Shown piece by piece: positions 1 to 64,000 of a DNA stretch of 64,000 nt (its first letter is position 1; every line of letters starts with the position of its first letter). Under the pieces are notes generated by a model that saw only the letters and a program-made list of their open reading frames with translations, searched no databases and was not told where the DNA came from. The position numbers and the translations under genes were made by a program. The stretch is from assembly GCA_024104275.1 (NCBI GenBank), contig JAGGHK010000002.1:171069-235068 (forward strand), in the 5' to 3' direction. This DNA is from Bifidobacterium sp. GTDB lineage: Bacteria > Actinomycetota > Actinomycetes > Actinomycetales > Bifidobacteriaceae.

Positions 1-87
1 TCCCCGGGCCGCCGCTACGCCCCATACGTCATGGCCGGCGGCAAATACCTGACCAACGCCCTGATGAAGGCCAGCGCCGGACGTTAA
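1..87 (+). CDS. C-terminal end of an unrecognised protein (partial)
   Basis: The window opens inside a reading frame on the plus strand. The last 28 codons can be read, ending in Ala-Ser-Ala-Gly-Arg and a TAA stop. They are followed after a short gap by a hairpin with a T-run, which supports this being a real gene end. The visible residues (Tyr-Ala-Pro-Tyr-Val-Met-Ala-Gly-Gly-Lys-Tyr) are too few for a family assignment. No function is proposed. Confidence 0.55.
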   Translation, partial: SPGRRYAPYVMAGGKYLTNALMKASAGR

Positions 88-109
88 ACGCCTTCACCGT
101 TTATGCAAT

Positions 110-150
110 AAAAATCCGGATACCCACTGCAAGCGGGCACCCGGATTTTT
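110..150 (+). terminator. Rho-independent terminator
   Basis: An imperfect inverted repeat pairs AAAAATCCGG with CCGGATTTTT, with an inner CCC/GGG pairing, and ends in a run of five T. It lies 23 bases after the stop of the partial gene. The A-run on the other side could also let it act on the minus strand, downstream of the phosphoesterase gene. Confidence 0.75.
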
Positions 151-284
151 CAAAGGTATACCGACGAATATACGTTTCTATCGACGCCCTCGAAATTGTC
201 TTGTACCGAGTTCATTGACTGAATCGACACGCCTTAAATAATAAATCCTGATTATTTATATCCGAATTTGCCCGTAATCTCCGG

Positions 285-412
285 TTAGGATTTGCCATAA
301 TTTACGGTTAAAAAATACCATAACTTCCTATTAGGATTTACCATAATCCCTAAGTAGAAAAACCATAATCTGTAAGTAGGCTTTACCATAATCCTTAAGT
401 AGACAACGCAAT
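285..412. repeat. Degenerate AT-rich direct-repeat tract
   Basis: The stretch without a gene from 88 to 465 holds a terminator and then this tract. The core CCATAAT(C/T) followed by a TAAGTAGG-like tail recurs about five times at irregular spacings of roughly 19 to 29 bases: near 292, 319, 349, 372 and 395. It shows no coding potential. A comparable tract lies between mvk and mvaD (37660-37850). Function unknown; it may be a binding-site array or slippage-generated intergenic DNA. Confidence 0.55.
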
Positions 413-465
413 GACGCCCGAAAATACCGAAATATCAGCGAAAATAGGACTTTATTAGCCGTCAC

Positions 466-1869
466 TTACTTCTTCAGATGCATCTTGCGTAGGATCCGAG
501 CCAGGAGACGCGGGCGACGAAGGAGGTTCGTGCCTTCCTTTGCGGCATCGGGGGTGCCGTTGAGCGCGTATGTGTAGGCCTTGTTGGAGCTTGCCTTGCC
601 GACCAGGTCGCCAAATTCGAGCAGCTGGGTGCGTGGCTCGTAGGGATGGCGGATGTCAAATTCAAGAAGACGCGCGGCACGCTGGGCGGGCGCCGGGCCG
701 TAGGAGCCGAAGCCGCAGGTCGGGGTGGCCACAAGCGTCAGTCCGTCGGTGGTGCCGACGAAGCGGTTGCGATGGTCGTGGCCCGCGAGCAACGCGAAGT
801 AGCCGTCGGTCGTCTTCAAAATGTCGAACTCGCCGGTGTCGGCGTCGGGGCAACTGATGCCTTCCCCAAGGAAGCTACCAGGCAGCGTCTTGGACTCGTC
901 GATGACGTAATTGTGGCCGGCGAAGGTGCGATAGCCCTCCACGGCGTGCGCGGCGGTGGCCGGCACCTCCTTAAGCAAATCGTAATACTGCGGCACCGGA
1001 ATATGCTGGAACACCATCGATTTGGCGCCAATAAGCCCCGGCGCGGCCTTCAGGAAATCGAGCGCGCGCTGGCTGGGCGCCCCGTAGCCGCCGAGCTTGC
1101 CGTAATCGCCGGAGTTGAAGAGCACGAGGCCGAGCACATTGTCACTCTTCTTATCATTCTGCTCGCCGCCGGCGCCGCCATTCCGGTAATCCCAGTCATC
1201 GCGGCGGTCTCGCCCGTCGCGCGCGACCGGCAGCACGAACGTGCCCGGCTCGCAAGGGTAGATGTATTGCTCAGGCAAACCACTTCCCGGCTGTTTGCGC
1301 GGCCGGTCCGAGCGTTTGACGCTGGGCTCCGGGTTCAGGCATCCGGGGAATTCGCGGTAGATCTCGTCCAGCTCCGCGTCGGAAAGCCCGCACTGGAAAT
1401 CGTGGTTGCCGTAAGTCACGGCCCAGGGGATCTTGCGCTCGATCAGTGGGGAGACGAACTGTGAAATGCAACCGCGCACCAGCTCGCGCGTGTGTTCCAG
1501 CTCGGCGTCGCGCTGGTTGCTGGCCGCCGCCCCCATCGACCATTTCTGCGGCGTCCACGTGCGCTTGCGGAAGGTCTTGGCGTAGGCCTTGTCGTACCCG
1601 GCGATCTGGTTGCCGGGGAAAATCACGATATCGGGACGCGAACTGTCGAGCGCGGCCTCGATAAGCCTGATGGTGTCCTTATTAATCTTGGGACCATCCT
1701 GGATATCGGCCAGAACGAGCACGCGGAACTTGCCGGAATCGTGGAACTGCAAGCGCCCGAGGCGCGCCGAGACGGACACCGGACGGGTGTCGCCCGGATG
1801 GACCGGCTGGATGCGCGGCTTGGACTCGAAATCCGCGGAATCCTTGGCCGCATGCGTAAGTTCAGTCAT
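466..1869 (-). CDS. Metallophosphoesterase (calcineurin-like fold) with altered metal-ligand motifs
   Basis: 467 residues. The calcineurin-like phosphoesterase blocks are visible in order: LADIQDG (about residues 53-59), PGNQIAG (85-91), GNHD (154-157), a mid-protein QHIP, and GHDH near the C terminus. The usual blocks are D-x-H and G-D-x-x; here the His is Gln and the bridging Asp is Asn, so two expected metal ligands are changed. GNHD and GHDH are intact. There is no obvious signal peptide, so the protein is probably cytoplasmic. The ATG start at 1869 is preceded by AAAGG seven bases upstream. The gene stands alone between a repeat tract and tRNA genes. The fold is confident; substrate unknown, and a weakened or altered activity is possible. 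Confidence 0.85.
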   Translation of the reverse strand: MTELTHAAKDSADFESKPRIQPVHPGDTRPVSVSARLGRLQFHDSGKFRVLVLADIQDGPKINKDTIRLIEAALDSSRPDIVIFPGNQIAGYDKAYAKTFRKRTWTPQKWSMGAAASNQRDAELEHTRELVRGCISQFVSPLIERKIPWAVTYGNHDFQCGLSDAELDEIYREFPGCLNPEPSVKRSDRPRKQPGSGLPEQYIYPCEPGTFVLPVARDGRDRRDDWDYRNGGAGGEQNDKKSDNVLGLVLFNSGDYGKLGGYGAPSQRALDFLKAAPGLIGAKSMVFQHIPVPQYYDLLKEVPATAAHAVEGYRTFAGHNYVIDESKTLPGSFLGEGISCPDADTGEFDILKTTDGYFALLAGHDHRNRFVGTTDGLTLVATPTCGFGSYGPAPAQRAARLLEFDIRHPYEPRTQLLEFGDLVGKASSNKAYTYALNGTPDAAKEGTNLLRRPRLLARILRKMHLKK

Positions 1870-2040
1870 CGCTCAACCTTTTCCTTGGCGCTAGCACCTG
1901 TTACCTTTCATCACCATACATCAGCACGCGGCCTCGTCACCTTCCAGCAACGCGCCTCGCGACATGGCATCGCATCGCGCAACCGAATCGGACAACGAAA
2001 AAGCCCCGCAACCTAAGCTGCGAGGCTTTCTGCATCTTTG

Positions 2041-2112
2041 CTGGGGTACCTGGACTCGAACCAAGAACAACTGAACCAGAATCAGCCGTGTTGCCAATTA
2101 CACCATACCCCA
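2041..2112 (-). tRNA. tRNA-Gln (CUG anticodon)
   Basis: The minus strand folds as a cloverleaf: acceptor TGGGGTA/TACCCCA, D stem GTGT/ACAC, and an anticodon loop TTCTGGT that gives anticodon CUG. The T loop is GGTTCGAGTCC-like. The discriminator base is G and CCA is not encoded. It lies 42 bases from tRNA-Glu in the same orientation. Confidence 0.93.
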
Positions 2113-2154
2113 ATTGGCTTGGTGCTGTAGCCGATAAACAACTATAGCACTTCG

Positions 2155-2227
2155 TACCTCCAATCGGATTTGAACCGATGTTGGCGCCGTGAGAGGGCGT
2201 AGTCCTAGACCGCTAGACGATGGAGGC
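2155..2227 (-). tRNA. tRNA-Glu (CUC anticodon)
   Basis: The minus strand gives acceptor GCCTCCA/TGGAGGT, anticodon stem CGCC/GGCG with loop CTCTCAC (anticodon CUC), and T arm CGGTTCAAATCCG. The discriminator is A and CCA is not encoded. The gene lies between gltX and tRNA-Gln on the same strand, so charging enzyme and substrate tRNA are neighbours. Confidence 0.94.
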
Positions 2228-2366
2228 TAACTGTTCTGCTGCCCTTCCCAAGGCAACAAGTTAGTAGTTTATAGGAAAACCCGAATAACCGCAACCCGGC
2301 GTGTTGACTTTGCTTGAAGCCAAATGCCGGATTGCGCTTTCCGAAACTTGCCGAATGGGCCTTGCT

Positions 2367-3890
2367 TTACAGGTGCTGCTTGAGACCCTTGAGACGGGCG
2401 AGGGTCAGGGGTTTGCCGACGATTTCCATGGACTCGAAAAGCGGCGGGGAGACACGGCGGCCGGACATGGCCACGCGCACCGGGCCGAACGCCAGACGCG
2501 GCTTGAAACCACCATCCTCGACCAGCGCCTTGTTGAGCGTCTCGTGGAGGTTGTCGGTCTTCCAATCAGACTCGTCAACCGCATCCAGCGCGGAGATGGC
2601 CTTGTCGAGCACCTCGGGTACGGAATCCTTGAGGGTCTTGCGCGCGTCGTCCTCGGGTTCGATGTATTCATCTTCGCTCAGAAGGCTTCCGGCCATGCCG
2701 GCCACCTCGCCAAGCAAGCGCACGCGCGGCTGGACCAGAGGCGCGGCAACGGTGAGGATCGTGCGTTCGCGGTCGGTTAGCTTGTCCCACGAATCGGCGG
2801 AAACCACGCCGTCGCGGTGCAGGTACGGCACGGAACGGTTGAGGAAGTCCTGCGGCTCAAGCATGCGGATGTGCTCGGCGTTGATGGAGATGGCCTTGTC
2901 GATGTCGAAGTGGGCCGGGTTGGCCTTGACGTCGCGGATGTCGAATTTCTCGACCATCTCGTCCATGCTGAAGACGTCGCGGTCGGGCGCGATCGACCAG
3001 CCGAGCAGCGCCAGGTAGTTGAGCAGGCCTTCAGGAATGAAGCCGTTCTCGCGGTGCAGGAAGAGGTTGGACTCGGGGTCGCGCTTGGAGAGCTTCTTTT
3101 TGCCCTTGCCCATGACGTAGGGCATGTGGCCGAAGAGCGGCATTTCCTTGGCGATGCCGAGCTTGATGAGATAGCGGTAAAGCACGATCTGGCGGGGTGT
3201 GGAGCTCAGCAAATCCTCGCCGCGCAGCACGACGTTGATGCGCATCATGGCATCATCGACCGGGTTGGTGAGCGTGTAGAGTGGATCGCCGTTGGGACGC
3301 ACGATGACGTAATCAGGCACGCTGCCGGCCTTGAACTCGATGTGGCCGCGGATGAGGTCGTCAAAGGCGATATCCTCGTCGGGCATCTTGATGCGCAGCG
3401 CGGGCTTGCGGCCCTCGGCCTTGAACGCGGCCTTCTGCTCCTCGGTCAGGTTGCGGTCGTAGCCGTCATAGCCGAACGCCTTCGGACGGCCGGCGGCGAC
3501 GTTACGCGCCTGAATCTCCTCGGCGGTGGAATAGGACTCGTAGGCATAGCCAGCATCAAGCAGTTTCGCCGCGACGTCGCGATAGATGTCGCCGCGCTCG
3601 GACTGGCGGTACGGGCCGTCAGGACCGCCGACGTTGATGCCCTCGTCCCAATCAAGATGAAGCCAGTTCAGGGCGTCGATGATCTGGTTGTAGCTTTCCT
3701 CGGAATCGCGCTCGTTGTCGGTGTCTTCGATGCGGAAGACGAAGGTACCGTGCGTGTGCCGCGCCTCGGCCCAGTTGAAAAGGGCGGTGCGTACCATGCC
3801 GACATGCGGCGTGCCCGTGGGCGACGGGCAGAAGCGAACACGGACATCTTTGGGCAGTTCAGGTCTAGAATCAGTTGCGTTTTCAGTCAT
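2367..3890 (-). CDS. gltX: Glutamyl-tRNA synthetase
   Basis: Class I aminoacyl-tRNA synthetase that loads glutamate on tRNA-Glu, 507 residues, a normal length. The HIGH-type signature appears as [10 protein letters not shown] (about residues 22-31) and the KMSKS-type signature as KKLSKR (265-270). The DTDNERD stretch near residue 56 is typical of GluRS. The ATG at 3890 was chosen because the family normally begins just before this HIGH block; a longer in-frame extension to 3992 looks unrelated. tRNA-Glu and tRNA-Gln follow on the same strand. Bifidobacteria are generally thought to make Gln-tRNA by the transamidation route, so this enzyme may charge both tRNAs; that is inference, since gatCAB is not in the window. 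Confidence 0.96.
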
Positions 3891-3931
3891 AATCCCATTA
3901 TGCCGCGCGTGATTGACCACCGGCACCCGCC

Positions 3932-3974
3932 CATAAAAATTGAGGCACCCGCCAGACCTGACGGATGTCTCAAT
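3932..3974 (-). terminator. Rho-independent terminator of the MFS transporter gene
   Basis: On the minus strand ATTGAGACATCC pairs, with G-U pairs, to GGGTGCCTCAAT around a short loop and is followed by TTTTTA. It lies between the transporter stop (4055) and the gltX start (3890), as expected for terminating the upstream transcript. Confidence 0.7.
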
Positions 3975-4054
3975 CAATTGCAATGTGAGCAAAAGGAATT
4001 CAGAGAGGCCTTAACAGCCCAATGATTTCTCCTTTATGTACCGATGGCGTATCA

Positions 4055-5347
4055 TTAGCGCACCGACTTGATGGACAGCACAAACACCACGGAAAGCACC
4101 GCCATCACAATTGCGATCGGGAAGATATACGTGTATGTTCCCGTGGCACTCACAATTGCGGAAGTCAGAGCCATGCCGGCAGACTGACCTGCAGTGGTTG
4201 CGGCATTAATGAAGCCGAGATCCTTGCCCGCGTTCTCTTTGCTGGGCAGTACATCGACGTTGAGCGCCTGATCAATGGCCATGAAGATGCCTTGCCCCAA
4301 AGAAACGAACAGAGCGGCGACATACATGCCTTGCACACTGCGGAAAATCATCGGGGCAGCAAAACCGATAACCGCAAGTGCCGCAGCGAGCACGACCATG
4401 GGCTTGCGACGATGGATTCGATCGGAAATCGGACCGACGAACATGGCGACTATGGAAGCGACCATCTGCAGAATGGCAAGAGTGGACACCACTTTTGCAG
4501 CACTTTCCTTAGGCAGACCAATGTAGTCTTCGCAGATGTACATCCAGTAACCGGCGAGCATCTGGATGGCGAGCAGCAAGAGGGTCCTGCAGCAGAACGC
4601 CTTCCAGAAATCAGGAGCGTGTAGCGGCGGGGTGAAGGAGTAGACGATATGGTGCCAAAGACTTTCGCCGTTCTCGGCGACCGGCTCGTCCTTATTGCTC
4701 TTATCCCTAGGAATAATGATGAGGAAGAGCATCGCAGAGACGAACATGAGAATAGCGGAGATAGTGAAGCCCATCTTGACGCTGTTGATGAATTTCGCAC
4801 CGACCCATGCACCAATGGCAAGGCCGAAGGTATTGCCAAATCCGATAGCCGACGATATGGTTCCACGGTATTTCTCAGGTACGCGGTCGGAGACGGTTGA
4901 ATATATCGGAGAATTCATCATGTTGAAGCTCAGCTTGGAAAGCCATAGCGTGATGGTCAACCCAACGACAACGCCGATATAGCCCATCAACAGGTAGAAA
5001 GCCAGCGTGAACCATGCACCCCAGAACAACCAAGGCGCACGCTTACCGAATTTCGATTTGGTCATATCGGAAAGCGCCCCAACGATAATATTGGCCACCA
5101 AAGCCACGATGGAACCCACCGCCGTCATCGTACCCAGAGCAGCCGTGGGATTGGAAGCACCGAGATCCTTGATCTTCTGGGGCAACAGGATCTGACTGAC
5201 CATCGCGAAACCGATAGACATGATAATCCAGAACGCCAAATAGCCGGTTAGCCATCTCGCTAAGTTGAAGTTTTTCACTTCCTCGGAGTCCTCCTTCTGG
5301 AGGGTGGTAGTATTCGCGCCGTCTTGCGGCACTTTATCTGCACTCAT
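4055..5347 (-). CDS. MFS sugar transporter, GPH-like (probable glycoside importer)
   Basis: 430 residues with about 12 predicted membrane segments. The cytoplasmic loop after helices 2-3 reads GALSDMTKSKFGKRAPW, close to the loop of the glycoside-pentoside-hexuronide cation symporters and related MFS carriers. An acidic N-terminal tail of about 30 residues precedes the first helix. The gene lies 181 bases downstream of a GH31 hydrolase on the same strand, an arrangement like E. coli yicJ-yicI, so uptake of an alpha-glucoside or alpha-xyloside is a reasonable guess. A hairpin separates the two genes and a terminator follows this one. A GAAAGAAGAAAA stretch before the ATG is a weak ribosome-binding site. 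Substrate unproven. Confidence 0.85.
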   Translation of the reverse strand: MSADKVPQDGANTTTLQKEDSEEVKNFNLARWLTGYLAFWIIMSIGFAMVSQILLPQKIKDLGASNPTAALGTMTAVGSIVALVANIIVGALSDMTKSKFGKRAPWLFWGAWFTLAFYLLMGYIGVVVGLTITLWLSKLSFNMMNSPIYSTVSDRVPEKYRGTISSAIGFGNTFGLAIGAWVGAKFINSVKMGFTISAILMFVSAMLFLIIIPRDKSNKDEPVAENGESLWHHIVYSFTPPLHAPDFWKAFCCRTLLLLAIQMLAGYWMYICEDYIGLPKESAAKVVSTLAILQMVASIVAMFVGPISDRIHRRKPMVVLAAALAVIGFAAPMIFRSVQGMYVAALFVSLGQGIFMAIDQALNVDVLPSKENAGKDLGFINAATTAGQSAGMALTSAIVSATGTYTYIFPIAIVMAVLSVVFVLSIKSVR

Positions 5348-5387
5348 TTTTCTTCTTTCTTATTTAATTAGAGGGAAATGTATCCAC

Positions 5388-5421
5388 AAGGATCTCAAAA
5401 AACAACATCGTTGAGATCCTT
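5388..5421. terminator. Intergenic hairpin between GH31 and MFS genes
   Basis: A perfect 10-bp inverted repeat, AAGGATCTCA / TGAGATCCTT, with a 14-base loop. Neither strand has a long T-run after the stem, so it may be a weak terminator, an mRNA-stabilising stem that sets the GH31-to-transporter ratio, or an operator. Confidence 0.5.
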
Positions 5422-5528
5422 TGCTGCCGTTGCGTTTACCTAATTGGGATTAGCTGATGACCGCCAGCCGATTGCCGCACAAGCAAACTTGTTATAGCAT
5501 CGGCCGGCATGCCCGGCTACATCGGCAA

Positions 5529-8027
5529 TCAGATGGAAATCAAATCTTTGACGCCGAAGCCAAGCTCGACGCGGTAGTTCTTATGCTCCGGGTTGTTGTA
5601 CTTGACCACAGCCTGGCGGTCCTGACCATTGAAGAACCAGCCCGTTTCCGCGTTCCTGAACTTTTCGGAATCGAGAAAACGGGTCAGGGTCTGTCCGTCA
5701 ATGCTCACGTCAAGCGGCGCGACGCTATTGCACAGCACGTTCAGCGTCATGTTCTTTACTTTCGTTTGGTAATCGCCCTCACGCTTTACGTCGATGACGA
5801 CGCCCTTATGATTCTTACTGACATCGAAAGAGGTCTCGAGGAACTTACCCGACAGATAATCCTGGGAAATGCCATCGTCCTCATAGAGCACAAATGTGGT
5901 GTCCTCGTCCGGTTCAACAAGCACGTCCAGATGGTCGATAACATCGTTGTGCAGGTTCATCAGTCCTGGGCAACGGGGAATCACGGAGCCGGAACGCAGG
6001 AACATAGGAATCGAACCCATATCCACCGGAACGGTAATCGTCGTCCCGCCATCGATCCAGATATTCCGATTGAAATCGAACCACTTGGTGCCGGCCGGCA
6101 GATAAACTTCCTTGGATGTCACACCCTTTTCCAGAACATTCGCAACCAACAGAGAAGACCCGAGCATGAACTCGAAACTTTCATCCCATGCTTTCGGGTC
6201 GGTTTGGAACTCATAGACCAACGGGCGCATGATAGGCGCACCGGTAGTGGCGGCCTCATGCAAAAGCGAATAAAAATAAGGAACGAGACTATACCGAAGC
6301 TGGATGGCGGCTGCGATGTACTTGGTGTAGCCAGGATAGCTCCAAGGCTCCGTGACTGTATTGTCTGTATTGCACGAATGGATTGAGAACCGCGGCTGGA
6401 AAATGCCATTCTGAACCCAGCGCACCAACAGTTCGGGCTCGGGAGCGGGGCCATCGAACCCGCCGATATCGCAACCTTGGTTGGCAACCCCAGAAAGCCC
6501 CATACCCAGGATGGTGGGCACGTTGTATTTAAGATTGGTCCAATTAGTGCCATTGTCACCTGCCCAAGTTTGGGCATACCGCTGAATGCCTGCGAAACCA
6601 GCACGATTGATGACGTAGGGACGCAGATTCGGATCCTTCTTGGCGAACGCCATGTGTGCGGTCTTGGCCATCAAAGTGCTCATCAATGGCTTCATCTCGC
6701 CGATGGTGCGCTTTTGGCCTTCTGCATCCACAATGGCGTCGTTATCGTTAATCTCATACTCGTTGTTGTCGTTCCAAATGGAATCGATACCCAAATCGAG
6801 CAGGGATCTGGTCATGTTCTTAGCCCAAAGCTCACGCCCCTTGGGATTGGTGAAATCGGGGAAGTGGGCAGGCCCACCCCAATAACGGTCAATCTGCGAT
6901 GCGGAATCATCCGACGTACGAACAAAAGCGTTATTCTCATCAAACTCGTCGGTGCAATCGTTCTCGAAAAGCATTCCGGGCTTGACGTTGGGAGCCAACA
7001 AGGCGCCTCTACTTTTCAAATCGGTAACGAAACGCTGTGGATCGGGGAAACGCTTATAGTTCCAATTGAAAACACAACGTTTGCCATCGGGCTTGGAGGT
7101 ATAGCCGGAGGAGAGGAAGAACCCGTCGCAGGGCACACCTTCTCGCCTGCACGTGTCGACAAAGTCCTCGATGGCTTTGTCGCAATCCTGGTCAAGCTCG
7201 GAATAGAACATTGTCGATCCCATGTAACCTAGCGATGCCAAAGGCATCATAGCAGTCTTGCCAGTAAGATCAGTATAGTGCTCGACCACATCCTTGACTG
7301 TCGGACCACCGATGAAGAACATGTCGATGTCGCCCTCTTCGGCTTTGAAGTAACTGTAGCGCAGCCAATAATTCGAATGTTCGGAGTCCATATCGAAAGT
7401 GGAATCAGCCGAGCAATTGTAAAACAGGCCGCTGGCAAGATTGCGTTTGGAATCGAAATCGATATAGAAAGGGATCATCTTGTAAAGCGGATCCGATTTC
7501 GAGGCATCCCAACCCAAGGAATCGGTGTTGTGCATACGCATACGACGGCGAATCTTGTTGAGCTCGCCAGATTTTTCACCAAAACCATAGAAATGGTCAT
7601 TGTCGCCCATCTTGGAATAGTGGTACGCATGACCGAACTTGTCCTGCAGGAATGAGTGTCCCGGCAAATCGGCATGCACTTCGTTACCGTCTTCGTCGAC
7701 TATCCTAAAAGCAAAGGGATCGGGCTCGATAATGAGCTTGTATTTACCATTACTCACGGATTTCGCGCCGTTGCTCTCATCTTTGACGTCAATGGGAATC
7801 GGAGTAACACGCGTACGTTCATCGGACATCAATGCATCCGTGGCATCGGGCCAAGCCGTTTTGACCAATGCATAGTTCAATTCCGGCGCAAACGAATCTT
7901 TGAACGTTGAACGAATACGGATGATGTCCTCATCAATTAGATAAACCTGAAATGTTGCTCCGTTAGTCGAGACTTCAAGATAATCCCCGCAATTATTCAG
8001 ACCGGTCAGCTTTGTGCTGGTTTTCAT
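5529..8027 (-). CDS. Glycoside hydrolase family 31 (alpha-glucosidase / alpha-xylosidase type)
   Basis: 832 residues from the chosen start. A GH31 N-terminal beta domain (FYGFGEKSGEL near residue 155) precedes a TIM barrel with the nucleophile motif SIWNDNNE (Asp near residue 420) and the acid/base motif WAGDNGTNW (Asp near residue 491), then C-terminal beta domains. No signal peptide is seen, so it should be cytoplasmic and act on imported oligosaccharides. ATG 8027 follows AAGGAG at seven bases and is preferred to an upstream in-frame start at 8051. The downstream MFS gene probably imports the substrate. The WNDNNE form is found in alpha-glucosidase-like GH31 members; the exact sugar cannot be told from sequence. 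TGTGTATCAAAATGATTTGTG just upstream has repeated TTGTG half-sites that could be an operator. Confidence 0.92.
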   Translation of the reverse strand: MKTSTKLTGLNNCGDYLEVSTNGATFQVYLIDEDIIRIRSTFKDSFAPELNYALVKTAWPDATDALMSDERTRVTPIPIDVKDESNGAKSVSNGKYKLIIEPDPFAFRIVDEDGNEVHADLPGHSFLQDKFGHAYHYSKMGDNDHFYGFGEKSGELNKIRRRMRMHNTDSLGWDASKSDPLYKMIPFYIDFDSKRNLASGLFYNCSADSTFDMDSEHSNYWLRYSYFKAEEGDIDMFFIGGPTVKDVVEHYTDLTGKTAMMPLASLGYMGSTMFYSELDQDCDKAIEDFVDTCRREGVPCDGFFLSSGYTSKPDGKRCVFNWNYKRFPDPQRFVTDLKSRGALLAPNVKPGMLFENDCTDEFDENNAFVRTSDDSASQIDRYWGGPAHFPDFTNPKGRELWAKNMTRSLLDLGIDSIWNDNNEYEINDNDAIVDAEGQKRTIGEMKPLMSTLMAKTAHMAFAKKDPNLRPYVINRAGFAGIQRYAQTWAGDNGTNWTNLKYNVPTILGMGLSGVANQGCDIGGFDGPAPEPELLVRWVQNGIFQPRFSIHSCNTDNTVTEPWSYPGYTKYIAAAIQLRYSLVPYFYSLLHEAATTGAPIMRPLVYEFQTDPKAWDESFEFMLGSSLLVANVLEKGVTSKEVYLPAGTKWFDFNRNIWIDGGTTITVPVDMGSIPMFLRSGSVIPRCPGLMNLHNDVIDHLDVLVEPDEDTTFVLYEDDGISQDYLSGKFLETSFDVSKNHKGVVIDVKREGDYQTKVKNMTLNVLCNSVAPLDVSIDGQTLTRFLDSEKFRNAETGWFFNGQDRQAVVKYNNPEHKNYRVELGFGVKDLISI

Positions 8028-8300
8028 GATTGAACTCCTTCGTTTGGACACAAATCATTTTGATACACAAAATCCAGCTCTGTGGCAATTTCGCATTATT
8101 TGCCGTTAACCCAATTTGTTGACCCCCCCCGAAAACGAAACAGAAACCAAGACGTCCCGGTATCCGCCAACCTGCCTTGCTTGCATAAAACGGAAAATCC
8201 ACATTATGATAATTAGAGAATCGTTCAACGGTTTTTCAATGCTGGAACCCGCTGAATACGTGGACGCCGACGAACCGGAAATACGAATCGTCCAAATATC

Positions 8301-9641
8301 GTGTTCGTCCGAAGAAGGCTCAATCCTCCTCTTCCCACATACATCAACGACGACGGAAAGAAAGGTCAGGATCAATCCCATAATGCAACCAAGCAACATC
8401 AGCAACGCAGACAGAAACAAGCAAATCAACGAAAAGCCTATGACCGCACACTGATTGCAAGTTTCAACGGCTATATCACCCAAGCGGTGGTCAACAATTT
8501 CATGCCACTGTTGTTCGTGACCTTCGCCGCGACGTTGAAAATCGATATGGTTCGAATTTCAAATCTAATCACCATCAATTTCGTCACTCAACTTGTGGTC
8601 GACGCACTAGCCGGTAAATACGTGGACCGCGTTGGATACAAGAGGTGCATCATAGCGGCACACGTGTTCGCGGCCATAGACCTGGTGACCCTCGGTTTGG
8701 TTCCCACACACGTCAGCGACCCTTACGCTGCAATACTCGTGTCCCTTGTTTTTTATGCGTTCGGAGGCGGACTGATCGAGGTCATGGTCTCGCCGATAGT
8801 CGAGGCATGCCCGACGAAACACAAGGCAAAGGCAATGAGCCTTCTGCACTCTTTCTATTGCTGGGGACAGCTGGCCACCGTAATCATCTCAACGCTGTTT
8901 CTGTGGTTTTTCGGCATCAATAATTGGCCAACGCTTTCTTGCATCTGGGCAATCGTGCCCGTCATCGGCATCGTCATGTTCGCCACTGCGCCTATGCCTG
9001 ACATTGTGCCGGAAGGGATAACCGCGATGACGGCAAGGGACCTGCTCGGCAGGCCGGTGTCCTATCTGTTCTTCATAATGATGCTTTGCGCCGGAGCAGC
9101 CGAACAAGGCATGAGCCAGTGGGCCAGCGCTTTCGCCGAATCCGGATTAGGCGTGCAAAAAGTCATCGGCGATCTGGCAGGACCAGCAGACTTCGCGCTT
9201 ATGATGGCGCTCAGCCGCACAATCTACGGCATCTGGGGCAACAAAATCAATCTGGACGCCTTTATGACCGGCAGCTGCATATTATGCGTGGTCGTATACC
9301 TGCTTGCAGCACTGTCGCCATCACCCGTGCTGGCTTTGGCGGGATGCGCCCTCACTGGCTTTTCGGTCGGTATCATGTGGCCCGGTACATTTTCACTGGC
9401 TGCAGCAGAGATGCCCGGCGGAGGCACGCTGATGTTTGCGGTCTTCGCCATCGCCGGCGATCTCGGATGCGCCGGAGGGCCCACATTGGTCGGCATGGTC
9501 TCCGCCGCGCATGGCAACAACCTGAAATCCGGGCTGCTGCTCGGTACTGTATTCGCCGTAATACTTTTGGTTTGCTTCTTCCTGATGAGAAAGATGAAAT
9601 CGCAGGACGTTACGACCCAAAGTGCTGCTACGCTTTCATAA
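8301..9641 (+). CDS. MFS transporter, uncertain N terminus
   Basis: About 400 residues of clear MFS protein: twelve probable helices starting at ASFNGYITQAVVNNF, with the loop GKYVDRVGYKR after helices 2-3 and a central loop near LLGRPVSY. Members of this group usually begin only 15-25 residues before the first helix. Here the frame runs upstream to a GTG at 8301 through about 50 basic, Gln-rich residues and has no ATG in between. An ATG with a plausible upstream AAAGG lies at 8383 but in the +1 frame and runs into a TGA at 8452-8454. Either initiation uses a non-ATG codon or the 5' end carries a one-base indel. The gene is divergent from GH31 and convergent with the rhamnosidase gene; substrate unknown, probably a sugar. 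Confidence 0.75.
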   Translation: MFVRRRLNPPLPTYINDDGKKGQDQSHNATKQHQQRRQKQANQRKAYDRTLIASFNGYITQAVVNNFMPLLFVTFAATLKIDMVRISNLITINFVTQLVVDALAGKYVDRVGYKRCIIAAHVFAAIDLVTLGLVPTHVSDPYAAILVSLVFYAFGGGLIEVMVSPIVEACPTKHKAKAMSLLHSFYCWGQLATVIISTLFLWFFGINNWPTLSCIWAIVPVIGIVMFATAPMPDIVPEGITAMTARDLLGRPVSYLFFIMMLCAGAAEQGMSQWASAFAESGLGVQKVIGDLAGPADFALMMALSRTIYGIWGNKINLDAFMTGSCILCVVVYLLAALSPSPVLALAGCALTGFSVGIMWPGTFSLAAAEMPGGGTLMFAVFAIAGDLGCAGGPTLVGMVSAAHGNNLKSGLLLGTVFAVILLVCFFLMRKMKSQDVTTQSAATLS

Positions 9642-9840
9642 CGCCACCGTGGTGATGTACTGTGCGAGCGCATGAGATCGAGCGCCTTTAGAGGATGACC
9701 GGCGCCAGTACATCGCCTCAATCAGCCAGCCGACCGCGTTGCGGCTGACCGTCACGATATCGTTGCCGCCCATCGACCATCAGATAGCAACCAGCGTGCC
9801 TTGCGTCTGGTTGGCGGCACTTTCAACCCCACAAGACTTT
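9636..9840 (-). pseudogene. Possible remnant of an unidentified gene
   Basis: In one minus-strand frame about 20 codons, a TGA at 9780-9782, and then a 45-codon open stretch read like protein (NQTQGTLVAI, then WSMGGNDIVTVSRNAVGWL). The stop overlaps the end of the upstream MFS gene. This could be the decayed end of a gene replaced by the rhamnosidase, or chance. No family is recognised. Confidence 0.2.
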
Positions 9841-9848
9841 CAGGAAGT

Positions 9849-12665
9849 CTACGGAAGAGCGATGCTGCGCACCTCATGGTGACCGGGGCCAAGTTCGTAG
9901 AGAACCATCGAGCCCAGCGGATAGCGCACGCCCGCCTCGTTATCCATGGATTCCTCGACAACCATGGTATGGCTTGGATGCCCATCGACGAGCACCATAT
10001 CCACAGCCCCCTGGCTCTGCGGCGGCAGGACGACCTCGGCGACGCAACCCGACGGCACGTCGATGGCCAACTGCAGGCAACCGCTGGGAGTGGGGTCCAC
10101 AAAACCGATCGGATCGTTCAACGAGACCATGCCACTATTGACCCGCTTGCACCGCACCCCGATGGTTCCCGAACGTACGGGCACTTTTGCCTCGACCTCA
10201 TTCATATCGCCAAGTTGCGGCATAACCAGGAACGTACGGTAACCGGGCTCAAGCGGACGGATGCCCAACACCCCTTCCGGCAGGAGATAGACCGGCGAGG
10301 CCGACCACGGATGGGAATAGGTGAGGTTCGGTTTCAGCTCGGAATCCCAAGCCTCCATCGTGCCGCCGCCTTGCTTGCGGACCATGTTGCCCCAAGTCCG
10401 TTGGCCCAGTTTTGCGGCGATAAGCGTGTCCGCGTCCACACCGTAACTGGCACGATAGAGCCCGTCCAGATAGACCGCCGCCACATAGACACTGCAGGCC
10501 ATGCCCCGCGAGCGTAGATAATCGGTCACGTTGGACAACCTGCTTTCCGGAACCTGGCCGAACTCAAGCACAAATGCGGAAGCGTGCAGGGAACAATGCC
10601 TGATACGCACTGCTTCGATTGTCGCTTTATCCGCTGCCGCGCCACCGGTTTCCGGCACGTCGACCAGACCGTCGCAATAAGCGCCTTGTGACTCATCGTA
10701 AAGCCATGTATTAAGGACCTTACGGATGCGTTGCGAACGGGTGTCGAATAATTCGGCGTCATCGTCCTCGCCGACGATCCGCGCCAAAACCGCCATATCG
10801 GCATACGTTTGGGAGGCCAAGGCGTTGATGACGGTGTTGACGCGTCCGAAAACGAAACCGTCACGCTCGCTTTGCGGCCAATCGACCAAATCACCGTCGG
10901 TTTGGCTCGACTTGCCCGGATCCTTGACAATCAAACCAAAGTCATCATTCCAGAAGCGTTGCGGCAGAAGGGTTTTAAGGCGCGCGTACTCGGCACTCAC
11001 ATGAGAGGAGTCGCCGGTATGCATCCACCAATCGTAGACCGCAAGAATCAGATACATCGGCCATTCGGTGGGCCAGGTGCGGTTGGCGATGAGATAGTCG
11101 ACGGTATAGCGAGCCAGCGTTGGGGCATCGTCAAGCGCAAGATGGCACTGCTGCTGAATCCATGCATCGGCTTCGTAAGGTGCGCGCTCACGCGTCCATG
11201 AATCCGCATAGATGCTGCCGTTGCAGGCATCGATGGTGCGAGCGCAGAGCGACCAGATGTCGTTGAGCATCTGGTTTGATGAACGAAAACTCGCTTCATC
11301 GGTCGTCTTCGGATAGACCAAGGCCGAAGATTCGACCTCGAGTCTCCCTGAATCCAACAGCTCGGTGACGTTCAAACCACTGTCGTTTGCGGCGTGAAGC
11401 TCAACGTAGCGGAAAACGCGTATCCCCCATGTCTCCAGCGCATTATCGGCGCCGCGCCGGCTTTCGGGACCATCCGGACTTCCCTTGATATGCCAGCGAT
11501 CCTCGTAGACATTGGAGGTGTTCAGCCGATATTTCACCGAGCCGTCATCATGGCGCACTTCACCATATCGGATGTCCAATTCCAACGGTTGCACACCCTG
11601 CGCGCGCACTCGTACGCCACCGAGCTGTACACCGCCGAAATCAAGCACCGCTCCCCCGTCCGGCAACGGCGAAACCGCGAGCGCGTGACGATGACACAGC
11701 CGCAATTTATCGGTCGGCGTCGGCTCAAGCCGTGAAAATGCCGGCTTTTCAACGGCATCGGACCATGCGGAATCATCGAAGCCAGGACCAGTAAAACCGA
11801 ACGGATAATAGTCCGAATCGATGTTTTCGGCAGGTGCTTCGAAATACTGCGTACCTATGGAAGCGCTGTCGGGATAGACACTGGCGCCAAGCATGGCCTT
11901 CCAGCCGGAACCAGTAGTGTAATGGCGTACTTCACCGTCGATAAATTCGACATCGAGCTGAGCCGCGAAACGCTGGTCTTCGAGCGTATAGGCGAGCGCA
12001 CTTACCGCGTTGGCCCCCGGGTGCAGCAAAGCCGTGACATCATAGCCGTCAACACGCGCTTCATCGCCGATCGGGAACACCGGACCACAACCGACAAACG
12101 AACCATTCGCCCAAATCCGATAGACAAACTGCCGGGCCGGACGCGTGGAAGCCCCCGTGGCGTATAGGCTGGCGCACAATACCGGTTTGTCGGGCAACGT
12201 GATTTCAGCACGGAGAAAAGCCCATCCACGAGAGTTGCCGGTGCCTTGAGGCTCGCCCGAGATATCGGCCCAGATTGGCGCGGCTCGCCATTGCGGCCCC
12301 GGCCATGTGCCGAAAGTAGCGGGAATAGCCCACGCGGATTCGTCATCAGAAGTGGTGTCGATTTTATCCATAGATTCTGCGTTTTCACGCCATAAACGAA
12401 CCGACGTCCAATACCGTTTGCCCGGTTCAATCGGCAGGTCGATCAACGGCACACCTTCGAAACCGTCGTCAAGTACCTTGCCGCTGTCCCAGATATCGCC
12501 AACGCCCGCAGTAGCCTTTGCTAGGGTGCTCGCAACAACGATCTGATAGGCGTCGACATCCCGGGCTCCGGACTTGTCCGCGTTTTCACGCCACCGAAGC
12601 ACAGGAGCCGAATCACAGGACAGGTCAACCGGATTGACCCGATCGTCAACAAGAATTTGTATCAC
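9849..12665 (-). CDS. Alpha-L-rhamnosidase, GH78-like
   Basis: 938 residues with the expected GH78 order: an N-terminal Ig-like domain (ready match VDAYQIVVAST...WDSGKV, residues 38-65), a jelly-roll carbohydrate-binding domain (about 125-315), a concanavalin-like domain, then an (alpha/alpha)6 barrel with YADSWTRERAPYEADAW (487-502), a variant of the GH78 active-site helix, and GGGTMEAWDSE...SHPWSASP near the end. No signal peptide, so it probably acts on imported rhamnosides such as flavonoid or pectic oligosaccharides. The start is GTG at 12665 with AGGCGG nine bases upstream. It is followed on its own strand by a non-coding stretch and lies upstream-adjacent to a truncated DUF624 gene. 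Linkage and aglycone specificity cannot be read from sequence. Confidence 0.9.
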   Translation of the reverse strand: MIQILVDDRVNPVDLSCDSAPVLRWRENADKSGARDVDAYQIVVASTLAKATAGVGDIWDSGKVLDDGFEGVPLIDLPIEPGKRYWTSVRLWRENAESMDKIDTTSDDESAWAIPATFGTWPGPQWRAAPIWADISGEPQGTGNSRGWAFLRAEITLPDKPVLCASLYATGASTRPARQFVYRIWANGSFVGCGPVFPIGDEARVDGYDVTALLHPGANAVSALAYTLEDQRFAAQLDVEFIDGEVRHYTTGSGWKAMLGASVYPDSASIGTQYFEAPAENIDSDYYPFGFTGPGFDDSAWSDAVEKPAFSRLEPTPTDKLRLCHRHALAVSPLPDGGAVLDFGGVQLGGVRVRAQGVQPLELDIRYGEVRHDDGSVKYRLNTSNVYEDRWHIKGSPDGPESRRGADNALETWGIRVFRYVELHAANDSGLNVTELLDSGRLEVESSALVYPKTTDEASFRSSNQMLNDIWSLCARTIDACNGSIYADSWTRERAPYEADAWIQQQCHLALDDAPTLARYTVDYLIANRTWPTEWPMYLILAVYDWWMHTGDSSHVSAEYARLKTLLPQRFWNDDFGLIVKDPGKSSQTDGDLVDWPQSERDGFVFGRVNTVINALASQTYADMAVLARIVGEDDDAELFDTRSQRIRKVLNTWLYDESQGAYCDGLVDVPETGGAAADKATIEAVRIRHCSLHASAFVLEFGQVPESRLSNVTDYLRSRGMACSVYVAAVYLDGLYRASYGVDADTLIAAKLGQRTWGNMVRKQGGGTMEAWDSELKPNLTYSHPWSASPVYLLPEGVLGIRPLEPGYRTFLVMPQLGDMNEVEAKVPVRSGTIGVRCKRVNSGMVSLNDPIGFVDPTPSGCLQLAIDVPSGCVAEVVLPPQSQGAVDMVLVDGHPSHTMVVEESMDNEAGVRYPLGSMVLYELGPGHHEVRSIALP

Positions 12666-12799
12666 AAATCATCGCCGCCTTGTATTGTTTCCGCCAACCT
12701 GCGTTCATGCTGTCTGATAAAACCCACATTACCGCTCAAGTCCTGTTATTGCCTGCGTATGCCTGGCAATGCCGAAAACTGCATATCATCGCAATCGCC

Positions 12800-13312
12800 C
12801 TATTGCCGGTAATCGCTCATCGAAGAAAACAGCCCGGACATGCCACCACCGCCGTTGTTTGCGGGTTTCTCGCTGTCGCCGGTGTAAAGCTCAATTAGCT
12901 TCTTGTCACCGGACTCGCGAGCCAGCGCCTCAAAAAGCACATCAGCCTGCCAACGTGCCGAAGCCCAGACGATATACCAGATGATGCCGGTAAACAGCAG
13001 ACCGGTGACAATCGGCGAGCTTGCCATCCCCCAGAAGTAGCCGAAAACGGCGATGCCGCTGATCACGATCATATAAATCCGCCGGGCGGAAAGCAGCACG
13101 CCGTTTTTGACGACCGCATACCATTTCGCGTTCGGATATTCCACCACGAGCACCAGCGAAACCAGCAGCGATTGGATGAGGAAAATGATGCAGATGGAAA
13201 GGACCGACACCATCAGGGCACCAAAGCCGAGGTTCATCATGATCTGCATGGAATAGGAGAACGTGAAGATGAAGAACCCGTAAATCGCCCCCTGCACAAT
13301 ATACAGAGCAGT
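12800..13312 (-). pseudogene. DUF624 (YesL-like) membrane protein, 5' truncated
   Basis: The reading frame gives about 165-170 residues with four hydrophobic segments and the DUF624 pattern VEYPNAKWYAVVKNGVLLSARR. Family members are usually 200-230 residues, so the first helix or two are missing. The homology begins near LYIVQGAIYGFF, and the DNA immediately upstream is a palindromic repeat (13310-13575), so the 5' part has probably been replaced. An in-frame GTG at 13297 could still start a short protein. DUF624 proteins commonly sit beside sugar-uptake and catabolic genes, which fits its place between the rhamnosidase and the uronate operon. Probably non-functional. Confidence 0.65.
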
Positions 13313-13575
13313 GGAGCGGGATATGCAATGTTCTGGCGTAACCTTGCCCGAACGGACTCGAATCCTTTATCTTTTTATCCGCTTACAAAACCCACTCAAC
13401 GCAGAGTGCCTTGGCTGGCATGTGCGTTGTTCGACCGTAAAGACTCGGCCTGCTTCTTATTCGCTTCAAAAAAGCACCATTAGTCAGAGCGATGGGGCGG
13501 GATATGTGTTGTTCTGGCGTAAGCTTGGCCGAACGGCCTTGAGTGTCCAGAACAACATATATCCCTCCCCATCGC
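13310..13575. repeat. Palindromic repeat element with a second partial copy
   Basis: The gap between the truncated DUF624 gene and manD contains a 29-base arm at 13489-13517 that pairs with 13547-13575 (27 of 29 positions complementary) around a 29-base loop. A second, partial copy of the left arm and loop lies at 13312-13345, sharing GCGGGATATG, GTTCTGGCGTAA and CCGAACGG. Between the copies lies AAAAGCACCATT, a 12-mer that recurs at 24819 and 24880. It looks like a small mobile or recombinogenic intergenic repeat that reached into the DUF624 gene. As a hairpin it may also terminate manD transcription. Confidence 0.65.
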
Positions 13576-13597
13576 GGCAGTAACTAAGAAAAATCAC

Positions 13598-14845
13598 TCA
13601 CCACTCGTGCATGGTACCGTCAAGCAGCCTATCCACCGGCAGCGGGGCGGGCTGGTACGGGTACTTCGCCGCGAGCTTCTCGTCGAAATCGACGCCCAGG
13701 CCCGGCTTGTTGCCCGGATGCAGGTAGCCGTCCTTGAAGGTGTAGGAGGTATGGAAGACCTCAAGGGTCTCGTCGCTGTGCTTCATGTACTCCTGGATGC
13801 CGAAGTTCGGAATCGCGAGGTCGAGGTGCAGGTTCGCGGCCATGCCGACCGGCGAGACGTCGGTGGGACCGTGGAAGCCGGACTTCACCCCGAAGAGCTC
13901 GGCGAAGGCCATGAGCTTCTTCATGTGGGTCAGACCACCGGTGTGGGTGACGGCCGAACGCACGTAGTCGATGAGCTGCTCCTCGATCAGGGTGATGTAG
14001 TCGGTCCAGGAGTTGATGATCTCGCCGATCGCGATCGGTGTGGTGGTGTGCTCGCGCACCAAGCGCAGGAACTGCTGGTTGTCCTCCGCGGGCGTGGTGT
14101 CTTCCATCCAGAAGAGGTCGTAGGGTTCAAGCATCTTGCCGAAGCGGGCGGCCTCAATCGGACGCAGACGATGGTGGGAATCATGCAGCAGGATCAGGTC
14201 CTTGCCGTACTTGTTGCGCACTTCCTCGAACACGCCGGGAATGGTGTTGAGATACGTGCGCGCGTCCCAGACTTCCTCAACAGGAACGCTGGTGCGGCGG
14301 GCAGGCTCATAATCGTAACGCATGCCCTTCTCGCCCTTGCCGGCCTGCGCATTGGCCGAAGCAGCAACGCCGTAGGTCGAGGGGATGCCGGGCAGCGCGT
14401 ACTGGATACGCGTGGCCTTGAAGCCCATGTCTCGATACATGTCAATCGAATCGAACAGGCTCGGCAGATCGGTGCCGGAAGCGTGCGCGTAGGTGAGGAT
14501 GCCCTTGCGGGATGCCCCGCCCAAGAGGTCGTAGACCGGGACGCCGAGCTTCTTGCCCTTGATGTCCCAGAGCGCCACGTCGACCGCGCTGATGGCGGCC
14601 ATCGTCACCGGCCCGCGCTTCCAGTAGGCGCCCTTGTAGAGGTACTGCCACATGTCCTCAATGTTGTCCTCGTTCTTGCCGATGAGGGCGGGAGCGATGG
14701 TCTTCAGGTATTCGGCGGCGACCAGCTCGCGTCCGTTGAGCGTAGCATCGCCAAGTCCCACAATCCCGTCGGTCGTCGTGAGCTTGAGGACGACGAAATT
14801 ACGCCCCGGGCTCGTGACAAATACCTCGGCCTTTTCAATAGCCAT
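13598..14845 (-). CDS. manD: D-mannonate dehydratase, ManD/RspA type (enolase superfamily)
   Basis: 415 residues. Enolase-superfamily landmarks of the ManD group are all present: LHDSHHRL (metal ligand Asp and catalytic His), [42 protein letters not shown] and the C-terminal DGTMHEW. ManD enzymes dehydrate D-mannonate (some D-gluconate) to 2-keto-3-deoxygluconate. The neighbouring uronate isomerase and fructuronate reductase genes make mannonate the likely substrate, so this gene takes the role of the unrelated UxuA. ATG 14845 follows AAAGGAA; a longer frame upstream has no good start. It is third in the uxaC-uxuB-manD run, after a 139-base gap. The chain length is typical and no key residue appears lost. 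Confidence 0.9.
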
Positions 14846-14984
14846 ATCGATTCCTTTCCATTGCACAACTTGCGGCATCAGTAGCCGTACGCTGCTATTT
14901 ACTTCCCATTTAAATTCCGATAACCAAACCGTTTGCACCGACATCGGATATTGGCCAAGCGGTTATAAGCCAAATCCCGTTGAA

Positions 14985-16412
14985 TCACGACACAAGATGT
15001 GCCGCAGCAGCCACGCTCACCTCGTCCATCTGATTGACCACTTCGTCTACGAACGTAGAAGAGCCGCCGAGACAGTGGTCGAGATAGGAGACCACATATT
15101 TCACAGCTCCGCGGTCAATGCTTCCGTTGGCCGTTTTGCACGCTCTCGCGCACGAGACGACCTTGTCTTTGTTGACATCCGCGAGCCGATTGCTATAGCG
15201 AATCAGGAACAGTATCCACGCCGCAATCGCGCGGGCTGCAGGAACGACAGACTTTCCGTCCTTCAGCGCTTTTTTGGCGGCAGGTACGATACGGACAGGC
15301 AACTTCTCGCTTCCATCGGAGGCGATCTGCATCAGCAAATGGCGGATGTTCGGGTTCTCGAAACGTTCGAGCAATTGCTTGCGGTATTCATCGGTGGGCA
15401 CGCTGATATATTGCCCGGCCAAATCCCACCACTCGTTGATCCAGGAGCGCAGGGTCGGGTCCGCGACGGCATCGGCGACGGTCTCATAGCCAAACAGCGA
15501 GCCGCAATAGGCCAAGGTGGAATGGGAACCGTTGAGCATCCACAGCTTGCGTTCCTCATACGGCGTGACGTCGTCGGTAATCACGGCACCGGCTTCGTCC
15601 CAGGCCGGACGTCCACCCGGGAAGTCCCCAGCGATTACCCATTCGTGGAACGGTTCGGTACGGACCGGTGCCGCATCATGCCAATCCTTGGCACGTTCGA
15701 CAAGCTCGATGTCGCCTTGCGTCGTAGCCGGCGTAATGCGGTCAACCATGGAAGTGGCCCAAGCGACGTTGAGGCGCGTCCAATCCAGCAAGGACGGATC
15801 GACTTCGGCGATAGCCTGCTCGACCACTTTGCGGAAGGCGGCGCCGTTGCCTGCCAGATTGTCACAAGGAAGTACAGTAATCGGCCCCGCGCCGGCACTT
15901 CTGCGGGCCAGGAAACCAGCAACCATACGCACGGGAACGGTTTTGAGACCGTCCGCTTGCGGATCCGCTTTCAGCGCTTGCAGGTCAGAGGCGACAGAAG
16001 CGTTGGCAACATCCAAGTCGCCGTTCTGATTGCGCATATAGCCGGCCTCGGTGACCGTCGAGGTGACGATGGAGATATCGGGGTTGGCGAAGCGAGCGCG
16101 CAGCGCCGCGGTGTCCGAGCCGCTATGCATGGAGGAAATCGAGGAAATGACCTCGAATTGATCACCTTCCCTGCCGGAAGTAATCAGGGTATATACGCAA
16201 TCCTGGGACTCCAGCAAATCGGACATTCTTGGGCCCCGACCAGTGAAACCGGCAATTCCCCACTTTGCCGCATCTGGCGCGTGTTCCGTATACCAAGCCT
16301 GATGTGCGCGGGTGAAATTACCTATTCCCAAATGGATGATTCTCTCGGGCGCGGCTGGGCGACCGTCCTTCTCACGGCTGATCTGAGGAATTGAAACGCT
16401 ATCTGTTGACAT
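14985..16412 (-). CDS. uxuB: D-fructuronate reductase (mannitol dehydrogenase family)
   Basis: 475 residues. The N-terminal Rossmann start IIHLGIGNFTRAHQAWYTE is diagnostic of the polyol-specific long-chain dehydrogenase family, followed by LPCDNLAGNGA, TSMVDRITP and the KLWMLNGSHSTLAYCG block that holds the catalytic Lys-Asn-His residues. Members reduce fructuronate, tagaturonate or fructose with NAD(P)H. Beside uxaC and manD the reaction should be D-fructuronate to D-mannonate. ATG 16412 follows AAGGAGAGG six bases upstream. It begins 56 bases after uxaC stops and the two are probably one transcript. Alternative: mannitol dehydrogenase, disfavoured by context. Confidence 0.9.
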   Translation of the reverse strand: MSTDSVSIPQISREKDGRPAAPERIIHLGIGNFTRAHQAWYTEHAPDAAKWGIAGFTGRGPRMSDLLESQDCVYTLITSGREGDQFEVISSISSMHSGSDTAALRARFANPDISIVTSTVTEAGYMRNQNGDLDVANASVASDLQALKADPQADGLKTVPVRMVAGFLARRSAGAGPITVLPCDNLAGNGAAFRKVVEQAIAEVDPSLLDWTRLNVAWATSMVDRITPATTQGDIELVERAKDWHDAAPVRTEPFHEWVIAGDFPGGRPAWDEAGAVITDDVTPYEERKLWMLNGSHSTLAYCGSLFGYETVADAVADPTLRSWINEWWDLAGQYISVPTDEYRKQLLERFENPNIRHLLMQIASDGSEKLPVRIVPAAKKALKDGKSVVPAARAIAAWILFLIRYSNRLADVNKDKVVSCARACKTANGSIDRGAVKYVVSYLDHCLGGSSTFVDEVVNQMDEVSVAAAAHLVS

Positions 16413-16468
16413 TGCTGCCCTCTCCTTGATTGCGGTCATATCCTACGTTATTTTTAAGTCTTTTTGAC

Positions 16469-17917
16469 TTACTTGCCTTGCTCGGCGCCTTCGATCTTGA
16501 ACACCCGCTTTGGCTGGGTGGAGACCTGAGCGCGCATGATTGCAAGAGCCTCATCCATCGAAATTCGGCGGTCGCAGACCAAAGAGGAAACAAAGTTTGC
16601 GGTAACCCTCCGGTTCATGTCGTGGCGGGAAGGAATCGAGCAGATGGCGCGGGTGTCGTCGATGAACCCGGAAAGCTTGGCGAATCCGGCGTACGGAACG
16701 ACGGCGTGGAAATAACGCGAAATCGAATCCGGAGCGTCGATGAACCACCAAGGAGCACCGATATAGAAGGACGGATAGAAGCCGGCGAGCGGTGCCAGTT
16801 CGCGGGAATAGACGGTTTCGTCATCGGTAAAGGCGACGAAATGAAAATCGGCATTGTTGCCGTACTCATTGAGCAGAGGACGCAATGCCTCGACGAACTC
16901 GGCACGGGCCGGGATATCGCCACCGACGTCGGCACCATAGTTGGCGAAAGCCGCGGCGTCATAGTTGCGAGCGATGGCGGGATGCACTGTCATCACCAAA
17001 CCATCTTCCTGGGCAAGCCTGGCCTGGTCGTTGAACAAGTGGGCACGCAAACGAGCGGCATCGCCGGCACCGATACGTCCTGCGTAGGCTTCGGCAAAGA
17101 GCATCCGCACTTCGCCGTCCGAAAGCCGTTCCGAACACAAATCGGCATGGGAGTGATCGCTCAAAACCGCTCCGTGGTCTTTGAAGTAGCGCCTCCTGCG
17201 ACGCATCGCTTCGGTGAAACCGACATACGTTGAAGCGTCAACATCGGCGCTGACGCCCAAGGCGCGAACCAGTTGGGGCCAATCGGCGCGGGACGGTTCA
17301 AGGTACTTGTCCGGACGGAATGCCGGGGCGACAAACGGCTTGAATTGAGGGTCCGCATTGATCTGATCGTGCAGCTTCAGATCATCGACCGGATCATCCG
17401 TGGTCGAGACGAATTCCATATTGAAGCGATTCGAAAGCGAACGCGTGCTGAATTCCGGGGCCTTGAGCATTTCGTTGAGCTCGTCGTAAATCGCGCCTGC
17501 GGAATCGGAACCGAATTTTTCCTTGATGCCAAAGACACGAACCAATGAATCCTCAAACCAATAACGCATGGGCGTACCGGCGAAAGCGAACCAATACTTG
17601 CCGAAAAGCAAGAACGCGTCGCGCGCCTGAGCCTCGGTAAAATCGGCCTGACCGACTCCCAGCGCACTCAAAGGCACACCCTGCCCGTGCAGGATCCGAG
17701 TCACGTAGTGGTCAGGCGTGATGAACAAGTCGGTGGGATTGGCAAAATGTTTGTCCTGGGCAAACCACTCGACCGGAATATGGCCGTGAGGCGAAACGAT
17801 GGGAAGGTCCTTCACCGATTCGTAGAGTTCCCGAGCCACACGCAACGGCGACCCCTCCGCGGGCAACAAACGATCGGGAGACAAAACAGGTTCAGAAATA
17901 TCCGTCTGGCCAACCAT
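16469..17917 (-). CDS. uxaC: Glucuronate/uronate isomerase
   Basis: 482 residues, near the usual length of the uronate isomerase family in the amidohydrolase superfamily. The N-terminal metal motif SPHGHIPVEWFA, the TDHYVTR-like strand, the LSDHSHAD metal block and VMTVHPAI are visible. It converts D-glucuronate to D-fructuronate (and possibly galacturonate to tagaturonate). ATG 17917 has GAGGA about eight bases upstream; an in-frame codon at 17956 would add 13 residues unlike the family. It is first in a minus-strand operon with uxuB and manD, divergent from a LacI-type regulator across about 150 bases. The kinase and aldolase needed to finish the pathway are not in the window. Confidence 0.92.
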   Translation of the reverse strand: MVGQTDISEPVLSPDRLLPAEGSPLRVARELYESVKDLPIVSPHGHIPVEWFAQDKHFANPTDLFITPDHYVTRILHGQGVPLSALGVGQADFTEAQARDAFLLFGKYWFAFAGTPMRYWFEDSLVRVFGIKEKFGSDSAGAIYDELNEMLKAPEFSTRSLSNRFNMEFVSTTDDPVDDLKLHDQINADPQFKPFVAPAFRPDKYLEPSRADWPQLVRALGVSADVDASTYVGFTEAMRRRRRYFKDHGAVLSDHSHADLCSERLSDGEVRMLFAEAYAGRIGAGDAARLRAHLFNDQARLAQEDGLVMTVHPAIARNYDAAAFANYGADVGGDIPARAEFVEALRPLLNEYGNNADFHFVAFTDDETVYSRELAPLAGFYPSFYIGAPWWFIDAPDSISRYFHAVVPYAGFAKLSGFIDDTRAICSIPSRHDMNRRVTANFVSSLVCDRRISMDEALAIMRAQVSTQPKRVFKIEGAEQGK

Positions 17918-18028
17918 GGCACCATCCTCACAATCCGCGATAAACCATTGATCCACCGCGATCTCAAAAACCCCTATTCGTTTTTCAGTGTACGTGAGGC
18001 ATCTTGATGTTGTATTCTGTTGCCATAA

Positions 18029-18048
18029 CTTGCCAAAGACTGGCTAAA
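18029..18048. promoter_or_regulatory. Possible operator between uxaC and the LacI gene
   Basis: An imperfect inverted repeat TTGCCA-N5-TGGCTAA lies just upstream of the regulator start in the shared divergent promoter region. LacI-family proteins commonly bind such dyads and autoregulate. The spacing is unusual and the match weak, so this is only a candidate. Confidence 0.3.
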
Positions 18049-18069
18049 CTTACATCACAAAGGAGCGTG

Positions 18070-19149
18070 ATGGGAATGACAACAGAGAATGCACACCAAT
18101 CCAGCCCTGTCTCCGAAGAAGCAGACAATCCCGGAAAAATCACCATCAGGGATGTCGCCAAGGCCGCGGGCGTGGCTCCATCAACGGTTTCACGGGCTTT
18201 TGCACGACCAGGACGCGTCAACGAGGCCACAGCCCAACGAATCTACAACATCGCCGACAAAATAGGGTATCGCGCCACCGTCATCAGGGCGCATACCAAA
18301 GACGACCATCTCAACGGCATGCTCGGCATTGTGGTCGCCGACCTTAGCAACCCCGTTTTCGCGGAGTATACGCGCGCGGCCCAGCACGAATGCCTTTCCA
18401 ACGGTTTCGGCCTTTTGGTGCTCGACTCCGAAGAAAACGCGGTCATCGAACGGACCTCCATCCACACCGCCATCCAACATATCGACGGCCTCATCCTTTC
18501 TTCTTCGCGCCTTTCCGACGCCGGCATACGCAAGCTCGCCCAGACCAAACCACTGGTCACGATGAACCGCTCGATCCGCGGCATACAGTCGATTATCGGC
18601 GATGTACAGACCGGGCTGAGTGAAGCCGTCGAGCATCTCACTTCCTTGGGCCACCGGAATTTCACCTACCTGAGCGGGCCGGAATCCTCGTGGCAGGACG
18701 GCGTACGCTGGCGCACGCTTTCGTCGATCTGCCAACGCCAGCACCTGAAACTGCGCCGCATCCCCTCCAACGCGCCGACGTTCAGTGGAGGGTTTCGCAC
18801 CGGCGAGGGGTTTCCGAACAACCCGACCAGCGCCGTCATCACCTACAACGACATCATGGCCATCGGGTTCATTGCGGCACTGCATTCCCGGAATATCAAC
18901 GTTCCGGGCGAGGTTTCCGTCGTCGGCATCGACGATGTGCAATTCAGTTCGCTGGTCTCCCCCGCGCTTTCCACCGTACGACTGCCGCGAAAAGAGCTGG
19001 GCGCGAAGGCAGTGGACGAGGTGCTGGATCTCATCCACCACACCAAACCGATCAACGACAGAAAACCGATCATGCTGCAATCCTCGTACGTTGTGCGCGC
19101 CAGCACCGGCAAGGCCAACCCTTCGTCGATATCCGCAATTCGCATCTGA
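18070..19149 (+). CDS. LacI-family transcriptional regulator, probable uronate operon repressor
   Basis: About 359 residues. The N-terminal helix-turn-helix and hinge are textbook LacI: ITIRDVAKAAGVAPSTVSRAF, then GRVNEATAQRI and the hinge IGYRATVIRA. The rest is a periplasmic-binding-protein-like effector domain with VVADLSNPVFAEY, TYNDIMAIGF and SVVGIDDVQFSSLVSPALSTVR. Two ATGs compete: 18070 (four bases after AAAGGAG) and 18076 (ten bases after it). Divergent placement from uxaC-uxuB-manD suggests it controls that operon with a uronate or pathway intermediate as inducer; DUF2264 downstream on the same strand may be in the same regulon. The effector is not known. Confidence 0.92.
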   Translation: MGMTTENAHQSSPVSEEADNPGKITIRDVAKAAGVAPSTVSRAFARPGRVNEATAQRIYNIADKIGYRATVIRAHTKDDHLNGMLGIVVADLSNPVFAEYTRAAQHECLSNGFGLLVLDSEENAVIERTSIHTAIQHIDGLILSSSRLSDAGIRKLAQTKPLVTMNRSIRGIQSIIGDVQTGLSEAVEHLTSLGHRNFTYLSGPESSWQDGVRWRTLSSICQRQHLKLRRIPSNAPTFSGGFRTGEGFPNNPTSAVITYNDIMAIGFIAALHSRNINVPGEVSVVGIDDVQFSSLVSPALSTVRLPRKELGAKAVDEVLDLIHHTKPINDRKPIMLQSSYVVRASTGKANPSSISAIRI

Positions 19150-19384
19150 TAACGAAACGCGGCGATGGTTTGGGAAACGAGAATGATGACGAATATTGAC
19201 CGACATTGATAAATGTTGCCAGATTTTGTCGTGAAATTTCAAAATAAATCCGGGTTTCAATCGTCGGCGCGCCGCGATTATCGTCAACGGCATTTCTCGG
19301 TCCTCACGAAAGACCAATCGTGCAATAGACCATATTCCCTATAAAGTATGTCAATAGGATTTCGGAAAGAAGCGAAGAAGCGCC

Positions 19385-21700
19385 ATGGAAACGAAGCCAT
19401 TCAACGAAAACGTCGCCACCAACCCCCTGCGTACGAAGGCGGATTGCGTTGAGGCGCTGGTCGATATCCTCGCGCCGGCCATGCGTCTGGTGGAAAGCGG
19501 CGGATGATACGGCCGATTCCGCATGAGCGACAGCGGGGCCGTCTACAGCCAGGACCGCACCTCAATCGAGGGGTTCTGCCGCTTGCTTTGGGGACTCGGA
19601 CCGCTTTTTGCCAACCGAAGCAACATTTCTCGTTTCCCGCGCTGGTGGCAGCTCTCGTGCGCTGGCATCGTACATGGCACCACGCCCGACGACTCGGATT
19701 TCTGGGGCAATCCGCTGGACGATTACGACCAGCTTTTCGTGGAAATGGGCGCAATCACGGCATTCCTTTTCGAAACGCGGCAGGATTTCTGGGACCATTT
19801 GAGCGACGTGCAGCAAGACAATATCTTGACTTGGCTCGACCAGATCAACGCCCACGAACTGCCGAAAACGAACTGGCTTTGGTTCCGTCAGATGGTCAAC
19901 ACCTGGTTCGTACACACCGGGCACCTCGAATACGACGCCTTGGTACAGGCCGATTTCGACGTCACCGCCTCGCATTATCTCGGCCACGGATGGTCGTATG
20001 ACGGCTACGAAAACCAGATCGACAACTACATTCCGTTCGCCTATCAGTTCTTTACACTGATGAACGTGGGGCTTGCGGAGCGGGACGATCGCGCTCGTTA
20101 CGACAGTGCTTGCGATTCCGAAAAAACATGCAATACAAAATCAGCCGGAATAGATAATGCCGACGTTCCCGAAACCATACAGCGTTCCGACAATAACGCT
20201 TGCAATCCGGTAAATTCCGGCAACGCCAACAGGCTCTGCTCCGCCGAAGCGAAACGCTATACATTGCTCAAGCAACGCGCGACCGCCTTCGTGCCGAGCT
20301 ACGCCAACTGGTTTGCCTCCGACGGAGCCTGTCTGCCGTTCGGACGAAGCCTTGACTACCGGTTCGCACAGGCGGCCTTCTGGGGCGCGGCGGCCTTTGC
20401 CGGCATTGAACTGCCGGCTGGCTGGATGCTTGGGGACGTGAAGCATCTGTTGCTGGGCAACTTGCGCTGGTGGTTCCGGCAGAACATTTTCCAGTCCGAC
20501 GGACTGATTCCCATTGGTTACGCCTACCCGAACATGAACATGGCCGAGGGCTACAACGGTCCGGCTTCGGCTTATTGGGCGCTCAAGACCTTTATTTTTC
20601 TGTGTATTCCCGATACCGACACTTTTTGGACCACCCGCGAAAGCGACGATTTCAAATTCGAGCCGCTGAAGCCGCAACCCGAACCGCGCATGTTGGTGGC
20701 TCACAGCCGCACGGGGCTGGAAGTGCAGGCCTTCACCGCCGGCCAGCACGCGCCGGAACACAATCACACCGACGCGAAATATGAGAAATACGTCTATTCG
20801 ACCACTTTCGGTTTCTCGACGCCGAAAGCCGCAACCGTACTCAAACAAATGGCTTGCGACAACACCTTGGCGGTTTCCGAATCCGAATACCACTGGCGCA
20901 CGGCCTTCGGCTACGCCGATTACGCGATTCACGGCGATTACGTTTACTCTCGCTGGGAGCCGTGGAGCAACGTGACGATCCGCAATTTCATCGTGCCGCT
21001 GATGCCGTGGCATATCCGCGTCCACGTCATCGACTCGGCGCGCGCTTTGCACCTGGCGGAAGGCGGGTTCGCCATGCCTGATTTCGGTCAGGAACTGGCC
21101 GGGCCCAACATCAACGCGATTGGCGGGGTTGCCGGGGCATCGGCTCAGCACGCCGCCGACGGTTCGTTTGCGTCGGGCTGGGACGCCAGCAAAGACGATA
21201 CGAGAAATCCGCTTTCCGCAACCAGAGCTTTAAACATCACCGACGAAGCGGACACGTTACCAAACGTCAATGCTCAAGCCGAAAATCCTGATCGTAGGCA
21301 GGAAGCAGGCAGCACTACGGGCGGAATTGCAGCAGCAATGGTCAATGGAACGAGCTCGTCTCCGACAGCGACATTCGCAATGCACCAACAATCCCTGTTC
21401 TATCGCACCGAAGTCGGGCTCACTGGCCTAATCGGCGCGGAAGGCTTCTCGCTGGAACTGTCCACTCCCGAACCGAATACGAACCTGCTGTACCCCAAGA
21501 CTCGGATACCGCTGCAGATGCGCGTTATCGAGCCTGGTCGCTATATTTTCGTTTCCGCCTACCTCGGCGACCGTGAGTTGGAAAGCGTCGGCGATGACGG
21601 CTCGATAGCGATGCCGAATGCGGCGCTTGTCGGCAACGAATTGTGCATTGAGTATCGAAACGAGAGCAAACTGGTAAAGCTGGCAGAACTACACGACTGA
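19385..21700 (+). pseudogene. DUF2264 family protein with an in-frame TGA near its 5' end
   Basis: From ATG 19385 forty codons read as a DUF2264 N terminus (NPLRTKADCVEALVDILAP...VESGG), then TGA at 19505-19507, then the same frame continues for 725 residues from an internal ATG at 19523 (SDSGAVYSQDRTSIEGFCR...WGLGPLFAN) to 21700. A single base change such as GGA to TGA would explain it. Translation could restart at 19523, losing about 46 residues. DUF2264 proteins are cytoplasmic and found in polysaccharide-utilisation loci; no activity is established here. Two hydrophilic insertions, about 20084-20249 (Asn/Ser/Cys-rich) and 21121-21385 (Ala/Asn/Thr-rich), interrupt the conserved body. Context: downstream of the LacI gene and the uronate operon. 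Confidence 0.75.
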
Positions 21701-21779
21701 TGAAGCAGAAAGAGGTAAATCAGTCCAACTATCTCCACACGGAATACCAACGCGGGACGGGCGACCGACCGACATTCCA

Positions 21780-21836
21780 CTTTGTGCCTCTAATCCTACG
21801 GGAACAACTCGTCCCACGTGTACTAGAGGCACAAAG
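21780..21836. repeat. Large perfect-arm palindrome
   Basis: The 312-base gap between the convergent DUF2264 and fba genes holds two stem-loops. This first one has perfect 13-bp arms, CTTTGTGCCTCTA / TAGAGGCACAAAG, and a 31-base loop containing a smaller GGGA/TCCC pairing. It has no T-run, so a simple terminator is unlikely; it may be a miniature insertion or a repeat family member. Confidence 0.6.
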
Positions 21837-21878
21837 CCACAATCCTGCCCTTTAACCAATCAGAACCGCAAGTTGCTG

Positions 21879-21920
21879 TTGCATTAGGGGCAGAAAATCG
21901 CGATTCTGCCTCCAACGCAA
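21879..21920. repeat. Second palindrome between DUF2264 and fba
   Basis: Arms GGGGCAGAA / TTCTGCCTC around AATCGCGA, extended by TTGC / GCAA at the outer ends with mismatches between. Together with the preceding palindrome it separates two convergent genes and could block read-through on either strand. Confidence 0.5.
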
Positions 21921-22012
21921 CCCAAATCGCATCTTATCTTGCCGTCAGCAGCCAAGCCCCATGCCCTTACGAAAAACATCTCAACCCATCCAGCAACAAG
22001 TCAACGCTACGG

Positions 22013-23080
22013 CTATTTCAATGCCTTGCCGGCCGAACCCAACTCGACGCAGGCCTCGACCACGCGCTTGGCCATCGCGTCCTCGGCCGTACGCCCCCAC
22101 GAACGCGGGTCATAGTAACGCTTCTCGCCCACCTCGCCGTCGACCTTGAGCACGGAATCGTAGTGCTCGAACATGTGGCCGGCGACCGCGCGGGTGAAGG
22201 CGTACTGGGTGTCAGTGTCGATGTTCATCTTGATGACGCCGTAATGGACCGCTGCCGTGATGTCGCCTTTCGACGAGCCCGAACCGCCGTGGAAAACGAG
22301 CATGAACGGCTTGTTGTCATGCAAATCGACATCCGTATAGCGGCTTCCCAGCTTGCCCGCCTTTGCCGCGGACGCGACCTCGCGCTGGATCTCGCCCAGC
22401 AATTCCGGGCGCAGCTTCACCACTCCCGGCTTGTAGGCACCATGCACGTTGCCGAACGTGAACGCAGCCATGTAGGCACCGCGCTCCCCCAAGCCGAGCC
22501 TGCGTGCGACTTCGATGCCATCGGCCGGTGTGGAATACAATTTTTCGTCGATATCCGCGCGATGCCCGTCCTCCTCGCCGCCGACCGCGCCGATCTCGAT
22601 TTCCAAAACCGTGTGCGCCTTGGCGGAAAGATCCAGCAGCTCTTCGGCAACGTCGAGGTTTTCCTTGAGCGGCACCGTCGAGCCGTCCCACATATGGGAC
22701 TGGAACATCGGCTCGCGCCCGTGCGCCACCTCGTCGGCCTCGCGCGCGAGCAGGGGCCGCACCCAGCCGTCAAGATATGGTTTGGCGCAATGATCGGTAT
22801 GCAGCGCGATGGAAATGTTCGGGTATTTCTCGGCCACTTCACGGGCAAACGCCGCGAAAGCCAGCGAGCCGGTGACGCGGTCGTCGACGCGCTGCCCGGA
22901 AAAATAGGACGCCCCGCCTACGGAAACCTGGATGATCCCGTCGGATTCGGCCTCGGCGAACCCCTGCAATGCGGCGTTGAGCGTCTGGGTGCTGGTCACG
23001 TTGATCGCGGGGTAAGCGTAGCCATTGTGCCGCGCGGATTCCAGCATTTCACGATATCGTTCAGGAGTTGCAATGGTCAT
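22013..23080 (-). CDS. fba: Class II fructose-bisphosphate aldolase
   Basis: 355 residues. Zinc-dependent aldolase interconverting fructose-1,6-bisphosphate with glyceraldehyde-3-phosphate and dihydroxyacetone phosphate. Key blocks: PAINVTSTQTLNA, SIALHTDHCAKPYL (zinc His), LEIEIGAVGGEEDG (catalytic/metal region), FGNVHGAYKPG, LVFHGGSGSS and MNIDTDTQYAFTR. ATG 23080 is preceded directly by GGAGG with almost no spacer, so initiation may be weak or begin at the upstream in-frame GTG at 23122. In bifidobacteria, which use the fructose-6-phosphate phosphoketolase shunt, this enzyme serves mainly gluconeogenic or side reactions. Gene stands alone; convergent with DUF2264. Confidence 0.95.
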   Translation of the reverse strand: MTIATPERYREMLESARHNGYAYPAINVTSTQTLNAALQGFAEAESDGIIQVSVGGASYFSGQRVDDRVTGSLAFAAFAREVAEKYPNISIALHTDHCAKPYLDGWVRPLLAREADEVAHGREPMFQSHMWDGSTVPLKENLDVAEELLDLSAKAHTVLEIEIGAVGGEEDGHRADIDEKLYSTPADGIEVARRLGLGERGAYMAAFTFGNVHGAYKPGVVKLRPELLGEIQREVASAAKAGKLGSRYTDVDLHDNKPFMLVFHGGSGSSKGDITAAVHYGVIKMNIDTDTQYAFTRAVAGHMFEHYDSVLKVDGEVGEKRYYDPRSWGRTAEDAMAKRVVEACVELGSAGKALK

Positions 23081-23217
23081 GCCTCCATTATTGCCGCGAG
23101 CCTCGCCATTGACGACCTTCACCGCACTTCGCCGATAACGGAATCAAGAATACTATGCTATAGTAATCAAGCGTTCAGCGTTGGGCTCGGAAACGAAATC
23201 CGACGATGTACGACTTT

Positions 23218-23285
23218 GGGGGATTAACTCAACGGTAGAGCCCGCCGCAAGGCGGAGATGCACGGTTCGATTCCTGCCTCCTCCA
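23218..23285 (+). tRNA. tRNA-like sequence with a GCAA tetraloop in place of the anticodon loop
   Basis: The sequence has a tRNA-like acceptor (GGGGGA pairing with TCCTCC), a good D arm (ACTCAACGGTAGAG) and a T loop (GGTTCGATTCC). The anticodon arm is CCGCC-GCAA-GGCGG, a 5-bp stem closed by a four-base GNRA loop rather than seven bases. The T stem needs a one-base bulge (GCA-C-GG / CC-TGC). The loop remnant GCAA would fit a tRNA-Cys (GCA) or tRNA-Ala (UGC) that lost two or three loop bases. It is most simply a degenerate tRNA gene; a structural RNA that keeps a tRNA shape is the alternative. Confidence 0.45.
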
Positions 23286-23334
23286 CTTTCAGTTTTCGTT
23301 CCGTTTTTATACAATATGCGTTTTCAAAGCCTCG

Positions 23335-23499
23335 CTAAAGGATAGACAACTTAAGCGACTCACTCTCGGCTTCCCAAGCCCTTCCTTCGAAAAGCCCAAT
23401 CTCTGCACTCTGGAAACCGTCCTCAGCCTCCTGCGCCCACTGGGCCACCATATCGTCGGAAATGACGGCATCGTTGTCGGCTACATATTTCTGCCTCAT
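23335..23499 (-). CDS. Small acidic protein, possible truncated antitoxin-like N-terminal domain
   Basis: 54 residues from ATG 23499, which has GAGG five bases upstream; an in-frame extension to 23544 is less likely. The sequence (KYVADNDAVISDDMVAQWAQEAEDGF...GRAWE) resembles the N-terminal part of small actinobacterial proteins that carry a ribbon-helix-helix domain further on. That DNA-binding half is absent here, so the gene may be a remnant. It lies between a tRNA-like sequence and tRNA-Gly, a common insertion neighbourhood. No toxin partner is visible. The resemblance is from memory of the pattern, not a search. Confidence 0.45.
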   Translation of the reverse strand: MRQKYVADNDAVISDDMVAQWAQEAEDGFQSAEIGLFEGRAWEAESESLKLSIL

Positions 23500-23629
23500 G
23501 ACCGCCTCGTCCCAATCACGTCGCCAAAACGCTTGTTGGCGCAATCCGCACAGTAATTTTGTGATTTTGTTGAATCACAGAAACGTTGGCAAATCAAGAG
23601 TTTAAAGGGATTTCGTTGGCATTTCAAAG

Positions 23630-23700
23630 AGCGGATGACGGGAGTCGAACCCGCCTCTGAAGCTTGGGAAGCTTCCATTCTACCGATGAACTACATCCGC
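23630..23700 (-). tRNA. tRNA-Gly (CCC anticodon)
   Basis: Minus-strand cloverleaf: acceptor GCGGATG/CATCCGC, D arm TAGTTCATCGGTAGAA, anticodon loop CTTCCCAAG giving CCC, T arm CGGGTTCGACTCCCG, discriminator T. CCA is not encoded. Seven-base acceptor and all stems pair cleanly. Confidence 0.93.
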
Positions 23701-23768
23701 AGTAACGCACGCATAGCCTCGCGCACATACGAATAATGAGTTTAGCACAGAGCCACGAAACAGCGTGC

Positions 23769-24737
23769 TCAGTATGCGACCTGTGCCTCGCCCTCGGAAC
23801 CCAAGCGATTGAAACGCTGGCCTCGGCTCGGGCCAGCTCCTACGCCTTGCATTTCCTGCGCCATCCGCATCAGACGGTTGATGCGATCCTGAGTCGGCGG
23901 GTGCGTGGAGAACAAGCGGCTGAAACCTTCCTCAGAGAACGGATTGGCAATCATCATCGCCGCAGCGGACTGAGTTCCGGCAGTTTGCGGCATCGGGTTG
24001 GCTTGGGCGCCGGCGGTGATCTTGCTTAAGGCCGAAGCAAGCGCGGCAGGGTCGCCGGTGAGCTTGCTGCCATCCTCGTCCGCGTCGTATTCGCGGGTGC
24101 GCGAAATCGCCAGCTGAATCAGCGAGGCACCGATCGGCGCAAGAATCGAGCTCAAGGCGACGCCAATCAGGCCGAAAATCCCGGAATCGCGGTCATCATT
24201 GTCTCGACCACCGCCGAAGAACATCAGCATATAGCCCAAATAGGTAATCACCGTCGCCATCGCACTGGCCACCGCCGACGTGAGGATGTCGTGATTGTAG
24301 ACGTGCATCAATTCGTGACCGAGCACGCCGCGCAACTCGCGCTCGTTCAAAATCTGGAGGATGCCCTGCGTGCAGCAAACGGCAGCGTGACGCTCGTTGC
24401 GGCCGGTAGCGAACGCGTTCGGGCTCATCGTCGGTGCGATGTAAATGCGCGGCATCGGCTTGCCGGCGCGCGCGGAAAGTTCGCGGACAATGCGGTAAAG
24501 TTCAGGCGCTTCGGCCTTGGAAACGCGACGCGCACCCATCGAAGCGATGGAGATGCGGTCCGAGAACCAATAAGAGATGAAGGTCGAGGCGAGACCGATG
24601 AAAATGTAATAGATAAGCGTGTCGCGGCTTGCTCCGGTGAGCCACCAAATGAGCATGATGATGGCCCACATCACCCCGAAAAGCAGTGTGGTCTTGAGGC
24701 CATTGAGATGGCTATGCACTTTGATCTTGCCGTCCAT
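23769..24737 (-). CDS. htpX: HtpX-type M48 zinc metalloprotease
   Basis: 322 residues. Two N-terminal membrane segments (about 17-35 and 40-57), then the zinc motif HELMH at 141-145 with two more hydrophobic segments after it (about 153-215), and the third ligand region REYDADEDGS. It should be a membrane protease that degrades misfolded membrane proteins with its active site in the cytoplasm. The ATG at 24737 has no clear ribosome-binding site; GATATATG directly precedes coding, so a leaderless message is possible. C-terminal residues (about 290-322) are extra and low in complexity. It is upstream of tRNA-Gly on the same strand. Confidence 0.92.
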   Translation of the reverse strand: MDGKIKVHSHLNGLKTTLLFGVMWAIIMLIWWLTGASRDTLIYYIFIGLASTFISYWFSDRISIASMGARRVSKAEAPELYRIVRELSARAGKPMPRIYIAPTMSPNAFATGRNERHAAVCCTQGILQILNERELRGVLGHELMHVYNHDILTSAVASAMATVITYLGYMLMFFGGGRDNDDRDSGIFGLIGVALSSILAPIGASLIQLAISRTREYDADEDGSKLTGDPAALASALSKITAGAQANPMPQTAGTQSAAAMMIANPFSEEGFSRLFSTHPPTQDRINRLMRMAQEMQGVGAGPSRGQRFNRLGSEGEAQVAY

Positions 24738-24815
24738 ATATCAAATCGTAACGACTCAGCCTGTGCTTTTGCTGAACACGGGCTGTGACTATGCATGCGG
24801 ATACTCGGTCCAGCA

Positions 24816-24891
24816 CGAAAAGCACCATTCTGGCGTGTTTTAAGTGCTTTTCGCCTCAGTAACGACTGGTTCCAGTGGGAAAAGCACCATT
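24816..24891. repeat. Hairpin and direct repeat containing AAAAGCACCATTC
   Basis: CGAAAAGCAC (24816-24825) pairs perfectly with GTGCTTTTCG (24844-24853). The segment GAAAAGCACCATTC is repeated directly at 24879-24892, and its AAAAGCACCATT core also occurs at 13470-13481. The set lies between htpX and fprA. It looks like an interspersed repeat; the hairpin may also terminate fprA, which reads toward it. Confidence 0.5.
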
Positions 24892-25007
24892 CACGCAAAC
24901 GACGCCAGGTTCCATAGGGGAGCCTGACGCCGTTGTTGACTCATCAGTCAGTATCCGCGAGCGAACGCAGCCTGTCGTCGATGATGCTGCTCATTTCTCC
25001 GGTCGAC

Positions 25008-26486
25008 TCAGCCCAACGCCAGCGCACGCATCTGGTCGGGGTCGATCACCTTTTTGTGCTCACGGCCTTCCTTCGCACCTTCGGCACGCTCGTAGGTGTC
25101 GACCTTCTTCCAGCCGGCGAAGTCGATGGGCTTGACGCCGCGTGAAGCCAGCAGACGGTCGATGGACTCGGGGTCACGGTCGGCAGCGATGCAGCCTTTG
25201 CCGGAACCGTCGGCGTCCTCGGCCTTGGACAGGTCATCAAGCATGTTGCCGACGATCAGTAACGCGTCGGATTTGGTGGAACCAATCAGGCCGACCGGCC
25301 CACGCTTGGCCCAGCCTGTGGCGTAAAGACGCGGACGAACAGTGCTCTTGCCGGTTTCAGCAGTAAGCGCCGGTTCAGCGAGGATTCGGCCTTCCTCATT
25401 GGCCAGCACATCGCGCTGCTCGTCGTAGGCCACTCCCGGCACGCTCGCCGGCTTGTAGCCGATGGCGTGGTAGACGGCCTCGACCGGATAATCGGTGAAC
25501 TCGCCGGTATGGCGCATCACGCCGTCCGCCCCGGTTTCGGTGTGCTCGACATGCAGGCCGACGACCTTGCCATCCTTGCCCAGCACTTCGGTCGGCGCGG
25601 AATTGAAGTGCATGTAATACTTCTTGGGAGCGGGGTTGCCTTCGAAATCGACGCCTCCGTCGTCTTCCATGTCCTCAGCCATGTCGCGGATGGCGTAAAG
25701 CTCCTCGACCATCTGGCGGGTCAGCTTGTCCTTGCCTGCCTGCTCGACGGTGGCATCGTCGAGGTCGAAATCGTCCTCATTGAGGATGATCTGCACGCCC
25801 GGAAGCTTCTCGAGCTCGCGCAGCTCCTGCACGCTGAACTTGGCCTGGGCCACGCCGCGGCGGATGAAGAGGTGCAGCTCGCGGGCCTTGTTGCCCTTGA
25901 TGCCTTCGTAGACATTGTCGGGAATATCGGTACGGGCCTTGAGATCGTCGGCGTTGCGCATCAGTTCGCGTGAAACGTCCATCGCCACATTGCCACCGCC
26001 GATGACGGCCACTTTTTGCGCGTCAAGCGGCCACGTGCGAGCGCCGGTCGGATAGCCGTCGTACCATTCCACGAACCGCGCGGCGCCGTATACACCGTCC
26101 AGATCAGCTCCCGCAATGGTCAGCGGACGGTCGGCCACAGCACCGGTGGCGAACAGCACCGCGTCGTAGCGCGGCATCAGATCGTCAAGGGTCAGGTCGC
26201 GGCCGAATTCGACATCGCAGTAGAGATGGATATCGGGATTGTCGAGCGTCTTCTCGAGCGCGTCGGCAATGAACTTGATGGCCGGATGGTCGGGCGCGAC
26301 GCCGTAACGCACGAGACCGAACGGCACCGGCAGCTTTTCGAAGAGATCGATACGCGCCTTGGTCGGCAAACCAAGCGATTCGCCCTGCTTCTTCAGCTCA
26401 CGCAGGAAAATGTCGGATGAATAGACTCCCGCAGGGCCGGCACCGACGACGGCAATGCGTAATGTATTACTATTGTTTTCACTCAT
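25008..26486 (-). CDS. fprA: Ferredoxin/adrenodoxin-type NADP+ reductase (FprA-like)
   Basis: 492 residues. An N-terminal FAD-binding Rossmann motif (VVGAGPAGVYSSD, 14-26) is followed by LPVPFGLVRYGVAPDHP, a hallmark of the adrenodoxin reductase group, an NADP-binding motif VIGGGNVAMDVSREL near residue 150, and the C-terminal WAKRGPVGLIGSTKSDA. It should transfer electrons between NADPH and a ferredoxin or flavodoxin in the cytoplasm. AGGA lies two bases before the ATG, so the ribosome-binding site is unusually close. Length matches mycobacterial FprA with a short C-terminal extension. The electron partner is not in the window. Confidence 0.93.
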   Translation of the reverse strand: MSENNSNTLRIAVVGAGPAGVYSSDIFLRELKKQGESLGLPTKARIDLFEKLPVPFGLVRYGVAPDHPAIKFIADALEKTLDNPDIHLYCDVEFGRDLTLDDLMPRYDAVLFATGAVADRPLTIAGADLDGVYGAARFVEWYDGYPTGARTWPLDAQKVAVIGGGNVAMDVSRELMRNADDLKARTDIPDNVYEGIKGNKARELHLFIRRGVAQAKFSVQELRELEKLPGVQIILNEDDFDLDDATVEQAGKDKLTRQMVEELYAIRDMAEDMEDDGGVDFEGNPAPKKYYMHFNSAPTEVLGKDGKVVGLHVEHTETGADGVMRHTGEFTDYPVEAVYHAIGYKPASVPGVAYDEQRDVLANEEGRILAEPALTAETGKSTVRPRLYATGWAKRGPVGLIGSTKSDALLIVGNMLDDLSKAEDADGSGKGCIAADRDPESIDRLLASRGVKPIDFAGWKKVDTYERAEGAKEGREHKKVIDPDQMRALALG

Positions 26487-26960
26487 AGTCCTAGATTAAC
26501 GCAACCCGGCACACCATGAAAGCCCAAATCGTAAGAGATTGTTTACATTCCGATACCAAACGTTGAGCTGAGGCCCGAAGTAAACCATATATTTGTGCCC
26601 CCTGATGCCTATACTTAATATCTGTTCGCGTGGTTGGTGGCAGCAGCTGCGCCAAGATGATTAGGCAAACGCAAAAGTTCGGAAACATTGGTTTACGGCG
26701 ACGCTGGTCGAAATAATTCCAGCCGTAACTGCAACACGAATCGGCATAGTCCAGTTCCACAATCGATTTCCAACTCTATGCACCGGCTTGATTCGTCGCG
26801 CGGACTCCTCACCTTTCCGCATGCGTCGCCTCAGGCCGCAGAACAGACAAGGTGATTCACGGTGGGTGTTAAGACACAGTTTTCGCGGATTTTCAAAGCA
26901 ACTAAACATTTCAGCGGTTCCCGTAACGATACAGGAAACGGTCTCGGCAATTATCACAAA
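26487..26960. other. 474-base gap upstream of the ABC binding-protein gene
   Basis: No gene is seen. TGGTTTAC occurs at about 26689 and, inverted as GTAAACCA, at about 26580, with a further TTGTTTAC at 26540; these might be half-sites. I looked for a THI-box riboswitch because the next gene resembles thiamine-precursor binding proteins and did not see one. Confidence 0.35.
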
Positions 26961-28037
26961 ATGATACGGAGCACAACAGCAATCATCGGCGCCGCAGCCC
27001 TCGGACTTTCGTTGGCAGCCTGCGGCAACACGTCCGGCAATGGCACTACTACCGACGCCAACGGCAAGCCGACACTAACCTTTATGCTTGATTGGACGCC
27101 GAACACCAACCATGTCGGACTGTATGTGGCCCAGCAGCTCGGCTATTTCAAGGATGCCGGCGTTAATGTGAAAATCCTGCCGACCGCCCAGGCAGGCGCC
27201 GAAACCAGCGTGGAAAACGGCGTGGCCAATATCGGCTTCTCCAAACTGACCGATCTCGCCAACGCCGACGCACATGGGGCCGACCTCAAGCTCGTCTTCG
27301 ACCTGACGCAGAAACCCATCGCGCGCTGGTGCAGCCTGAAGAGCCGCACTGACATCCAGACGCCGAAGGACTTCGCCGGCAAGACCTTCGTCACCTTCGG
27401 ATCGGCCGAGCAGAGCGCTTCGGTACGTCAGATGATCCGTTACGCCGGCGGCAACGGTGACTTCAAAACCGCGACGGCCGGCACCAACACGTTCCGTACG
27501 CTCACGAGCGGCAAAGGTGATTTCGCAGGCTTCTACGCCAACTGGGAAGAAGTGGAATCACAACTCAACGGACCGGCGCTCAACTGCTTCGCCGCCGACA
27601 AATGGGGCGTGCCCGGCAATCCCGACCAGCTCGGTTTCGCAGTGAAGAATTCATGGCTCAAGAATCCGCAGAATGTCGCCAATCTGAGGAAGTTCCTCAA
27701 GGCCGCGCGCCGCGGTTATGACTACGCGCTGGCCAATCCCGACAAGGCCGCCAATATTCTGGTGGCGCAGACCAAGACCTCGCACCTCGACCCGAAACTC
27801 GCCCGCGCCTCGATGGAAAAGGTCGTCAAAGAGGGCTACTGGAGCGGCAACGGCATGGATGACAACTCCACCGACGGCAAGCCCGATCAGAAACTCACGG
27901 CCACGGTCAACACCGAGGACGGCCAGAAGTACCTGGACTTCCAGTACAACGCCGGCACTTACACCGATTCGCATAAGAAGAAGCTCGCCCGCGCGCCCCA
28001 GGCCACCGAGCTTTCAACCAACAAGTACGTGGAATAA
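26961..28037 (+). CDS. ABC transporter substrate-binding lipoprotein, NMT1/THI5-like
   Basis: 358 residues from the chosen ATG. A lipoprotein signal (short basic start, hydrophobic core, lipobox LAAC at about residues 17-20) anchors it outside the membrane. The mature part begins with LTFMLDWTPNTNHVGLYVAQQLGYFKDAGV, typical of the NMT1/THI5 and SsuA-like binding proteins for pyrimidine or sulfonate-type substrates. An in-frame extension to 26862 would bury the signal, so 26961 is preferred although no strong ribosome-binding site is seen. A permease gene follows after 319 bases; no ATPase is adjacent. Thiamine precursor uptake is one possibility; the substrate is not proven. Confidence 0.88.
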   Translation: MIRSTTAIIGAAALGLSLAACGNTSGNGTTTDANGKPTLTFMLDWTPNTNHVGLYVAQQLGYFKDAGVNVKILPTAQAGAETSVENGVANIGFSKLTDLANADAHGADLKLVFDLTQKPIARWCSLKSRTDIQTPKDFAGKTFVTFGSAEQSASVRQMIRYAGGNGDFKTATAGTNTFRTLTSGKGDFAGFYANWEEVESQLNGPALNCFAADKWGVPGNPDQLGFAVKNSWLKNPQNVANLRKFLKAARRGYDYALANPDKAANILVAQTKTSHLDPKLARASMEKVVKEGYWSGNGMDDNSTDGKPDQKLTATVNTEDGQKYLDFQYNAGTYTDSHKKKLARAPQATELSTNKYVE

Positions 28038-28106
28038 GCAAGTTCCCAGCTCGCCTCCTGCAAGGTCCAAAACATTTCATGTGCAAAGTCTCGATTTTTG
28101 AAGCTG

Positions 28107-28180
28107 TTGGCGCGCCAAGAGGGCTAAAAATGGAAGAATCACTCTCAATTTGCTCATTTTCGATTCTCTTGGCGCGCCAA
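28107..28180. promoter_or_regulatory. Paired TTGGCGCGCCAA palindromes (probable operator pair)
   Basis: The 12-bp perfect palindrome TTGGCGCGCCAA occurs at 28107-28118 and again at 28169-28180, 62 bp apart start to start, within the 319-base gap between binding protein and permease. The same palindrome pair with identical spacing occurs at 33506-33579, before another transporter gene. Between the sites the DNA is AT-rich. This looks like a two-site operator for a dimeric regulator, with the permease (or both genes) as target. Confidence 0.6.
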
Positions 28181-28356
28181 GATAGGGATAATTCCTTTAG
28201 ACATGCGAAAACATAAAACAACCAGCGCGGGAGCGCATACGTCAGCGATGCCAAATAAAGCCGGCAAGAGCTTCCGATTCGTTGAAGAGGCAACGAAAGA
28301 CGGCTGACGCGGCAAAATAAGGCAATGAAAGCATCGAACACAACGAAAGAACAACG

Positions 28357-29175
28357 ATGACAGAGAAACGGCAACACCGAGACGTAACGACGGAACGCTG
28401 GTGGCGCAAGGCGCTGCCGCCGGCCGTCACCATCGGCGTGGTACTGGCAGTATGGCAAGTGGCGGCGAGCGCGCACCTCGTCTCTGAGACCACGCTCGCC
28501 TCCCCTACTGCCATCGTTTCATCGATGATCGCGACCTGGCCCGACCTTATGGCCGCGACCGCCGTGACCTCTGGCGAAGCGCTGGCCGGGTTCGCGATCG
28601 CCGTGGTTGTTGGAATCGCCATCGGCATCGGACTTTATGCCTCGAAAACCGCCAATCGCGGCATCTATCCACTGCTCGTGGCCGCGCAAACCATCCCAAT
28701 CATCACCATCGCACCGCTCTTCATGATCTGGTTCGGCTTCAACCCCGCGGGCAAAATCATTCTTGTGGCCGTTTTCGGCCTCTTCTCCATCGCCGTCGAC
28801 ACCTCGCGTGGTCTGACCGCCGTCCCCCGTTTCTACCAGGACGTGGCATTGACCTGCGGGGCAACAAAGCCGTGGGCGCTGTTCCACGTGAAACTTCGCG
28901 TCGCCGCTCACCAGATTTTCTCGGGCATCCGTATCAGCGCCGCCTACGTTTTCGGCACCGCCGTCACCGCGGAATACCTTGGCGCGACCAACGGCCTCGG
29001 CGTGTGGCTGCAGGGCGCGTTCAATTCCTTCCAAACGGCGATGATCTTCTCCGCCGCCATCGTCGTGGTGGCACTCACCGGCATCCTGCTCGGCTTGGTC
29101 TCGCTTGTCGAACGTCTGTTGCTCGGCCCGCCCGACAAGGATGACGCGATATCGCTGGATGATAGCGAATTCTGA
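28357..29175 (+). CDS. ABC transporter permease (SsuC/ThiX-like)
   Basis: 272 residues, six probable membrane helices. The ABC permease EAA-type loop is seen as ALTCGATKPWALFHVKLRVAAHQIFSGIR, although the usual Leu-Pro after the first part is Leu-Arg-Val-Ala-Ala here. N-terminal helix VTIGVVLAVWQVAA and WFGFNPAGKII are typical of nitrate/sulfonate/thiamine-precursor permeases. It should pair with the binding protein upstream; the ATPase must be elsewhere or shared. A pair of TTGGCGCGCCAA palindromes lies 176 to 250 bases before its ATG, so the permease may be regulated apart from the binding protein. GAAAG nine to ten bases upstream is a weak ribosome-binding site. Confidence 0.9.
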   Translation: MTEKRQHRDVTTERWWRKALPPAVTIGVVLAVWQVAASAHLVSETTLASPTAIVSSMIATWPDLMAATAVTSGEALAGFAIAVVVGIAIGIGLYASKTANRGIYPLLVAAQTIPIITIAPLFMIWFGFNPAGKIILVAVFGLFSIAVDTSRGLTAVPRFYQDVALTCGATKPWALFHVKLRVAAHQIFSGIRISAAYVFGTAVTAEYLGATNGLGVWLQGAFNSFQTAMIFSAAIVVVALTGILLGLVSLVERLLLGPPDKDDAISLDDSEF

Positions 29176-29395
29176 TAATCCAAATAACGGAAGCCCCGCG
29201 AACCGTTGAAAATACAAAGAATAGGGCCAAACCGCTCGAGCAACAAGCTATCTCAAGCTGGTGGCTTTCCTTATTATCCGCTAAGCTAAAGGAAAGATGT
29301 GAAGTCATATTTTCACACTGTATCTGGACGATGTGGATATTCACCCGTTATTGCGATATGCATAGAACAAGGAACAGTTCAACGAAAGGAAATCG

Positions 29396-30841
29396 ATGAA
29401 CGACACCAATCCGCAAAACGACGGGGATTACACTCCTTCGGAACCCAATCCATACACAAGCGATGGCGTTTCCGGAACCTCCGATAACGCCACGGCCTCG
29501 TCGTCTTCCGACGCGCGGCAGCACCAGACCGATTCATCATTTACCGATAACTTCCGATATCCTACAGAGCAAGCCTCGTTGCCTTCGACTTCGGAATCGA
29601 ACCGGCCCGAAGGAGCCTCCCAGAACCCTGTTGAGTCGAGCATTCCGCCGCTGTCCGACTCAACATCGCAATCTCAGAATTCTCAGTACGAGACATCACA
29701 ATATAGCAATTCGCAACCGGCGTCGCAATACAATCCCGAGCAACCAACGTCGCAATATAACCCAGCTGCTCAGACACCACAATATGCCAACTCCAAACGC
29801 GCACCGCAATACACCAACCCGCAGCAAGCCCAAAACAACGTTCCTCCTCAATTCACGGCGAGCCAACCCGTCGGAGGCCAAGGTGGGGCGCCTGTATTCC
29901 CCGGGAATATGGCCGGACAGCCCTATGGCAACCCAAACCCAGACCCCAATAATTTCGCCGCTTCCATGGCCGTTCCGTTGGATATGCCGTATTACGGATG
30001 CCCGCCGATAGAAGCCGTCAAGCGTTTCTTCCTCAAGTACGTCAAGTTCTCCGGCCGCGCCAGCCGCAGCGAATACTGGTGGGTGCAACTGTTCCTCCTC
30101 ATCGCCTACTTCCTTATTTTCTTCCTGGACGGGCTGCTGTTCAGAAAAAGCCCTGGCTTTGTCAATCTCATCTTCGAACTCGCGCTTTTCATCCCTAGCA
30201 TCTCCATTGCAGTCCGCCGCCTGCACGATTCCAACAAGTCCGGCTGGTGGTGGCTGCTACCCTATGGTCTCTATATCGCGGGCATAACGGTTGTAGCGAT
30301 ATCGCTCGTAGTAACCCTCGGAGGAATCGCCATCGCCAACCCATCACAATCGCTTTTCGGGGCTGTCGGTGCCGGCATGATGATAGCGCTGATCGTATCT
30401 TTCCTTTGTCTGCTGGCCGGCTTCGTCTTGAAAATCGTCCTGATGGTCCTTGGACCCAACCCGCAAGGTGCGCGTTTCGATGAAGTTTCGGCTCCCGTAA
30501 CCTTTACCGGCGGCCAGTATCCACCTATGATGAACCAGGGAAATCCTGCAGGCAACCAGTACGGCGGATACGCTCAACCGATTCCGCAGCGGAATCCCTT
30601 CAATCAGACGTATCCACAGACCCCGACTCAACCGGCTTCTACGAACAATCCATACACGCGAACCGGCAATCCACAATACCAGCCCCAAGCCACAGTGCAG
30701 CCCGAGGGGCAAAACCAAAGCCAAAATCCCTTCGGCCAGCAAGGCCAACAAGAGGCACAAGCACCGCAAACGCCATTACCTGATAACGGATTCAACGCAG
30801 GAAACAACAATGAAAACAACGGCAACAGTTCCCTGCAATAA
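29396..30841 (+). CDS. DUF805 membrane protein with disordered, repeat-rich tails
   Basis: 481 residues. Residues 1-200 are Ser/Gln/Asn/Pro-rich with short tandem units of the type SQYNP and PQY-N (about 97-150). The DUF805 domain spans about 205-345: GRASRSEYWWVQLF, a hydrophobic segment, ISIAVRRLHDSNKSGWWWLLP, and further helices, ending LMVLGPNPQGARFDE. A second Gln/Asn/Pro-rich tail follows. DUF805 proteins are small bacterial membrane proteins of unknown role; the tails are probably cytoplasmic and disordered. AAAGGAAATCG before the ATG is a good ribosome-binding site. A terminator follows. No partner genes are evident. Confidence 0.88.
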   Translation: MNDTNPQNDGDYTPSEPNPYTSDGVSGTSDNATASSSSDARQHQTDSSFTDNFRYPTEQASLPSTSESNRPEGASQNPVESSIPPLSDSTSQSQNSQYETSQYSNSQPASQYNPEQPTSQYNPAAQTPQYANSKRAPQYTNPQQAQNNVPPQFTASQPVGGQGGAPVFPGNMAGQPYGNPNPDPNNFAASMAVPLDMPYYGCPPIEAVKRFFLKYVKFSGRASRSEYWWVQLFLLIAYFLIFFLDGLLFRKSPGFVNLIFELALFIPSISIAVRRLHDSNKSGWWWLLPYGLYIAGITVVAISLVVTLGGIAIANPSQSLFGAVGAGMMIALIVSFLCLLAGFVLKIVLMVLGPNPQGARFDEVSAPVTFTGGQYPPMMNQGNPAGNQYGGYAQPIPQRNPFNQTYPQTPTQPASTNNPYTRTGNPQYQPQATVQPEGQNQSQNPFGQQGQQEAQAPQTPLPDNGFNAGNNNENNGNSSLQ

Positions 30842-30860
30842 GCTGTAATCAACATATCAG

Positions 30861-30904
30861 AAGGCTCTTTGGATCCATCTTTCGAGGTGAATTCAAAGAG
30901 CCTT
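30861..30904 (+). terminator. Terminator after the DUF805 gene
   Basis: Perfect 11-bp arms AAGGCTCTTTG / CAAAGAGCCTT with a 22-base loop, 20 bases after the stop. The T-tail is interrupted (TCTCTTA). It is the main feature of the 324-base gap before the next gene. Confidence 0.7.
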
Positions 30905-31041
30905 CTCTTAGCCGACCATGCCGATTGCCTTCTCTCCGACCACTCACACTCAAATCAATATCCGTTATGTTTTATCGCAAAAAATTAGTCAATCGTTTCG
31001 ATTTACGATAAATACAACAAAAGTTTAAAGAACTGTATTCT

Positions 31042-31075
31042 TTGCACGTCAATACATCGAGTGGGCTATTATAAT
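31042..31075 (+). promoter_or_regulatory. Possible promoter of the 65-residue protein gene
   Basis: TTGCAC at 31042 and TATTATAAT at 31067-31075 give a -35/-10-like pair, but the spacing (19-22 bases) is longer than ideal. It lies about 90 bases upstream of the ATG in an AT-rich stretch. Confidence 0.35.
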
Positions 31076-31165
31076 AATTCATTGTAAGTGGGTATGTACT
31101 TCCAGCATCTGTTGGAGCCAATTCGGCGCACCGCGACGTGCGTGGCCAACCAGAAGGGAAGAATT

Positions 31166-31360
31166 ATGATGAGCACAGCTGATTCAGCCGACAAGCCATT
31201 GGACACAAATGGCAAGGAACCACCTTTTGACGCAAATACGCGACCCGGCGGCGGACACGACGGCAAGACGAAGCTGCCCGGTTCCGGCGGGGAACCTGCG
31301 CAGGGATACATGGGACCGACCGATATGGATCCCGACGATGCGTATCCGGCAAAGAAATAA
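31166..31360 (+). CDS. Small Gly/Pro/Asp-rich protein of unknown function
   Basis: 64 residues. ATG 31166 (or ATG 31169) follows AAGGGA at a good distance. The chain is hydrophilic, probably disordered and ends DMDPDDAYPAKK; there are no membrane segments or cysteines. A strong terminator begins 12 bases after the stop and a promoter-like sequence precedes it, so it is probably a monocistronic, real gene. Upstream in-frame extension to 31088 is possible but lacks a ribosome-binding site. I do not recognise the family. Confidence 0.65.
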   Translation: MMSTADSADKPLDTNGKEPPFDANTRPGGGHDGKTKLPGSGGEPAQGYMGPTDMDPDDAYPAKK

Positions 31361-31372
31361 TTGATTGTCATA

Positions 31373-31414
31373 CAAAACGTGCGTTACCGGCAAGTTACGG
31401 TAACGCACGTTTTG
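31373..31414 (+). terminator. Strong terminator after the small protein gene
   Basis: A perfect 17-bp stem (CAAAACGTGCGTTACCG paired with its complement at 31398-31414) and an 8-base loop, ending in TTTTG then TCTGTTT. The stem A-run on its left side could make it bidirectional. Confidence 0.85.
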
Positions 31415-31480
31415 TCTGTTTAGGCGTTAGCTTTCAACCCGACCGGCGTTCGACCGGCTCTATCGTCTCAGATAGATAAA

Positions 31481-31513
31481 GCGGTCATATCGGAAGAAAC
31501 CGAATATGACCGC
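31481..31513 (-). terminator. Terminator of the 328-residue unknown protein gene
   Basis: On the minus strand GCGGTCATATTCGG pairs with CCGATATGACCGC around TTTCTT and is followed by TTTATC. It starts eight bases after the stop codon at 31522. Confidence 0.8.
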
Positions 31514-31521
31514 CCACAAAC

Positions 31522-32508
31522 CTACAACTCCACCGGCGGCTTGTTCTTGTCCTCCGGGATGTCCTTGAATTTCTCGGCCAGCTTGGCTTTCTTTATTTTC
31601 TCTTCCTTTTCCTTTTCGGCTTTCGCCGCCGCCACCGGGTCGTAAACGACGTCGTTGTGGTGCTTCTCCCACTCGGCCTTAGCCAACGGGGAGACAAACT
31701 CAACCACCACGTCGAGGGTGTCCTTGCCGTCTCCGTCGCCGCTCGCTTCAACGTATTTGGCAACCAAATCCCTGAACTGCTGACTGGTCAGGTACATGCG
31801 AGGAATCGCCAAGCGCTCGCACAGTTCGTTGATATAGAGCATAATCGGGGTCGCGTTACGGGCGGCGGCTTCGACATCCGCAGCGTTTGAAGCGCCGGCA
31901 CCGCCTTCGACCAGACCAAGCAACCCGTCGATCGCAGCCAACACCACCGCGAGGCGCTGGGCCACGCTTTCGACGTCCGGGCCATGCGGGGTGGAATCGT
32001 CGTCGGCATCGCTGCCTTCCCCCTGCCCATCATCACTTGAAACGGCACTGGCACCCGCGGCCTGTTCAATCTCCTCGAGTGCGGCGGCTACGGCTTTCAC
32101 CGTTTCCTCGTCCCAGCCGACATTGAGATCACCGGCACCGGCCATCACCAACGAGGTGTCACCATTGCGCGAATAATCTTCCATCTGCTCATAGGCATCG
32201 TTGACGTCGATCAGCGCGTCGACCATCGCTTGCGGGCGACCGGGGATGCTCATCGCCCCCTCATAGACGAATTCGGCGTCGGCCATCGGGATTTCCTCGC
32301 CGGTAATGACCTCGGAGACGGCCCGGCAGACCAGAACCTGCAAATCCTCCGCGTATTTCGCATCATTGCTCAACTTCTGAGCGGTATCCAGCGGCCAAAG
32401 TGCGATGAGACCGACGCCGGCCTGCGCCGCATCCCTCACCTCGGGCATCAAAGCCAAACGAGCCAACCAGCCATCTTTGATGATGCCACCTTCAATATCA
32501 ACCGCCAT
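31522..32508 (-). CDS. Conserved-looking unknown cytoplasmic protein
   Basis: 328 residues. AGGAG five bases before ATG 32508 supports the start. No signal or membrane segment. An alpha-helical N-terminal region (about 1-150, with ALWPLDTAQKLSNDAKYAEDLQVLVCRAV) is followed by an acidic Ser/Asp linker (160-185), a second helical region (190-270) and a Lys/Glu-rich C-terminal tail (about 285-328) that may be a coiled or single alpha helix. I do not recognise the family. A terminator follows, so it is probably a single-gene unit. The histidine phosphatase gene upstream on the same strand is 171 bases away. Confidence 0.75.
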   Translation of the reverse strand: MAVDIEGGIIKDGWLARLALMPEVRDAAQAGVGLIALWPLDTAQKLSNDAKYAEDLQVLVCRAVSEVITGEEIPMADAEFVYEGAMSIPGRPQAMVDALIDVNDAYEQMEDYSRNGDTSLVMAGAGDLNVGWDEETVKAVAAALEEIEQAAGASAVSSDDGQGEGSDADDDSTPHGPDVESVAQRLAVVLAAIDGLLGLVEGGAGASNAADVEAAARNATPIMLYINELCERLAIPRMYLTSQQFRDLVAKYVEASGDGDGKDTLDVVVEFVSPLAKAEWEKHHNDVVYDPVAAAKAEKEKEEKIKKAKLAEKFKDIPEDKNKPPVEL

Positions 32509-32679
32509 ATTCGCTCCTTTGCCTTACTGCCAAATTGCCGGTACTCACTCTATCGTAATCCATACACGGCTATGACAACGCCGAGACAGCCACCGCAGTC
32601 CTTACTGAGCTGGGTAGCAGAAGATTAACGACACAAACCGCACTCCATTGTGCGATCCTCCGCGGCAGCACGCTCCTCC

Positions 32680-33351
32680 CTACTTCACTTCCTTGGCCGG
32701 GTCGACATAGGCGATGTGCAGCATCTCGCCGGTAGCACTGTCGTAGGTGATCGAAGTGATTGAGGCAAGGGCGGTGTGACGCAAGAGCATGTTGTGCTCG
32801 GGATGGCCGGTTTCCAACATATGCCGATAGCTCCAGATCGGCGATTCATGACTGACAATGATGACCTGTGCGCCGGGGTGGTTGCGCACCGCTTCCTGGG
32901 CGAAGTCGCCGACACGCGCGGCGATGTGCTGGTAGCTTTCCCCCCAGCTCGGCCGCCAGAGATTGCGCAGCAACTTGAGGCTTCGCGGTCGCCACAGCGC
33001 GGCTTTGCCGTAGCCGATACGCAGGCCGCGGAATTCGTTGCCGGCTTCGATAAGCCGCGGGTCGGTTTCGATGGAAAGTTCCGCCTCCCCACGGCTTACG
33101 CGCACCGGGTTAAGCTCAACGAGAATCGCCTGTGCCGTTTCGCGCGTGCGATCCAGCGGCGAAGAGTATATCGCCACCGCCTGGTTCATCCGCGCATCCG
33201 ACGCGATATAGCGTCCGCTGGCCTGCGCCATCCGCAGTCCCAACGCGGAAAGGTGGAAGCCGGGAAGGCGCTCGTAGAGTAGGTGATTCGGGTTTTCGAC
33301 CTTGCCGTGACGAACGAAATGCAACGTGGTCTGCTTCTCGGTTGACGACAT
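32680..33351 (-). CDS. Histidine phosphatase family protein (phosphoglycerate mutase-like)
   Basis: 223 residues. The phosphohistidine motif is LHFVRHGKVENP near residues 10-21, with SSPLDRTRETAQAI (second Arg) and IVSHESPIWSYRHML (second His) at the expected places. These enzymes remove phosphate from sugars, nucleotides or proteins; no residues point to a particular substrate. Cytoplasmic. AAAGG six bases before ATG 33351. The paired palindromes at 33506-33579 lie just upstream of its start as well as upstream of the MFS gene, so it could share that control. Confidence 0.9.
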   Translation of the reverse strand: MSSTEKQTTLHFVRHGKVENPNHLLYERLPGFHLSALGLRMAQASGRYIASDARMNQAVAIYSSPLDRTRETAQAILVELNPVRVSRGEAELSIETDPRLIEAGNEFRGLRIGYGKAALWRPRSLKLLRNLWRPSWGESYQHIAARVGDFAQEAVRNHPGAQVIIVSHESPIWSYRHMLETGHPEHNMLLRHTALASITSITYDSATGEMLHIAYVDPAKEVK

Positions 33352-33505
33352 GGACGGCCTTTCATCGGTTCCGGCTGCTTGGTTACTTTTAAAATACCAG
33401 CGTGTCTGCCCGCGTCACGACTTTAATGACTTGCTTGGCTGCCCGGCCGCGTTTTTGGCACGTCCGTAAGCCAAAACGAGGTTGATACACCGGCATTTTA
33501 TCATC

Positions 33506-33579
33506 TTGGCGCGCCAAGATGCCCGAATAATCAAGAATGAGGGCCTAATCACCGATTATTGCCTAACTTGGCGCGCCAA
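33506..33579. promoter_or_regulatory. Second TTGGCGCGCCAA palindrome pair, same 62-bp spacing
   Basis: TTGGCGCGCCAA at 33506-33517 and 33568-33579. The region lies between the divergent phosphatase (start 33351) and MFS (start 33899) genes. The spacing between palindromes is identical to the pair at 28107-28180, while the 50 bases between them agree at only about half of positions. This argues for selection on the spacing, as with two dimers binding on the same helix face. Confidence 0.6.
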
Positions 33580-33898
33580 CATACCTGAAAATGGCAGTAT
33601 TCACAGCGTTTCTCGTACTCGGGTTTGCGTATCCGATTCAGTTATGAATACGTTTGCAAAAAAATTACGTTTTACTCTTCGTTCACCGCGCAATCCAGCG
33701 CGTGTTTGGGATACATAACCAGTAGAGCAGCAACGCTGAGAGTAAGAAAACGCGATTACATCAAGTCTTCATCAATGCCACAAAATCGGTTTATGCGAAC
33801 GAATTCATATATTCAATCGCAAGCCGGTGGTTTTCTCTGCCTGCGCACCAAAAACAATACAACACTTTCCGCACACTTCGAGAGGAATCCTTAAAGCC

Positions 33899-35257
33899 AT
33901 GCGCTTTATACCCATCTCCGGCATCAAAGATGCCTCCCACCGCCTCTTCGGAGGCTATGCCAAACTTTTGCGCATGCCGCACACCGCGCGCTTCGCCATA
34001 GGCTCGGTCATCGCGTGTATGCCGTTTCCGATGGTCGGCATGACTATCACCATTTCGGTGCAGCATTATTACGGCAACTACACGCTCGCCGGAGCGTTGA
34101 GCGCGGTACAGGCGATCGCGTTGGCGATCATGAGCCCGGTGCTGGGCAAACTGGTCGACAAGTTCGGGCAACGACAGGTCTCGATCCCCACCATCATCGT
34201 CTGGGTCATCGCCGCCACTGCGCTGGTTTCGTGCATCACCGCGTGAGTTCCGGCTTGGATTCTTTTCGTTCTCGTGCCGTTTATGTCGGCGATCCCGCCG
34301 TGGGGCGCGATGTCCCGCAGCCGTTGGACGTATCTGCTGCACGGCGACCGAGTACGCACCGAACGGGCGCTTTCGCTTTCCGGTGTTTTTGACGAGGCGA
34401 TGTGGGTCATCGGCAATCCGCTCTCCTCGACCTTGGCCGTGATTTCCGGCGTGCTCGCCTTCTCTGTGACCGGCATGTGCGTGGTCGTCGGAGCGATGAT
34501 GTTCCCGACCGAGCTTTCCACGGAACCGCCATCGCAGACCGACCTCGCCCGCAAAGCCGGCATCACGCGAAAGGAATATCGCGAGCGTGAGGCGTTGAAG
34601 GCCGCTAAACTGCGCGGACGTGACGAAGCCGCCGAAAGAAGGTCCGGCTTGCTGAAAACCGGTCAGTCCATTTGGGGGCCGGGGCTGATCGCCATGTGCG
34701 TCACCTGGTTCGGGCTTGGCGCCTTCCAGTCGGCCGCTTCGATTTCCATCATCTCGTTCGCCACCGAACAGAACATGAAGCAATATACCGGCTTTGTTTT
34801 CGGATGCTTCTCGCTCTCCTCGATGATCGGCGCGATTTTCTACGGCGCGAAAAACTGGACGATTCCGCTGGGGAAGCGTTTCTACTTCTGCCTTATCGTG
34901 GTGGATCTGGGCATCGGCTCGTTCATGTTCGCCCACAATATCTGGACCATCATGATCGTCTACCTGATCATCGGCGTCTGCCAGGCCCCGACCTGGATCA
35001 ACGGCAACCAGCTGATGCTGCATCTCGTGCCGCCGACCCGCTTCACCGAAGGCATGGCGTGGACCAGCTCGATGAACTCCATCGGCGGTTCGGCAAGCTC
35101 GGCCATCGCCGGCGTGTTCATCGATCGGATGGGCTCGCACGGCGGCTTCCTCGTCGTCACGGTTTTGGCGATAGCCTCGCTCGTGCTTTCGTTCACCGGT
35201 TTCAGGCAAATCAAGCAAAGCACCGAAACGCCGATGCTCACGCAGGTCGAGGTGTGA
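33899..35257 (+). pseudogene. MFS transporter interrupted by an in-frame TGA
   Basis: The frame starts at ATG 33899 (AGAGGAA eleven bases upstream) and encodes four helices of an MFS protein with the loop GKLVDKFGQRQ. It hits TGA at 34244-34246 after SCITA, then continues in the same frame with VPAWILFVLVPFMSA to the stop at 35257. Without the TGA the protein would be 452 residues with 12 helices and a central cytoplasmic loop (RKAGITRKEYREREALKAA). CGA to TGA or GGA to TGA would explain it. The rest shows no other damage, so the event is recent, a sequence error, or tolerated by read-through. Substrate unknown. Confidence 0.8.
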
Positions 35258-35316
35258 GGTATGACATCGATTGAACGATAAATAGCCGAATAATATGAGC
35301 CACGAAATCTGAAGAA

Positions 35317-35366
35317 TAAAATGGCCTCGAACTTTCCCGATGAAAGAGGAAAGGCGAGGCCATTTA
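35317..35366. terminator. Bidirectional terminator between the MFS and GtrA genes
   Basis: Perfect 12-bp arms TAAATGGCCTCG / CGAGGCCATTTA with inner CTTTCC/GGAAAG pairing. It lies between two convergent genes and ends in ATTTA on the plus strand and the equivalent on the minus strand. Confidence 0.75.
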
Positions 35367-35400
35367 CTATTTACCGCTGATTAAAATACGCCGGAACCCT

Positions 35401-35952
35401 TTACTGCCAGCCCTTGGGGGTATGGGCTATCGACCACTCGCCGAGCTTTTGGGCGAAGGTCTTGCGTTCGGGGGCGGAAGTCGAGGAAGCGGCGGCAGAC
35501 GCGGAGCCAGCCGACTCGCCTTTCTCTGCAGAATGGTCGTCGAGGAGCCATTTTCGAATCACGAAGTTCCAGATAGCGACGACGAAAGTAGCCACGATTT
35601 TGCCGATGTTGGTACGCAGGACATACATCCCGTGCTGCACAATAGCGGCATTGGTCACCATTCCCAGCGTACTCATCCAGATGATCAGGTCATTGATGCC
35701 GAGCCCGACCACCGCCGCCGCCAGGAAAATCGAACCTTCCATCCAGCGCGCCATGTCGGCACGACGCTTGAACACGTATTTCATGCTCGCCCAGTAATTG
35801 AAGGCCAACGAAACCAAGAACGAAATCGTGCTCGCCACCACGTTGTTTATGTGGAAGGCGGCCACCAGAAGATTGAGCACGCCGAAATCGATGACGGCCG
35901 CAATGACACCAACGATACCGAATTTCACGAGTTGTTCAATAAGCTTTTTCAC
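35401..35952 (-). CDS. GtrA family membrane protein
   Basis: 183 residues with four helices: VKFGIVGVIAAVIDFGVLNLL, VVASTISFLVSLAFNYWASMKYVFKRR, a third near 68-92, and IVATFVVAIWNFVIRKWLL. GtrA-like proteins are thought to help flip or supply undecaprenyl-linked sugars for cell-wall and surface polysaccharide modification; the family signature FNYWASMKYVF is clear. A Ser/Ala-rich cytoplasmic tail of about 45 residues is an addition. The polysaccharide locus starts 3.7 kb away, and its DPM1-like glycosyltransferase (58076) is the kind of partner expected. Its upstream region holds a 99-bp repeat element. Confidence 0.9.
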   Translation of the reverse strand: MKKLIEQLVKFGIVGVIAAVIDFGVLNLLVAAFHINNVVASTISFLVSLAFNYWASMKYVFKRRADMARWMEGSIFLAAAVVGLGINDLIIWMSTLGMVTNAAIVQHGMYVLRTNIGKIVATFVVAIWNFVIRKWLLDDHSAEKGESAGSASAAASSTSAPERKTFAQKLGEWSIAHTPKGWQ

Positions 35953-36074
35953 AAGAGTCCATTTAACTACCTGCGCCTGCCAACTGTATGCAAGAATGCA
36001 GAATTGGGACTGATTCCTCGCATGAAAACAGACCCAGCAATATCGTAGCGACGGAAAACAGTATGGGCCGGACG

Positions 36075-36173
36075 CCTTAACGTCAATATCTCAACACTAT
36101 TGCACAGAAATTGACGCCAGAGACGGCTAAGTGTCAACTTCTCAGCAATAGTGCACAAATAGGGACGTTAAGG
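36075..36173. mobile_element. 99-bp element with 10-bp terminal inverted repeats
   Basis: CCTTAACGTC at 36075-36084 and its exact complement GACGTTAAGG at 36164-36173 bound the element. Inside are two 36-base direct repeats (36081-36116 and 36132-36167) agreeing at 26 positions, the first with near-palindromic ends CGTCAAT / ATTGACG. It lies in the 397-base gap before gtrA. It could be a miniature inverted-repeat element or a two-site operator for gtrA. No flanking target duplication is obvious. Confidence 0.5.
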
Positions 36174-36278
36174 AACGATATGGCAAGCCACATTCCAGAT
36201 CAGAACCGCACGCTTGACTAACACGGGCAACCGCACGGCAACGCAGCCAAAACCAAGCATCGAACCAACCCAAGTACC

Positions 36279-36373
36279 CCGGCGCAGCTCGAGCCAGGAA
36301 CCGCACGGCTGCACCAGCTTCTGCCCTCAGCCTCTTCCTCCGGCACAGCTCAAGTAAGGAACCGCACACCGGC
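36279..36373. repeat. 61-bp-offset direct repeat duplicating the mvaD 3' end
   Basis: A segment of about 30 bases (CCGGC-CAGCTC-AG--AGGAACCGCAC) at 36279-36309 recurs at 36340-36370, overlapping the mvaD stop. In the minus-strand frame the outer copy reads AVRFLARA, a near copy of GVRFLT* that ends mvaD. This looks like a small tandem duplication of the gene end that left a second, extra tail downstream. Confidence 0.5.
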
Positions 36374-37639
36374 ACCCGGCCTGTGTACCGCGATTTCGCA
36401 GCCAGACAGGCGATTGCGCAACTCATCGGCGACACGCTGCGCATCGCGCCCGTCGGTGAGCACCTTGACGTTCGGGCCTGCATCCATCGTCGACCACGCA
36501 CCCAGGCCCGTCTCACGGATGGCCGCGACGGCATTCAGCGCTGCAACCGTCTGTGGAAGCCAGTAGAACACGGCCGGGCGTGAGGCCATCATCGCCGCAT
36601 GCATGCCGAGCGCGTTGGCCTCGGTAATCTCGCCCAAGCGCTCAACGTCACCCTCACGAATCGCGGCAAGCGCATCGTCCAGATCCCGCCCGCAGGAATC
36701 AATCCACGCCTGGTAAAGCGGCGAGGTAGCGATGGTACGACGCATGGCCTCACGGCTGGAAATCGGTTTCTTCTCGCCGGAAATGAGCACGACAATAATG
36801 GCCAAATCCATGTCGCCGGCATCTACTGGCTCCGCATATGAGCTTTCGTCATCGTGCCCGGCGTTCCATTTCACCAGTCCGCCGAAAATCGAACGGCAGG
36901 CCGAGCCCGAGCCACGACGCGCCAAACGGGAGAGGGCACGCGGGCTCAACTCAAGCCCGGAAGCCTTTGATGCAGCAGCTGCAAGTGCCGCAAACGCCGA
37001 CGCAGAGCTGGCCAGTCCGGCTCCGAACGGTACGGTGTTGGCAGAAGTCACGCGCGCAGGCAGGTTAATACCGGCCTTGTTACGCACGATATCAAGGAAT
37101 TTCGAAACACGGGTCAACGCCGAACCTTGTTGCGCCTTGCCGTCGATGGTCAAGGAATCCGGAAGAGACGGACCGTCCGAGGTCGCTGAATCGCGGCCAA
37201 AAGTCGGCATATCCCCTGATGGCGAAGCTGAGAATACGGATTCCGACGAGGATTGTTCAGGGGTAAAAGCGCTGGAAGCAGAATCGGACGAAGCGAGTGA
37301 CGGTGCATCACGCGAACCACGTGACGACGAATTCGGACTCTGTCGTTCTTCGTGACCAATCGTCACGGAATCCGCAATCGACCGCGTATCCGGCTCGCCG
37401 AATTCGACCGTAGTGCGCGTGGAAAGCCCGTCTAGAGTCAACGAAAGGCTGGAAGCGCGCGGAATAATCAGCCGTTCATCGGCCTTGCCCCAATACTTGA
37501 TCAGCGCGATATTGGCGTTCGCGACGGCCGTGGCCTTCTTCGCAGATCCCGCTTGTTTCATGGATTCCATATGCGAAACGGAACCCGAGCGCTTTTGCGA
37601 TTCCCGCGTTTCCACCATGTCCGACACACTGACCTTCAC
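36350..37639 (-). CDS. mvaD: Diphosphomevalonate decarboxylase with a long internal insertion
   Basis: 429 residues against about 320-340 usually. GHMP-kinase superfamily enzyme giving isopentenyl diphosphate. Landmarks: ANANIALIKYWGK (40-52), ASSLSLTLDGL (62-72), NTVPFGAGLASSASAFAAL (201-219), GSGSACRSIFGG and AWSTMDAGPNVKVL. The excess is mainly residues 88-165, Ser/Ala/Asp-rich, flanked by related DSVTI and DSLTI sequences, in the strand-loop after TTVEFG. The start is uncertain: GTG 37639, or ATG 37618 or ATG 37570; 37618 is the most natural ATG. It follows mvk on the same strand after a 340-base repeat-rich gap; the phosphomevalonate kinase gene is not between them. Confidence 0.92.
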   Translation of the reverse strand: MKVSVSDMVETRESQKRSGSVSHMESMKQAGSAKKATAVANANIALIKYWGKADERLIIPRASSLSLTLDGLSTRTTVEFGEPDTRSIADSVTIGHEERQSPNSSSRGSRDAPSLASSDSASSAFTPEQSSSESVFSASPSGDMPTFGRDSATSDGPSLPDSLTIDGKAQQGSALTRVSKFLDIVRNKAGINLPARVTSANTVPFGAGLASSASAFAALAAAASKASGLELSPRALSRLARRGSGSACRSIFGGLVKWNAGHDDESSYAEPVDAGDMDLAIIVVLISGEKKPISSREAMRRTIATSPLYQAWIDSCGRDLDDALAAIREGDVERLGEITEANALGMHAAMMASRPAVFYWLPQTVAALNAVAAIRETGLGAWSTMDAGPNVKVLTDGRDAQRVADELRNRLSGCEIAVHRPGAGVRFLT

Positions 37640-37979
37640 AATTCACGAGTCTATTCCGCTTACGCGGTCGGGATTATACAAATGCGAGACTATCTACCAA
37701 ACCCGCAGAATTCGAGATAATCTATTATTATTCAAATGCGATAGTCTGTAATCATCCAAAATAAACAATCCGTCATTATCCAAATTCCCTATTAGCAAAT
37801 TCGCAATAATCCGTATCACTCAAATCTGATAACCTATTATTACTAAGACCCAATGAGTCCTTTACCGTTAACTCTGTTGTTGCGAAAATCTAGCGTTACA
37901 TAAGCCTTTACTGCATGGACGTACTGCGAACTTCACTACGCAGACGGTTTTAATACGCTGTTTTATTAGGTAAACAGCC
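37640..37979. repeat. Degenerate AT-rich repeat tract between mvk and mvaD
   Basis: From about 37660 to 37850 a unit like CAAATGCGATAATCTGT, with variants AATTCGAGATAATC, AAATGCGATAGTC, AATTCGCAATAATCC and AAATCTGATAACC, recurs every 25-32 bases about six times. No reading frame is evident. It resembles in style the tract at 285-412, with (G/C)ATAATC in both. It might hold repeated binding sites, or mark a region where mvaD gets its own promoter. Confidence 0.5.
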
Positions 37980-39233
37980 TTACTGCGCGTCTACGAAAGA
38001 CTTACTCGCGTAACAACTTTCGACTTCATTGCCATCGGCGGAACGTTGGTTTGCGCCTTGCCCAACCGACGTTGCCACACCCTCAGATAATATCGCGTCT
38101 TGCTCAGACAACGGATGAATCCAGACCTCGCGAGCGCCTTCGCGTAGCAACGTGCGCTTGACGTTTTGCGCAGTTTGGGCGTCGGCAGCCAACGCGATCA
38201 GGCAGCCGCCCAGACCGCCGCCGGTCATTTTCGCGCCGACGGCTCCGGCCGCACGCGCCGAGGCGACCAGATGATTGACCAAAGGATGGCTGACGTTGAG
38301 CTCGTTGAGCAATCCATGCGCGCGGTTCATGCGCTCGCCCAGCATGAGCACCGTTCCCAACTCGAGATCGGTTTCGGAGGCGCGGGCCAGCTCGCCGAGC
38401 TCATCCATGATGGACTTGACGTGAGCGTGATCCTGCTCGTCCTCTTTGTGGACGTTGCCGACGGCCTCGCGCGTACTGCCGGCGATGCCGGAATCCGCAA
38501 TGACCAGGTAGGCCGGCATATCGACGCGCATCTTCTCGATATCGCCGGATTCGAACGCGACCAAATCACGCGAGCACGTCGTCACCGCGTCAAGGCCGGA
38601 CGGATTGCCATGCGTGATGACTTCGGCTTCGTTGGTGAGACGTAGAATTTGCTGCTCGCTTGTCTCGACATCGCAAGCGTCGAGAATCGCACGGATCACC
38701 GCGCCCGCGCTGGCGGCCGACGAACCCATGCCGCGGCCCGCCGGGAACGAGCTGTCCGTGACCACGTCGAAGGCAAGCCCCGGGTAACCGGCGAATTCCG
38801 TTGCGACCTTGACCGCACGTTCGAGACCTCCGAAGCGGCTTCCGGCTTCGGAAAGGGAGCCTTCATAATTCAAGGCTTTCAGCGTGCCGACCTGCGTCGG
38901 GGAAGGCTCTGTGCGAGATACGGAATCTGGAAGCAAAGCTGGTGAAGTCGATGCAGTTGAAGAAGAACCATCCATGGAATGGCGGAAATCGCTGATAACG
39001 GTGTGCGAAGAAGGCGAACTCGTGGCATATTGATTCAACGTTTCTGAATTTCTGTAATTTGAAGTGCCATAGACGGTCTCAGCATTACTGTGGGTCGGCA
39101 CCACCGGCGTAACCCAAGCCCGCATTTTCAGCGAAAGCAGCGGCGCGGCAACGGCAGGATACCCGTAAACCACGGAATGCTCGCCCATGAGAATGACCTT
39201 CGCCCAGGTCTCGCCATACCCCATGTGCACCAT
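37980..39233 (-). CDS. mvk: Mevalonate kinase with an internal insertion
   Basis: 417 residues against about 300-350 usually. ATP-dependent phosphorylation of mevalonate in the cytoplasm. The N terminus GETWAKVILMGEHSVVYGYPA (7-27), the GHMP ATP loop FPAGRGMGSSAASAGA (163-178), HGNPSGLDAVTT, and the C-terminal KMTGGGLGGCLIALA are all intact. An insertion of about 70 residues rich in Ser/Thr/Asn (47-115) sits between the first beta strand pair and LKALNYEGSL. The start used is at 39233 with GAAAGGTGATGG upstream; the ATG three codons later is also possible. First gene of the mvk-mvaD pair, divergent from a glycosyltransferase. Confidence 0.93.
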   Translation of the reverse strand: MVHMGYGETWAKVILMGEHSVVYGYPAVAAPLLSLKMRAWVTPVVPTHSNAETVYGTSNYRNSETLNQYATSSPSSHTVISDFRHSMDGSSSTASTSPALLPDSVSRTEPSPTQVGTLKALNYEGSLSEAGSRFGGLERAVKVATEFAGYPGLAFDVVTDSSFPAGRGMGSSAASAGAVIRAILDACDVETSEQQILRLTNEAEVITHGNPSGLDAVTTCSRDLVAFESGDIEKMRVDMPAYLVIADSGIAGSTREAVGNVHKEDEQDHAHVKSIMDELGELARASETDLELGTVLMLGERMNRAHGLLNELNVSHPLVNHLVASARAAGAVGAKMTGGGLGGCLIALAADAQTAQNVKRTLLREGAREVWIHPLSEQDAILSEGVATSVGQGANQRSADGNEVESCYASKSFVDAQ

Positions 39234-39525
39234 CTTGAGCCATCACCTTTCCGATGTCTAAAGAGCTAAAGTGGCTACCAATACTTCAACACGCCTGACA
39301 GCGATGAATCGCGATATCAGGCCAAAGCGGACTTTATGCTCAACCAACGAAATGCATTACATCATATTGCATATCAATCGCCCGTCGCAGCCGTCGCGGC
39401 CTATCACATCTCATCACCGTCACCAATGTCGGCATTGATTGCCTACCGATTCCCGAGTCTAGAAATCGATTTGTGAACTGTGCGCAAACGAACGTGAAGA
39501 TAATGGGAAGGCGACCCGGATTTGT

Positions 39526-39550
39526 GTGAACTTTAGTTTTGCCTGTTCAC
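39526..39550. promoter_or_regulatory. GTGAAC-N13-GTTCAC palindrome in a divergent promoter region
   Basis: The 465-base gap between mvk and the GT2 gene at 39699 carries this 6-bp dyad, with another GTGAAC at 39474. A direct repeat TCTCGCCTCATCTC occurs twice around 39616 and 39644. They are candidate regulatory sequences without further support. Confidence 0.3.
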
Positions 39551-39698
39551 CTTTCCTTCACGGTTTTGCGTCGCCGTCCTACACACGTTGCGAATTACCG
39601 TCTCGTTCCTTCGTCTCGCCTCATCTCCTCACTGGCCATCTCGCCTCATCTCTTTTTCGCGACTTTCGCCTTCCCCACCAGTCTCTACACTTGAAGAC

Positions 39699-40802
39699 AT
39701 GACCAACACCGCAGAATCGCTCGTTTCCATCATCGTGCCCGTGTACAACGCAGCCGATTACCTGCATTATTGCGTGGATTCAATCATCGGTCAGAGCTAT
39801 CGCAACCTTGAAATCATCCTCGTCGATGACGGATCGAGCGATGGATCGGCGAAACTCTGCGACGAATACGCAAGCGCCGACCAGCGGGTCAAGGTGATTC
39901 ATCAGGCCAACGGCGGTATCGGCAAGGCGCAGAACACCGGGCTTGACGCGGCGAACGGCGAGTACATCGCATTCTCGGACAACGACGACATCCTTGACCG
40001 GCGCAACATCGAGCTGCTGCTGCACGCGCTTGTCTCCACTGGAGCCGACATGAGCAAGGCTCGTTGGCGCCAGTTCGGGGTTTCGCAGCTTGACGAGGTT
40101 GCCAACGAAGCGCAGAAAGGCGCTGCCGAACCAGACAAGACCACGGTTTTCTCCCACCCGCTTCACGCCTACCAAACCGTGTTCTGCAAATCGCTACGGC
40201 TTCTGGGCTCTGCACTCGGCTGCGCCACCGAAACGAAATACTTCAACGAGGCCAACTGGTGCCGCCTCTACCGCCGCGAGCTTTGGAGCGGCATCCGCTT
40301 CCCCGAAGGGGTTTATGCGCAGGACACCGCCATTTCCTGCATGCTTTACGCACGAATGGGCAAAGTAGCCGATATCGATGTCAACCTTTATAACTGGCTG
40401 CAGCGCCCGGATTCGGTAACCCACAATATGCGCAGCGCCTCGTTCTACCACGATCACGTCGCCGCGTCGTTGAAAAACATGGACATCTGCCTCGAAAGCA
40501 GCGTGCTCCCCGCCCGCAACTATTACACGTTGGTAAGCAATAACAAGTACGAGCAGCAAGCGGCAAAGCTGGAATCGGCAAAAAACGACACCAGCAATGC
40601 CAATGAAATCAATACCTCAACCACCCCAACAGCAGAAAACAAAATCCCGCAGACACTAGATACCGCTCAAGGCGACAACAAACGGACCAAAAAAGCTCTG
40701 CAACAGCTGAGCACCTTCCAACGCTTGGAGTGCGCAACGCTTCGTGCCATCCGCTTGGCCGAAAAATTCATCTACGACCGCGAAATCAAGAACATGAAGT
40801 AA
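39699..40802 (+). CDS. Family 2 glycosyltransferase
   Basis: 367 residues. GT-A fold start SLVSIIVPVYNAADYLHYCVDSIIGQSYRNLEIILVDDGSSDGSA (8-50) with the nucleotide-binding Asp, then SDNDDILD (93-100) as the DXD-type metal motif and AQDTAISCML in the acceptor region. Cytoplasmic. Residues 283-332 are a Thr/Asn/Ser/Lys-rich insertion in the C-terminal part. It likely adds a sugar to a lipid-linked surface glycan; donor and acceptor unknown. GAAG lies before ATG 39699 and a longer in-frame reading to 39588 is unlikely. It opens the polysaccharide region and converges with the next glycosyltransferase, 45 bases apart. Confidence 0.9.
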   Translation: MTNTAESLVSIIVPVYNAADYLHYCVDSIIGQSYRNLEIILVDDGSSDGSAKLCDEYASADQRVKVIHQANGGIGKAQNTGLDAANGEYIAFSDNDDILDRRNIELLLHALVSTGADMSKARWRQFGVSQLDEVANEAQKGAAEPDKTTVFSHPLHAYQTVFCKSLRLLGSALGCATETKYFNEANWCRLYRRELWSGIRFPEGVYAQDTAISCMLYARMGKVADIDVNLYNWLQRPDSVTHNMRSASFYHDHVAASLKNMDICLESSVLPARNYYTLVSNNKYEQQAAKLESAKNDTSNANEINTSTTPTAENKIPQTLDTAQGDNKRTKKALQQLSTFQRLECATLRAIRLAEKFIYDREIKNMK

Positions 40803-40847
40803 GACGCCAAGGCCTTCCTTCTCTGAGAACTTTGAGTACAAGCCTTG

Positions 40848-41807
40848 CTATTCTCTATTGGTGCCTTTCGAGGCGTTCATCCCGCGAATCTTGCGCTTGC
40901 CGGCACGCCAACCTCGCAGCATCGCTCCGACTTTCTTGCCCTTGTCACGTTCGAAAAGCAGGACGATGAGCATGTCCTGGGCGATTCGAGCCACGGAATG
41001 AAGCCAGGAATATACACCCAGTTTTTTGTCGATATACAGGGCGTTGCGCTCGATATAGTACCAGCGAAACGGCGCGTGATTCCAAGCAATCGGATGCTTG
41101 AAACCGAGATTGATCGTCCGGCTTTCGCCGATTTGATGCGGCATGACCACGGCCTTGCACTCGACAATCGGATACCCCGCAGCCACCAGCCGACGCGAGA
41201 AATCGAAATCCACACCATCAATGAAAAGCCAATCGTCAAATCCACCGATCGCTTTCCAAGCGGCAACGTTGGTCAGACTTCCTGAAGTAATACATTCATT
41301 TTCATTGCGTTTGCTTTGGAAAACGGTGCCGTCCTTACGGTTCACAAGCAGCGGGCAAACGATACCAACCCGAGATGAACCATTAAAATCATTGGCGCGT
41401 TTAGAGCCATTCCCGGAATCCATTGAATCTGAGACACCATCAGAATCACTCGACGTACTACCCCCCATAGCCGCCACGTCGTCCCGGTCCTTCAAACAGC
41501 GCCGATACCCATCAATCATCTCTTCGGGAATCTCGGAATCATCGTCCAGCGTAAGCACCCAGTCGAATCCAGTTTTTTCAGCCCACTCAAAAATGCGATT
41601 CAGCGCCACAGCGACACCGAGGTTCTTCCCGTTGCGCAACAGCGTAACCTGCGGATACCCGGCCACAAAGCTCGCGACATCTTCCACATTGCCCGACCCG
41701 TTGTCGACGACAACGAGCGTCTCAACCTGCTTCAGCAACGCAGGCACGCTCCCCCGCAAATCGTCCAAAGAAGGGTTAAACGTCACCATTCCCGCTGCTA
41801 TACGCAT
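40848..41807 (-). CDS. Family 2 glycosyltransferase, rhamnosyltransferase-like
   Basis: 319 residues. N-terminal MRIAAGMVTFNPSLDDLRGSVPAL, VVVDNGSGN and LTLDDDSEIPEEM (DXD near 88-90) match the rhamnosyltransferase-like GT2 group, with SLTNVAAWKAIGGFDDWLFIDGVDFDFS later. Length is about typical with one 33-residue Ser/Asp/Gly-rich insertion at 115-147, right after the donor domain loop. GGAGG lies ten bases before the ATG. Given the rml genes downstream, dTDP-L-rhamnose is the plausible donor. The C terminus is basic and may contact the membrane (LHSVARIAQDMLIVLLF). Confidence 0.9.
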   Translation of the reverse strand: MRIAAGMVTFNPSLDDLRGSVPALLKQVETLVVVDNGSGNVEDVASFVAGYPQVTLLRNGKNLGVAVALNRIFEWAEKTGFDWVLTLDDDSEIPEEMIDGYRRCLKDRDDVAAMGGSTSSDSDGVSDSMDSGNGSKRANDFNGSSRVGIVCPLLVNRKDGTVFQSKRNENECITSGSLTNVAAWKAIGGFDDWLFIDGVDFDFSRRLVAAGYPIVECKAVVMPHQIGESRTINLGFKHPIAWNHAPFRWYYIERNALYIDKKLGVYSWLHSVARIAQDMLIVLLFERDKGKKVGAMLRGWRAGKRKIRGMNASKGTNRE

Positions 41808-41960
41808 ATGTCAACTTCCTCCGGAGTCTTAACTTTTACTCCATTACACCACAGCTACAATAGCCCCTTTAAACTATGCCTAATACAGGATTCACCAAAC
41901 TGGAACTGGCCAATAACTAACAACTTTCTACACCTTATTAGATAACGATACGATTATTCA

Positions 41961-43400
41961 CTAGGTCTTCTGGCTTTCTCGTTTATGCATATTGCATTCT
42001 TTAATATACGAATCCTCATTGAATCTCATTGCAAGGAACAAAGCTGCAGCATCACGATAATCTTGTGGCTTATATGATTTTTTCTTTCCGTTTTTAATAC
42101 TATCTTGCAGTTTCTGCCCTAAAACTTCGATTTGTTTCTCTTTAGATTTCTCAAAAGGAATAAATTTTTTTAATTCGCTCTTTGTCCTTGTCAACAAACC
42201 ACTTTTTAGAGGACTATCCTCGGATAGCAAAATTTCATCAGATTTTACTGCAGGATCCACTATCAGTAAGTTCTGAATCGCAGTATTTTGCTCTATATCA
42301 AAATCGGTATTTTTGAATCTCCTGCTATACCGATAAATGAGAACTTCCAAATTACCTTGCAACGAAGACCGATAAGCCTTTCTTAGCGTATAGAGCCTCC
42401 GCATTACTGGATGAATTAAATATTCTTTCTTATTCAGAATGAACATCAACACGTAAACAAATACTACTAAAGCGACGTACGTTATCGCTACAATAAATGG
42501 TCGAGTAACACCATCAACCGTAAAAGGTACTATTGAAAAAGTAAGAGTCATTAAAACAATGAAAAAAGCACAAAGCAAGAAAGCCGCTGACGACGAAGCC
42601 TTCCAAGTTCCTTTTTCAACGAAATATGTATACTCCATGAATACTGCGAAAAACGTTAGGGCTAGGCCCAATATAAATTCCAAAAAAATATTTCCTGGCA
42701 AACTCATCGAGTACAAATAAAAAAATAAAGCGACTAAATTCAGAATAAAACAGACAGCAGACGCTAATACTACCGGGTGCTTGCTCAACCATAACCAAAA
42801 TGTCCTTTTGTTGTTATTTGCTGCTGTCTTTTTCTTTAACGCATCATAGTTTTTATTAAATTCTTCAATCTTTTGATCTTGTGCATTTACACTTTCTCTT
42901 CTACGCAATCCTCCTATTACATATTCGTCGAGACTTAAAATCAAATAAGCAGAACCAGCAACAGCTACTAAAGCTACTAAAAATCCAAAAGGTTTTTCCA
43001 ATTCTGGAAATATAAAAGTGATAAAAAATAGGAAACCCACGCACATGTTCTCTATAACCGACTCAATTTTTTGTATCATCCCATCGGTACTGAGTTGATT
43101 GTCTCCGGAAAAAGGAACGAGAACTAAAACAGCAGCGACAACTATTGCGATAACTCCAATTAATAAACTATAACTTTCTCCAAGACTGCGATCATGATTA
43201 ATACCGCACCAAAACTGGAAAACTTCATTTTTTATTTGATCGCAGCTAGATTCTGGATTCTTTCTCTTACCATCAATAGTGCTATGAATTTGCCAAATTG
43301 AAAATCTAAAAACGATAAATAAGGGAATAAAAGCCAAAAATAAGCAGACTTGACTTATCATGCTTTTTATTTCTGGATTAATCTTATGCTTTCGTCCCAT
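41961..43400 (-). CDS. Low-GC multispan membrane protein of unknown function
   Basis: 479 residues, about eight membrane segments (roughly 13-33, 77-97, 118-133, 137-157, 209-231, 235-260, 270-295, 300-322), a charged loop of about 45 residues after the fourth, and a cytoplasmic C-terminal domain of about 150 residues (RRLYTLRKAYRSSLQGNLEVLIYRYSRRF...). No known family or active-site motif is recognised. Base composition is far more AT-rich than the neighbouring genes, with many AAA, TTT and ATA codons, which suggests horizontal acquisition. It is divergent from the ABC permease with only about 60 bases between, so the 5' ends compete for space. A role in the surface polysaccharide system, or in phage or bacteriocin immunity, is possible; nothing in sequence decides. 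Confidence 0.75.
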   Translation of the reverse strand: MGRKHKINPEIKSMISQVCLFLAFIPLFIVFRFSIWQIHSTIDGKRKNPESSCDQIKNEVFQFWCGINHDRSLGESYSLLIGVIAIVVAAVLVLVPFSGDNQLSTDGMIQKIESVIENMCVGFLFFITFIFPELEKPFGFLVALVAVAGSAYLILSLDEYVIGGLRRRESVNAQDQKIEEFNKNYDALKKKTAANNNKRTFWLWLSKHPVVLASAVCFILNLVALFFYLYSMSLPGNIFLEFILGLALTFFAVFMEYTYFVEKGTWKASSSAAFLLCAFFIVLMTLTFSIVPFTVDGVTRPFIVAITYVALVVFVYVLMFILNKKEYLIHPVMRRLYTLRKAYRSSLQGNLEVLIYRYSRRFKNTDFDIEQNTAIQNLLIVDPAVKSDEILLSEDSPLKSGLLTRTKSELKKFIPFEKSKEKQIEVLGQKLQDSIKNGKKKSYKPQDYRDAAALFLAMRFNEDSYIKECNMHKRESQKT

Positions 43401-43460
43401 AATCGTGTTCTGCCCTCGCTACTCACACTCGCCATAGCACCCGTTATCCAGTATAACTAT

Positions 43461-44378
43461 ATGTATCAGCTTCACGCCATTTCGCCGCCTGAACCTACAA
43501 ATACCGCTGACTGGGTATACTTAGCCGTTGTGAAACAGTTATGGCAGAAACTCGCGCAGCGTTACCGGTATTCATGGATCCTGCTCAAGGAACTGGTGAA
43601 GACCGACTTCAAGCTACGCTACGAAGGCTCCTGGCTCGGCATCGCATGGTCAGTACTGAAGCCGTTGATGCTGTTCGTCGTCATGTACATGGTCTTTGTC
43701 CGCTTCCTACGCGTCAGCGACGGCACACCGACTTGGCCCATCGTGCTGCTCTGCGGCATCAGCCTTTGGAACTTCTTCAGCGAAGCCACCACCATGGGCA
43801 TGACGGCCATCGTCTCCCGCGGCGACCTGCTGCGCAAAATCAATTTCCCGAAATACATCACCGTAGTTGCAGCAACGGTCGGCTCTCTGATCAGTCTTGC
43901 CATCAACATGTGCGTCGTCATCATCTTTGGTTTCTTCAGCTACGCGCATTACACATGGCGAATCATCTTGCTACCGCTTAATTTCGCAGAACTTTATATT
44001 CTGGCCCTCGGAGTCGCGCTGATTCTTTCGACGCTTTTCGTATGGTTCCGCGACATGCAGCACCTTTGGGAAGTCATCATGCAAGCCGCTTTTTACGCAA
44101 CTCCTATTATCTACCCGCTCGTCATGGTTCAGGGCATGGATAAAAGCCATCCCGGCGTCGGCACCACCATCTCAAAGATTATGCTGCTTAGCCCACCCGC
44201 TCAGGCAATCATGGACATCCGCCACAACCTGCTCTCGCCCGAGAATGTGCCCACAGTCTGGAACACCATCCATACTTGGTACATCCAAATCATTCCAGTC
44301 GCGCTGACTATTATTATCTTTGTATTCGGCGTCTATATCTTCCAGCGCAACAGCAAGAAGTTTGCGGAGGTGCTCTAA
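43461..44378 (+). CDS. ABC transporter permease for polysaccharide export (Wzm/TagG-like)
   Basis: 305 residues from ATG 43461; the frame is open to 43350, inside the divergent unknown gene, so the start is uncertain and 43461 has no clear ribosome-binding site. Six helices with the ABC-2 export motif YRYSWILLKELVKTDFKLRYEGSWLGIAWSVLKPL at the N terminus and FPKYITVVAATVGSLISL typical of the Wzm/TagG/RfbD group. It exports lipid-linked polysaccharide across the cytoplasmic membrane together with the ATPase next door: its TAA overlaps the ATPase ATG (TAATG). Confidence 0.92.
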   Translation: MYQLHAISPPEPTNTADWVYLAVVKQLWQKLAQRYRYSWILLKELVKTDFKLRYEGSWLGIAWSVLKPLMLFVVMYMVFVRFLRVSDGTPTWPIVLLCGISLWNFFSEATTMGMTAIVSRGDLLRKINFPKYITVVAATVGSLISLAINMCVVIIFGFFSYAHYTWRIILLPLNFAELYILALGVALILSTLFVWFRDMQHLWEVIMQAAFYATPIIYPLVMVQGMDKSHPGVGTTISKIMLLSPPAQAIMDIRHNLLSPENVPTVWNTIHTWYIQIIPVALTIIIFVFGVYIFQRNSKKFAEVL

Positions 44379-45694
44379 TGACAGCTCAGACTACGATAAG
44401 AAAACCCAACGAAAAGCCTGCAAAAAATCCTGAGGGCAAGAACCAAGCAACCGGTTCCAAAGACATCGTGCTCTCCGTCAAAAACGTCAGTAAATCCTTC
44501 CGTCTGCCCACCGAGCAGGCCACCGGCTTGAAGCAATTACTCATCAATTGGACCCGCGGTATCAAAGGCTATCGCGAGCAAAGCGTTCTTAAAAACATCA
44601 GTTTTGATGTGGAACGTGGCGATTTCCTTGGCATCGTCGGCAGGAATGGCAGCGGAAAATCGACCTTGCTCAAGCTTATTTCGGGTATTTATACGCCCGA
44701 TACCGGTTCGATTTCATATAAAGGCAAACTGGTTCCGTTCATTGAGCTTGGCGTTGGTTTCAATCCGGAACTGACCGGACGTGAAAACGTGTTTCTTAAC
44801 GGCGCAATGCTCGGGTTCTCGCACAACGAAATTGAAGATATGTATGACGATATTGTCGCCTTCGCTGAGCTTGAGGACTTCATGGATCAGAAGCTCAAGA
44901 ACTATTCCAGCGGCATGCAGGTCCGCCTGGCTTTTTCCTTGGCTATCAAGGCGCAAGGCGACATCCTCGTACTTGACGAAGTGCTCGCGGTCGGAGACGA
45001 AGCATTCCAGACCAAGTGCAATAATTTCTTCTCCGAAATCAAGAAAGATCCGTCCAAGACGGTCATTCTGGTGACTCATTCCATGGATTCGGTCAAGAAA
45101 TACTGCAACAAGGCCATTCTCATCCGAGACGGCAAAATTGTCGTCAACGGTGACAAAAACGATGCGGCTAATATCTACACGGAAGACAATCTGCGTAGCC
45201 TGCAAAAAGACGCCAAGGACTCCAGTAAAAACAAATATCCTACTGGGCTGAACGAAAAAGTGCCTTATATGAAGTGTGTACCGACTTCAAAAATGGTGCT
45301 CAATAGTACCGATTCCTTCGAATTTGACATCGAATATGAATATAAGCCCAGCAATCCCGTGTATATTGCTTTCTCCATGTTGGATACACGCCGCGGCGGT
45401 ATTCCCTACGATTCAGGATCTATTTTACTTGGAAATAACGGCAAAGAACGTCAAAAAGTACATTTTTCCTTGCCTCTGACTCTTTTCAACAACGGCTCCT
45501 ATCAAATTGTGGCATCTTTGAGAAAAGCCGACCCGGACAATCCCGTGGAAACATTGCGCGAAGGCTTTACCAGTGATGAGAATTCCTGCACTTTTTCCAT
45601 TAGTGAAGAGGCCAACGGAACGGATTATGCACTGCTCAAATATGCGGCACTAGATATGCATAAAAACGGAACGACGGATATCAAGAGATACTAG
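44378..45694 (+). CDS. ABC transporter ATP-binding protein for polysaccharide export (Wzt/TagH-like)
   Basis: 438 residues. Walker A GRNGSGKST (88-96), Q-loop region FIELGVGFNPELTGREN, ABC signature YSSGMQ (176-181), Walker B ILVLDE (196-201), switch His in VTHSM. A C-terminal beta-rich domain of about 180 residues (from about 255) is like the Wzt carbohydrate-binding domain that recognises the capped chain end. GGAGG eight bases before the ATG and a one-base overlap with the permease stop indicate translational coupling. With the permease it forms the exporter for the glycan made by this locus. A 30-residue Lys/Asn-rich N-terminal lead is unusual. Confidence 0.93.
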   Translation: MTAQTTIRKPNEKPAKNPEGKNQATGSKDIVLSVKNVSKSFRLPTEQATGLKQLLINWTRGIKGYREQSVLKNISFDVERGDFLGIVGRNGSGKSTLLKLISGIYTPDTGSISYKGKLVPFIELGVGFNPELTGRENVFLNGAMLGFSHNEIEDMYDDIVAFAELEDFMDQKLKNYSSGMQVRLAFSLAIKAQGDILVLDEVLAVGDEAFQTKCNNFFSEIKKDPSKTVILVTHSMDSVKKYCNKAILIRDGKIVVNGDKNDAANIYTEDNLRSLQKDAKDSSKNKYPTGLNEKVPYMKCVPTSKMVLNSTDSFEFDIEYEYKPSNPVYIAFSMLDTRRGGIPYDSGSILLGNNGKERQKVHFSLPLTLFNNGSYQIVASLRKADPDNPVETLREGFTSDENSCTFSISEEANGTDYALLKYAALDMHKNGTTDIKRY

Positions 45695-45844
45695 AACAAT
45701 TTCCAGCCCTGCCAAGACAGGCAATGAATTATCAACTCTTGTCGGCATTAAAGATGGCAATGTGGAATTCGTTGTTTGTATCCTTCCGAGTATCCTACAA
45801 TTCGGGAATCAAGATGACACCACAAACCCAACCGCTTTGAACCG

Positions 45845-48800
45845 TCAGATCCGCCTTGGCAACTTGCCGACAAGATGCCAACCTGTGTTATAGAATTTGT
45901 CCTTGCTCTTCTGACTCATATGGGCAGTCACAACATGCGCTATAGACGAAAGAGCCTTGCGGATACCATGACGGACCCTCATTCCCACCATCTTCGTTTT
46001 GCTCAATGATGCTGTGAGACTACGGCTATTGGCCTGTAACGTTTCACCCTTACGGAATGGACCCATCGCGCTCAACAATAAGTCAGTCGAATAGAGTAAC
46101 GAATCAACTTCAATCCGTGCGTAACGATCGCTCATAATCCACGCCGGGTAATAGCCGGCGCCTTGAGCCACATATCCATTGGCACGCTCGATGGCATGGG
46201 AAATCGTGCCATCGACACCCATTTGTCCTTCGGGTAGGAAGTCCTCATACTGCCAATTGGCCTCGAACAGCTTCTTCAACGCATCGACACGGAACCAGTA
46301 GCAGGACCCCATGGCAGACATCGTGGGCTTGGCCGGATCCAGAGGAACATGGATATCAAGCCTGTCTTCAAGCAGATTCTTGGTAATTTCGAAATTCGGA
46401 CCCCAATCGACAGGAAGCGTATGAGCGAAATACAGAGCATGATACGGCGGCATCGGCGAAGCAATACCGAGGCGGGGGTTGTCTGCAAACAGTGTCAACA
46501 CGTTCTCGACATACTGGAGACTTCCCAGAGTATTTTCCATCAATTTGTAGGTGAAGCCCTGAGTTTCCGTGCCGTGATGCCCGGTTTCCTGATTCTGGCT
46601 TGACTTCTTGTCATGAGCGAAACCAACAACCTCATATTTCCCGCCGAGAACTACGTCTTTGGCTGCCACGAGCAAGGCCGAGACATCACGTCCGCGATTC
46701 TGCACAGGGATGAAGGTCACATCACGGCGAATGCCATTGTCAAGTAGCCCCTGCTTAATCTGGTCGATCTTGTCTTTCGTCGTAGTGATATAAAGATCGG
46801 TATCCACGGGAATATTGGCAAGGTAATGACACGTATCATCCAGCAAATCCATAAAGAACACATGAAAAATGAACGCTGACTTTGGTTTGGTGTTCTCGCG
46901 TGGATTTTCGGTCTGACTCGGCAAGACATAATCCAAATGCATCGCTTTGCGAATATCGGCCACATTGTATGTTTGCAGTAAGGCATCCCAGACCAAATTC
47001 ACATCATAAACAGTATTGTCACGCAGATAATCGTAAAGATCCATCGCGGGCTGGCCGGCTGTCTGGTCGAAATATGTGCCGTAGTCGACGAAGAACGAGC
47101 GACGCTTGAACACCGGACAGTAGTCGTCACGAATCAATTGCATCGGCATATACAGCAACGGGTAGGACGATATTCCCTGGTATTTGCGCCAGTCGACATA
47201 GGAGTCCCACTTGAAGCCAAGATCTGCGAAATGCTTGGTAAACGTCATTTCGTGTTTACGCGTTACTTGAGCATAATCTTTCCAAATCGGCATATTATCC
47301 CAATAGTCATGAAATGCCTGCGAGGAAACCAAAGACCTGCGATAGACGTGCCAGTAGGCCTGCAAATGCGTAGGAATATCCTCATCGTTAATGGTTTCGC
47401 CTGCATAAGCTGTGATGCCCCAGAAATCGACCGGACGCCTATCCATCTCTGCGAACATCTCGGAAAAAGGATACACAGGTCCCATAATCGTATCGTTCAG
47501 ACATATGACCTCATCGTACGATTCGAGTTTCTTCCAGCCCAACGTTTGTATCGCCTGACGATAGGCCGCTACATCAAGTCCTTCATTTTCTCGTTCGATG
47601 ACATCATCTGTATAGCCTGCAAAAAAACGCTTTGTGGGCTCGTCAAGATTCCCATTGGAGACGATAACGAAATCAGTAACATTTTTCTGCAAATCATCAA
47701 GGAACGGTTTGATGTAAGTTGCAGCATGCCCCTGCGGGTCGTAGAAGCAGAAAATGGCCAAACGACGTTTGTTATCTATCGTATCTATATTTTCCCCGTC
47801 CATCGTCAACGTTTGTGCCGTATCCTTATCTGCCTTTAAATCAATGCTCATTTTCCCCCGCAAATTATCAATATCAGTTTCGGCGATCTTCTTCTGTCGC
47901 AAAAGATACTCCGACTCGTTTGAGAATCCTTCCGAATAGGTTTTGAAAAGATCCAGCAAACGAATCATACGAAGGCTACGATACAACTCATCTGTGGCAT
48001 CTGGCGTCACACCAGCTTTCAGCAATACTTCAGCCCTGTCGCCTGTTAAGCGATAAGCTTCCGACTGGGCCACATCATATCCCCAAATTCGAGAGAAACA
48101 GACAATTGCAATATGAAGCTTATTAGAAGCGACACGCAGCACCATCTCAGTAGACACGTGCTTAGGCACCTCATGACTCAGCCAAATCAAGGCCTTTTGC
48201 GCATCTATATTCGAAAATTGTCTAACATAATCGCCTGTAACATCAACCACTCGCTTCATTTCGATAACTTCATGGGCAAAAGTCGACATTGAGATGCGCT
48301 GGGAGCCGGTGATTCCGCGACCCCAATGATATTGCAATATGTGTTCATCGGTACAAAAACGAATTTTTTGTGCGCAATCAGCCAGAACAAAATACTCGTA
48401 TGCATCTTCCAAACGATCCAATCGCGTATCCGCCATACGAGAGAACGCGAGATCGCATAGTTCATAACCAACGACGAGTGCAATTGAAGTCCAGCCGACA
48501 TGCCGTGGTCCATCATCGGATGGATCAGAGAATGTACTAGCCAGTTTTTCTGAGCCTTCCAAAACGTCAGCGGCCCTATTGTATTCCGCCTCAAGTCGTT
48601 CTGCCTCGATCTCATTCGCATTTTCTTCAGCAATGACTGTTCTGCCGTACCTGAGCAAATCGAAACCGTCGGAAGCATCACAATAAGGGACAAGACGGGA
48701 CAGACCATCAAAGTTTAAATCATCGTCACCATCTAAAAACATCACCCAAGAACCATCGACAGCCAAGGCTCCGGTCTTTCGGGCAAGATGCCGTCCTTCA

Positions 48801-49018
48801 TTTTGCGTTTTATGAATAACGCGTATTCTGTCGTCTTTACGAGCATATTCGTCAACCAAACCAGGCGTATCATCCGTGCTGCAATCGTCTACGACTACCG
48901 CTTGCCAATTCTGAAATGTTTGTTGAATCAGACTATCAAGACATCGTCCAATAAACTTGCCAACATTATAAGCAGGTATCACAATTGAGAACTTTGATCG
49001 ATGTCGGGTTTCATCCAT
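45845..49018 (-). CDS. GT2 glycosyltransferase fused to rhamnan synthesis RgpF-like domain
   Basis: 1057 residues. Residues about 9-240 are a GT2 domain (FSIVIPAYNVGKFIGRCLDSLIQQTF, VVDDCSTDDT, MFLDGDDDLN). From about residue 425 (RRLAIFCFYDPQGHAATYIKPFLDDL) to about 1000 it matches RgpF rhamnan-synthesis proteins, including YDEVICLNDTIMGP and a second sugar-transfer-like part with FIPVQNRGRDVSALLVAAKDV. RgpF homologues polymerise the rhamnose backbone of streptococcal cell-wall polysaccharide. Cytoplasmic or peripheral. It starts 14 bases after rmlA ends, without a clear ribosome-binding site, so translation is probably coupled. Converges with the ABC transporter operon. Confidence 0.92.
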   Translation of the reverse strand: MDETRHRSKFSIVIPAYNVGKFIGRCLDSLIQQTFQNWQAVVVDDCSTDDTPGLVDEYARKDDRIRVIHKTQNEGRHLARKTGALAVDGSWVMFLDGDDDLNFDGLSRLVPYCDASDGFDLLRYGRTVIAEENANEIEAERLEAEYNRAADVLEGSEKLASTFSDPSDDGPRHVGWTSIALVVGYELCDLAFSRMADTRLDRLEDAYEYFVLADCAQKIRFCTDEHILQYHWGRGITGSQRISMSTFAHEVIEMKRVVDVTGDYVRQFSNIDAQKALIWLSHEVPKHVSTEMVLRVASNKLHIAIVCFSRIWGYDVAQSEAYRLTGDRAEVLLKAGVTPDATDELYRSLRMIRLLDLFKTYSEGFSNESEYLLRQKKIAETDIDNLRGKMSIDLKADKDTAQTLTMDGENIDTIDNKRRLAIFCFYDPQGHAATYIKPFLDDLQKNVTDFVIVSNGNLDEPTKRFFAGYTDDVIERENEGLDVAAYRQAIQTLGWKKLESYDEVICLNDTIMGPVYPFSEMFAEMDRRPVDFWGITAYAGETINDEDIPTHLQAYWHVYRRSLVSSQAFHDYWDNMPIWKDYAQVTRKHEMTFTKHFADLGFKWDSYVDWRKYQGISSYPLLYMPMQLIRDDYCPVFKRRSFFVDYGTYFDQTAGQPAMDLYDYLRDNTVYDVNLVWDALLQTYNVADIRKAMHLDYVLPSQTENPRENTKPKSAFIFHVFFMDLLDDTCHYLANIPVDTDLYITTTKDKIDQIKQGLLDNGIRRDVTFIPVQNRGRDVSALLVAAKDVVLGGKYEVVGFAHDKKSSQNQETGHHGTETQGFTYKLMENTLGSLQYVENVLTLFADNPRLGIASPMPPYHALYFAHTLPVDWGPNFEITKNLLEDRLDIHVPLDPAKPTMSAMGSCYWFRVDALKKLFEANWQYEDFLPEGQMGVDGTISHAIERANGYVAQGAGYYPAWIMSDRYARIEVDSLLYSTDLLLSAMGPFRKGETLQANSRSLTASLSKTKMVGMRVRHGIRKALSSIAHVVTAHMSQKSKDKFYNTGWHLVGKLPRRI

Positions 49019-49032
49019 GATTGCTCATAAGC

Positions 49033-49923
49033 TCATTTCTTCATGATAATCTTGTCGTTTGCAACGTCTTTCAGGTGCTGTCCATATGGTGACTTGCCAT
49101 ACTTATTAGCCGCTTCCAGCAGCTGACCACGCGTAATCCACCCGTTCTCATATGCCGCTTCTTCGACAGCAGCAATTGGTAGACCCTGGGCGCGCTCCAC
49201 CGTACGTACGAACTCACCTGCCTCATAAAGTGAATCCATAGTCCCCGTATCAAGCCATGCATAACCCCGTCCAAGCGTTCTGACGTTGAGCGTGCCATCT
49301 TCAAGATACATACGGTTCAGGTCGGTGATCTCCAGTTCCCCACGAGGACTGGGCTTGACTTTCTTAGCAAAATCAACCACACGCTCATCGTAGAAATAGA
49401 GGCCAGTCACCGCATAGTTGCTGGCCGGATGTTTCGGCTTCTCCTCGATGCTGACAGCCTTCTTGTTTTCGTCAAATTCAACAACGCCATAACGTTCGGG
49501 ATCATCCACGTAATAGCCAAAAACAGTCGATTCACGATGCTGTGCCAAATCGACGGCCTCTTTAAGAACGCGACGAAGCCCATTGCCATAAAAGATGTTG
49601 TCACCGAGCACCAGAGCACAGGGCTCACCGGCGATGAACTCCTCACCCAGCGTGAAGGCCTGCGCCAGACCTTCAGGCTTCGGCTGCACCTTGTATGATA
49701 ATTTGATGCCGTAATTGGAGCCGTCGCCCAGAAGACGCTGAAAATTGGGCAAATCCTTGGGCGTCGAGATGATCAGAATGTCACGGATACCTGCCATCAT
49801 CAGCACGCTCAGCGGGTAGTAGATCATCGGCTTGTCATAAACAGGAAGCAGCTGCTTCGAAGTGACCGTAGTCAAGGGATATAAGCGCGTACCGGACCCG
49901 CCCGCAAGAATAATGCCCTTCAT
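49033..49923 (-). CDS. rmlA: Glucose-1-phosphate thymidylyltransferase
   Basis: 296 residues, normal length. The N terminus [18 protein letters not shown] contains the nucleotidyl-transfer signature, followed by [26 protein letters not shown] (metal Asp) and [20 protein letters not shown]. It makes dTDP-glucose from glucose-1-phosphate and dTTP, the first step of dTDP-L-rhamnose synthesis. It is preceded on its strand by rmlB and rmlCD, with a terminator between rmlCD and rmlA, so rmlA and the RgpF-like gene may have their own promoter. Cytoplasmic. Confidence 0.97.
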
Positions 49924-49995
49924 ATCAAAAACCCACTTTCCATCAATAACTATATGCGAGAATGTTCATTAAGCATAGTCTCGATGATTTTGAAA

Positions 49996-50027
49996 GGGAA
50001 CTGTACAGATGTATCTGTGCGGTTCCC
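49996..50027 (-). terminator. Terminator between rmlCD and rmlA
   Basis: On the minus strand GGGAACCGCACAGAT pairs with ATCTGTACAGTTCCC with two internal mismatches, followed by TTTCA. It starts about 22 bases after the rmlCD stop, and would cut the rml set into two transcripts or attenuate read-through. Confidence 0.6.
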
Positions 50028-50049
50028 CCTCAATTAATTGAGAATGTAT

Positions 50050-51510
50050 CTAGTTCTGCGAACGCTTTTGATCTGCGACATAGTCCTTGAGTATCTGCTC
50101 CCAGTCCGCAGGTCGGTAACCTGCTGCCTCGATCTTGGTCAGATCCAATGCACTGTTGGTGGGACGAGGTGATATCGGGCCGGCCGCATGGGCATAGTAT
50201 TCCTCGGTGGTCACGGGCACAACCTTGTCGCCGTTGCCGTTGGTCTCCTCAAAAACCTCTTTGGCGATGTCCGCCCAGCTTTTTACCGCTCCCGTTCCGG
50301 TCATGTTATAGGTGCCATAGGGAGCATCGGCATCGAGCAGATGGAAGATCGCCTGTGCCATGTCATCGGTGAAGGTCAGACGACCGAACTGGTCGTCGAC
50401 CACGGTGACCTGGTTCAGCTTGTCCTGCGGGTCGGCGACACGATTGGAAAGCCCCATCATCGTCTTGACAAAATTGTGGCCCTTGCCGATCACCCAGCTG
50501 GAACGAAGGATATAGTGGCGAGGCGCATTGGCCACGGCGATATCACCAGCGGCCTTGCTCTGTCCGTACACGCCGAGCGGCGAGAACGCTTCGGTTTCCG
50601 CATGTTCCTTTTGGGTGCCGTCGAAAACATAATCGCTCGAGATATGCACCAGCGTCAGGTTATGCTCACGAGCGGCCCTGGCGAGCAGTGCCGGTCCCTG
50701 CGCGTTGGCCATCCACGCATCACGGCGGCCTTCAGCAGTCTCTGCCTTGTCGACGGCAGTATAGGCTCCTGCGTTGATGATGGCGCCGTACAGGCTCCAG
50801 TCGTAGCTTTCGTAGGCCTTCGGATCGGAGAAATCAAACTCGTCACGGTCGGTGAATTCAAAACCCTGCAGATCATGTTCTCTGACATACGCCTGAATCG
50901 ACTGGCCAAGCTGACCGTTCGCCCCGGTGACAAGAGTACGGCGAGGTGCCATCGGTTTGGCATCCTTGAGCATCGGATGGTGCAGGTCGGCCTCGCTACG
51001 TTCGCTCTCCTCCAGCGGAATCGGCCAGTCGATATGCAGGTCCGGGTCGGCGAGGTTGACGAACGTGTAGGTCTTCTTCTGCTCCAGCGACCAGTGCGCG
51101 TTGACAAGGTAGGTATAGACCGTGCCATCCTCAAGCGCCTGGAAGCTGTTGCCCACGCCGCGAGGCACGTAGATCGCCCGAGACGGGTCGAGCCGGGTGG
51201 TGTAGACCTGACCGAAGCTCTCGCCGGGGCGAAGGTCCACCCAGGCGCCGAAGATCTCCCCGGCGGCGATGGAGATGTATTTGTCCCAAGGCTCGGCGTG
51301 GATGCCGCGCGTCACGCCCTTCTTGTCGTTGTAGCTGATGTTGTTCTGTACGGGCCCGAAGTCCGGCAGGCCCAGCGCGGTCATCTTGGCGCGCTGCCAG
51401 TTCTCCTTGAACCAGCCGCGGTTGTCGCCGTGCACCGGCAGATCGAACACCAGGAGCCCCGGAATGTTCGTCTTGGTGACCTTCAGATCCTTCTCAAATT
51501 CAAATGCCAT
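50050..51510 (-). CDS. rmlCD: Bifunctional dTDP-4-dehydrorhamnose 3,5-epimerase / dTDP-4-dehydrorhamnose reductase
   Basis: 486 residues made of two enzymes. Residues 1-185 are an RmlC-like cupin with RGIHAEPWDKYISIAAGEIFGAWVDLRPG and RAIYVPRGVGNSFQALEDG; the usual GLHYQ is GIHAEPW here. Residues 190-486 are RmlD: VTGANGQLG (194-202), INAGAYTAVDKAE, SSDYVFDGT and YGQSK catalytic Tyr-Lys. Together they convert dTDP-4-keto-6-deoxyglucose to dTDP-L-rhamnose. Such RmlCD fusions are known in bifidobacteria and some other bacteria. ATG 51510 follows GAGG. It is 82 bases after rmlB. Confidence 0.95.
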   Translation of the reverse strand: MAFEFEKDLKVTKTNIPGLLVFDLPVHGDNRGWFKENWQRAKMTALGLPDFGPVQNNISYNDKKGVTRGIHAEPWDKYISIAAGEIFGAWVDLRPGESFGQVYTTRLDPSRAIYVPRGVGNSFQALEDGTVYTYLVNAHWSLEQKKTYTFVNLADPDLHIDWPIPLEESERSEADLHHPMLKDAKPMAPRRTLVTGANGQLGQSIQAYVREHDLQGFEFTDRDEFDFSDPKAYESYDWSLYGAIINAGAYTAVDKAETAEGRRDAWMANAQGPALLARAAREHNLTLVHISSDYVFDGTQKEHAETEAFSPLGVYGQSKAAGDIAVANAPRHYILRSSWVIGKGHNFVKTMMGLSNRVADPQDKLNQVTVVDDQFGRLTFTDDMAQAIFHLLDADAPYGTYNMTGTGAVKSWADIAKEVFEETNGNGDKVVPVTTEEYYAHAAGPISPRPTNSALDLTKIEAAGYRPADWEQILKDYVADQKRSQN

Positions 51511-51592
51511 ATCTAGCCTCGTTTGTGTTTTCGTGATTGCCGAACTATTTCAAGACAAAGCGCGCCACACCTTGCGGGCGGCGCGCAGCGAA

Positions 51593-52642
<1,050 letters not shown>

Positions 52643-52723
52643 CTAACACTTCCAACAACTTCCAAGTTGCCTAAAAAACAAAACCGTCAGATACCGCGCG
52701 ACAAACCGGCGATTGTCTGTCTT

Positions 52724-54301
52724 CTAGTATGCGAACAACACCTTGAACAAGGCTAATAACGCAAATACAGCAGAAAGAACCTGACAAAGGACCATAATCA
52801 TAGTGACCCGATAAAGACGATGATCTTCTATTAATGAAATCTCATTCGTTTCTGTATTTAAATCGCCGCAAACCTTATTAACCGGATATTTCAAACACCC
52901 ATCGGCAATGATTATTGGTAAAAGCAGTAAAAGGGTTATCGGCAGATAATAACGGCTTTGTACTCCTTCAATAAAAGTGCTACCAACAGGGCAGAACTGC
53001 AAATACAAAGCTGTGCCAATAAGCAAAAAAGTACAAAGAAATGCGGCTAGCGAAACGAGGCTGAAGTAAATGCCATGATGAATGAACTTCAAATGACCAC
53101 TCTCTCTGGAATCACGGAGGAATATGGCTAGGCACAACACTATGACAGTCGCGGAGCCGGAAACCCCAGTGGGACCAAAAGCTTCTATCATGCCATATTC
53201 ACCAACACCAAAGAAGTTGCCTTCAAAGAATAATTTCACCAAAGCGAAAAGGTACGTAAGCGGATGAGCAAACATGAATTTCTTCTGGAACGTGGGGGAA
53301 ATTCCTCTATCATACAGAGCTCCGGTGTTAATCTCTGATATTTGGACATACCATAATAAAAATACGATGCATGCCGCCACCAAGCACCCGGATAGCAGCA
53401 AAATGGATCTGCGCGAGCGCATAGATCTATTGAATATCGGTATCCAAAGCAGTAACAACAGCAAGGGAAGATACGAAAGCTTAATAACCCCCATGCTTAT
53501 CGAACAGATATAGAGCATAACCCAATTTTTCTTACCGAGCTGCCCCTCTTTTGAGGAACAAATAAGCACTTCTGTGATCAAAGCAATACACATGGCAAAG
53601 GTAAGCACATCAGCACTAATCGAAGCGTCGTTGGCAATCGCAAGCGGAAGCAACCCAACCGAAGCCAGTACCCACTTTCCGATAGGTATTACCTTGATAC
53701 AGAAAAATACGATAAGCGATACGGTCAGCAACCCAAAAAGTCGCATCATGATAATGATGGCATAAGCATTGGAAGTGAAAATCTGGGACACCCAGTAGGC
53801 CAATATGTATGGCAAATAAACGAAAGGCGAATTGACAGCCGTTCCAGAAAATGCTTCAAGACGCCAATTATGATTGATCTGCGCATCACTCTGGGTCTGT
53901 TTGCTTTTCCATGTCGGGAAAGAATAAGGACCATAGGAATTTCTCTCTTTACCCTTTTGCAAAACTATAAGATTGTGCTGTGCCACATCGTATAGTGAGT
54001 CAACCATGCCCCCATACAGTGTCGCGTCTTTCCCCCGTTTATCGAGAGGAGAGGTATATCCCTTGACCTTGGTAATTTTTGGAGCATTGAATTCCCCATG
54101 GGCAATCGTCTCGACACGAGCCACATGACTCGACTCATCAGCGTTGCTGCCAGCAGGGACAAAAAGAGCAAAACAACTGCCGACGACCAATGAAATAATG
54201 AGGAAAACAAACTCGGGACGACATAATCGGCCTAGGAACGACAGAATCGTTGAACCTCGATTTTGGAAGCTTTCCTTTTGACTTGTTGAGGGGGCATTCA
54301 T
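52724..54301 (-). CDS. DUF2142 family membrane protein
   Basis: 525 residues, about eleven membrane segments. The first extracellular loop reads FVPAGSNADESSHVARVETIAHGEF, the DUF2142 hallmark with an Asp-Glu-x-x-His cluster as in GT-C type transferases. Family members are common in surface polysaccharide loci and are thought, without proof, to act on lipid-linked sugars outside the membrane. Composition is somewhat more AT-rich than the rml genes. It is upstream of rmlB and downstream of an acyltransferase on the same strand with short gaps, so a long operon is plausible. Confidence 0.88.
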   Translation of the reverse strand: MNAPSTSQKESFQNRGSTILSFLGRLCRPEFVFLIISLVVGSCFALFVPAGSNADESSHVARVETIAHGEFNAPKITKVKGYTSPLDKRGKDATLYGGMVDSLYDVAQHNLIVLQKGKERNSYGPYSFPTWKSKQTQSDAQINHNWRLEAFSGTAVNSPFVYLPYILAYWVSQIFTSNAYAIIIMMRLFGLLTVSLIVFFCIKVIPIGKWVLASVGLLPLAIANDASISADVLTFAMCIALITEVLICSSKEGQLGKKNWVMLYICSISMGVIKLSYLPLLLLLLWIPIFNRSMRSRRSILLLSGCLVAACIVFLLWYVQISEINTGALYDRGISPTFQKKFMFAHPLTYLFALVKLFFEGNFFGVGEYGMIEAFGPTGVSGSATVIVLCLAIFLRDSRESGHLKFIHHGIYFSLVSLAAFLCTFLLIGTALYLQFCPVGSTFIEGVQSRYYLPITLLLLLPIIIADGCLKYPVNKVCGDLNTETNEISLIEDHRLYRVTMIMVLCQVLSAVFALLALFKVLFAY

Positions 54302-54389
54302 TACATTCTGCGCTTTCTTGAATATCCATTACGGTCAAACAACCGTTGAATGTGTCTTCCCAAAGGCTTCTATGAAACCAGAAATAAAA

Positions 54390-55580
54390 TCACAGATTCA
54401 TGATTTTCTGGTAAAACGGTGAAAAAGTACGGAATGCCAGCGCCCATACCCGGTCGAAAAGCCGTCCTTTGCTCTTCTTCTTGAATAAGAACGAGAACAA
54501 CATTCGACGAATCAACAAATCCGTTACGGCACCAACACAGAACAACCCGAGAGTCACCGCGACGACCTCAATAACCGCGAATCTTGATGCGTACATTTTA
54601 AGGAAACTCAGCACATAGCTCCAAACGAATTTCGTGACGACGGGATGCTGAGAGATGAGGTACACGCCAAATGTCGAACTCGCAATAAGATTAATCACCT
54701 TATTACGAAAATGAAGCCTTTCAAAAAGAAGGAATAATCCGAAACCAATCATCAGTTGTGAAATGGACCAGTGCTCAACAACAAAAACGAATGGTGTGGA
54801 ATTGTTTGAATCAGTACCTTTTATATGGCTATATATGATAGGAATTACATAATATAATAAATTTATTCCCACACCGACCGCGATTAAAAGCCAACAAATC
54901 TTGGTACTAAAGGGTTTCATATACCATTTGTAATAACTAACAATCAAAAATATATAAATCATAACGAACACGGATGGCGCGTTGAGATCGAATTTGACAT
55001 CAGGGATCAATGAGCCAACGCCCCAGATAACCAAGACGATGAGAACGAGAGACAAATGGAGCTTCTTACCCATCTTTTGTAATCCGACGTACAAAAAGGG
55101 CAAAAACAGAAGGAACAGCGCATAACTTGTTGCGTACCACCATAGTCCCGTCGAAAGCGGAAATACAAACCCAACCCTGTTATATTCGCTCAATGAAACA
55201 AGTCCTTGATTTTCAAGGTATGCACCAAGCAAACATAGCAGAATGGCCCAGAAAAGAACCTCTTTCTCAAGAATCCAAACTCTTCTGAGACTACTTTTCA
55301 TACTCGGGAGCCGGTCAAGCAAGAACCATGCCGAAATGGTAAAGAATGCCGTGTTCCCAATCCAACCCCCGCTGCCTAATACAAAAAGATAGAAAAATTT
55401 CTTGATGCAATTCGGTTGCACTGCAACATAGGCTTCAGCTGCAGGCGCAGGCAAGTTGTTGAAGCCCGGAGAAAACAGAATATGAAAACCGACTATGCAA
55501 AGCATCGCCAGAATTCTCATCAATTCAATACCAGAATCCCGCGATTTCGGTTTTTCAAGTGTTTTCGATCTCGCCTTCAC
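54390..55580 (-). CDS. Membrane acyltransferase (acyltransferase family 3)
   Basis: 396 residues, about ten helices. N-terminal SGIELMRILAMLCIVGFHILF carries the family Arg and His of helix 1; AFFTISAWFLLD and a later WWYATSYALFLLFLPFLY fit the O-acyltransferase type 3 family used for O-acetylation of surface polysaccharides. GTG 55580 is the start, with AAGG six bases upstream (AAGGTGAGGA). It should transfer acetyl or similar groups to the glycan at the outer membrane face. Donor unknown. Relatively AT-rich, like the two flanking membrane-protein genes, suggesting the three were acquired together. Confidence 0.9.
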   Translation of the reverse strand: MKARSKTLEKPKSRDSGIELMRILAMLCIVGFHILFSPGFNNLPAPAAEAYVAVQPNCIKKFFYLFVLGSGGWIGNTAFFTISAWFLLDRLPSMKSSLRRVWILEKEVLFWAILLCLLGAYLENQGLVSLSEYNRVGFVFPLSTGLWWYATSYALFLLFLPFLYVGLQKMGKKLHLSLVLIVLVIWGVGSLIPDVKFDLNAPSVFVMIYIFLIVSYYKWYMKPFSTKICWLLIAVGVGINLLYYVIPIIYSHIKGTDSNNSTPFVFVVEHWSISQLMIGFGLFLLFERLHFRNKVINLIASSTFGVYLISQHPVVTKFVWSYVLSFLKMYASRFAVIEVVAVTLGLFCVGAVTDLLIRRMLFSFLFKKKSKGRLFDRVWALAFRTFSPFYQKIMNL

Positions 55581-55737
55581 TCCTCACCTTCTTCAAATTC
55601 AACTTGACGCTTATATGGGGAAACACCCAAATACACCCCGCTCCTGCGAGCAACCCATTAATAATCATAAAAGCCTATTTGTAAGACCACAAAATCATAT
55701 CAATGATATACAAACGACTAGATTTGTCCGCTCCTCA

Positions 55738-57924
55738 TCACCGATGGACCAATCGATAAACATAAAGACCACTCACTTTATCTCCCATTCGAAGATATTC
55801 ATATTCACTGTCATGAATCGTAGAAAGGTCATCACCCGTCAGAATATAATTTATTCCGATTTTATGAGCTTGTTTGGGGGAAATGAAAATCTGGATATGG
55901 TCTTCACCGGATTTCTTATACTTCACAGTCCCATCCGCGCGATAACCGGTAAAATGAACATCCAAAAATGCATAACGGTTATAGAACCTCTGGTTTTTAC
56001 CATTCGGATCAAGTTTTTTCCATAATTTCCAGTTAGGAGTCACGTTGACAGTATTAACGGACTGAATGCCATTCGCTGCCAACAACTGTGGATATATCCA
56101 TTCTGTTGTGGCCCAGACACTTTTTTTATTCGGGTCGATTTTTTCAATCTCCGAGATTATAGGCTGGCTATCAATAGCTCGGGAAGCATATTGGGTCGGA
56201 TTAACTGCCAATCCGGAACAAGCGAGCGTAGCCACCATCAAAATGGTCATTGTCTTCTTCAAAATTGCAGTATCGAGCAACAATGCAAGAACAAAAATAA
56301 CGCCAATAATAAAAACCAGAGCTAAAATCGGTCTGCTCATATAGGGATCGCTTCCGGTCTTATGCGGCAAGCATTCTTTGGAAGCGAGTGTGCTCAGTGC
56401 AGCATAAACCAACGCACAAACACACGTTGCCCATACGGGCAACCGCCATGTTCGTTCATACAGAGATTTGACCAATAGAATGATATTGATGACGGCCATG
56501 CCCACAACCATGCGTCCGCCGGAGACAGGTGTCAATATCAGGATCTTAGCCAGCCACAGCGGTAAGCCAACGCAAGAATAGATAACGTCAAGAGCAAGGA
56601 TGCATACCAATAATGCATCCAAAACATCACAGGACCGTTTTTTCACACAATTGAATACTGTAACCAATAGACCTATTGGGAATAAATCTATGAAAAGGGC
56701 TGTTTCCGTAGGATTAATCAAGTCAGGATGACTCCTGAAAGGAAGAATCAAAGTTCCAATGCCGCCCATGAGTTTCGCCCATGGCAGGTCTCCGCCGGTA
56801 ACTTCACGGCGGCCGGGATAAAGCGTGTGCATGGTGTCACGAATCGTTGAGGAAGACATCACCAGAACCGAACCCAGAACAACAACGAACAACGCCACAA
56901 TCCAGACAAAATTCAATACATCCTTGCGAGATACTCTGATATTTCCCCAATACTTCACGATCTGCCAGATAATCAATGCCGCCAAAACGTAGAAAAGAGG
57001 AATCTGCCAGGCAGGATAGAGGCAGAGAATGAACATCCCTGCACAAATCATGATTACCAATGCACACAAAGCGCGATGCATGGAAGAATGATCAGTAAGA
57101 TATCTATTCAGTAATACAATCGAGACAAACGCGGCAATGAGCATTTCCGGCAACGAATTAACCGCAAGCCACCACTGTATGAACGGAGCAAAAGTAACCA
57201 GAGATGCACCGATTACAGCCAGACCGCGATTCTTCTTTTCGGTCAAAAGCAAGCAAAGCTCATACGTAGCTAAAAAGAGAACAACGAGCCTGGCACTCCA
57301 ATAGAAAGCCAATCCACGCGAATTGCCCAACACAAGATATCCCCAATGGAACGGCCGGAAAATCTCGGCTAAAGCCCAAACCGGAGTGTCTTTGATAATG
57401 AACATATCGGAAGGTTGATTGCCATATAAAGCATTAAAATACCCATGGCCGTTATAAGACTGAGAGAATGCACGCGGGGTATTGACTACCCACTCATCAC
57501 TGCGTATCGTTCTTGGTTCACCGAAAACAATACCGTCAGATTCGTCGCCCTGAAGGTAACCGTTCCATATATTCAAAGACGACCCGTTGATATTGAGCAC
57601 AACCGTTGCAAGGACGATCAGAGCGCCAATCAGAAAGCGATGCCGATGAAGAAAATCGTTGACTTTTCGAAAGCCGAACAAAGGCCAGGAAAGTACAAGC
57701 ATGAACGGCGGAAGCAGCAACAGCCAACGAATCAGAATAATTCTGTAACGATAAAGATTCGACGTCAGATTGAAATTAAAGACATATTTGCTTCCGGAAA
57801 TTCCGGGGTAAAGCCAGACCGCAGCTGCGGAACAAGCAAAAGCGAAGACGCATAAGGCGAGAAATCGAGAAAGAAACTGCTTAGACAAAGAGAAACGCCG
57901 CTGACGATTGCCGATCTGTTCCAT
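55738..57924 (-). CDS. Large polytopic membrane protein, surface-glycan associated
   Basis: 728 residues, about 13 membrane segments. An extracellular loop GDESDGIVFGEPRTIRSDEWVVNTPRAFSQS lies after the second or third helix, then repeated helices, and a soluble C-terminal domain of about 130 residues (from IDPNKKSVWATTEWIYPQLL). The overall plan resembles YfhO-like and other GT-C fold proteins with a C-terminal extracellular domain. I recognise it only as a class seen in bifidobacterial and Firmicute cell-wall polysaccharide loci. GGAG is three bases before ATG 57924, unusually close. A role as a polyprenyl-phosphate-sugar dependent transferase is inference. Confidence 0.8.
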   Translation of the reverse strand: MEQIGNRQRRFSLSKQFLSRFLALCVFAFACSAAAVWLYPGISGSKYVFNFNLTSNLYRYRIILIRWLLLLPPFMLVLSWPLFGFRKVNDFLHRHRFLIGALIVLATVVLNINGSSLNIWNGYLQGDESDGIVFGEPRTIRSDEWVVNTPRAFSQSYNGHGYFNALYGNQPSDMFIIKDTPVWALAEIFRPFHWGYLVLGNSRGLAFYWSARLVVLFLATYELCLLLTEKKNRGLAVIGASLVTFAPFIQWWLAVNSLPEMLIAAFVSIVLLNRYLTDHSSMHRALCALVIMICAGMFILCLYPAWQIPLFYVLAALIIWQIVKYWGNIRVSRKDVLNFVWIVALFVVVLGSVLVMSSSTIRDTMHTLYPGRREVTGGDLPWAKLMGGIGTLILPFRSHPDLINPTETALFIDLFPIGLLVTVFNCVKKRSCDVLDALLVCILALDVIYSCVGLPLWLAKILILTPVSGGRMVVGMAVINIILLVKSLYERTWRLPVWATCVCALVYAALSTLASKECLPHKTGSDPYMSRPILALVFIIGVIFVLALLLDTAILKKTMTILMVATLACSGLAVNPTQYASRAIDSQPIISEIEKIDPNKKSVWATTEWIYPQLLAANGIQSVNTVNVTPNWKLWKKLDPNGKNQRFYNRYAFLDVHFTGYRADGTVKYKKSGEDHIQIFISPKQAHKIGINYILTGDDLSTIHDSEYEYLRMGDKVSGLYVYRLVHR

Positions 57925-58075
57925 GGTCTCCGATACCTTCGCACTCGTATTTGGTCCTATTGCCTTGCTGACAACATCGTATCCGGCAGACTATCCAAAG
58001 CATTACAATTTAAGGAAACCTCGTCCTTTAAATCCTCAAAACGGTACGGAACAGCCCATCAGTTATACTTAAAAT

Positions 58076-59026
58076 ATGCCTGAACAAGAACAGCCACGAG
58101 TCGCAATCCTGCTTCCCTGCTACAACGAAGAACCTACCATCGGTAAGGTTGTTCAAGACTTCAAAAATTCGTTGCCACAGGCGAAAATTTATGTATACGA
58201 CAACAATTCAACTGATAAAACTGCGCAGATCGCTGCCGCACAAGGAGCTATTGTGCGTAGGGAACCTCGTCAGGGCAAAGGCAATGTCATTCGTGCCATG
58301 TTCGAGGATATTGATGCGGATGTCTATGTGATGGCCGATGGCGATGACACCTACCCCGCTGAAGCTGCACCTGAGATGGTTGAAAAAATTGTTGCTGGCT
58401 ACGATATGGTCATCGGCGATCGTCTTAGCTCAACTTATTTTGAAGAGAACAAACGACCATTCCATAATTTCGGAAACCGACTCGTTCGAGGGTCGATCAA
58501 CTTCCTTTTTGGCACGCACGTTCATGACATTATGACAGGCTATCGCGCATTTTCTTTCACCTTCGTGAAAACGTACCCGGTTCTTTCGCGTGGATTCGAA
58601 GTCGAGACGGAAATGACCATTCATAGCCTCAACAACAATCTGCGCATTTATGAGATGCCCATTCAATATCGCGATAGGCCCGAGGGATCGGTCAGCAAAC
58701 TCGATACCGTCGGCGATGGTATCAAAGTGCTTAACACCATCTTCCAGATGATCCGCGAATACAAGCCTCTTCCATTTTTCGGAGGATTAGGCGTAATCGT
58801 CGCCTTGATCGGACTCGGTTTTTGCCTGAGCGTGGCGGTAGATTTCTGGCATACAGGTTTGGTGGCCCGCTTCCCTACATTGATTGGTGCTGTGATGCTA
58901 ATCATCGCGGGACTCTTACTGATTATTACCGGAATCATTCTTGACGTCATCGCCAAAAATGACCGCAAGACCTTTATTACCGACACCAATAAATTTGCAT
59001 TCCTGCATCGCATTCATATTAATTAA
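58076..59026 (+). CDS. DPM1-like polyprenyl-phosphate glycosyltransferase
   Basis: 316 residues. GT2 domain with AILLPCYNEEPTIGKVV (10-26), YDNNSTDKTAQIA, VMADGDDTYP (metal motif) and ETEMTIHSLNNN. Two C-terminal helices (about 238-258 and 268-296) anchor it in the membrane. Such enzymes move a sugar from a nucleotide donor to polyprenyl phosphate for use by extracytoplasmic transferases, which suits the adjacent large membrane proteins and the GtrA protein. TATACT lies eight bases before the ATG with no ribosome-binding site, so the message may be leaderless. Divergent from the 728-residue membrane protein. Confidence 0.9.
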   Translation: MPEQEQPRVAILLPCYNEEPTIGKVVQDFKNSLPQAKIYVYDNNSTDKTAQIAAAQGAIVRREPRQGKGNVIRAMFEDIDADVYVMADGDDTYPAEAAPEMVEKIVAGYDMVIGDRLSSTYFEENKRPFHNFGNRLVRGSINFLFGTHVHDIMTGYRAFSFTFVKTYPVLSRGFEVETEMTIHSLNNNLRIYEMPIQYRDRPEGSVSKLDTVGDGIKVLNTIFQMIREYKPLPFFGGLGVIVALIGLGFCLSVAVDFWHTGLVARFPTLIGAVMLIIAGLLLIITGIILDVIAKNDRKTFITDTNKFAFLHRIHIN

Positions 59027-59115
59027 ATCAGTATTTTTACGTCATGATTCACTGAGTTCATTCGAATAAATATGTTTATGACGGTAAGCCCATAAACATC
59101 TGAAAGCGTCAGAAA

Positions 59116-59162
59116 AGGCTGGATGTCCAAGTAATCGGAAGAGATACTTGGACATCCAGCCT
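59116..59162. terminator. Strong bidirectional terminator between GT and lysozyme genes
   Basis: 18-bp perfect stem beginning AGGCTGGATGTCCAAGTA with an 11-base loop; CTGTTTT follows on the plus strand and TTTTCTG on the minus strand. It serves the convergent glycosyltransferase and lysozyme genes. Confidence 0.88.
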
Positions 59163-59217
59163 CTGTTTTCGGCCAACGAGAAGACTTAACGTTTCACGTT
59201 ATATACGCATTCGACCC

Positions 59218-61977
59218 TTATCGACGTGTAGGAATCCAACGTTGAGCACCCGTGCCATTATCTGAATAAATCTGCACTGTAGCCCCGTTGACCATTGCAG
59301 CACAGGCAACGTCCAACACCAAGTTTGGATTCAAAGCCGAAACAATCTTTGTCATGCCTCCATCCTTTATGGCAATCCACTTTTGAGCGTATGTTCCGTT
59401 AGAAGCAAATTGCTGCACTCTTGCCCCAGACGCATCCTGAGCTCCGGCAACATCCAGAACCTTTCGGGAATTACGGTTCGTTAACGTGATATAGCCATTG
59501 CCGTCATGACTTACAATCCAAGATTGTGCACCGGTTCCGTTCACCGAATACAGTTGCACACGAGCGCTGTCGAACATCGAACCGCCGTCAACATCGAGAG
59601 CCATACCACGATTATTGTTTGCATTCAATGTATATGTGCCATCCGGAAGACTTTCGCGATTTGCCGCAGCCAGATCGTTCCACTCTTCACGTCCAGAACG
59701 TACCGGAGACAACCACCAACGTTGCGCATTTGTGCCATTCCCGCTGAAAAGCTGAATACGCTGGCTATTGATTGCTGCAGCACCAGGGATATCCATCGCG
59801 CTGTCGGCTGCGCAGCTGCTGTAGAAGCTATATTGTCCACTTGCGAATTCTCGGATGGCCCAATGCTGTGAACATGTGCCATTGGCATCAAATTGCTGAA
59901 GGTTTACACCATTCGAGGTGTTCGCTGCCGGTAAATCAATGACCTTACCCGAGTGAATGTTCCAAATCTGATAAATCGCATTGCCTACTTCCTGGAAATC
60001 ATACTTCTGCGCATCGGTATCATTCCAAGAGAAGAGGTTTAAAGGTGCACCATTTTCTTTGGAAGCACCAGGTATATCGAAAACAATGTTGCTGTTGACA
60101 AGTGAACCAACCCGTAAATGACCTTGCGGAATAGTCGAAACCGTACTGAAAATATATTGCTGCGCTTTGGAGAAATTAGGGGTTGTCAATTGGAATTTCG
60201 CACTATTTGATGTGTTGAAGTCTTTAAGATCAAGAACCCAGTCGCCCAATGCTGACTGGATGTATATTGCCCCATTACCTGTATCCCTCAGGAACCAATG
60301 CTGAGCCTTACTCCCATTTGCGTCAAATTGCTGGACGACAGCACCGGGATAAGCATTGGCGGCCGGCACATCAAAAACCTTGTTTGAAGCAACGTTGCGA
60401 ATTTCGTAGCTGCCATCATTTTGACGGGTCAACTGATACTGTTGTGCGACAGTGTGATTAGCTGAGTACAGCTGAAGTTGCACACCATTGGCAGTGGATG
60501 CCCCGGCAATATCAATACCGCTTGAGTCTTTGGCAGATGAACTGATGAAATACTTGCCATTCGGAAGGTTTGCGGCACGATAATTGCCAATCTGAGGGAC
60601 CGGGGATTGCCCCATACCGCTATTGGAGTAGTTATAGTTGCCAAAAGCATTGATATCCACATTGCCGATTCCAGAAACATTGCCATTATCGGCATACTGC
60701 CAACCACGATCATTGCTGGCATAAGGGAAGTTGGTACGAGCGCCATAACTGGCAACCCAACGCGTATTGTTGCGAGTATCAGGCGTGTTGAGAGATGTAT
60801 TAAGGTAATACGTATAGGAATAAACGGATAGACTATTGTAGCCGTATGCACCCAACGCACCGTACCAAGTTTTTACCATGGCATCGTATACCCATGGATT
60901 GGTGGGTGGTGTGTGGCCGGTCCAAGACCAATGCTCAAGGTCGTAGAAAACGGGGTAGCTTAAGTCTCCGGGACTAACACCCGCCCCATGAAGTTTGTTG
61001 ACCGTATCGATACCTTCGGCCCAAGCGCTATCGTTGTCGTAGGCATACGAATACAGGTAAATGCCGAAAGGAATGCCCAAACGTTTGCATTCATTGATAT
61101 TGCGTTGGGCCTGATAATCAAGCCTATTGCCCCACCCAAAACCGATGCGGATAATGGCACCTTCAACGCCCGCGTTCTTGGCTGCCTGCCAATCAATCGT
61201 GCCTTGGTGTTCGGAGACATCGACCACACCCTTGGCCTGCTGAGCAAAAAGATTGCCTCCAGCCTCGAAGAACGCCGGAGTGCCGTTGTAGCTGCCCCAA
61301 TAAGCACCCCAATCACCATTACCCAGAGAAACGTTACGCACGGTGCCAGCCGGCTTGCTCGTTGTTTGGGTTTGGAGTTGGGAAGCGGCATTTGCATTGG
61401 TCGAACCGGTATTATTGCCGCTGGAAGTATTTGAAGAAGAGCCCGAACCAGCGTTATCCGCCGCATTGGCATCGCCGCCGTTCTTTTGCACAGCCTGCTT
61501 TACTTCACTGGCCTCGACGGGGATGAAACGCTTGCCGCCGGTCTTGGCGAGCGGGTCGGGCTGTTTATTTGGCGTGCCGACCACCTTCGGGTCGGTCACC
61601 GGCTTACCGGTCTCAATATTCTTGACCTGGCCATCTTTGGTTACGGCCAAATCCTTGGAGACGACTGTCGCATCATCGGGGACGGCGGTGCTGACCTTGT
61701 CCGGGAGCTTCTGGCTCGGGTTGTCGGGCATGGTGTCTTTCGCGTCATCGGCTGCGGGAGATACCAGCTGATTGCCGATAGTGTTGTTGCCAAAACCGTT
61801 TCCCTGCGAACCCAGCACCGGGCTAGAAGTCGTGGAACCAATACCTGCCCGGCCAAAACCGCTCAGGTTCGTGTCCGTCGCCGCCTGCGCCGGAACCGCG
61901 GTCAGAGCCAGCCCCAACGCCGGCGCCGCCAACACGGCCGCAAGTTTGACGGCTGCCTTGACTAATGTGTCCTTCAT
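59218..61977 (-). CDS. Secreted GH25 lysozyme with lectin-like repeats
   Basis: 919 residues. Signal peptide of about 33 residues ending AVPAQAA. A variable Ser/Asn/Gln-rich region (about 34-245) precedes the GH25 domain (about 250-445): VVDVSEHQGTIDW (Asp 253), YPVFYDLEHW (Asp 346, Glu 348) with the expected acidic residues. From about 470 to 919 at least eight beta-trefoil-type repeats of the form DVPAANAY-GA-VQQFDANGS-AQHW follow, typical of ricin-like carbohydrate-binding modules. It should cut peptidoglycan outside the cell. ATG 61977 has AAAGGA seven bases upstream, and a longer frame to 62130 would bury the signal peptide. The gene is convergent with a glycosyltransferase. Confidence 0.94.
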   Translation of the reverse strand: MKDTLVKAAVKLAAVLAAPALGLALTAVPAQAATDTNLSGFGRAGIGSTTSSPVLGSQGNGFGNNTIGNQLVSPAADDAKDTMPDNPSQKLPDKVSTAVPDDATVVSKDLAVTKDGQVKNIETGKPVTDPKVVGTPNKQPDPLAKTGGKRFIPVEASEVKQAVQKNGGDANAADNAGSGSSSNTSSGNNTGSTNANAASQLQTQTTSKPAGTVRNVSLGNGDWGAYWGSYNGTPAFFEAGGNLFAQQAKGVVDVSEHQGTIDWQAAKNAGVEGAIIRIGFGWGNRLDYQAQRNINECKRLGIPFGIYLYSYAYDNDSAWAEGIDTVNKLHGAGVSPGDLSYPVFYDLEHWSWTGHTPPTNPWVYDAMVKTWYGALGAYGYNSLSVYSYTYYLNTSLNTPDTRNNTRWVASYGARTNFPYASNDRGWQYADNGNVSGIGNVDINAFGNYNYSNSGMGQSPVPQIGNYRAANLPNGKYFISSSAKDSSGIDIAGASTANGVQLQLYSANHTVAQQYQLTRQNDGSYEIRNVASNKVFDVPAANAYPGAVVQQFDANGSKAQHWFLRDTGNGAIYIQSALGDWVLDLKDFNTSNSAKFQLTTPNFSKAQQYIFSTVSTIPQGHLRVGSLVNSNIVFDIPGASKENGAPLNLFSWNDTDAQKYDFQEVGNAIYQIWNIHSGKVIDLPAANTSNGVNLQQFDANGTCSQHWAIREFASGQYSFYSSCAADSAMDIPGAAAINSQRIQLFSGNGTNAQRWWLSPVRSGREEWNDLAAANRESLPDGTYTLNANNNRGMALDVDGGSMFDSARVQLYSVNGTGAQSWIVSHDGNGYITLTNRNSRKVLDVAGAQDASGARVQQFASNGTYAQKWIAIKDGGMTKIVSALNPNLVLDVACAAMVNGATVQIYSDNGTGAQRWIPTRR

Positions 61978-62482
61978 TTTCTCATCCTTTAGATAAGTCC
62001 TCGAATGGTTCGACGTCAATCGCGAATCCGACTTGCCCGCATCCGCTCCATGCGATTTCAACAACGGCTCTCGGCCCGACATGTTTGCCATCTTCTTTGC
62101 TTTCATACTCATTTTTGTCCAACAAAACAAACGTTACCCTATATAGCGCGGGCATTCCGTCCAATCTAATGCAACGGTAATACTTATAAAGAAAAACACT
62201 GGTATATAAAGCAAAATATTAGCAAAATCATAACAGTTAATCGCGTTGTAGCTAAGAATTAACATTTTGTATCCCTGATCTGGTTGCCGAAATTTGCATA
62301 AACCCAATAAACAAAGCACTGAATTGGCAACATATCGTGATAAACCGGCATCGCTCGCCTCGCTTAACGAGAACCCGACATTCCCGAAAATCAACAGCAT
62401 CAGGCATATTACCTATTGGATGACCCCAAAATACGCAGCCAAAACCCACGAAAACCGCGGTATTTTATCGCCTATTACTCAA

Positions 62483-62515
62483 TTTCGCATTGCGAAACTA
62501 ACATTTTAAATGTTA
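62483..62515. repeat. Two adjacent perfect palindromes in a long gap
   Basis: TTTCGCATTGCGAAA (62483-62497) and TAACATTTTAAATGTTA (62499-62515) are separated by one base. They lie in the AT-rich region of about 800 bases between the divergent lysozyme and 133-residue protein genes; I see no gene in it. Either may be an operator for the flanking genes. Confidence 0.5.
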
Positions 62516-62701
62516 CTTTTACGACATTTATTCGGCACTAATCAATCAACTGAATATTTACTTGTCGGAATTAAAGACAATAGGCGGTATCGTGACGCAA
62601 TCTACAAAACTCAGAACCTCCGGCCGGAACTCGTGTGCTACACTAATGAAGTCGGCACAGCAAAGTGTCGGAAAGATCGGAACGAGTTGTTCTTGCGAAA
62701 A

Positions 62702-62721
62702 GGATGTTCACTGTAACATCC
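62702..62721 (+). promoter_or_regulatory. GGATGTT-N6-AACATCC dyad in the 62779 gene leader
   Basis: A perfect 7-bp inverted repeat spaced by six bases, about 60 bases upstream of the next ATG. It could be an operator or a leader hairpin. No T-run follows. Confidence 0.4.
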
Positions 62722-62778
62722 GTCGAGCAAAACATCCCGTCGTCTATTGGCAAGAAAGCCGATAGGAAGGAGTGCATC

Positions 62779-63180
62779 ATGGCAGATGACAAAACCATCG
62801 TCGTTGATCCGGCGCTGTACGGCGAAACCGCAGCCGAGAAGACCGCAGAGGCCAACAAGGTAGCCCGCAAGTTCGGCATCGGAGACGACGCCCTTGCCAA
62901 AGTCGAGGATTTCAAGAAGGAACTGACCGACCATAACGCCTGGGATTTGCCGTTTATGGGCTATATCGACGAGGACGGCTACGGCTACGCCTACGTCCCC
63001 GACAAGGCCATCGCGCCGCCGAACTGGGATGCGCACGCGGCTTTCAAGGCGCTGCCCTACGACACGCAGACCGCGTTCGCGATCCGCATGCTCTTCACGC
63101 ACCGCGACGTCGACCGCTACGGCGCCACGATGTTCCTGCACTATGAGCGCAACTTCGACATCAAATTCAAAGAAGACTGA
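62779..63180 (+). CDS. Small conserved-looking unknown protein
   Basis: 133 residues, acidic, no membrane segment. GGAG six bases before ATG 62779. The chain includes KTIVVDPALYGETAAEKTAEANKVARKFGIGDD, DLPFMGYIDEDGYGYAYVPDKAIAPPNWDAH and ALPYDTQTAFAIRML. I do not recognise the family. Strong bias for the C- and G-ending codons of the core genome supports a native gene. The upstream in-frame extension to 62665 is unlikely since it has poor codon use. Confidence 0.75.
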   Translation: MADDKTIVVDPALYGETAAEKTAEANKVARKFGIGDDALAKVEDFKKELTDHNAWDLPFMGYIDEDGYGYAYVPDKAIAPPNWDAHAAFKALPYDTQTAFAIRMLFTHRDVDRYGATMFLHYERNFDIKFKED

Positions 63181-63391
63181 AAGTAATTAATCTTCGATTG
63201 CTTTAATCATTTCAAAAGCGATGGCACGTTTCGAACCGACTTTTCGGTTTCGGAACGTGCCGTCGTTTTTGTCCGACCGCCACGCCGACGCCGAAAATGC
63301 TTGCGAAGCTCGGGGGCTTATGGTATCTTATTTAAGTTGTGTGTTGAGAAGCCTGCATATAGACATTTGCAGACTTTGCAATGTGCATGCT

Positions 63392-63479
63392 GGAGAATTC
63401 GCCTAGTGGTCTATGGCGCACGCTTGGAAAGCGTGTTGGTGTAACAGCCTCACGAGTTCGAATCTCGTATTCTCCGCCA
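63392..63479 (+). tRNA. tRNA-Ser (GGA anticodon), CCA encoded
   Basis: Acceptor GGAGAAT/ATTCTCC, anticodon stem CACGC/GCGTG with loop TTGGAAA (GGA), a long variable arm (TTGGTGTAACAGCCTC) of the serine type, T arm CGAGTTCGAATCTCG, discriminator G, then encoded CCA. Confidence 0.95.
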
Positions 63480-63483
63480 GTAG

Positions 63484-63520
63484 CCCGGAAACGTTGAAAT
63501 ATCAAGGTTTCCGGGATTTT
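63484..63520 (+). terminator. Terminator after tRNA-Ser
   Basis: CCCGGAAAC pairs with GTTTCCGGG, with a further TTGA/TCAA pairing, then ATTTTC. It starts four bases after the tRNA. Confidence 0.8.
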
Positions 63521-63567
63521 CATACTCTGGAAAAGGTGAGGAAAGGGTGTAGTCACACCTTGCTTCT

Positions 63568-63838
63568 GGCTTATAAACCTTTGCCCTTACTTAGCCCAAC
63601 TTACGGTCATGTTTGTTGAGAGTATCGAGGATATCCGGGAAACCAAATCATTGGCCAGAATATTCCAGCCTACAACCCGAATATTCGAGCATTATCACAC
63701 GCAGCGACCATGACTGCATTCCCGAAAAAGAACAAGGTAAAAAGTTTACTCATGCAAGGCCAAACCCCGGTGATAAACCACATATTCTGGCCTATAACTC
63801 CCTATAACCCAGCTTTTGGGCTATAACTCGCTATAACC
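63568..63838. repeat. CTATAAC-containing direct repeats downstream of tRNA-Ser
   Basis: The last 480 bases hold no gene that I can support. GGCCTATAACTC-C-CTATAACC (63789-63809) and GGGCTATAACTC-G-CTATAACC (63818-63838) are near-identical direct repeats, each with an internal doubled CTATAAC. Related GGCTTATAAACC lies at 63568. The repeats lie beside a tRNA gene, a usual integration neighbourhood. Confidence 0.45.
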
Positions 63839-64000
63839 GTGCATACGGACGAAAAGAAGAAAACTGCGCAAAGTCTACTCTCGTAGCCCGTTCCCACACT
63901 ATAAAAGCTCTGAAATCCGATATTCAACTCAGCATTAATACAAAATATCTTGCTGATTGTTTGTCGTTTTGCTGTGCTTTCCCGACTTTCGAAGGGCAGA

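Follow-up and report, generated by a model that had tools for sequence, protein, structure and literature searches.

Five species of one clade of Bifidobacterium each have about 20–25 intergenic arrays per chromosome in which near-identical palindromes are set six helix turns apart. The arrays have a common architecture and helical phasing, lie between genes at loci common to the five species, and have constrained cores whose variable letters are species-specific; two relatives lack them between the same flanking genes. From these features we infer a putative DNA-binding protein, wrapping of the DNA around it, and, from the placement of the arrays, an architectural role. The five species (the carriers, among 112 genomes of the genus) are designated G000, the source of the window (the whole 64,000-nt stretch of DNA analyzed), G054, G134, G131, and G029.

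Palindrome arrays in the window and the source genome

A preliminary description of this DNA reported two pairs of a 12-bp palindrome, each pair 62 bp apart. Both were confirmed (Table 1): the four copies are exact TTGGCGCGCCAA, the start-to-start distance is 62 bp in both array A (28107..28180) and array B (33506..33579), and the window has no further exact copies. Array A has a substrate-binding-protein gene on one side and a permease gene on the other, and array B lies between divergent phosphatase and MFS genes. Array B is 0.91 identical to its G054 orthologue, compared to only 0.43 for the adjacent 50 bp. The MFS gene has an interrupted reading frame in the window; in relatives the frame is open (475 aa in G054, L078:8087-9514; 452 aa in G029).

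Table 1. Parts and neighbors of the two arrays, with a gene lying between arrays in other carriers. Positions are those of the window unless a locus is named.
Feature	Position	Strand	Remarks
Core palindrome 1, array A	28107..28118		TTGGCGCGCCAA; five-species consensus TTGGYGCRCCAA
Interval, array A	28119..28168		50 bp; degenerate symmetric A/T-phased code
Core palindrome 2, array A	28169..28180		62 bp from core 1
Left outer half-unit, array A	28086..28106		Weakly conserved; outward reading CAGCTTCAAAAATCGAGACTT; based on outer flanks of 22 loci
Core palindrome 1, array B	33506..33517		
Interval, array B	33518..33567		50 bp
Core palindrome 2, array B	33568..33579		
NMT1/THI5-like ABC substrate-binding protein (PF09084)	26862..28037	+	Neighbor of array A
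ABC permease (PF00528)	28357..29175	+	Neighbor of array A
Histidine phosphatase superfamily protein (PF00300)	32680..33351	-	Neighbor of array B
MFS transporter gene, interrupted frame	33899..35257	+	Neighbor of array B
DUF559/MTES_1575-like gene	L073:2735-3757, L114:2790-3836, L104:2748-3725, L084		Between dapB and MFS-type gene

In the 2.16-Mb source genome TTGGCGCGCCAA occurs exactly 47 times, and its reversed control not at all; exact pairs with 40–64 bp between them number 21 (0 for the control), and sites with at most one mismatch number 68 (7 for the control). Both the abundance and the pairing are far beyond chance. A second core (≤2 mismatches) is found at 60–63 bp from 45 of the 47 exact copies, all in intergenic arrays; of the other two, one (C12:109873) is next to a run of N, with its nearest core 123 bp off, and the other (C18:14861) has no partner core. 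Where exact copies are 121, 124, or 186 bp apart, the distance contains inner cores with one or two mismatches. The spacing is 62 bp in 32 of the 35 cases counted at 22 loci (61 bp in two and 63 bp in one, with a single 60-bp spacing left out of the count), bearing out the suggestion that a fixed spacing is selected. There is also a 23rd locus, on C2; of its three cores, two have a single mismatch.

Architecture and helical phasing

Across 102 arrays fetched from the five carriers (part of the total) there are 218 spacings: 180 of 62 bp, 29 of 63 bp, and 5 of 61 bp, the recurrence at 62 ± 1 bp in related genomes for which the preliminary description had looked, with two of 60 bp and one each of 123 and 129 bp. 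The two-site arrangement it proposed is found in 11 arrays of G000 (the others there have three cores, in 4, or four, in 6), but the usual unit in the other carriers has three sites (59 of 81 arrays; four in 19, two in 2, and five in 1).

Spacers of different loci agree at about half of their positions, as had been noted for the window (median identity 0.54 over 2293 non-orthologous comparisons), but they have a degenerate, mirror-symmetric consensus in common: core-GWNNCC-N-WWWWW-NNN-AGAATT. The conclusion once drawn from their divergence, that spacing rather than sequence is selected, is not supported, as the spacers carry a phased symmetric code. The outer flanks of the 22 G000 loci have letters of the half-unit out to about 21 bp, and little beyond.

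Averaged over the 136 bp of 56 three-core arrays, the A/T profile has a period of 10.3 bp, and none of 2000 interval-column shuffles was as strongly periodic; these 56 come from the 66 arrays spaced exactly 62-62, the other ten being excluded for odd or mutated end cores. The core-to-core step is therefore six turns (62 = 6 × 10.33 bp). For all 89 fetched arrays with at least three cores, the median periodicity power is 3.13, vs. 0.24 for 247 nearby stretches. Phasing of this kind resembles that of DNA wrapped on protein.

A 13-bp form of the core, with an extra central base (TTGGTG-S-CACCAA), occurs 14 times each in G131 and G029, typically at the ends of arrays; the inner cores of these arrays are mostly 12 bp. 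The arrays at L177 and L178 have the 13-bp type at both ends and a 12-bp center, so that the array in its entirety is one symmetric object.

Distribution among genomes

A search for TTGGYGCRCCAA-N50-TTGGYGCRCCAA (the pair pattern; at most three mismatches) gave 50 pairs in G134, 48 in G054, 35 in G000, 27 each in G131 and G029, and one each in G132 and G002, with no match in the other 105 of the 112 genus genomes; over the same genomes the reversed control gave one pair, in G015. A sequence profile of the three-core array (built from 56 sequences, 136 columns) gave, with both strands counted, 58 matches each in G134 and G054, 52 in G131, 48 in G029, and 47 in G000, including G131 and G029 arrays missed by the pair pattern. 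Outside the carriers it gave six matches in G132, two in G002, and two in G025 that are weak (the better at E 0.002); the remaining 104 genomes had no match, under stricter filters that may lose weak matches. Full array sets are thus present in 5 of the 112 genomes and remnants in three more, weakly in G025. By eye, the G132 pair (upstream of trmD) and the G002 remnant (upstream of a galM homologue) are both at loci with arrays in carriers. The G002 remnants, and probably those of G025, are decayed arrays. The pair pattern had no matches in viral contigs; over 84,980 genomes of other genera, among which near genomes may be left out, pair patterns gave 0 and 1 match, the one (in Atopobacter) being taken as chance.

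Two close relatives, G057 and G048, lack the arrays, which are therefore dispensable in the clade. Of the 24 loci with arrays in G054, 10 have their two flanking genes next to each other in the stretches fetched from G057, and 8 in those from G048; the array profile had no match at E ≤ 5 in those 600 kb. At the two window loci the gap is shorter in G057 than in G054 (217 vs. 376 and 375 vs. 504 bp), and it is clearly shorter at five further loci; at L059, L060, L061, and L065 gap length says nothing either way, because it is similar in both or because ORFs called in the carrier extend into the array.

In a leuB tree (17 rows) the five carriers and nine other genomes form one supported clade, without resolution of the carriers. 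A 13-gene tree of seven genomes, with midpoint rooting, nests the non-carriers G057 and G048 among the carriers with modest support (81/88); unrooted, the same tree puts the carriers on one side of a branch, so that one change is needed and a single gain is allowed. The G132 and G002 remnants at shared loci favor loss of a once wider system.

Genomic placement

When loci are linked by their flanking genes, 25 of the 27 groups recur in two or more carriers, nine of them in all five. The median gap between the conserved neighbors of an array is 365 bp. For 17 of 96 arrays the overlap with a supported ORF call exceeds 30 bp; these calls are probably over-extended or spurious, as a check at leuB suggests, where matches to the called ORF begin near codon 40 in most genomes. 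In G000 the flanking genes are codirectional for 15 arrays, divergent for 4, and convergent for 1 (of 20); over the five species the numbers are 61, 26, and 9 (of 96).

The 38 nearest neighbors at 20 G000 loci (a family could be assigned to all but 5, with some matches below curated cut-offs) include tig, metK, hisD, dnaE, leuA, leuB, leuD, murA, gpsA, trmD, radA, purA, menB, and the genes for pyridoxamine kinase and O-acetylhomoserine sulfhydrylase. They are a mixed and mostly housekeeping set, without the coherent function of a specific transcription-factor regulon. Each pair had been described as lying upstream of a transporter gene. This is true of the two pairs in the window but not of the mixed neighbors elsewhere, and the transporter regulon it implied was rejected, as the genes at recurring pairs are mostly unrelated housekeeping genes.

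The arrays are found over much of the chromosome but may be thinner near the terminus. Among the arrays listed, the one nearest to the point opposite dnaA is 319 kb away in G054 (24 arrays), 269 kb in G131 (18), and 337 kb in G029 (17), with P-values of 0.0006, 0.011, and 0.0024 under a uniform distribution, which are not independent since the loci are shared. A largest-gap test on the same listed arrays gave 90, 641, and 863 of 20000 for G054, G131, and G029. Two arrays each fall in the terminus region as located by synteny in G000 (C11:182k and C11:568k) and G134 (C1:551k and C1:607k). Any depletion is modest.

Constraint and core state

Among orthologous units at least 75% alike, the core columns (20, with Y/R columns excluded) are nearly unchanged: 1 of 500 cells differs between G029 and G131, 6 of 320 between G029 and G054, 4 of 220 between G000 and G134, 3 of 240 between G054 and G134, and 5 of 180 between G000 and G054. 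Interval cells differ in 6–17% of cases across the same five species pairs. The Y/R core columns differ at 1 of 100 cells between G029 and G131 and at 36–43% in the other four pairs. Taking the best-matching array per locus, arrays exceed the adjoining 50 bp in identity in five of six species pairs (for G000 and G134, 0.717 vs. 0.572); in the sixth, G029 and G131, the two are equally alike (0.91 each). Flanks 100–300 bp away, which are largely coding, are 0.62–0.76 alike in the other five pairs, about the same as the arrays.

The variable core letters are species-specific: CGCG in G000, TGCA in G131 and G029, and mixed in G134 and G054. Of 58 cores in G000, 46 are CGCG, 4 CGCA, 3 TGCG, 1 AGCG, and 4 other. 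G134 (72 cores) has 29 CGCG, 20 CGCA, 7 TGCG, 5 TGCA, 1 CGCT, and 10 other, and G054 (76 cores) 24 CGCA, 18 TGCG, 16 CGCG, 12 TGCA, and 6 other. CGCG is absent from both G131 and G029, where the TGCA or 13-bp form accounts for 53 of 58 cores (39 TGCA, 14 of the 13-bp form, 5 other) and 52 of 56 (38 and 14, with 2 TGCG, 1 CGCA, and 1 other). Such agreement at scattered loci would be expected from a trans-acting reader with a shifting preference, while CpG mutability may account for part of it.

Possible roles of the arrays

The reading that we favor, at roughly even chances, is that the arrays are docking platforms for a putative clade-limited, sequence-specific nucleoid protein, and so would act as fixed architectural stations. 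Each would be a preset platform for one nucleoprotein complex. A putative dimeric, sequence-specific DNA-binding protein would occupy the 12-bp cores, on one face of the helix because these are six turns apart; the idea in the preliminary description of proteins contacting one DNA face is thus supported, in the form of a probable trans-acting protein. The mirror-symmetric spacer code, with A/T every 10.3 bp, would bend the ~136-bp unit, usually of three cores, around the complex. The most likely role would be in nucleoid structuring or in supercoil or domain boundaries, and the arrays may also tune neighboring genes; segregation and broad transcription control are other candidate functions.

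A second possibility, unlikely but the strongest of the alternatives, is that an ordinary global transcription regulator uses them as multi-site operators, looping or wrapping promoter DNA, with housekeeping and amino-acid genes as targets. Their location in long gaps between conserved genes (median as above) and seldom between convergent ones is consistent with this, and the low number of convergent pairs (one in G000 and nine overall) would also fit a promoter role. The G000 neighbors leuA, leuB, leuD, hisD, metK, and O-acetylhomoserine sulfhydrylase are plausible targets of such a regulator, and variation of the core state with species also fits. However, the remaining neighbors (tig, dnaE, radA, trmD, murA, purA) are unrelated, though a global regulator does not require one theme; some arrays do lie between convergent genes; and at leuB the array is upstream of a promoter-like element that species without arrays have too.

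Operators of the Lrp/AsnC family have sites about 31 bp apart and wrapped DNA, and the arrays are similar in having dyads every 31 bp, leucine genes among their neighbors, and (as proposed here) DNA wrapping. They differ in that the carriers have no match to the family domain, PF01037: there is none in G000 at E ≤ 0.001, and the 73 of 112 genomes listed with a match do not include G054, G134, G131, or G029. An Lrp/AsnC reader was rejected on these grounds.

As a third possibility, which we consider improbable, the arrays might descend from a palindromic mobile repeat (REPIN- or BIME-like), as old copies that no longer move and are kept or decaying in intergenic DNA. They are indeed intergenic, palindromic, limited to a clade, and, from one relative to another, present or missing between the same genes; there are decayed remnants in G002 and probably G025; and the unrooted 13-gene tree also allows a single gain. 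REP palindromes and dimers are likewise short paired palindromes, most with spacers of 20–100 bp, according to PMC3733652; the arrays differ from these in their fixed six-turn spacing and in having neither stem covariation nor recent dispersal. This reading is disfavored by the lack of dispersed near-identical copies in any of the five genomes, within each of which the best interval identity between loci is at most 0.74. Units within a locus can be near-identical tandem copies (L112:2531-2729 and L103), with interval identity up to 1.00 in G029. Arrays thus grow locally, with no sign of recent dispersal. Loci common to five species, nearly unchanged core columns between diverging spacers, species-specific core states, and arms without stem-loop covariation also argue against a mobile repeat.

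DNA gyrase offers a fourth possibility, and a quite improbable one: that the arrays are strong gyrase sites setting supercoiling. One study (PMC6379681) describes E. coli gyrase sites as a symmetric motif of ~130 bp, with flanks whose 10.75-bp GC periodicity is likened to nucleosomal DNA, and a preference of the enzyme for the intergenic BIME-2 elements. In length (136 bp), dyad symmetry, and A/T-G/C phasing the arrays are similar, which makes this motif their nearest physical precedent. The enzyme is universal, while full array sets are found in only 5 of 112 genomes, and its motif is degenerate, without fixed 12-bp cores at 62-bp steps; both points make gyrase unlikely as the reader. In addition, the period is 10.3 bp in the arrays, and their phasing runs through the center, which in the gyrase motif is a distinct part.

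Finally, transcribed RNA hairpins (terminators, attenuators, or mRNA stabilizers), suggested by the palindromic cores and the 61 arrays between codirectional genes, were rejected and are a very remote prospect, as compensatory base changes are absent, all 500 shuffles pair at least as well (standard pairs are 53.7% for the interval arms and 53.2% across the central core, vs. shuffle means of 57.0 and 57.1%, with both arm pairings below all shuffles in covariation score too), and Rfam matches nothing in the window but four tRNAs. When the partner is slid by 1–3 columns, pairing drops to 35–46%, which indicates that the consensus is symmetric, though the partners do not covary. The spacer symmetry appears to be one of duplex DNA, as read by a protein.

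Comparison to known systems

Two other systems bear comparison with the proposed architectural stations. The nucleoid-occlusion and macrodomain sites of SlmA and Noc are single sites, and are not known to form helically phased multi-core arrays. They are similar to the arrays in being specific and palindromic and in numbering dozens per chromosome, and they thin out near the terminus, as the arrays may also do; unlike them, the arrays have phased multiple cores and patterned spacers, are intergenic, and occur as full sets in so few genomes of the genus. The sopC centromere of the F plasmid is made up of tandem, dimer-bound units, each with a palindromic core, that are regularly spaced. The arrays are similar in layout but have few units each, and there are ~20–25 of them on the chromosome.

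Multi-site protein arrays and intergenic palindromes are of known kinds. What sets the present arrays apart is the combination of near-exact cores at six-turn steps and nucleosome-like phasing in discrete, mostly three-dyad units, at ~20–25 shared intergenic stations that are absent in relatives and have a species-specific core state. No description of such arrays was found in the open-access literature searched. Papers containing the exact 12-mer were, among the matches listed, unrelated by title and the start of the abstract, and the "62 bp" of PMC5746004 is a promoter window.

A bolder form of the favored reading, which we regard as possible but doubtful, is that the arrays are a bacterial counterpart of sequence-positioned nucleosomes: some 20–25 encoded wrapping stations, usually with three symmetric dyads and end-specific sites, served by a dedicated clade-limited reader that co-evolves with the cores, and whose loss would let all of the stations vanish. 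If this is so, a few related species would have chromosome-wide, sequence-encoded DNA-wrapping stations that their close relatives lack, and the role of preset architectural sites could be tested through comparison of carriers with non-carriers and deletion of individual stations. In the differences of core state between species there would then be a natural record of how a DNA-binding protein and its ~55–75 sites evolved together.

Other observations

Three of 22 G000 loci are at leucine-biosynthesis genes: leuA, leuD/murA, and leuB (L022, L026, and L029). This is a hint at regulation, but an after-the-fact curiosity. Just upstream of leuB (L134-L142) there is a promoter-like inverted repeat, GTCCATTTTCCGGACCAAATAGTGGACA, common to carriers and non-carriers, with the same letters in G057, G048, and G015 and single differences in G132 and G002. 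The carrier array sits upstream of this element; at that position G057, G048, G015, G132, and G002 have no array.

In G054, G134, G029, and G131 a gene similar to DUF559/MTES_1575 (below the Pfam cut-off) lies between two arrays (Table 1). The corresponding dapB-MFS interval of G000 (L233, ~2.0 kb) has neither this gene nor a core with one mismatch or fewer, and no match to the gene was found in that of G057 (~11.8 kb) or G048 (~12.7 kb). As a reader common to all carriers the gene fails, unless it is encoded elsewhere in G000.

Between G029 and G054, arrays and flanks at two locus pairs (L101/L068 and L105/L074) are ~0.87–0.97 alike, while most loci are far less so, which suggests recombination between these lineages.
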